Source of the DNA: a virus
Virus record (IMG/VR): IMGVR_UViG_3300046724_000599
Location: 1-24,426 of that record
Direction: 5' to 3' (one strand)
Length of the DNA: 24,426 nt
Shown here: piece by piece, positions 1 through 24,426 of the stretch
How positions within the stretch are numbered: position 1 is the stretch's first letter
Layout of the letters: every line of letters starts with the position of its first letter
Notes under the pieces: model-generated
The model's database searches: none
The model's input: the letters and a program-made list of their open reading frames with translations, nothing else
Told to the model about the DNA's origin: nothing
Translations under genes and position numbers: made by a program

Positions 1-946
1 TGAGCATCTCGATCCGCGTCCCAAGCTCCCGGGCGATCACTTCCCAGTTTGGCCCTTCCCAGTCGGCTCCCTTGCGCCAGGAGATCTTATCCTTGCCGGT
101 CAACAGTAAGCCGTCGCTCTCGCCGATGCAATACTTGATCTGGTTCTCAGCCTCGGTCAGTTGTAGCTCGGCAGATTTGGCGTCGATCTTCGCGACTCGC
201 AACGCTTCCACTAATGGCCACTCTTCAGCGCTGGCCACGCGGAACTTCTCCAGGTTGCGCGGAAACATACGCTTCAACGCTTCCGTGGTCGCCGGGCTCG
301 GCCCAGGCGGCGGCGCCACGTCCCCGAGTACGTTCTCCGTCCAGAAGGATTCCACCTGCTCGAGTAGCATGGCCTCGATCTCGGCGTCGCGGTGAGTCCG
401 GTAGATCCGGAGCTCATCCATCGACAGCGCGACCGCCAGGTCCCAGTAAGGTTTGTCGAGCGCACTACTGGTCCAATGGCACTGCAGCGCCGCGCGCGGC
501 GGCACGTCCTTGCCCGAGTACGCCTGGGGCCACTCCTCCCATGCGCCGATCCCGCTGGTCTTGGCATCGACGCCTCCGATGGCGAGACGCAGGATCTCGT
601 AAATGTCATCGTCGCTGCGGAACAATCCGAGCCGGCCGGCCGCGCCATCGTTCGGAAGGATGAATGCGTCCGGCGTTGCAACTTGCCAGGAGCGAGTAGG
701 ATGTTGGATGGTCTTATCGAACCAGACCACGTTCTGGTGCGTGATATCGCCGTACATCTCGGCAACACCCTTCTCGAAGTATTTGCCGCGCCGCAAACGC
801 CCACCAACTGGGGCTTCCTGGCGCTGGACTCGGCCCGTCTTTTCCGCCCATACCGCGAAGCGATCGCGCCGTGGGTCGAGGCCCATGATAGCTGCGACTT
901 CGCTTGCGCCGACACCTTTGGAACGTATTGCGTGATCAATGGCCAT
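1..946 (-). CDS. YqaJ-type phage recombinase/exonuclease, C-terminus cut by window edge
   Basis: The reading frame is open for 315 residues from ATG 946 to the left edge. The product matches the lambda-exonuclease/YqaJ fold of PD-(D/E)XK nucleases, which resect double-stranded DNA for single-strand annealing recombination. Motifs seen: GVGASEVAAIMGLDP near residues 11-25 (typical opening of the family), LRRGKYFEKGVAEMY at 51-65, ATPDAF with acidic D93, VDAKTS with D127 and K129 as the D-x-K pair, and Q155 in the usual Gln position. A helical, Glu/Lys-rich C-terminal part (about 240-290) also fits the family. It is the first gene after the tail-operon terminator and has a promoter-like sequence just upstream. 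No Shine-Dalgarno sequence precedes the ATG. I expect a single-strand annealing protein next, outside the window. The family call is strong; the role in phage recombination or replication is inferred. Confidence 0.88.
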   Translation of the reverse strand, partial: MAIDHAIRSKGVGASEVAAIMGLDPRRDRFAVWAEKTGRVQRQEAPVGGRLRRGKYFEKGVAEMYGDITHQNVVWFDKTIQHPTRSWQVATPDAFILPNDGAAGRLGLFRSDDDIYEILRLAIGGVDAKTSGIGAWEEWPQAYSGKDVPPRAALQCHWTSSALDKPYWDLAVALSMDELRIYRTHRDAEIEAMLLEQVESFWTENVLGDVAPPPGPSPATTEALKRMFPRNLEKFRVASAEEWPLVEALRVAKIDAKSAELQLTEAENQIKYCIGESDGLLLTGKDKISWRKGADWEGPNWEVIARELGTRIEML

Positions 947-955
947 TGCTAACAG

Positions 956-984
956 ATTGTACCGTGATTTTGAAATGGCAGCAA
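956..984 (-). promoter_or_regulatory. Candidate sigma-70 promoter for the YqaJ gene
   Basis: On the minus strand TTGCTG (984-979) and TACAAT (961-956) are separated by 17 bases. The -10 matches five of six consensus bases; the -35 matches only TTG. The element begins just after the terminator T-run. Transcription would start about 3 bases before the ATG at 946, giving an almost leaderless mRNA. This is by eye only. Confidence 0.45.
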
Positions 985-990
985 TGAGAC

Positions 991-1021
991 AAAAAAACGG
1001 CGCCGCCCGAAGGCAGCGCCG
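991..1021 (-). terminator. Intrinsic terminator ending the tail/glycosyltransferase operon
   Basis: On the minus strand CGGCGCTGCC, loop TTCG, then GGCGGCGCCG form a 10-bp stem (one T-G wobble) with a UUCG tetraloop, followed directly by seven T. It lies 40 bases after the stop of the last operon gene and 45 bases before the YqaJ start, so it separates late tail genes from the recombination module. Confidence 0.92.
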
Positions 1022-1061
1022 CTAGTTTCCAAACGTTGTATGAGCTTGTTTCAGTCTACCG

Positions 1062-1463
1062 CTACTTGTAATGTTGCGGCGGGGTCTTTTTGGTGTACTC
1101 GGGGATCTCGCAAACGGGATCGGCCCCGTCCACGATATCGAAGGAAATTCCGCCGCTTTCCGCTTCGATCACCTCCACCACACGGCCGCGTGGCGGTGTC
1201 GGCGTGGGTGCATTCGGATCCCCTACTCCCTTAGGCCCGCGCATCCGGCCAGAGTTGTATTCATTGAGCCAGCGTCCCCAGCCTCCGCCCTCTGCTAGCC
1301 AGTCCTCGCGGATTCGTTCTGACTCTTGGAAGGCCTCGTCTTGAGCCTTGGCCTGCTCCCAGTGGAGACGCTGCAATTGGGTAGCCAGCGATCCTGGGTT
1401 CTCTACGTCTTCATTCTCCTTGGCAGGGAGAATGGTTCCAACCTTCGGTACGGTGTATTTCAT
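1062..1463 (-). CDS. Hypothetical protein, 133 aa, last gene of the late operon
   Basis: I do not recognise this family. The start is ATG 1463, because AAAGGAG lies 5 bases upstream; a longer frame to 1508 only reads back through the end of the previous gene. Residues about 30-60 are rich in Glu, Gln, Arg and Trp and look helical. A basic Gly/Pro-rich linker (GRMRGPKGVGDPNAPTPTPP) follows, then a short C-terminal segment of beta character (VVEVIEAESGGISFDIVDG) with a single Cys. There is no signal peptide and no membrane segment. It sits 13 bases after the last glycosyltransferase gene and directly before the terminator. Its own strong ribosome site suggests it is well translated. A small accessory or structural role is possible but unsupported. 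Confidence 0.72.
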   Translation of the reverse strand: MKYTVPKVGTILPAKENEDVENPGSLATQLQRLHWEQAKAQDEAFQESERIREDWLAEGGGWGRWLNEYNSGRMRGPKGVGDPNAPTPTPPRGRVVEVIEAESGGISFDIVDGADPVCEIPEYTKKTPPQHYK

Positions 1464-1468
1464 TCGTT

Positions 1469-1475
1469 CTCCTTT
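1469..1475 (-). promoter_or_regulatory. Strong Shine-Dalgarno that fixes the start at 1463
   Basis: AAAGGAG on the minus strand, 5 bases before ATG 1463. It favours the short start over the upstream in-frame alternative. It is among the best ribosome sites in the window. Confidence 0.75.
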
Positions 1476-1476
1476 C

Positions 1477-2322
1477 TTACATGCGGCGGCGGTTGAACCC
1501 GACGCCAATTCCGCAGATCCGCCGCATGGTGGCGACTTCCGCCGACATGCAGAGCTTGAGTGGCGACGGCAGGATACCTGCCGGGGTATTCCAATACTGG
1601 AGAGTGGCGGGATCGCGTAAGAACTGGTGTCCCTGCTGGAAGGAATTGTAGTGTACGTGCCAGCCCATCCTGCGCTCGATCGGCGACCAGCGCGGGTTGC
1701 GTTCCTGGAAGACCTTGCGCTCGCCGTGAGCCTGTGAGCGGATCGGGTAATGTTTCAGGACGAACATTTCCTCGCTGATCCGGATGCTTGGGAAGTCGGC
1801 CATGTGGCCCCCGCTAATGAACCGTAGCCGCGGCGTCACCATGCAGGCCTTGACCTGGATCCGATCAGCCACCACGGCCATGGTGTCGTAGTGCCGGAAA
1901 TAGGATTCCGGGTCGGTATCCGGCTCGAATCCGTTGTCGGTCGGATGGAAAGTGAACACCTGATGGTTGATCGCATTGAAGCCTTGCGCCGCCACGCGCG
2001 CGATGCCGGCGGCCAGTGTCTCGCCGGGCACCGGCGACCGGCGGATCTCATCGGCGTCCTGGTGGATGCACCACGCGGCCCCCGATCGTAGGATGATTTC
2101 CGTCTCCCGGTTGAGGATGGCCTGTAGCGAGGTTTGATCGAGCTTATTGGCTGGCCACCGTTCGTAACGCACCTCCGGGTATTCCCTCGCTAAATCCGGC
2201 GTGCCGTCAGTCGACCAGTTGTCGAGTAGGTGGACCTCAATCCCCTGCGTCAACAAGTGCTCCAACGCGGCGCCGATGACGTCGGCCTCGTTGTATGCGG
2301 TAAGGACAGCCAGGATCTTCAT
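1477..2322 (-). CDS. GT2-like glycosyltransferase, 281 aa (sixth of cluster)
   Basis: A GT-A fold family 2 glycosyltransferase, which would move a sugar from a nucleotide-sugar to an acceptor in the cytoplasm. The N-terminus MKILAVLTAYNEADVIGAAL is the classic nucleotide-binding strand and helix. LLDNWSTDGTPDL follows at about 32-44, and the metal-binding DADE is at 89-92. LKHYPIRS (189-196) and RWSPIERRMGWHVHYN (about 211-226) resemble the C-terminal part of GT2 proteins of the glyco_tranf_2_4 sort. The start is ATG 2322, overlapping the previous stop as ATGA; an extended frame to 2349 would lie inside the upstream gene. There are no membrane helices, so the acceptor is probably soluble or virion-associated. 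Donor and acceptor cannot be read from sequence. Confidence 0.82.
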   Translation of the reverse strand: MKILAVLTAYNEADVIGAALEHLLTQGIEVHLLDNWSTDGTPDLAREYPEVRYERWPANKLDQTSLQAILNRETEIILRSGAAWCIHQDADEIRRSPVPGETLAAGIARVAAQGFNAINHQVFTFHPTDNGFEPDTDPESYFRHYDTMAVVADRIQVKACMVTPRLRFISGGHMADFPSIRISEEMFVLKHYPIRSQAHGERKVFQERNPRWSPIERRMGWHVHYNSFQQGHQFLRDPATLQYWNTPAGILPSPLKLCMSAEVATMRRICGIGVGFNRRRM

Positions 2323-2948
2323 GTCGTCATGAACCGGACGCTGCGCCACTTATTGGAGAGTTTTTGACGGTAGAACTGATACTGCAGAATCCAGGATGCA
2401 TAGCCGTCGTGCGCCAGGTCTGGATGTACCGGATGCTCCGCCTGGGCCGCCGGCACGATCACCATGATGCCGCGCTGGCGAGCCTGTAAGCACAGATCCT
2501 CGACATGGCAGTGGAAGCCGTTGAAGGTAGCCTCGTCGAAGCGGATCGTCAGATTCCGGGGCATGAAGACGGAGCAACAGTCGAGCGTCGACACCAGCCC
2601 TGGGCTTCCAGGGGCCCAGCCTCCCGGCACAAGCTCGTCCGGATGCCGTCCTGACCATCGATAGCGCCCCTGCAGGTCGCGGCCGACGATGCCGCAGAGC
2701 GCGCCGGCGCTGGCCGCCATTGTAAACTGGTCGATCGCTCCAGGCCCCAGCACGCAGTCTGCATGGATCAGGCCCACGACGTCAGCCTTCGACAAGGCGA
2801 TCAACTCGTTGCCGATTTTGGCCAGCGACTTGGTCGGTTGGTTCACCATCAGGGTGAAGCGCGGGTCGTCATGCCGCGCGCGGAACTTATCCAGATCGGC
2901 TTCGTTGGCCGCAACCACCAGGACTTCCGTTGTTGTTATTGGTTCCAT
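2319..2948 (-). CDS. Glycosyltransferase-like protein, 209 aa (fifth of cluster)
   Basis: A probable GT-A glycosyltransferase. After an N-terminal strand (TTEVLVVAANEADLDKF) comes VGLIHADCVLGPG, where HADC (62-65) sits in the DxD position; the second Asp is replaced by Cys. HVEDLCLQARQRGIMVIV (148-165) matches the family's acidic ED motif, followed by a buried strand. At 209 aa it is short for GT2 and lacks the usual C-terminal extension. The start ATG 2948 overlaps the upstream gene by 13 bases, and the stop overlaps the next start by 4 (ATGA). The non-canonical DxD makes metal-dependent activity less certain, so it could be a degenerate or accessory transferase. Confidence 0.7.
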   Translation of the reverse strand: MEPITTTEVLVVAANEADLDKFRARHDDPRFTLMVNQPTKSLAKIGNELIALSKADVVGLIHADCVLGPGAIDQFTMAASAGALCGIVGRDLQGRYRWSGRHPDELVPGGWAPGSPGLVSTLDCCSVFMPRNLTIRFDEATFNGFHCHVEDLCLQARQRGIMVIVPAAQAEHPVHPDLAHDGYASWILQYQFYRQKLSNKWRSVRFMTT

Positions 2949-3709
2949 AGGAGATGTTTGAACTGGTACTGGTGTTCTACCACATACTCAGGAAGATCGG
3001 AAAGCGGCGCCGGAAAGAATTGCGGCTCCTCGTTGCCCGGCTGGAAGAGATCCTGCGCGCCCTCGAACATGCGCCGCTGGATGTAATCGATGTCAGTGAA
3101 CGGCGGCACGCTGTATTCAGAGTGGGCGAAGTTGAGCAGCTTGTGCTGTACGGCGGCGGGACCTCCCATATAGGTGAAATGCCATCCACCATCGGTGATC
3201 CGCGAGGCGCTGTTGCGTGTGTTACGCACGGCCTGGAGGGTGTCCATCAACACGCGGCGCGTGATCACCGTTCCGTTCCAGATAGGCGTCTGGCGGAACC
3301 GGTTCAGGTAGGCCATGGACATACGCTGTTCGAGCACGCCGCACCGCATGTTGGAGAATACGCGCGGGTGCGGGATCTCGTCGATGTCGCCGACCAGCAC
3401 CCAGTCTGGCGGCATTGCCATCAGGCGCAGAACCTCTTCGGCCGCATTCCGCTGGTAGTTCTCGGCCTGCCACGGGCCGAGGCCCAGGTCGCGCATCTGG
3501 CAGCGCACGTGGATCACCTTCTCGGCATAGGGCATGCCTGGAAGGACGTCCGGCAAGGTGTACTCCTTCGGGTTGCCGCGGTGCGTCGCGTCGGCCTCAA
3601 CGATGATGAAATGATCGACGTAAGGCCCGATGGTGCCAAGGCGGATCTCCAACACGTCGCGTTCATTGAAATACTGGGTACAGTCGAAGATCACGGTTCC
3701 ATTCCCCAT
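2936..3709 (-). CDS. GT17-like glycosyltransferase (beta-1,4-GlcNAc-transferase fold), 257 aa
   Basis: It resembles family GT17, known from the eukaryotic bisecting GlcNAc-transferase and also found in bacteria and large viruses. Seen: IFDCTQYFNERDVLEIRL at 7-24 (the family's F-x-NE-x-D-x-LEIRL opening), FIIVEADATHRGNPK at 34-48, WVLVGDIDEIP at 103-113 with the catalytic DID-E, and GGWHFTYMGG at 174-183. All key blocks are present and full length. Two starts are possible: ATG 3709, used here, or GTG 3694, which overlaps the previous stop as GTGA and gives a 252-aa product whose N-terminus aligns better with the family. The gene is embedded among GT2-like genes with overlapping ends. The acceptor is unknown. 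Confidence 0.83.
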   Translation of the reverse strand: MGNGTVIFDCTQYFNERDVLEIRLGTIGPYVDHFIIVEADATHRGNPKEYTLPDVLPGMPYAEKVIHVRCQMRDLGLGPWQAENYQRNAAEEVLRLMAMPPDWVLVGDIDEIPHPRVFSNMRCGVLEQRMSMAYLNRFRQTPIWNGTVITRRVLMDTLQAVRNTRNSASRITDGGWHFTYMGGPAAVQHKLLNFAHSEYSVPPFTDIDYIQRRMFEGAQDLFQPGNEEPQFFPAPLSDLPEYVVEHQYQFKHLLWNQ

Positions 3710-4353
3710 TTCTCTTTGTAGATGGCTCGACCCTGAGCGATCGCTCCGCCACTGCGCGGGTTTCCCCGGAAGGTAGATCTCAGCTCGGAATGCTTCAGGA
3801 AACACCCGTCGAACACGCCCAGCTTCAGCCCTGCCAGTTTGACGCGGTGAGCGTAGTCGTTATCCTCGGAGCCGTAAGTTACGAAGCGCTCGTCGAGCAA
3901 TCCCACCCGGTCAATGACGCTGCGCGGGATGTAGACGCAGACGAAGCAGAGCGTCCAGGTTTCGAGCCGTAGCCCCTCGCCGGCCTGTGGGCTCTGGTTC
4001 ACGTTCCCGCACAGGTCGACCGCGGCGGCGATCACGCCAAACTCAGGGTTGGCCTTGGCGACCTCCTCCAGTTTGGTGAAGCCTCCAGGAGTTTGTAGCG
4101 TAGCGTCATCGTTGAGCAGGATGACGTCGGACGGAGCCGAAGCCTGGATGCCCAAGTTGACGTTGCGCGCGAAGACGAACGGCTTGACGCCTGGGATGAC
4201 CGAGGTAGGCCCCCCAGGCTGATTCCAGCCGCGCCAGTTGAGTCCGTCGTCGATCACGGTCACTTTGGAATTAGGCTCTTTGAGGTGCACTGCGGCGAGG
4301 CACCTCGACAGGTTCGTAATCAGTTTGGAGGGTACGATAATTGTGGCGTTCAT
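3691..4353 (-). CDS. GT2 glycosyltransferase, 220 aa (third of cluster)
   Basis: A GT-A family 2 enzyme. The N-terminus MNATIIVPSK gives the first nucleotide-binding strand, and VTVIDDG (31-37) the second. VNLGIQASAPSDVILLNDDA contains the metal-binding NDDA (81-84). VGLLDERFVTYGSEDNDYAHRV (150-171) is the acceptor-side block of rhamnosyltransferase-like GT2 proteins, with an ED-x-D-x-x-x-R pattern. LKLGVFDGCFLKHSE follows with the conserved His. No membrane helices are seen. The start follows the previous stop by 7 bases, with AAGG 5 to 8 bases upstream. It is the most canonical GT2 member of the cluster. Sugar specificity is not readable. Confidence 0.85.
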   Translation of the reverse strand: MNATIIVPSKLITNLSRCLAAVHLKEPNSKVTVIDDGLNWRGWNQPGGPTSVIPGVKPFVFARNVNLGIQASAPSDVILLNDDATLQTPGGFTKLEEVAKANPEFGVIAAAVDLCGNVNQSPQAGEGLRLETWTLCFVCVYIPRSVIDRVGLLDERFVTYGSEDNDYAHRVKLAGLKLGVFDGCFLKHSELRSTFRGNPRSGGAIAQGRAIYKEKWGMEP

Positions 4354-4360
4354 GTTTGCC

Positions 4361-4915
4361 TTAGTTGTGAACCCATAGAACTCCTGGGGCTTTCGCGTGG
4401 CTCAGGCCGGTGGCCACCAGCTGCTCGACGAGCATGCCGTCGGCATACACGGGTGACTCCTCCCAGGGAAAGGGCTGGAACTGCTCGCGCCGGATCAGGA
4501 AGCCGCCCTTGTCGATCACGTTGAGAGCCGGTTCCACCGGGACGACGCGATACTCGGTACCGCCACGCGGATCGTAGACCATGTCACAATAGATCAGGTC
4601 CGCGTCCTGGGCCAGCATCAGTTCGAGGAACTGAGGCACGTAATAGTTGTCGTCACTGGGGAAACAAAGGTAGTCGCCCTTCGCGACGGTCGCAAGCAGG
4701 TTCGCGCTCTCGTAGCAATTCCCTTTATTCCCGGTGTAGCAATGGACGAAACGGTCGTCATTTAGGCCCGCCACCACGGGCCACATCATGCTCAACGGCG
4801 AGTTGTCGGCCACCAGGACCTGGAAGTCATTCTCGGTCTGCACCTGCAAGGCGCGCAGCAGACAAGCCAGGTGATTGGGGCGGTTGAAGGCCGAGACGAT
4901 GAAGGAGCACTTCAT
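4361..4915 (-). CDS. GT2 glycosyltransferase, 184 aa (second of cluster)
   Basis: A short GT-A family 2 protein. MKCSFIVSAFNRPNHLACLL opens the fold, FQVLVADNSP (31-40) is the second strand, and GNKGNCYESANLLATVAKGDYLCFPSDDNY gives the SDDN metal site (87-90). LIYCDMVYD and GGFLIRREQFQPFPW correspond to the acceptor loop. It ends abruptly after VLWVHN, so it holds the minimal catalytic domain only. The start ATG 4915 overlaps the upstream gene by 4 bases (ATGA), a sign of translational coupling. Confidence 0.83.
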   Translation of the reverse strand: MKCSFIVSAFNRPNHLACLLRALQVQTENDFQVLVADNSPLSMMWPVVAGLNDDRFVHCYTGNKGNCYESANLLATVAKGDYLCFPSDDNYYVPQFLELMLAQDADLIYCDMVYDPRGGTEYRVVPVEPALNVIDKGGFLIRREQFQPFPWEESPVYADGMLVEQLVATGLSHAKAPGVLWVHN

Positions 4916-5568
4916 GAGATTGCCGCGATCAGGGAGGGAGTCGGCTGGATCCGTTTCCAGGACGGGCCACTCACGCCTTTAGGGCTGGTATTGCCGGTGT
5001 GGCCGCTGTGGATGCGGGCGACGATCATCTCATCGGCGGCGGCTTCCAGGAAGCATCGCGCCTTGCGGGCATCCTTGACGAACGGCCCGTCGTCGGAATC
5101 GGTGCGGTGTTTGGGGCAATCGAGGAAAGGGTGTTTCTCCCACCAGTCGCGGCGGTAGAACAGGGTGGTGCCTCCGATCCAGTCGGGCCTCGCGTAGCGC
5201 CACCAGCCCACCCCGTCGGTGAACACGAGGGAATGGTAGCCGGTGACCGAGTAGGTGGATCCGTCCAAACGCAGGAACTGGTCGGCTATACGATCCGGAG
5301 CCGACCAGTCGTCGGAATCGAAGTGGCAGATGTATTCCCCGGCCGCCATGGAACAGGCCAGGTTGCGCTTGGTGCCGATGGTGGCGCGCTCGGGGAGACT
5401 CACGTAACGCACCCGCGGATCGCAGATGCCGGCCGGGAAGGACGGACAATCCATGTCGTCCACGATGACCATCTCGGTATCGGCGTAACGCTGCCGTTTC
5501 CAGGACTCGAAAGCGGCCCGCGCGAACGCTTGCCGCCCTCTGGTTGGCATGATGGCGCTGATCCTCAT
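4912..5568 (-). CDS. GT2 glycosyltransferase, 218 aa (first of cluster)
   Basis: A family 2 GT-A enzyme. MRISAIMPTRGRQAFARAAF is the nucleotide-binding opening, EMVIVDDMDC (32-41) the second strand, and GEYICHFDSDDWSAPDRI (77-94) carries the metal-binding DSDD at 84-87. IGGTTLFYRRDWWEKHPF (131-148) and DSDDGPFV (157-164) match the acceptor side. A short tail with IHSGHTGNTS follows. The true start is ATG 5568, which shares one base with the tail-fibre stop (TGATG). A longer open frame up to 6081 is only a shadow of the fibre gene, because its N-terminal stretch is Arg/His/Gln-rich nonsense. Being coupled directly to the tail fibre gene, it may act on the fibre, but this is inference. Confidence 0.85.
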   Translation of the reverse strand: MRISAIMPTRGRQAFARAAFESWKRQRYADTEMVIVDDMDCPSFPAGICDPRVRYVSLPERATIGTKRNLACSMAAGEYICHFDSDDWSAPDRIADQFLRLDGSTYSVTGYHSLVFTDGVGWWRYARPDWIGGTTLFYRRDWWEKHPFLDCPKHRTDSDDGPFVKDARKARCFLEAAADEMIVARIHSGHTGNTSPKGVSGPSWKRIQPTPSLIAAIS

Positions 5569-6509
5569 CAGCCTATGCTCAGGCTCCATTCGACCCATCC
5601 GTTGGGGCCCTGGATGGCCGGCGTCCCGTACTGGACGAAGACGCTGTAATAGTGCCCCGGCTCGACCAGGAAGGTAAGAGTCACACCGTTGTGTCCGGTC
5701 GGGTTGACGGCCTGGCAGACCTCGGTTGCCGGGGTATTGCTGCCGTCGCTGTAGGCGAGCGCGTTGTAGGCATCGGTCAGCGAATCCAGGGGCACGTTGA
5801 CGATCATCGGGCTCAAGCCGATGTTCTGGTACACATGCTGCCAGGGCCCGGTCGTGCTGATCTCCCGGTCGGGCGGCATGTAGGTCCGGGTGGTGATCAG
5901 TATCCTGCCGCTGGCCGCGCTCTGGCTGATGATGTTCCAGCCCCATCCGTCGCAGAGCAGGGTGACGAAGTCCCCGTGGTTGGATAAGAAGTATCCGGTG
6001 GTTACGCCGTCGATCTCGTGCTCGCCCATGATGGTTACTTTGTTTGGGGTGTAGTCGATCTTCTTGATCGTCACCGTCCATCCGCCATGGGTATTGGGGT
6101 CGTAAAGGGTGCGCGTGATGGGCCCGTCGTCGCAGGCAACCCCTTCGTAGACATAGGTGTACTGGTTGCTCACGGTGCCGGTCGTCGTGATCCCGAAGAT
6201 CGCGGGCAGGCTGCCGCTGCCGCTGCCGGGAGGCGGCGGCGTATCGGTCGGAACATCGGTGCGGATCCGGGAAAGCGCCGACACCAGGCCCGGGAAATCG
6301 TCATCCGAGGTGGAGATGCCCTTGTTTGACAGGGCCGTGGCCAGCGCCGCCGTCATCATGGACGACTGGTGTATCACCTTGTTGAACAGGGTGGAAGGCA
6401 GAAGCTGTCCCACCTGTGCCCCGTCGACTCGCATCGGATCCGCCGTGTAGGCGCTGTCGGATTCGGCATTGTTTAGGTGCGGATTGAACTCTTGAAAGTT
6501 AGTCGACAT
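5568..6509 (-). CDS. Tail fibre-like protein, 313 aa
   Basis: The N-terminal 85 residues (FNPHLNNAESDSAYTADPMR, GAQVGQLLPSTLFNKVIHQ, SNKGISTSDDDFPGLVSAL) resemble the baseplate-attachment segment of short phage fibres, in which a helix leads to an NKG motif. A TDTPPPPGSGSGS linker (89-100) joins it to a C-terminal part of about 210 residues that looks all-beta. That part is rich in Thr, Gly and aromatic residues and likely forms the exposed receptor-binding or trimer region; I do not recognise its fold. The start ATG 6509 has AAGGAGT four bases upstream. It follows the DUF2612 gene as expected for a fibre. It may bind the host envelope or be a substrate of the glycosyltransferases downstream. 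Confidence 0.75.
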   Translation of the reverse strand: MSTNFQEFNPHLNNAESDSAYTADPMRVDGAQVGQLLPSTLFNKVIHQSSMMTAALATALSNKGISTSDDDFPGLVSALSRIRTDVPTDTPPPPGSGSGSLPAIFGITTTGTVSNQYTYVYEGVACDDGPITRTLYDPNTHGGWTVTIKKIDYTPNKVTIMGEHEIDGVTTGYFLSNHGDFVTLLCDGWGWNIISQSAASGRILITTRTYMPPDREISTTGPWQHVYQNIGLSPMIVNVPLDSLTDAYNALAYSDGSNTPATEVCQAVNPTGHNGVTLTFLVEPGHYYSVFVQYGTPAIQGPNGWVEWSLSIG

Positions 6510-6518
6510 AAGAACTCC

Positions 6519-7133
6519 TTATGGGGCGAAATAGCCGCCCTTTCCTTGCGGTAAGTGTGGAGCGTCCGCATCGGCAGTTTCGAACCCGGCGACGAGTTCG
6601 TCGTTGCGGTCGAAGCCCAGCAGCGCCTTGCCATCCAGGAAGGTGGTGCGGTCGTAGAGCACGCCCTCGGGCCGTGGGATGATGTAGCCGTGCTCGATCA
6701 GGTCCTTGATCATCGGCGTGAACGCCCCGAAATAGAAAATCGTGGCCGACATGTCCTGATGATCGTAGATCAATAGCCTTCCGCCGGGGAACAGCTTGCC
6801 CCAGATGTTCATCGCGCTGCCGATCTTGCCGTCCCAGTGGTTCATCGCGATGCGCGCCCGCAGCAGCAGCCGGTAAGTCTCGTCGTCGAGGATCGGGTTG
6901 CCGCCGGCGCTAGGCTGGAAATCGACCTGCCGCTTTTGCCCGACAATGGCGCCCAAAACATCGAGCTGCACGCCTCTAGCCGTGTCGATGTCGAATTCCG
7001 GCAGGATCTTCCGGATGCACGTAAGCATGTCCTGGAAGAGCTTCAGGTTGGCATTCAACCACGCATTCATGCGCGTCGAGGAGCGGTACTCGCTGGTGAG
7101 CTTGTCGAGATAGTATTCGATGAGGTAGGGCAT
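6519..7133 (-). CDS. DUF2612-type baseplate protein (tail protein I-like), 204 aa
   Basis: It matches the DUF2612 pattern: YLIEYYLDKLTSEYRSSTRM at the N-terminus, FDIDTARGVQLDVLGAIVGQ (47-66), LDDETYRLLLRARIAMNHWD (about 81-100), then IWGKLF and YDHQDM. The C-terminal 60 residues (GVLYDRTTFLDGKALLGFDRNDELVAGF) extend the usual domain and may hold the fibre. The protein is expected in the baseplate wedge at the fibre attachment point, next to the J-like protein, as in P2 gpI. The start ATG 7133 lies 5 bases after the J stop. Full length for the family. Confidence 0.85.
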   Translation of the reverse strand: MPYLIEYYLDKLTSEYRSSTRMNAWLNANLKLFQDMLTCIRKILPEFDIDTARGVQLDVLGAIVGQKRQVDFQPSAGGNPILDDETYRLLLRARIAMNHWDGKIGSAMNIWGKLFPGGRLLIYDHQDMSATIFYFGAFTPMIKDLIEHGYIIPRPEGVLYDRTTFLDGKALLGFDRNDELVAGFETADADAPHLPQGKGGYFAP

Positions 7134-7138
7134 CCGGC

Positions 7139-8557
7139 TTAATCCAACAGGGTGATAAACACGTCCGAGGCCTGGCCGCTGGCCGCGTAATTATAGGCGA
7201 TCGGGATGTCCCCATCGACGCTCACGCCGCCGGGAGAGTCGTCGGCCCTGGTGATCTCGACATCTTGGATCGAAAACAGCGGATGCTCCGGGTCGGGCCT
7301 GGCGGTCAGCGCGGCGCCGTAGATCTCGCTGCGGACCACGGTGTTGCCGATCCCCAGCAGGTTCAGGTAGTCCACCACACCCTTGACGATGGCGTTCTGG
7401 ACCGCGCTGGTGTAGCCCTGCAATGGCTTTACGACCAAATGCACGGAAATCGGGGTGTAGGCCAGGACATAGAACCGGATCGTCATGGAGATCCCCGGAT
7501 GGCTCGGGTCGTTCACTACCACCTCGGTCGATCCGTTGGTGTAGCATCCGATGCCGCGGTTGTCGTAGATCGCCTGCGCGATATCCTTCGGGACGCCGCC
7601 TTCGGCCACCACGGTGATCGAGTGCGGCGGCCCCAGCGCGATGTTGTCGCCGATGTAATACAGCACGTCCGTGTTGTTGCCGGGGTTGCCGACGACGTTC
7701 ATCAAGTTGTCGCTCGCTACATTGGAAATCGGAAAGTCGAGGCCGTCGATGTTGGCGTGTGAGTCCGATCCGTTCTGCGTGATGTGATCGAACGGGAAGC
7801 CCAGCACCAGCGTCACCACGCCGCTGGCAAGGCTGTCCACCACGCCCCATCCCGCGCTGACGCTGGTAGGGTTCTCGTAGGTCACCGAACGGGTTACTCC
7901 CGGCACCGCCGCGACCGCGGCCGCCGTACCGGCGCGTAACGAGAGCGACGGCTTGGTCTGGGAGATCAGCAGGCGCGCGCGGTAATCCGCATCGGTCTCC
8001 ACGGGCTGCCCGGGGAAGGCGGCTGCCGCGTTGGTGACCGAGGTCCAGCCGTAGGTCGGAGTAGCAATGTATTTGATGTCTCCAGGATTGGCGGTGATGG
8101 TCCCCAATAGCTGCGCCGTCGCGATCACGTCGACCTTGGTGTGGTCCGGGTTGCCGCCCTGCCCGATCGTTCCGGTAGCCACGTCCCAGTAGTGATTGTT
8201 GACGTCACGCACGACCCCGCCGGCTACCGTGATGCCAGGCGTTCCCGTCAGCGTCACCAAGGCCGTCGAGTTCGAGGGCTTTTTTCGTTGCGTCCCGATC
8301 AGCCGTCCGATCTGGTCCAGTGCCGCGCCGATTGCGGTCTGCGGGTTCATGGCCAGATACACGTACTGCACGGCCTGCGCGGCGTCGTATGCCTGGAGCG
8401 CGCGGATCGCGATGTCCTGGTAGTCCGGGCTATCGATGCCCAGGTAGCTGGCCTGTCCATAAATCGACAGGAACTGCTGGATCAGGTAGTCGTGGATGTC
8501 CACATAGGGCGGTATCGTCAGGCCGGCGGGAGTGATGATCGGTGGAGTATAAGCCAT
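7139..8557 (-). CDS. Baseplate J-like wedge protein, 472 aa
   Basis: This is the gp6/J-like wedge component that forms the baseplate ring which switches at sheath contraction. Seen: an N-terminal helical part with QFLSIYGQASYLGIDSPDYQ and ALDQIGRLIGTQRKKPS (79-95); a beta domain (TGTPGITVAGGVVRDVNNHY, GQGGNPDHTKVDVIATA); the family signature ETDADYRARLLISQTKPSLS with AVPGVTRSVTYENPT; and a C-terminal region with STEVVVNDPSHPGISMTIRF, GYTSAVQNAIVKGVVDYLN and LTARPDPEHPLFSIQDVEIT. Length and order are typical. GAGGA lies 4 bases before ATG 8557. An A-AAA-AAG heptamer at 8279-8285 lies in frame and is considered chance. Confidence 0.93.
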   Translation of the reverse strand: MAYTPPIITPAGLTIPPYVDIHDYLIQQFLSIYGQASYLGIDSPDYQDIAIRALQAYDAAQAVQYVYLAMNPQTAIGAALDQIGRLIGTQRKKPSNSTALVTLTGTPGITVAGGVVRDVNNHYWDVATGTIGQGGNPDHTKVDVIATAQLLGTITANPGDIKYIATPTYGWTSVTNAAAAFPGQPVETDADYRARLLISQTKPSLSLRAGTAAAVAAVPGVTRSVTYENPTSVSAGWGVVDSLASGVVTLVLGFPFDHITQNGSDSHANIDGLDFPISNVASDNLMNVVGNPGNNTDVLYYIGDNIALGPPHSITVVAEGGVPKDIAQAIYDNRGIGCYTNGSTEVVVNDPSHPGISMTIRFYVLAYTPISVHLVVKPLQGYTSAVQNAIVKGVVDYLNLLGIGNTVVRSEIYGAALTARPDPEHPLFSIQDVEITRADDSPGGVSVDGDIPIAYNYAASGQASDVFITLLD

Positions 8558-8572
8558 GAAATCCTCGATGTT

Positions 8573-9799
8573 CTATTGGTTCGACAACGTGACGACCCCA
8601 AATTGCGTTTCGACCACCGCTATGAAGGTAAACGCCCTCGCGGTCGGATTGAACTCCACCGCCACAGTTTGCACGGAGTTGACGAAGACGGTTCCCAGGA
8701 TGCGCTGCCGGAGGATCAGCGCCACGGCCTGCTCGGTGGTAGGTTGGCCCAGCAGGGATTGGAACAGTGGCGTACCCTCGTGCAAGGCCTCGAACCACTC
8801 GCCCTCCAAGAGCAGCAAGCGGGTCATGATGATCTGGGCTACCGCGTTTACGTCCACCAGGAAGTTAGCCAGGCCGGAACCGGCCGTGGTGTCGCGGGCA
8901 CTGTCCAGTGCCCGAACCTGAATCGTGGCAGGCCGCTTGGGCGGGTTGAAAAACAGGGGTAAAGGTACGGCGGGTGGCAGACTGATCGGCGGCAGGATCG
9001 GCGGCGGCGGAGTCGGCTCAACGAACGGGATGTTGAGCACGTCCTCGGCCAGGCCCTGCCGGAAATCGTAATATTGGTCGCCAGGAGTCTCGTCATGCAC
9101 GCCGATCTTCAGGACTCCGGTCAGCATGACATCATAGAAGGCCCGAAGCTGGTTCAGCGGGACCGAAAACCATCCCGTCGTCGGGAAGGGCGGCATATAC
9201 GCCGGGGGAGGCGGATGTGAGCCGGTCTGGTTCGCATCCGTAAGCGCAAACACCCCCGGAAACCCTTGGAAGGTATTGATGGTGGTGAAGGCCCCGTCGA
9301 GACGGTAACTCGTGCGCTCGCCCATGAATCCGCAGTTCACCGGGTCTCCGGTGCTGTTCTGGAACCCGGCGTAAAGGTTTTGCCCGCCGTCGAAATCGTA
9401 ATCGGGAGGCTGCGAGCTCCATCGGGCGTAAGGGAAGTTGCCGGATCCGAACATCGACACATAGACCGGATTCGGTGAGCCGGAATCGCCATCGTACACG
9501 GTCAGCCGGATGTTCGCCTTGGCGATGCCTCCGCCAAGTATCTCCGCGATGCGGCTTGGGTCGAAGGCGAAGGTGGCGATGACCAGCCAGGCGTTAGGAG
9601 GATAGGGCGCCGACTGGTTGGGACCGTCCGGACCCGTCCACCCGATAAACATGCTCCCCGCCGAACGCTGCGCCGTCAGGCGCGCGCCGTTTTTGCCCAG
9701 CACGTCGACGATGCATCCGCCCAAAGGAGAGAACCCTACGCCGTCCGGCAGTAAGCCGATGTTCGGGGAGGTCTGCGTGTCGGTATTAGCGATAGCCAT
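8573..9799 (-). CDS. Baseplate wedge gp25-like protein fused to a large N-terminal extra domain, 408 aa
   Basis: The C-terminal 115 residues (about 294-408) are the gp25/W-like wedge domain: RALDSARDTTAGSGLANFLV, LLLLEGEWFEALHEGTPLFQ, SLLGQPTTEQ, RQRILGT and FTFIAVVETQFGVV. Such proteins are normally only about 110-150 aa. Here about 260 residues precede it, separated by a Pro-rich linker (EPTPPPPILPPISLPPAVPL). The extra domain looks beta-rich, with many Gly, Asp and aromatic residues (LTVYDGDSGSPNPVYVSMFG, DYDFDGGQNLYAGFQNSTGD), and could be a jelly-roll or lectin-like module; I do not recognise it. The gene sits where the wedge gene is expected, between the spike and J genes. The wedge domain call is firm and the N-terminal function unknown. 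Confidence 0.82.
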   Translation of the reverse strand: MAIANTDTQTSPNIGLLPDGVGFSPLGGCIVDVLGKNGARLTAQRSAGSMFIGWTGPDGPNQSAPYPPNAWLVIATFAFDPSRIAEILGGGIAKANIRLTVYDGDSGSPNPVYVSMFGSGNFPYARWSSQPPDYDFDGGQNLYAGFQNSTGDPVNCGFMGERTSYRLDGAFTTINTFQGFPGVFALTDANQTGSHPPPPAYMPPFPTTGWFSVPLNQLRAFYDVMLTGVLKIGVHDETPGDQYYDFRQGLAEDVLNIPFVEPTPPPPILPPISLPPAVPLPLFFNPPKRPATIQVRALDSARDTTAGSGLANFLVDVNAVAQIIMTRLLLLEGEWFEALHEGTPLFQSLLGQPTTEQAVALILRQRILGTVFVNSVQTVAVEFNPTARAFTFIAVVETQFGVVTLSNQ

Positions 9800-9802
9800 A
9801 AC

Positions 9803-10111
9803 TTAGCACTCGAGCTCGGCCGCTTTGGCGGCGATGGCGGCGGCGGCCGCGCTTTGTTGCGTGGACACCGATGAGATCTGCGAGGTCGCGGCGGATATCT
9901 GGTTGGTGTACTGCTGGCACAGCTTTGCCGCCCAGATCAATACTCCGGCGGGAGTAGTCGGCGGAATTGCCAGCGGCGTCAGATTCGCGATCTGTGTGTT
10001 CAGGCTGCTGAGGAGATCCGAATAAGAAGCTGTCGCATCGGTGCACCCCTCCAGGTCTTTACAGCTTTTGGCCGCGCTAATGCGGGCCATGAGGTCGTCA
10101 TGGTAGCTCAT
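9803..10111 (-). CDS. Hypothetical helical protein, 102 aa
   Basis: Not recognised. The sequence is largely helical. The first 45 residues include AAKSCKDLEGCTDATASYSD with Cys17 and Cys23, and a short IPPTTPAGV break follows. A C-terminal helix rich in Ala, Ser and Gln (QISAATSQISSVSTQQSAAA) then ends in Cys102. There is no signal peptide or clear membrane helix. It lies 7 bases after the spike stop and 3 before the wedge start, inside an otherwise conserved baseplate gene order, which suggests a small baseplate accessory or assembly helper. It has the composition of a coiled-coil-forming protein. Confidence 0.72.
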   Translation of the reverse strand: MSYHDDLMARISAAKSCKDLEGCTDATASYSDLLSSLNTQIANLTPLAIPPTTPAGVLIWAAKLCQQYTNQISAATSQISSVSTQQSAAAAAIAAKAAELEC

Positions 10112-10118
10112 ATAACCT

Positions 10119-10898
10119 TCACGTTATTTGGATAATCACGCCCTCGACGACGGTGACCACCTGACCATCGGAGGACGTGAAGCTGCCGGTGGCCCCGTTC
10201 TTAACCAGCAGGGAATTCTCGACCACCACGTCCCCGGTCTCCGCGGTGAGATAGATGGATCCGTCGGTCCGCATCTCAATCGAGGAGCCGCCCGCTTCCA
10301 GCGACAGGTTCCCTTGGTCGAACAGGTTGACTCTCACGCTGCCATCGTCGTTGCGGAACTGGACCGCTTCGGTCGAGTAATCGGGCAGCGCCCGCGGCGT
10401 CGAGCGCAGGCCGAAGATCGCGATCGCGTCGGAGAGGCTGTGGCGGCGCTGGGAGATCTGGTTCTGCGCCTTCACGCCTCCTGTTTCGTCTAGCTCCGCG
10501 CCGAGTTGGAACCAGGAGTCGAGAGCCGTGTCCATGAAGACCAGCAGGCATTCGTCGCCCGGTTTGATGGGAAAGGTCATGCTCCAGCCGCCCGCGCCCA
10601 TCACTACGATGGGCACGTCCTCTAAGAGGGGCAATTTGACCGCTTCGGTGGTTGGGTTCAAAAAGCGTGGGTCCTTGCTTGTCAGGACCCTCTCGGTGAT
10701 CGCGATGACTACGCTGACGGTGACCGTCTCCGGATCGAAGGCGGTAACTACGGCGGGAGCGGCCACTCTCAAGCCCTGGAAGATGCTCTCGCGCAGCAGC
10801 CGCATCCGCTCCACGGAAGGCATCAGATGCTCTTCCATGGTCAGGCCGAAGTTCGTATCGGGCGCAGGCGTGGTCTTGGCGGTTTCTTTGAGAAGCAC
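10119..10898 (-). CDS. Gp138-type membrane-puncturing spike, 259 aa
   Basis: It matches Gp138-family central spikes. The N-terminal part (about 45-150) is an OB-fold with LPLLEDVPIVVMGAGGWSMT (89-108), FPIKPGDECLLVFMDTALDS (109-128) and RRHSLSDAIAIFGLRS (151-166), all in the usual order. From about 175 the protein becomes a repetitive beta region (GSVRVNLFDQGNLSLEAGGS, SIEMRTDGSIYLTAETGDVV) typical of a trimeric beta-helical needle that pierces the outer membrane. It ends VVEGVIIQIT, with no added enzymatic domain. The start is GTG 10898, sharing one base with the hub stop (TAGTG); an ATG at residue 21 is an alternative. An outer-membrane-piercing spike implies a Gram-negative-type host. Confidence 0.88.
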   Translation of the reverse strand: MLLKETAKTTPAPDTNFGLTMEEHLMPSVERMRLLRESIFQGLRVAAPAVVTAFDPETVTVSVVIAITERVLTSKDPRFLNPTTEAVKLPLLEDVPIVVMGAGGWSMTFPIKPGDECLLVFMDTALDSWFQLGAELDETGGVKAQNQISQRRHSLSDAIAIFGLRSTPRALPDYSTEAVQFRNDDGSVRVNLFDQGNLSLEAGGSSIEMRTDGSIYLTAETGDVVVENSLLVKNGATGSFTSSDGQVVTVVEGVIIQIT

Positions 10899-12121
10899 TA
10901 TTTTATGTCCTTCCTCGCGCCTTCTTTGACGTATGCGGTCATCGCGTCCTGATACTTGGGAAACCAGTCCCAGAGCAGGGCAGTGATCTCGGTGAACCAG
11001 TCATCGCCATGTCCGCGGGAATCACCATAATGCCGCAAACCGGAGACAATATACATGCCGTTCCGCGAAGGCCTGGCCGGGCGTTGCTGCATAAACGTGT
11101 ATTCGTACGGGTTGATGATGGTGCCGGGGGCCAGTTGGATCACCATCCCGATCCTCACGTCTGGGTCCATCAGCACGCGGAAAGTCACGCCGTTGAAGGT
11201 CTGCTGCGGCACTCCGATCAGGGTCGGTTTGATCAGGCCCTGGCTGCCGAGTCCGCCCTTGCCGGCCCAGGTGTAAGTTGGGAAACCGGGCGGTCCGTAG
11301 TTGATATCCACGGTCGTCGGCTCCTCCTTCCCCGTAAAGGAACGCACATGGATATTAGGTGGATCGCCAGAGGCGGTAGGATTGCCGACCCAGGCGAACA
11401 GGGTGCTCTGCCGCATTAATTCCCGAACCATCTGGAACGGCCTGTCGTGCACCGCCTGCGCCCGGGGGAAGGTAATGTCTCTTAGCTTCTTCTCGGCATC
11501 CGGAGCGACGTCTAATTTGGCTCCGGATTCTTTCGCGATGGTATCGAGGGTATCGTAGTAGGTCGCCCCTTTGGAGATCGGCAGGCTCAGGAAGTTCAGC
11601 GAGTCCTCCATGAAGCCGAACGCCAGCCGCAATTTGAGCGTGTAATCGACCACGTTGACCCGCGTCCAGATCGGCTGAAACACTCTTCCGGCGTAAAGGA
11701 AGTTCAGCTGCGGGTCGAACGGATCGGCGCTGTTGCCGGAAGGCCCGATGTGGACTCCCTGCTCGTATCCGGCGCTGATCGAAACGGTATCGCCGTACAA
11801 TAGCGGCGAGTCGGCCGAGAGGTTCTCCGCCGCGCCGGTGCCCACCGACCGCGTCGTGCGCGCGAGGTTAAAAATCGTCAGTTCCGCCGTCCAGTAGGCT
11901 ACGCTCATGGCCGTGTCGATGGCAAACACCACGTGCAACGGCGTCTCATCCGCCGCAACCCGGGACGATACCACATAGTGTGGGATCGCGTCTTCCAGCC
12001 TGGGCGCGCTGTTGGCGATAATGAGCGATCCGGTGGGATCGCTGGCCCGCTGGCCGTCGATGGCGATATGCCACGCGCGCCCGAAGACTCCAGCTGGCGG
12101 AGGAAATCGTTGCGAACTCAT
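10898..12121 (-). CDS. Baseplate hub protein (gp27/gpD-like), 407 aa
   Basis: This is the central hub that joins the tail tube to the spike. Seen: AWHIAIDGQ near the N-terminus, LHVVFAIDTAMSVAYWTAEL and TIFNLARTT (beta-barrel strands), LNFLYAGRVFQPIWTRVNVV and DYTLKLRLAFGF, then FQMVRELMRQ, GVTFRVLMDPDVRIGMVIQL and GMYIVSGLRHYGDSRGHGDD near the C-terminus. These blocks are typical of hub proteins in contractile tails with DUF3383 sheaths. The start is taken as ATG 12121, which overlaps the upstream stop (ATGA); a GTG at 12136 would add only MRGRR. It lies directly before the spike gene, as expected for hub and spike partners. Confidence 0.85.
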   Translation of the reverse strand: MSSQRFPPPAGVFGRAWHIAIDGQRASDPTGSLIIANSAPRLEDAIPHYVVSSRVAADETPLHVVFAIDTAMSVAYWTAELTIFNLARTTRSVGTGAAENLSADSPLLYGDTVSISAGYEQGVHIGPSGNSADPFDPQLNFLYAGRVFQPIWTRVNVVDYTLKLRLAFGFMEDSLNFLSLPISKGATYYDTLDTIAKESGAKLDVAPDAEKKLRDITFPRAQAVHDRPFQMVRELMRQSTLFAWVGNPTASGDPPNIHVRSFTGKEEPTTVDINYGPPGFPTYTWAGKGGLGSQGLIKPTLIGVPQQTFNGVTFRVLMDPDVRIGMVIQLAPGTIINPYEYTFMQQRPARPSRNGMYIVSGLRHYGDSRGHGDDWFTEITALLWDWFPKYQDAMTAYVKEGARKDIK

Positions 12122-15024
12122 CCGCCGCCCCCGCACGCGTTGTAATACAGCCTCAGGTTTAGCGGCACGCTGCCTCCGTTGATCGGCAGCGTCACAAAGA
12201 TCCTGTGGTTCGGCTGGTTGGTCACCGGAACCAGGAAGGGCGTCGACTGGCCGAAGCTGTCGTTAGAATCCCACAACAGGCAGAACCCGGTTCCCAGGTC
12301 CGACGGGTCGGGCCTGTCGGTCACTCCGCCATTCTGGTTGACCACCATGGCGGATCCGATCCCCAGGTAGTCCACGGAGGCCAGAATATTGCCTCCAGGC
12401 CATGCCCCCGGCAGCAGCGGGATCGAGCTTACGATCGGATCGTTGAAGCGGTCGGCAATGTCCATCACCCAGAACGATTCCATCGGGACAGGAACGATCA
12501 GGATGACGTTGATGAAGCAGACGACCGACAGGCAGCTTGGCGGCGAACCGAAGTCGCACACCGTTACAGGGAAGAAGAAGGACCCCAGCTGTCGAGGCAC
12601 TCCGGAGATCGTTCCGTGCTGGTCCATCGTCAGCCCCGGTGGCAGGCCCGTGGCGGACACGACATACTCCCCGGGTTCCAGCCCGTTGACCTTGATCTTG
12701 TGCACGTACTGGGCTCCCAGCGAAGCGCCAGGAGGGTTGTCGCAGTCGATGGCGAATACCGTGATCGAACATTCGAGGTCTATGCAGTTCGGCGGGGAGG
12801 CATTGTCGCAGCCCCGGACCGTGAAGACGTACTTACCGGGTTCGGTAGGAACTCCGGTGACTTTGCCGGTGTTGTCGATGGTCAGCCCGGGCGGCAGGCC
12901 CCCGGTACCGCCTCCTCCGCCGGCTCCCCCGGCAGGCTGGATCAGAGACTGAAACGACCCGGAAGCGGTTGCGAAGTCGATGTCAGTGACGGTGACGGTA
13001 AAGTTGAAGGTCCCGGCGGTGGAAGGCACTCCGTCGAGAACCCCGTCCGGCATCAGGGCCAGTCCTGGAGGCAGGCTGCCTCCCGTCACGCTGAAAGAAT
13101 ACGGCGGCGCGCCTCCGGTAGCGCCGAACGTCGCGCGAAAGACCACGCCCACACGTCCGGCAAGCGATGTCGGCGGTGCCATGGCCAGGGTCGGCGGCGG
13201 CGCTGTCGACGCTGCCTCGATGATCGCTGTAACTGCGCGCGAATCCGAGGCTGAAACCGCATCCGTGACCGTTACCGTGAACGAGAAGGTTCCCGCTAAG
13301 GTAGGCACTCCGCTCAGGAGGCCGTTGACGAACGTCAGGCCGTCAGGTGCGGTTCCGGCGGTGATCGCGAACGAGTACGGCTGGGTGCCGGAGTCCGCGG
13401 TGAACTGGGCGCTGTAAGAGACTCCGACGCGGCCGCCCAGCGCCGGCGTAAGCAATACCAGCGCTACCGACGACGCCGGAGCGATGATGGACGTCACGGC
13501 CACGGAGTCGCTGCCGCTGCCGGAGTCCGTCACCCTGACGGTGAAATGGTAGACGGTCGGCTGGAACAGGATGAAAGCGCCAGGAACTCCGCTCAACAGA
13601 CCGCTTGCGTCGAGAGTCAGGCCCAAGGGCAGGGTTCCCGCCGTAACGCTGAAGGCATACGGCCCGACCCCGCCGGTGGCGGTGAACTGGCGGCTGAAGG
13701 AAACTCCTACCGTCCCATCGCAGGAAGGCGCGGAGATGACCACCGGCGGCGGCGGCGGCGACACGATGGTGGCAGTCACCTCCGCCGTCGCGCTGTTGCC
13801 GGGGATCCCGTCCGTGACAGTTACGAAGAAGTGGTAGGTTCCCGCCGTGGTAGGCGTGCCGCTGTAGACGCCGTTCGAGGCCAGAGTCAGGCCCGGAGGC
13901 AGCGGCCCAGTGTCGACGCCGACATGGATGAAGGTATACGGCGGATCGCCTCCGCTGGCGGTGAAGGCGCGCGCCAGAGGCACCCCAACCGTCCCGTCGA
14001 CGGAAGGTGCGGCGATGGCCAGGCCCGCAGGCGCGCCGGCCATGTTATTCGTCTGCGACGCCAGACCGGGTACCGTATAGAACGTGAACCACAGCCGCCG
14101 GTCGCCGGGCAGATCGAAGCGATGCCAGATCTCGTTAGGCGACGTCTGCCGGGAGTCCGGGAAGTCGTACGTCTGCACCTCGAGCGTGAGCGGGTTGATG
14201 CGCGCGAGCAGGCCGGGACTGCCTTGCAAGCTGGTCCAGACCCAGGTGTTGTCGTAATAGACGCAATAGTTGGCCCTGGTTCCGGTGTGCGGGATAGGGA
14301 TCAGGGTGCAGTCGTTGAGATCGAATTTTGAGACCCGCGTGACGTAGCCGGATAGCTCCGAACCGAGATAGATGTAATCCGGCCCGATCGCCAGGTCGTC
14401 GGTGAACAGCAGGTGGCCCTCCAGGCCGGCACCATACTGCTCCACCGTCCAGGTAACGGGGTCCACCTTGGCGATGGTGTTGCCGAAGGTCTGCGTGCTG
14501 GTTACGAAGATCCGGTTCGTCTGGAAGTCGTAGCGGCAGCAGTGGGGCCCCTGGCCCATGTCCATCGGGATGACGCCGTTATAGAGCCAGTCGGAAAGCT
14601 GGAACCTGAGCAGTACGTCGCTCAGACGGCAGGCGATGTATATGTGGTTCTCGTCGAAACACATCGACCCCTGTTCCGGGTTATAGCCTCCCAGATCATG
14701 GATGACGTCGGTCCAGGCCAGCGTGGTCGGATCGACTTCGACGACCGTGATGGCCTTGGCCGAGTCGTCAAACGGATGGCCGAACAGGCAATAGATCTTA
14801 CCCTTGGCTGGGATATAGACGATGTCCATCAGCCATTGGTGGGTGCCGTCGTTCGGAAACGTGATCGTCTGGTAAGCCCCGGGGTTATCCGGGTCCATCC
14901 GGATGAGCTTGCCTGGAATGGTTTCGGTCCCGATCCAGAGATAGCCCACAGCCCAGATCAGCGAATGCGGCAGATCCTGGCCGGGAACGAACGGCTGTAT
15001 CCAGTCGTTGATGATGGTCGGCAT
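12118..15024 (-). CDS. Baseplate adhesin: beta-propeller, six He_PIG units and a permuted plug domain, 968 aa
   Basis: Residues 1-325 look like a beta-propeller of the NHL/SMP-30 sort, with repeated blades (AVGYLWIGTETIPGKLIRMD, EGHLLFTDDLAIGPDYIYLG, YCVYYDNTWVWTSLQGSPGL). Residues 332-847 hold He_PIG putative-Ig units; the fifth lacks its first half and follows a Gly-rich linker (AGGAGGGGGTGG). The C-terminus resembles the small baseplate plug family (DUF6983/Pam3 gp18-like) with its halves swapped: WVMDIADRFNDPIVSSIPLL to DLGTGFCLLWDS (852-920) comes first, then LVPVTNQPNHRIFVTLP and LNLRLYYNA (931-963). Its position just before the hub is where a plug gene is expected. No signal peptide. 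Inferred role: a plug carrying an exposed receptor-binding arm. The plug match rests on recalled family patterns. Confidence 0.78.
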   Translation of the reverse strand: MPTIINDWIQPFVPGQDLPHSLIWAVGYLWIGTETIPGKLIRMDPDNPGAYQTITFPNDGTHQWLMDIVYIPAKGKIYCLFGHPFDDSAKAITVVEVDPTTLAWTDVIHDLGGYNPEQGSMCFDENHIYIACRLSDVLLRFQLSDWLYNGVIPMDMGQGPHCCRYDFQTNRIFVTSTQTFGNTIAKVDPVTWTVEQYGAGLEGHLLFTDDLAIGPDYIYLGSELSGYVTRVSKFDLNDCTLIPIPHTGTRANYCVYYDNTWVWTSLQGSPGLLARINPLTLEVQTYDFPDSRQTSPNEIWHRFDLPGDRRLWFTFYTVPGLASQTNNMAGAPAGLAIAAPSVDGTVGVPLARAFTASGGDPPYTFIHVGVDTGPLPPGLTLASNGVYSGTPTTAGTYHFFVTVTDGIPGNSATAEVTATIVSPPPPPVVISAPSCDGTVGVSFSRQFTATGGVGPYAFSVTAGTLPLGLTLDASGLLSGVPGAFILFQPTVYHFTVRVTDSGSGSDSVAVTSIIAPASSVALVLLTPALGGRVGVSYSAQFTADSGTQPYSFAITAGTAPDGLTFVNGLLSGVPTLAGTFSFTVTVTDAVSASDSRAVTAIIEAASTAPPPTLAMAPPTSLAGRVGVVFRATFGATGGAPPYSFSVTGGSLPPGLALMPDGVLDGVPSTAGTFNFTVTVTDIDFATASGSFQSLIQPAGGAGGGGGTGGLPPGLTIDNTGKVTGVPTEPGKYVFTVRGCDNASPPNCIDLECSITVFAIDCDNPPGASLGAQYVHKIKVNGLEPGEYVVSATGLPPGLTMDQHGTISGVPRQLGSFFFPVTVCDFGSPPSCLSVVCFINVILIVPVPMESFWVMDIADRFNDPIVSSIPLLPGAWPGGNILASVDYLGIGSAMVVNQNGGVTDRPDPSDLGTGFCLLWDSNDSFGQSTPFLVPVTNQPNHRIFVTLPINGGSVPLNLRLYYNACGGGG
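12484..14031 (-). repeat. He_PIG (putative Ig) repeat array in the 968-aa protein
   Basis: Six units of about 85-95 residues share the pattern GxVGVxYSxxFTAxGGxxPY, SVTAGxLPPGLTLD, SGVPTxAGTxxFTVTVTD. Approximate residue spans: 332-425, 428-518, 520-610, 611-697, 706-757 (first half missing) and 759-847. Units 5 and 6 carry Cys residues in the sandwich that units 1, 3 and 4 lack, so they form a distinct subfamily. Confidence 0.85.
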
Positions 15025-15025
15025 G

Positions 15026-16987
15026 TTAGTTACTCAGGGCCCTCACGACTTCCACAGTGTACGGCCCCTCGCCGCCACGGATGTCGAACTGGTGGGTGTA
15101 ATCCACGCCCATGGCAGCAAGCGGCGGATTATTGCAGTCGGCCTGCAGCGGACCGTGAATCGTGATCTCGCACGTCACCTGGTCGGAAATCAGCCTGATA
15201 GTGATCGAGCAGTCCACTTCCGTGGCCCGGCCCAAGGCGCCCAGCTCGGTTACTTTCACCCGGAACGGGTAAGTCCCGGCCGTGGTCGGAACGCCCGTGA
15301 TCATGACCACCGAGTCGATTTCCAGACCAGGCGGCAGGCTGCCCATATAGACCTGGACAAAGAACGGCCCGGAGCCGCCCAGCAAGAGCATCTGATGCAC
15401 GTAATCCACGCCTACCGCGCCGTTGGGCGGATCGGCGCAAGCGAGAAAGATGGGTACAGCGCCGACACTGATCGCACAATCCACCGAGGCGGTATCGCCT
15501 AAGGAGTCGGTAACGTGGATCGTGAAGTGGTCGGTCCCGGCAAACATCGGCGTGCCGGTAATCAGCGCCGTATTGCTGATCGCAAGGCCGGCAGGGAGGG
15601 AGCCGGCTGTCACGGTTACCGTGTAGGGTCCCGTCCCTCCGGAGAGCGTCATCTGGTGGGAGTAAGCGATGCCCCGCGTGCCTACGGGAGGAGAGGCGCA
15701 GTCGATCGCGGGAGGGTGTGGTAGCGTGATGGCGTTAAATAAAGCCAACTCGTGGCGCAGATTGTTCTCGCTGAAACAGCCGAGAATCGCCAGCCCCACC
15801 GATTCTCCGAGCCAGGTATTGACGACAGCCGCTGTCCAGAAATCCCCAACCGTTGGGGCCATTATGTTCACATCCGGCGTGGACCAGGAAGACAGGGCTG
15901 CCAGGCTTGCGAACGAGTGGCAGATCCTCCCTAGCCCGCCAGAGAGACTCCAAGTGGGCGTCGATCCGGAAACTGCCCAAAACACGTGCAACGAACTGGT
16001 GGCCGCCGTGAACGCAATCGCCGTACTCAGCGCAGACCCCATGGAAGGATCGATGACGACCGGAACATCGCCGTCCGGATGGACCACCGCGGTGCTCCAG
16101 GTTGGAGTAAGGCTGGCATCGCCGTAGTAGAGAACGATATCCCCATTGGACGAAGCTGAATTGTTCACCCCGATGAAGCCGATTTTGTCCCCGGACAGGT
16201 TGAAGTTAACGACGTTGCTAACCTCTTCCGGTGGGTCGAGGTGGACAAAGAACCCGTCAGTTTCAATCGTCTGGAAGGTGCCGAATGCGCCGGCGGAGTC
16301 CATCCCGATGTGGTAATATTTGCGGCCGGAAGTCGAGCCAAGGATGAGATGCAGGTTACCGCTCGGATCGAGGGCCGCGCCGCCTTGGCTGAACGCTAGG
16401 CTGCCAGTTTGCCCACCGACTACGGTTGCCCCAGAAAACGACGAGCCATCAAAACTCGCTACCCAAAGTCTGGCAAACTGCGATCCGGCGATGGCTTCCG
16501 GCGTACCCTGATAAACGAACCAAAACGAACCGGCTGCACGTCGAACCAGGCTCAACCCGACGCACTTGTTGATTTGATAGGCAGATGGCGTAGGCCCATG
16601 CCAGAACTTATAGACCTGAGGAGCACCAGAGAGGGCGATCGTGGAGAAGGTATCGCTGGTTAGATTGAACGTCCATCCCGCCAAGGCCGCGCAAAGGTCA
16701 CTCGTCCCACCGTTATGAGTGTCCGTGGAAAGGACATATACCGTGTCGCCGTCCTGACAGACGGTTACCGATGGAACAGGTCCGATCATGACGCTGCCGA
16801 CATCGTTCCAGGTAGCGCCATTGTCCGTACTTTTGATGACGTGAAGCTGTAAATCGCCAACGCCGCTCTCTGCGCCTTCGGCGGCGAAAACATATTGATT
16901 CCCGCCGTGCTCTAGCCCGGTAATTCCGTGCGGCGAGTATCTGAAGTCGTACCCGTCGGGAGTGGTTCCAACTGTACTTACGCTCAT
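15026..16987 (-). CDS. Propeller/sialidase-fold plus He_PIG protein, 653 aa
   Basis: Residues 1-420 have the look of a six-bladed sialidase-like propeller, with an Asp-box STDNGATW at 53-60 and further blade-like repeats (GGAALDPSGNLHLILGSTSG, TAIAFTAATSSLHVFWAVSG). I see no full sialidase active-site set, so binding is more likely than catalysis. Two He_PIG units follow (about 424-510 and 512-602), then a third that breaks off after GGEGPYTVEVVRALSN, just where LPPGL should follow. The start ATG overlaps the previous stop (ATGA). It is a paralogue in layout of the 603-aa protein upstream. Inferred role: a baseplate-associated, glycan-binding adhesin. Confidence 0.78.
   Translation of the reverse strand: MSVSTVGTTPDGYDFRYSPHGITGLEHGGNQYVFAAEGAESGVGDLQLHVIKSTDNGATWNDVGSVMIGPVPSVTVCQDGDTVYVLSTDTHNGGTSDLCAALAGWTFNLTSDTFSTIALSGAPQVYKFWHGPTPSAYQINKCVGLSLVRRAAGSFWFVYQGTPEAIAGSQFARLWVASFDGSSFSGATVVGGQTGSLAFSQGGAALDPSGNLHLILGSTSGRKYYHIGMDSAGAFGTFQTIETDGFFVHLDPPEEVSNVVNFNLSGDKIGFIGVNNSASSNGDIVLYYGDASLTPTWSTAVVHPDGDVPVVIDPSMGSALSTAIAFTAATSSLHVFWAVSGSTPTWSLSGGLGRICHSFASLAALSSWSTPDVNIMAPTVGDFWTAAVVNTWLGESVGLAILGCFSENNLRHELALFNAITLPHPPAIDCASPPVGTRGIAYSHQMTLSGGTGPYTVTVTAGSLPAGLAISNTALITGTPMFAGTDHFTIHVTDSLGDTASVDCAISVGAVPIFLACADPPNGAVGVDYVHQMLLLGGSGPFFVQVYMGSLPPGLEIDSVVMITGVPTTAGTYPFRVKVTELGALGRATEVDCSITIRLISDQVTCEITIHGPLQADCNNPPLAAMGVDYTHQFDIRGGEGPYTVEVVRALSN
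15029..15718 (-). repeat. He_PIG repeats in the 653-aa protein, last one truncated
   Basis: Two complete units and one N-terminal half unit. Each begins with a Cys-containing motif (IDCASPPVGTRGIAYSHQM, ACADPPNGAVGVDYVHQM, DCNNPPLAAMGVDYTHQF) and, where complete, contains LPxGL and ITGxP motifs. The final unit ends before LPPGL. Confidence 0.85.
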
Positions 16988-18795
16988 ACTGTTGTCTTCA
17001 CTGTAAAAGAGAATGTTCCGGGCAGCGTCGGAACGCCGGTTATCAGCCCTGAGGAACTGATCGACAGGCCGGGCGGCAGGGCCCCTCCGGTGAGCGTCAC
17101 CGTACCGGCGGACACCAGCATGTGATGCGAGTAAGGCTCGCCCACGTCCCCATCAGGAGGGCTGTCGCACTCGATGACTGGACCCGTCCCGGTGATGGTG
17201 ATCGCGCAAGCGACCGAGGCGGTCTCGGGCGGCGATCCGGGCGTGGTAATCTCGGCGGTGAAATCGAAGTCGCCAGCTAAAGCGGGCGTGCCGGTGATCT
17301 CCCCGGAAGAGCTCATCGTCAGCCCGTCCGGAAGCGCTCCGCCTGTTATGGCCACCGTGAACGTACCGCCGTGGGTGGTGGGCAGGGTGTGATCGTAAGG
17401 AGTGCCGACCGCGCCATCCGGAGGATCGCCGCATTCTATCGTAGGCGGCGATGGAGCCGAGACGAAGCTGAATTGGGTAACAAGGAAAGGCGGAAAGTTG
17501 CTGAGCTGTTGAGCGTGCCCCACTACACCAAACCCGCCCGCCATGGGGAACGCCAGCCCCTGCACATTAACATAGGCTGAAAGGCCGCTAATCGTCGTGA
17601 TAGGAGCCGGCGTCGGGATCACGGAGACCGGCGTTGTCCAGACGGGAGTTCCGGTGGCCGGACTCGTCGTGGAGTAGACATCTGACACTGCGTCATAGGA
17701 GAAGGATCCGGTGAACGACACCCATGTGACGATGAGAGTATTGCTGTTCGCCGCCAAAGAGAACATCTCGGCATGCGAGGCAAAGTGTGGAATGTCAAGC
17801 GGAACAACGGCTTGATCTGTACTGATATCCGACTGCGTAAAGGTAGGATTCAGTGTTTCGGTGGCGCTGAAGAACCGCACAAAGATCGGGTAGGGAGCTA
17901 CGCCGAACACGCTGCTTACGAACGCCACCTTCCGGGTTGCGCCGTCCAGGTAGATAATCGGCTGCGAGACTCCGTCCGGCCCGGTGTTCTGACCGGCATT
18001 CATATCGCCTGGAGAGACGCTGGAATCGATCACCAGGGAAGTCGTCCCATAGCTGTTGCCGGAATCCATCGCCACATGGTGCAGGCTGGACTGTGATCCG
18101 CCGCTTACCATCAGAAAGTGCGTGTTGCCCGATGCCGGATCGTATACGGAACCGCATGGCTGGTACCACCTGCCGCCCACCTGCCCTGGAATGGGCATCG
18201 CGCTGCCGAAGGTTGAACCGTTATACGTCACTACCGTAGCGGTTCCCCGCTGCGCCGGGAGTGTCCCGCTCATCGCGCCAGGGACATAGACCAGATAGTC
18301 TCCGGGGCCGCGCACGATCAAGTGAATCGTGCAGCGGTTGGAGTGGTCGCCCACGCCCGTGCCGCCGGAATCAGTCGTATCCATCATGTCGATGAATGGC
18401 GCGGCTGTCGTGCTGACGCTTCCCCACGAACCGCCGACCAGATCAAAGACCACCTTGGAAATAGTGAAGCCACTCCAGAAGAAATGGGTAACATCCTTGG
18501 TCGCATTGACCCACAACAGAATCACACTAGCGCCGTCGCGGGCAACGGTGAAGGCAATATCCCACCCGGCGTTGAGAGTGCCCCCAAGGGTAAACGGCCA
18601 CTGCGGGCCGACAATTTCCGTCCACGTTGCCCCGCCATCGGCCGATTTTAGGCACCTGAACTGGTTGTCAATCGTTAAGACATCGCTGTCGCCCCGCCAG
18701 GTGAACAGGTATAAGTTGCCTAGATACTCAAACCCGTATGCGTTCTGCGAGACGGAGTCGCCGAACAATGTCCCGGGCGGAATCACGATCGCCAT
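16984..18795 (-). CDS. Propeller/sialidase-fold plus He_PIG protein, 603 aa
   Basis: The N-terminal 445 residues form a likely beta-propeller with an Asp-box SADGGATW at 51-58 and blade-like segments (YEYLGNLYLFTWR-like opening, AFTVARDGASVILLWVNATK, RKVAFVSSVFG). Two He_PIG units follow (about 451-536 and 539-603); the last lacks its final strand and ends FSFTVKTTV. No signal peptide or membrane segment is seen, consistent with a virion protein assembled in the cytoplasm. The start follows the 56-aa peptide's stop by 1 base. It is the first of three adjacent propeller/Ig genes that fill the place between the Dit-like and hub genes. Carbohydrate or receptor binding is inferred from the fold. 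Confidence 0.78.
   Translation of the reverse strand: MAIVIPPGTLFGDSVSQNAYGFEYLGNLYLFTWRGDSDVLTIDNQFRCLKSADGGATWTEIVGPQWPFTLGGTLNAGWDIAFTVARDGASVILLWVNATKDVTHFFWSGFTISKVVFDLVGGSWGSVSTTAAPFIDMMDTTDSGGTGVGDHSNRCTIHLIVRGPGDYLVYVPGAMSGTLPAQRGTATVVTYNGSTFGSAMPIPGQVGGRWYQPCGSVYDPASGNTHFLMVSGGSQSSLHHVAMDSGNSYGTTSLVIDSSVSPGDMNAGQNTGPDGVSQPIIYLDGATRKVAFVSSVFGVAPYPIFVRFFSATETLNPTFTQSDISTDQAVVPLDIPHFASHAEMFSLAANSNTLIVTWVSFTGSFSYDAVSDVYSTTSPATGTPVWTTPVSVIPTPAPITTISGLSAYVNVQGLAFPMAGGFGVVGHAQQLSNFPPFLVTQFSFVSAPSPPTIECGDPPDGAVGTPYDHTLPTTHGGTFTVAITGGALPDGLTMSSSGEITGTPALAGDFDFTAEITTPGSPPETASVACAITITGTGPVIECDSPPDGDVGEPYSHHMLVSAGTVTLTGGALPPGLSISSSGLITGVPTLPGTFSFTVKTTV
16987..17445 (-). repeat. He_PIG repeats in the 603-aa protein
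   Basis: Two units with the Cys-type opening (IECGDPPDGAVGTPYDH and IECDSPPDGDVGEPYSHHM), then GGALPxGLxxSSSGxITGxP in both. The near identity of the central motif suggests recent duplication between them. Confidence 0.85.
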
Positions 18796-18796
18796 G

Positions 18797-18967
18797 TTAT
18801 TTCCCTGCCTTGGCTGGCACGAACGTCACCGTCCGGTTCATCGCCGCCTGCCTCTTGGCGCACTTACAGTTGCCGGGTTTCTGATGGACGCCGACGCTAG
18901 ACAGCGCGGCCTTTACCAGATTGCCGGAACCTATCGGTTTCCTGATGATGGGGATTGGGATTTCCAT
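18797..18967 (-). CDS. Small CxC-motif phage protein, 56 aa
   Basis: Found by direct translation of the gap between two larger genes; it is too short for many gene callers. The frame opens at ATG 18967, 4 bases after the Dit-like stop, and ends TAA one base before the next ATG, so the fit is exact. Sequence features: a short hydrophobic start (MEIPIPIIRKPIG), then GNCKCAKRQAAMN at about 32-44 with C34 and C36 followed by a Lys/Arg pair, and a basic tail. The C-x-C-x-K-R-x-x-x-(L/M)N arrangement resembles tiny proteins with CxxC/R-LN motifs that I recall from phage tail modules, whose role is unknown. It may bind metal or a partner baseplate protein. No Shine-Dalgarno sequence is seen, so translation is probably coupled. 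Confidence 0.72.
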   Translation of the reverse strand: MEIPIPIIRKPIGSGNLVKAALSSVGVHQKPGNCKCAKRQAAMNRTVTFVPAKAGK

Positions 18968-18971
18968 AATG

Positions 18972-19865
18972 TTAGAAGATGGGCAGGCTGCCGAAATGTC
19001 CGGCCCCTGGAACGGAATAGCGTCGCGCGATGATCGGCACGACTGCGGCTATCGTCCCGGGCGCGGAGTTCTGCGATTGGATCGCTGCCGGGATCGGCCC
19101 CGGCTGCACCGGACCTCCGGTCGTCGCGGCGGTCGCATCGGCCCGCGAGGAATCCAGGCCGTCACCCATGGTGGCGTAATTGACGGTCGATTGGATTAAC
19201 TCGATCTGCGCAAATTGGATTTTTGTGAAGGTGACAACGAACTTCCCGGCGTACCGGGTCTCTCTGGTTTCCTCGCAGCGGATATCGCTGATCAGCATGT
19301 CGTCGTACTGGTTCATGCGGGTGGCGACCGACAACCGCATCCGCTGCCGCTGGAAGCCGACTAAGGTCAGATAGGCATTGACGCTTTTGGATGGCCCGCC
19401 GGACCACTGCCCCACGGTGTACTCCTGCATGGCATCGCTCATCGCGATCTCGACAGTAAGCCGCGGCGGCAGCACGTAGGCATGATCCGCGATGGGAGAA
19501 CCGTTTTGCACGGGGTTGAGGGTGATGATGGACTGCGTCTCGTGATCGGCGCGGATCACGCTGTCGAACACGTAGGTAGGCGGTTTCAGCCGCGCCTCCT
19601 CCCTCGCTGCCGCCGTGGGGTCGAAACTAGGATTGGGTATGAATTGGCCGAATTGGTCGGTAAATCCCTGCTCCGCGGCAGAGTTCTGCGGAGGCCGGAG
19701 CGGATGCGGGATCAGGGTCAGCGCCGGCTTCTGTTTGACCCACTGCGGAGGGCGGTAAGGACCGCCACGAGGCGGGACCAAGGCGTTCCTGGTAGCGCCC
19801 AGCGCCCAGTAGACCTGCGACAGCGCGGAGGCAATTTTGACTGCGTAAGTTTCGAAGTCGGCCAT
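18972..19865 (-). CDS. Dit-like baseplate hub adaptor protein, 297 aa
   Basis: Residues about 96-225 match the Dit-like N-terminal domain of contractile phages: PTYVFDSVIRADHETQSIIT (96-115), SPIADHAYVLPPRLTVEIAM (123-142), VNAYLTLVGFQRQRMRLSVA (162-181), YDDMLISDIRCEETRETRYA (187-206) and FTKIQFAQIEL. This domain rings the end of the tail tube and anchors the hub. A 95-residue N-terminal extension with Pro/Arg-rich sequence (PPRGGPYRPPQWVKQKPALT) and a C-terminal Ala/Pro/Gly-rich tail of about 65 residues are additions to the core. The gene follows the tape measure after one base, as expected. The start ATG is consistent with tight packing. Confidence 0.82.
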   Translation of the reverse strand: MADFETYAVKIASALSQVYWALGATRNALVPPRGGPYRPPQWVKQKPALTLIPHPLRPPQNSAAEQGFTDQFGQFIPNPSFDPTAAAREEARLKPPTYVFDSVIRADHETQSIITLNPVQNGSPIADHAYVLPPRLTVEIAMSDAMQEYTVGQWSGGPSKSVNAYLTLVGFQRQRMRLSVATRMNQYDDMLISDIRCEETRETRYAGKFVVTFTKIQFAQIELIQSTVNYATMGDGLDSSRADATAATTGGPVQPGPIPAAIQSQNSAPGTIAAVVPIIARRYSVPGAGHFGSLPIF

Positions 19866-19866
19866 A

Positions 19867-21750
19867 TTATCCCCAGGCCGGCGCGACCTGCGCCATGTCG
19901 AACTGCGCCTGGCCGCGCAGGCCGTCGCGCACGCCGTTGGCTACCGCCGTCTGGATCTCGTGCGGCTCCGCGCCCGGCCGCGTGATGTAGATGCCGCCCA
20001 GCGAGATGCTCACGTCCTGCTTCGTCGAACTGGTGGCAGGCCGTCCGACTTCCGTCCCTGACTTCTGCAGCTGACTGAGCGGGACGTCCGGATCGATGTT
20101 CAGCCACTTTGCCAAGGTGTTGGCGTAGGCGTCCGGATCGTTCTTGTCGCCTTTTGGGGCCCAGCCGCCATAGACGCCCTTCTTGCCGGACATCATCTCA
20201 CGCAGCGTCAGGCCTCTGCCGATATTCTTCTCGATCTGGTGGATCATGGCTTGCTCGCCAGCCTCCATCGTCGAGAACTTAGCGAAGCCGCCTTCGCCCA
20301 TCGGCGTATCCCCCCAACTGCGCAGGTTGCCTGGATTGTTGTTGCGGAAGTTGAGCGCGTTGGGGTTGCCGCCGGACTCGACCTGTGCAATCGCCGCCGC
20401 GAGCGCGCCAGGAAGGCCTTCTGCCACGCCTGGGGCTGCGGCTGCGGACGGAGCGCCGTACTTACGCTTGTTGTACTCGCCCACGTTGCCAGGGAACAGC
20501 TGATCCAAGGTGTAGTGGGCGATCCAGTCGGCGGAATGCCCCACGTTTGCCGCTACGCCACCCAGGCCTAGCAGAGCACCCAGCGGCCCCAGCATCCCCA
20601 GCATACTGCCGCCCTCGGCGCCCTCGGCCACCGTGCCGGCGCCCATCATCCCACGCAGCGCGGCGAGGCCAGTGGTTCCTTTGCTAAACAGACCTTTGCC
20701 GAGTCTGAGCCCGCCATATCCAAGCAGCGCGGTGGCTCCCCAGTGGGTAGCGCCTTCCTCCTCCTTCAGGGCGGCGTCCCCCTTAGCCTGCGCCGTGCGC
20801 TTTTGCGCGCCTCCAGCGAGCGCCTCGCCGGCCAGGTCCATGTGTTTACTGGCCCCTTCCAGGTCGCCGTGCAGGAACATGGACAGCGCGGCCGCGGTGT
20901 GAGCGATCGCGCCCTCGGCATCGATGAAGACATCCTCGACGCGCTTCATGAAATCAGCCACATGCTGCAGCGCCTTCGCGAGCTTGTCGAAATTAAAGGT
21001 GGCACCCTGAATGTCGTTGTCGCCCGAGAACAGGCCAACCAGGTTGGTGAAGGCCAGTGCGCCGGTCTTGATCACCTCGCCGAGGTCTTTGAAGATCAGC
21101 CAGGTAGTCTTCAGGATCGGCGCGGCGTGCGTGGCCAGCTTGTTGCTCCAGCGCGGGATGCTCGATTCGAACCAGTCGAGCCAGGTCTTGATCCTATCGG
21201 TCGCGTCGCCTTTGGGGAACAGCTTATCGAACAGGTTGGACACAAAGCCTATTCCCAGGAGCTTCAGGTCCACACCAATCTGGGCGAACGCGTTGTGGAC
21301 GCCGCGGATCGCCTTCAGGTTCGCCTCGCCCTTGCCGCCGCTGAACAGGCCTAGCGACTCGGTTACTTTGTCGATCCGCGCCGCCATCTCCAACCAGGAT
21401 GCGTGGACTTCCGGGTCCCAGGACGCCTCCTCGAGCGTCGTACCCAAGGCCTTGGAGATCATATCCAGCTTGCGGGCCGACTCGGTCGTCATCATCATCC
21501 GCTGGCCCATCAGACGGTATTTCTGATCGGTCATGGCGATCTTGTCGGCCATGGCGAGGATCGCGGTCGAGACCGTAGCGAAGGAGGTGACGATCGCCAC
21601 CTGCGCCTTGAGGATATTCCCCGTCATCCCCCAGGTGTGCCGGTTAACCGTGGCCTCGGCCTGCACCATGACCGAGTCGAGTTGCCGGAAGGCCGTCTGG
21701 TCAGGCTCGAAGCCCAACCTTACGAGATACTCTTTGACGTAATTCGGCAT
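19867..21750 (-). CDS. Tape-measure protein with peptidoglycan-hydrolase-like domain, 627 aa
   Basis: It sets tail length and is threaded through the tail tube. The N-terminus is helical (DQTAFRQLDSVMVQAEATVN), a hydrophobic helix lies at about 48-68, and a Gly/Ala/Leu-rich hydrophobic stretch at about 338-405 could insert in a membrane. Residues about 446-553 resemble a lysozyme/transglycosylase-like domain: AAAIAQVESGGNPNALNF with candidate catalytic E458, NNPGNLRSWG (471-480), FAKFSTMEAGEQAMIHQIEK, GRGLTLREM and the WAPKGDKNDP signature (530-539). Such domains help DNA entry by opening the cell wall locally. A short C-terminal beta segment (DVSISLGGIYITRPG) follows. By the usual 0.15 nm per residue the tail would be under 100 nm. 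It starts 3 bases after the frameshifted chaperone stop. Confidence 0.88.
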   Translation of the reverse strand: MPNYVKEYLVRLGFEPDQTAFRQLDSVMVQAEATVNRHTWGMTGNILKAQVAIVTSFATVSTAILAMADKIAMTDQKYRLMGQRMMMTTESARKLDMISKALGTTLEEASWDPEVHASWLEMAARIDKVTESLGLFSGGKGEANLKAIRGVHNAFAQIGVDLKLLGIGFVSNLFDKLFPKGDATDRIKTWLDWFESSIPRWSNKLATHAAPILKTTWLIFKDLGEVIKTGALAFTNLVGLFSGDNDIQGATFNFDKLAKALQHVADFMKRVEDVFIDAEGAIAHTAAALSMFLHGDLEGASKHMDLAGEALAGGAQKRTAQAKGDAALKEEEGATHWGATALLGYGGLRLGKGLFSKGTTGLAALRGMMGAGTVAEGAEGGSMLGMLGPLGALLGLGGVAANVGHSADWIAHYTLDQLFPGNVGEYNKRKYGAPSAAAAPGVAEGLPGALAAAIAQVESGGNPNALNFRNNNPGNLRSWGDTPMGEGGFAKFSTMEAGEQAMIHQIEKNIGRGLTLREMMSGKKGVYGGWAPKGDKNDPDAYANTLAKWLNIDPDVPLSQLQKSGTEVGRPATSSTKQDVSISLGGIYITRPGAEPHEIQTAVANGVRDGLRGQAQFDMAQVAPAWG

Positions 21751-21753
21751 CGG

Positions 21754-22310
21754 CTAGTCTCTTTCCATAGCAGCGTTCGCGCGCCGCTGGTTCTCGTCGC
21801 GGCAGTCGAGCGCCCGGTTCACCCGCACCAGGTCATGGATGTCGTAAGTGCCGTCGAACATTTCGTGATGCCTCCACAGTCCCGCCAGGACCGGTCTCCA
21901 CAGGTAAGGGGGGATATCGTCAGGATAGACTACAGGTTGGTAGTTTAGGTCTGGACCTTGGAAGCCTCGCTCATCGTCTTCTGCAATCGCTGAAAAAAAG
22001 GGTCGAAGTTGAACTCCATGGCGGCTTCAAAAAGCGAGCTGACGGCGTCGGTATCGAATTCGAGATCCAGGTCCGGCACCAGCCAACGGCCGCCATCGAA
22101 TATTTTGAGAGGAAGGTGGGTATCCCCCTCGCCTTTGTAGACGGAGATCCGCTCAAACAGGAAGGCTTGGATCTTTTGGAATGTTTCGAAGTCGGCGGAT
22201 TTGCCTGTAGTGATCTGGGTAATCACCCAGTTGCCGATGTCGGCAGGAACCAGGCCGAGGCGGTAGGTTTGGTCTTTGAGGGTGAAGTCTTTGAAGCGGT
22301 CTTTGGGCAC
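21754..22310 (-). CDS. Tail assembly chaperone, long form by -1 frameshift (about 185 aa)
   Basis: Reading the zero frame to the second TTT codon (ending 21993) and then slipping back one base gives TCA GCG ATT and 79 open codons ending at TAG 21754-21756. The added part begins SAIAEDDERGFQGPDLNYQP and has protein-like content: VVYPDDIPPYLWRPVLAGLW, then RHHEMFDGTYDIHDLVRVNR and ALDCRDENQRRANAAMERD. Long phage tails usually make two chaperone forms this way (the lambda G/GT principle), which bind the tape measure and recruit tube protein. The second frame fills the gap between the short-form stop and the tape measure exactly and is otherwise unexplained. An internal ATG preceded by GGAGG could give a separate 35-aa product, a less likely option. 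Confidence 0.78.
21945..22310 (-). CDS. Tail assembly chaperone, short form (121 aa)
   Basis: The unshifted product. The start is taken as GTG 22310, since GGAG lies 7 bases upstream; a TTG at 22349 would add 13 residues but lies inside a structured RNA arm. The protein opens PKDRFKDFTLKDQTYRLGLV and PADIGNWVITQITTGK, has a central beta region (HLPLKIFDGGRWLVPDLDLE) and ends EASKVQT. I assign the chaperone role from position (between tail tube and tape measure), size and the frameshift site near its end, not from a strong family motif. It acts in the cytoplasm during tail assembly and is absent from finished virions in known systems. Confidence 0.75.
   Translation of the reverse strand: MPKDRFKDFTLKDQTYRLGLVPADIGNWVITQITTGKSADFETFQKIQAFLFERISVYKGEGDTHLPLKIFDGGRWLVPDLDLEFDTDAVSSLFEAAMEFNFDPFFQRLQKTMSEASKVQT
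21993..21999 (-). other. Slippery heptamer T-TTT-TTT for -1 frameshift
   Basis: Seven T on the minus strand, in phase with the zero frame as CCT TTT TTT CAG (Pro-Phe-Phe-Gln). It satisfies X-XXY-YYZ exactly. It lies 16 codons before the zero-frame stop, typical for chaperone frameshifts. Confidence 0.75.
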
Positions 22311-22317
22311 GGCAAGT

Positions 22318-22321
22318 CTCC
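22318..22321 (-). promoter_or_regulatory. Shine-Dalgarno GGAG that sets the chaperone start at GTG 22310
   Basis: GGAG on the minus strand, 7 bases before GTG 22310. It supports this start over the longer TTG start at 22349, which has no ribosome site. Confidence 0.6.
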
Positions 22322-22340
22322 AGTTTCTCCAGAGAGTGAA

Positions 22341-22402
22341 TCCAGGCAAGCAAAAACGCGCTGGAGTACCGCGTTACGGGTGTACCGCCCGGCTTGCCTG
22401 GA
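22341..22402 (-). promoter_or_regulatory. Structured intergenic RNA, predicted three-way junction
   Basis: On the minus strand an 11-bp perfect inverted repeat (TCCAGGCAAGC at 22402-22392 and GCTTGCCTGGA at 22351-22341) encloses two small hairpins. These are CGGG-loop-CCCG (7-base loop) and ACGCG-loop-CGCGT (9-base loop), the second followed by four more T. Both loops contain GTAC, a self-complementary sequence. It lies 10 bases after the tube stop and ahead of the chaperone ribosome site. It could protect the 3' end of the abundant sheath/tube mRNA, or partly terminate transcription so that downstream genes are made in smaller amounts. Confidence 0.6.
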
Positions 22403-22412
22403 GCTTAGCACC

Positions 22413-22871
22413 TTATTCCGTGGTGATGTTACACGCTTTTAGAACCCAGGTGACAGTTTGCGCCTGTTCAGAGTACGGCTTGTCTGGCACCTTGGAAGGC
22501 CCGACTCCGGAACAAGTATGAATGGTTCCGTCAATGCTGTGGGCGATCAACATCGTGGCGCTGAACCACTGCGTTACGTCACCGGCATCGCGCGCGGACT
22601 TCAACGAGTTATACCAGGCCAGGAACTCGTGATGCAGTGTGCTGGTCTGCCAGACGGCAAGCTCGATCTCGCCCTGGTCGCCGGGCAGGACGCTGGGCAC
22701 AACGGCTCCGTCCATACCCACCTGGATGTTTGCTTGGTCGACCGCCATCCTGATCGACACCGTTTTGATGCCCTTTTGTGCGACGCCCGAGGCCTGAATC
22801 ACGCCGATGAAGGGATGGGCCATCGAAAAGTTAACCGCGAGGCCGGAGTAGGTGGACAATTGTTTCGACAT
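22413..22871 (-). CDS. Tail tube protein, DUF3277-like, 152 aa
   Basis: The size, position right after the sheath and sequence pattern fit the DUF3277 tail-tube family. A short N-terminal strand (YSGLAVNFSMAHPFIGVIQA) is followed by VSIRMAVDQANIQVGMDGAV, the central family stretch with a conserved GxDG. VLPGDQGEIELAVWQTSTLH (about 81-100), an HEFLAWYNSLK helix, a strand pair (FSATMLIAHSIDGTIHTCSG) and a closing strand (AQTVTWVLKACNITTE) follow. Such proteins stack as hexameric rings to form the inner tube around which the sheath contracts. AGAGAGGA lies 6 bases before ATG 22871. Being the most abundant inner tail protein, it is expected to be strongly expressed. Confidence 0.82.
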   Translation of the reverse strand: MSKQLSTYSGLAVNFSMAHPFIGVIQASGVAQKGIKTVSIRMAVDQANIQVGMDGAVVPSVLPGDQGEIELAVWQTSTLHHEFLAWYNSLKSARDAGDVTQWFSATMLIAHSIDGTIHTCSGVGPSKVPDKPYSEQAQTVTWVLKACNITTE

Positions 22872-22899
22872 TATTTATCCTCTCTTAGCTACCTGTACG

Positions 22900-24096
22900 T
22901 TACTGCTGCACCAACACGGTCACGCTCAAGGAATGGCCGGACTCGGACTCGATGAGAGCCACGGTGATCGACGGCAGGATGCGCTTGGCGCGCTGGTCCG
23001 GCGTCAGAGTGGACACGGGCTGCGACCACAGGTAGTAGCCCTTCGGCAACGCGCTGCCATCCTTGATCGCGGGGACGCCGTAGGTGGGCACCGCAGGCCC
23101 GTGCCAAGTCCCCGACGGCGCGATGAAGCCGATGTCCTGGGAGGTCTGGCAGGCAGCGGCGATCGCGTTCTGCATTGCCAGCGATCCGCCATCGGTGATC
23201 GGCACGGAAGGCGTGGTCGTCAGCAGGTGCACGCCGTCGACCTGGATCTGGTTGACGAGCATGTCGAGGAACAGAATCTGGTCGAACCAGTTTCCGGAAG
23301 CCATGATGCCCATCTGCGTCCAGATATCGCCGTTCTGGTACTGCACGATGACGTTGGCGTTCACGCCGGGGTTGGTGCGGTCCACTGTGCCGCAGATCGC
23401 CGCGGCCGCCTGGATCGTCAGCGGTTCCGGTCCGACTCCGGTGATCGGCTTGAACATGATGTCGAAGTAGGACCCGGGCAGGCCGTTGTTGCGGCCCATC
23501 GCCACACCCAGCACCGCCGCCGACGCGTAGATATTGTCGGGCCAGGCGTTGGTTTGCGTGGTCGAGTAGACCGAGAAGGTCCGCTTGTACTTGGCGGCCA
23601 TCAATGCTTCGAACAGCGGCGCGGGCGGTGAGCCTCCTGCGGTGACCAGGTCGCCCCAGGTCAGGAAGTACATCGAGGGCGGCGTAACGTGCTCGACGTA
23701 ATCGGCGATTGCGAGGTGGTCGTTGACCGTGGCTGTGCCTACGAACATGCCAGCGTACCAAGTCAGATCGGCCTCGCGGCAGGCGGTAAAGGCTTCCAGC
23801 GGCGTCTCGCCGGCTACCAGGTCCTGGCGCCCGATCCACACGTACGCCGGGGTCGGAAACTGCTGGAAGTAGAGCGCGGCGGCTTTATACTCCGGCATGC
23901 TGGCATTGAAGTTGTCCGCCAGCATATCGTCCAGTGTCCCGTACTGGCGCAGCCGCGCCCGGGTCCCGGTCGACGGAATGACCGCGCTAGGCCCGACAAT
24001 CAAGGCCTGGTTGTAAGTTAGCCCCGGCACGCCAGTTGGCGTAACGATGACCGTGACGTTCAGGATTTGCGAAAGAGGAAGCGCAGTTGCGTTCAT
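22900..24096 (-). CDS. Tail sheath protein, DUF3383-like, 398 aa
   Basis: It matches the DUF3383 sheath-like family: LSQILNVTVIVTPTGVPGLT and YNQALIVGPSAVIPSTGTRA at the N-terminus, YGTLDDMLADNFNASMPEYK and AAALYFQQFPTPAYVWIGRQ (about 52-91), FVGTATVNDHLAIADYVEHV, then SVYSTTQTNAWPDNIYASAA and VAMGRNNGLPGSYFDIMFKP. The C-terminal third has VDRTNPGVNANVIVQYQNGD, WFDQILFLDMLVNQIQV, AMQNAIAAACQTSQDIGFIA and a final beta segment (ITVALIESESGHSLSVTVLV) likely to link neighbouring subunits. The protein forms the contractile outer sheath. AAGGA lies 6 bases before ATG 24096. It is the strongest evidence that the phage is a myovirus. Confidence 0.9.
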   Translation of the reverse strand: MNATALPLSQILNVTVIVTPTGVPGLTYNQALIVGPSAVIPSTGTRARLRQYGTLDDMLADNFNASMPEYKAAALYFQQFPTPAYVWIGRQDLVAGETPLEAFTACREADLTWYAGMFVGTATVNDHLAIADYVEHVTPPSMYFLTWGDLVTAGGSPPAPLFEALMAAKYKRTFSVYSTTQTNAWPDNIYASAAVLGVAMGRNNGLPGSYFDIMFKPITGVGPEPLTIQAAAAICGTVDRTNPGVNANVIVQYQNGDIWTQMGIMASGNWFDQILFLDMLVNQIQVDGVHLLTTTPSVPITDGGSLAMQNAIAAACQTSQDIGFIAPSGTWHGPAVPTYGVPAIKDGSALPKGYYLWSQPVSTLTPDQRAKRILPSITVALIESESGHSLSVTVLVQQ

Positions 24097-24133
24097 AGTA
24101 TGGTCCTTTTTGAAACCAGAGATTTACTGACAG

Positions 24134-24426
24134 TCACTTTACGGCTCCCTCGACCGCGAGCCCGGCCGCGCCGTTTTGAACGAATGCGCCGCCAGCGCCG
24201 TAGAATTTCACTTGATAATAGGCGATGTGTCCCGGCAGCACTGGAAGGGTGATGGTACAGCTGGCGGCGCAGGCGGCTCGGGTGTATGTGTCGGTGGTTT
24301 GGAAGTGGAACGGGTCGGAGTCGGTAACCGTGCTGGAAGTGGCCACGCAGGCTTCCGCCCTGCTGGTGCAATAGTGCTGAGCGACAGCGCCGAACTCCAG
24401 ATAACCAAATTCGATTGCGGCGGTCT
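24134..24426 (-). CDS. Unknown phage protein, N-terminus beyond right edge (96 aa visible)
   Basis: The frame is open from the right edge (first full codon 24424-24422) to TGA 24134-24136; an internal GTG at 24346 is not needed as a start. Visible sequence includes AAIEFGYLEFGAVAQHYCTS, then CVATSSTVTDSDPFHFQTTD, CAASCTITLPVLPGHIAYYQ and FYGAGGAFVQNGAAGLAVEG. There are four Cys, and the alternating hydrophobic pattern after residue 55 suggests a beta domain. The family is not recognised. Its place just before the sheath gene is where head-tail completion or tail terminator proteins are often found, but the sequence gives no direct match to those. Confidence 0.65.
   Translation of the reverse strand, partial: TAAIEFGYLEFGAVAQHYCTSRAEACVATSSTVTDSDPFHFQTTDTYTRAACAASCTITLPVLPGHIAYYQVKFYGAGGAFVQNGAAGLAVEGAVK

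Follow-up and report, generated by a model that had tools for sequence, protein, structure and literature searches.

The gene that precedes the baseplate hub in this soil phage raises the question of whether the plug, a core protein of contractile-tail baseplates, can be encoded in circularly permuted form. The window (the whole stretch of 24,426 nt that was analysed, IMG/VR record IMGVR_UViG_3300046724_000599) contains a 968-aa ORF on the minus strand (12118..15024), and an initial annotation had proposed that two plug blocks stand in swapped order at its end, in residues 848-968 (12118-12483). We consider it quite likely that the final ~120 residues form a circularly permuted plug of the Pam3 gp18 type, which replaces the normal plug gene and anchors immunoglobulin (Ig)-propeller arms.

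The 968-aa protein starts with a propeller-like region, continues with some five to six Ig repeats and ends in the permuted plug. Its N-terminal domain (residues 1-350, 13975..15024, minus strand, as for all genes and domains given below for the window) is homologous to residues 20-368 of a protein of a related locus, L151, and no Pfam or PDB match to these residues named a propeller. The initial annotation had described a propeller/Ig protein; the Ig part was confirmed by six Pfam stretches of He_PIG repeats (residues 351-845, 12490..13974), whilst the propeller label is a putative fold class suggested by the sequence. The repeats are followed by the canonical second part of the plug, here termed the C-block (residues 849-921, 12262..12480), identified by PF22479 and by HMM. 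A linker (residues 922-929, 12238..12261), delimited by alignment with locus L144 and lacking any strand in the AlphaFold2 model, bridges the canonical C- and N-termini. The canonical first part, the N-block (residues 930-963, 12136..12237), was placed by re-rotation, tblastn, HMM and shuffles, and is followed by a brief Gly-rich tail and the stop codon.

The end of the 968-aa gene shares a 19 bp overlap with the baseplate hub gene (10898..12136; phrog_196, 4.7e-27), beyond which lies a spike-type gene (10119..10898; PF18352, 4.7e-24) in the same position as in canonical phages. On the other side is a Dit-like or tube-initiator gene (18972..19865; PF21821, 3.8e-21; phrog_817), the canonical upstream neighbour of the plug. 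The genes run in the order Dit, 603 aa, 653 aa, 968 aa, hub and spike, and comparison with canonical phage loci showed that the 968-aa gene fills the Dit-to-hub slot in which those phages have their plug, in agreement with the position before the hub that was originally assigned to it. The 653-aa (15026..16987) and 603-aa (16984..18795) products are Ig-repeat proteins by Pfam, contain no plug blocks and are likely to be further arm or fibre proteins. These two adjacent paralogues (15026-18795) share 28% identity.

In the whole protein, residues 849-920 matched positions 34-100 of PF22479 (Pam3_gp18, the Pam3 baseplate plug) with E=1.3e-7 and a score of 32.4 bits, above the curated cut-off of 24.2; residues 845-968 alone scored 39.8 bits (E 6.5e-10), and the phrog_349 match of the C-block covered profile positions 37-108. 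The Pfam search did not report the N-block at its native position, where only profile positions 34-100 were matched. This is the one point in favour of a chance likeness, in which the last 40 residues would be an unrelated tail. When residues 925-964 were placed ahead of residues 848-924 in silico, the re-rotated sequence scored 48.5 bits against PF22479 over positions 4-100, so that all regions of the profile are present, compared to 33.3–35.1 bits for controls carrying four shuffled N-blocks or a neighbouring Ig segment. The corresponding phrog_349 scores were 48.8 bits and 32.6–33.3 bits. The gain of +13 to +16 bits upon re-rotation speaks against chance, as do the results of separate N-block and C-block HMMs built from 12 canonical plugs only, which detected the C-block first (1.3e-21) and the N-block second (1.8e-8) in the same ORF. 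The N-block HMM scored 31.8 bits on this ORF, 2.4 bits on the runner-up ORF of the window and at most 11.4 bits on 10,000 shuffles of the tail. Together with the similarity of the N-block to that of L151, detailed below, these data refute the chance explanation.

A tblastn search with a canonical clostridial plug placed query residues 38-104 at 12477-12268 and residues 2-38 at 12237-12127. The two segments map in exchanged order with zero overlap, a single cut point and ~10 residues between them. Because re-rotation, block HMMs, shuffles and the non-overlapping tblastn map agree, the swap is real and its halves are complementary; the order of the plug halves in the 968-aa protein is C–N, as first noticed. 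PF22479 has no full-length N-to-C match in the native order, and the first third of the profile matches after the rest. The protein has the hallmarks of circular permutation, namely the same residues, one cut and old termini joined by a linker, and is a genuine circular permutation inside a known plug family. Profile searches bound to one order lose the first half of such a domain, and would record the protein as one of Ig repeats and an incomplete plug.

An assembly artefact was excluded. In a separate assembly, an independent contig of this phage (G001) carries the same gene with 99.9% identity throughout, and a second permuted lineage occurs in two assemblies. The rearrangement of this viral machine part is natural, and not a sequencing accident, because the swap recurs in a second phage lineage and the unswapped arrangement is found in a sister phage. 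A third contig (G006, 55 kb) reaches further on the upstream side, and together with the window about 68 kb of this phage is available. No other plug was found on the window, G001 and G006, all three of them linear fragments that lack end repeats. The observation that had been named as fatal to the proposal, a normal plug at another place in the genome, was consequently not seen in these ~68 kb; since the Dit-to-hub slot is also occupied, we conclude that the permuted domain probably replaces the normal plug. That it should instead be a relic or an additional copy beside a normal plug gene is very improbable: linear contigs leave room for a missing part of the genome, but the combined sequence contains no other plug match, the Dit-to-hub slot is complete and the conserved residues are retained in two diverged lineages.

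To determine how common the swap is, relatives were collected, including 32 related loci from a Dit-based scan. Across all fetched loci, 151 ORFs had the N–C order and 10 the C–N order, the latter confined to this phage and a single further lineage (L144/L145/L175); of the 99 distinct plug sequences, those of this phage and of the L144/L145 lineage were the only swapped ones. Three candidates were discarded: L103 resembled a full-length match and proved to be canonical, with two pieces in canonical order; a 'lysozyme' of S-SCSM1 was a chance glycine-rich match; and WC36-2, whose locus seemed to be split, encodes a normal plug.

The other permuted lineage encodes a BNR-like-propeller plug protein (L144/L145, IMG/VR 3300038424_000013), which ends in a C–N plug 57% identical to that of the 968-aa protein, with the same conserved junction. 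It differs in that its N-terminal domain is unrelated, it has no Ig array, its gene lies after the spike gene, and an endonuclease gene is inserted at the C|N junction. Non-permuted homologues are also found among the close relatives (L151, L146, L148 and others). The most informative is L151 (6433-8142; IMG/VR 3300050010_000009), in which the propeller-like domain is followed by an Fn3_assoc/CHB domain, in place of the Ig repeats, and then by a canonical N–C plug. Its N-terminal domain shares 36.5% identity with that of the 968-aa protein over 350 residues (E 6e-56), and its plug halves share 60% (C) and 48% (N; E 6e-8), in swapped order. A tree built from re-rotated plugs grouped L144, the window and L151 together with 80% support. 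That the permutation arose once is only likely, because trees of the separate blocks disagree on the closest pair: the N-block tree joins the window to L144 (73%) and the C-block tree joins it to L151 (74%). For L144, the N-block that entered the tree was its in-frame copy, possibly brought in by a cassette.

We propose that the permuted gene may have arisen by in-frame tandem duplication of a plug, fusion and loss of the outer halves, which would leave the order Ig-C-N, in a clade with recurrent fusions of plugs to appendages. The cut would lie at the hairpin turn ahead of the W-[VMT]-M-D-I motif, with the old N- and C-termini bridged by the short linker. A search for the N-C-N-C intermediate of such a route, suggested at the outset, found no single fused protein of this kind among the fetched relatives. 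The nearest arrangement is in Yersinia phage YP3 (L186, record 32974-33645), where two near-identical in-frame tandem plug copies are separated by two stops. We rejected this pair as an intermediate, as its segments are 98.7–100% identical to sequence elsewhere in the record, which is likely to be a chimeric assembly.

A different route to the same order would be a move of the N-block alone to a position behind the C-block, for example through duplication of gene ends by a homing endonuclease, and the L144 locus bears on this. Here the C|N junction contains a low-GC block with a GIY-YIG/NUMOD3 endonuclease gene (L144:5100-6436), and the order is C-block, in-frame N-block, endonuclease and a second N-block ORF (N'), the stop of which overlaps the beginning of the wedge gene that follows. 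GC content falls from about 0.6 to 0.42–0.5 across the end of the C-block, the N-block and the endonuclease; GC3 is 0.35 in N and 0.71 in N', the latter near that of its neighbours. Between N and N', synonymous sites are 92% different (pS 0.92) and nonsynonymous sites 12% (pN 0.12). A search of L144 for group I introns was negative, and free-standing GIY-YIG homing endonucleases are known beside phage genes in T4 (PMC2988022).

On the simplest reading of these sequences, the endonuclease cassette appears to have entered the C|N junction of L144 together with a recoded N-block that keeps C–N in frame, stranding the native N'. Recoding of the N-block could also shield the target site of the carrier itself. 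If this reading is right, it suggests that the C-terminal N-block is needed for function, because the cassette copy restores C–N. The association of the element with a duplication of exactly the N-block lends some weight to a move of that block alone. We nevertheless regard such a move as unlikely, given that the 968-aa gene has no endonuclease and that the native N' of L144 already ended at the same NEGF-stop; the permuted gene is hence probably older than the element, and duplication of the whole plug gene remains our preferred origin.

The initial annotation had further suggested that the permutation allowed the N-terminal propeller/Ig arm to leave from a new surface loop. This explanation was not supported, as in L151 the same propeller precedes a plug of canonical N–C order: an N-terminal arm does not require a permuted plug, and L151 argues that permutation is not obligatory for the arm. 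Other relatives extend the canonical C-terminus. Such C-terminal extensions were observed in L155:10823-11857, L159:654-1601 and L128:4881-5650, with collagen-like GPP repeats in L155 and L159, and at L163:9845-11050 a Dit-like protein and a canonical plug are fused in one ORF. From L151, the C-terminal extensions and the L163 fusion, we conclude that the plug is a frequent docking point for appendages in this clade. What the permutation would change is the exit point, since the arm of the permuted form would emerge from the hairpin turn that precedes the W-x-M-D-I strand instead of from the canonical N-terminus.

Structure prediction of the region around residues 845-968, which had been proposed as a check, used permuted domains and correctly placed canonical half-domains, all from locus-derived sequences only. 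The AlphaFold2 model of the swapped domain had a mean pLDDT of 86.4 and a pTM of 0.80, with strands in both halves, from an alignment in which canonical N and C halves occupy separate rows and cross-half coevolution is accordingly thin. The N-block reached a pLDDT of about 90, and values below 60 were confined to the brief C-terminal tail. A single-sequence model (pLDDT 36.5) was discarded as meaningless. The swapped domain is thus confidently predicted to be one compact fold, which would presumably have plug topology. A Foldseek search of the PDB and BFVD with this model gave no significant match; such aligners follow chain order and perform poorly with permutations. A phmmer search of the PDB with the permuted domain alone likewise gave no match, and a canonical profile search found Pam3 gp18 and others. 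The proposal of a circular permutation is therefore supported by the sequence, the second permuted lineage, the non-permuted sister and a confident single-domain model, with the plug topology as its predicted element.

Pam3 gp18 was deposited as six chains (PDB 7yfz), and in Pam3-type baseplates a six-fold ring of a small protein fills the gap between hub and wedge (PMC11915804). In such a ring the N-block of each subunit might complete the C-block of its neighbour, with no closure within the chain; a neighbour would be at hand, and the linker of about 8 residues is brief. We consider this strand swapping quite improbable, as the single chain is confidently modelled as one domain and canonical fusions at both termini show that both are exposed, which fits closure in cis. 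We favour a permuted domain that would close on itself into the normal plug fold and, judging from the copy number and docking of its relatives, would dock as a multi-copy ring between tube initiator, hub and wedges, with each copy anchoring one Ig-propeller arm, probably for host-surface binding.

The plug of cyanophage Pam3 (PF22479 Pam3_gp18/phrog_349; PDB 7yfz chain h) resembles that of the 968-aa protein in both blocks, in the spacing within them and in its Dit-to-hub slot, whereas the 968-aa protein has swapped blocks and an arm of ~845 residues in front, and ends after the canonical first block. BH1a of simple myophage baseplates, a small six-fold protein on the tube initiator between hub and wedge (PMC11915804), is probably the same protein as the plug, which would make it the equivalent of gp18. 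Within the titles and abstract openings returned by a non-exhaustive literature search on phage and baseplate, there was no case of circular permutation at the protein level, and on that basis reports of natural circular permutation in the structural machines of viruses seem to be rare. A wider reading, which we put forward tentatively and with some doubt, is that a permuted core contractile-tail baseplate protein has been kept in two diverged lineages, that a homing-endonuclease cassette targets its new junction with a recoded half-domain that keeps the fold intact, and that the arm exit has moved to a new loop. The permuted second lineage, the non-permuted sister that shares the N-terminal domain, and the fusions at either canonical end are comparators that make it possible to test whether the plug serves generally as a base on which host-binding arms dock, and whether a shifted attachment point alters the geometry of the arm.

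An Rfam search of the window gave no match. Several glycosyltransferase-like genes lie downstream of the baseplate genes at 1477-6081, of which 4912-6081 matches PF00535 and the others were recognized by reading of their sequences.
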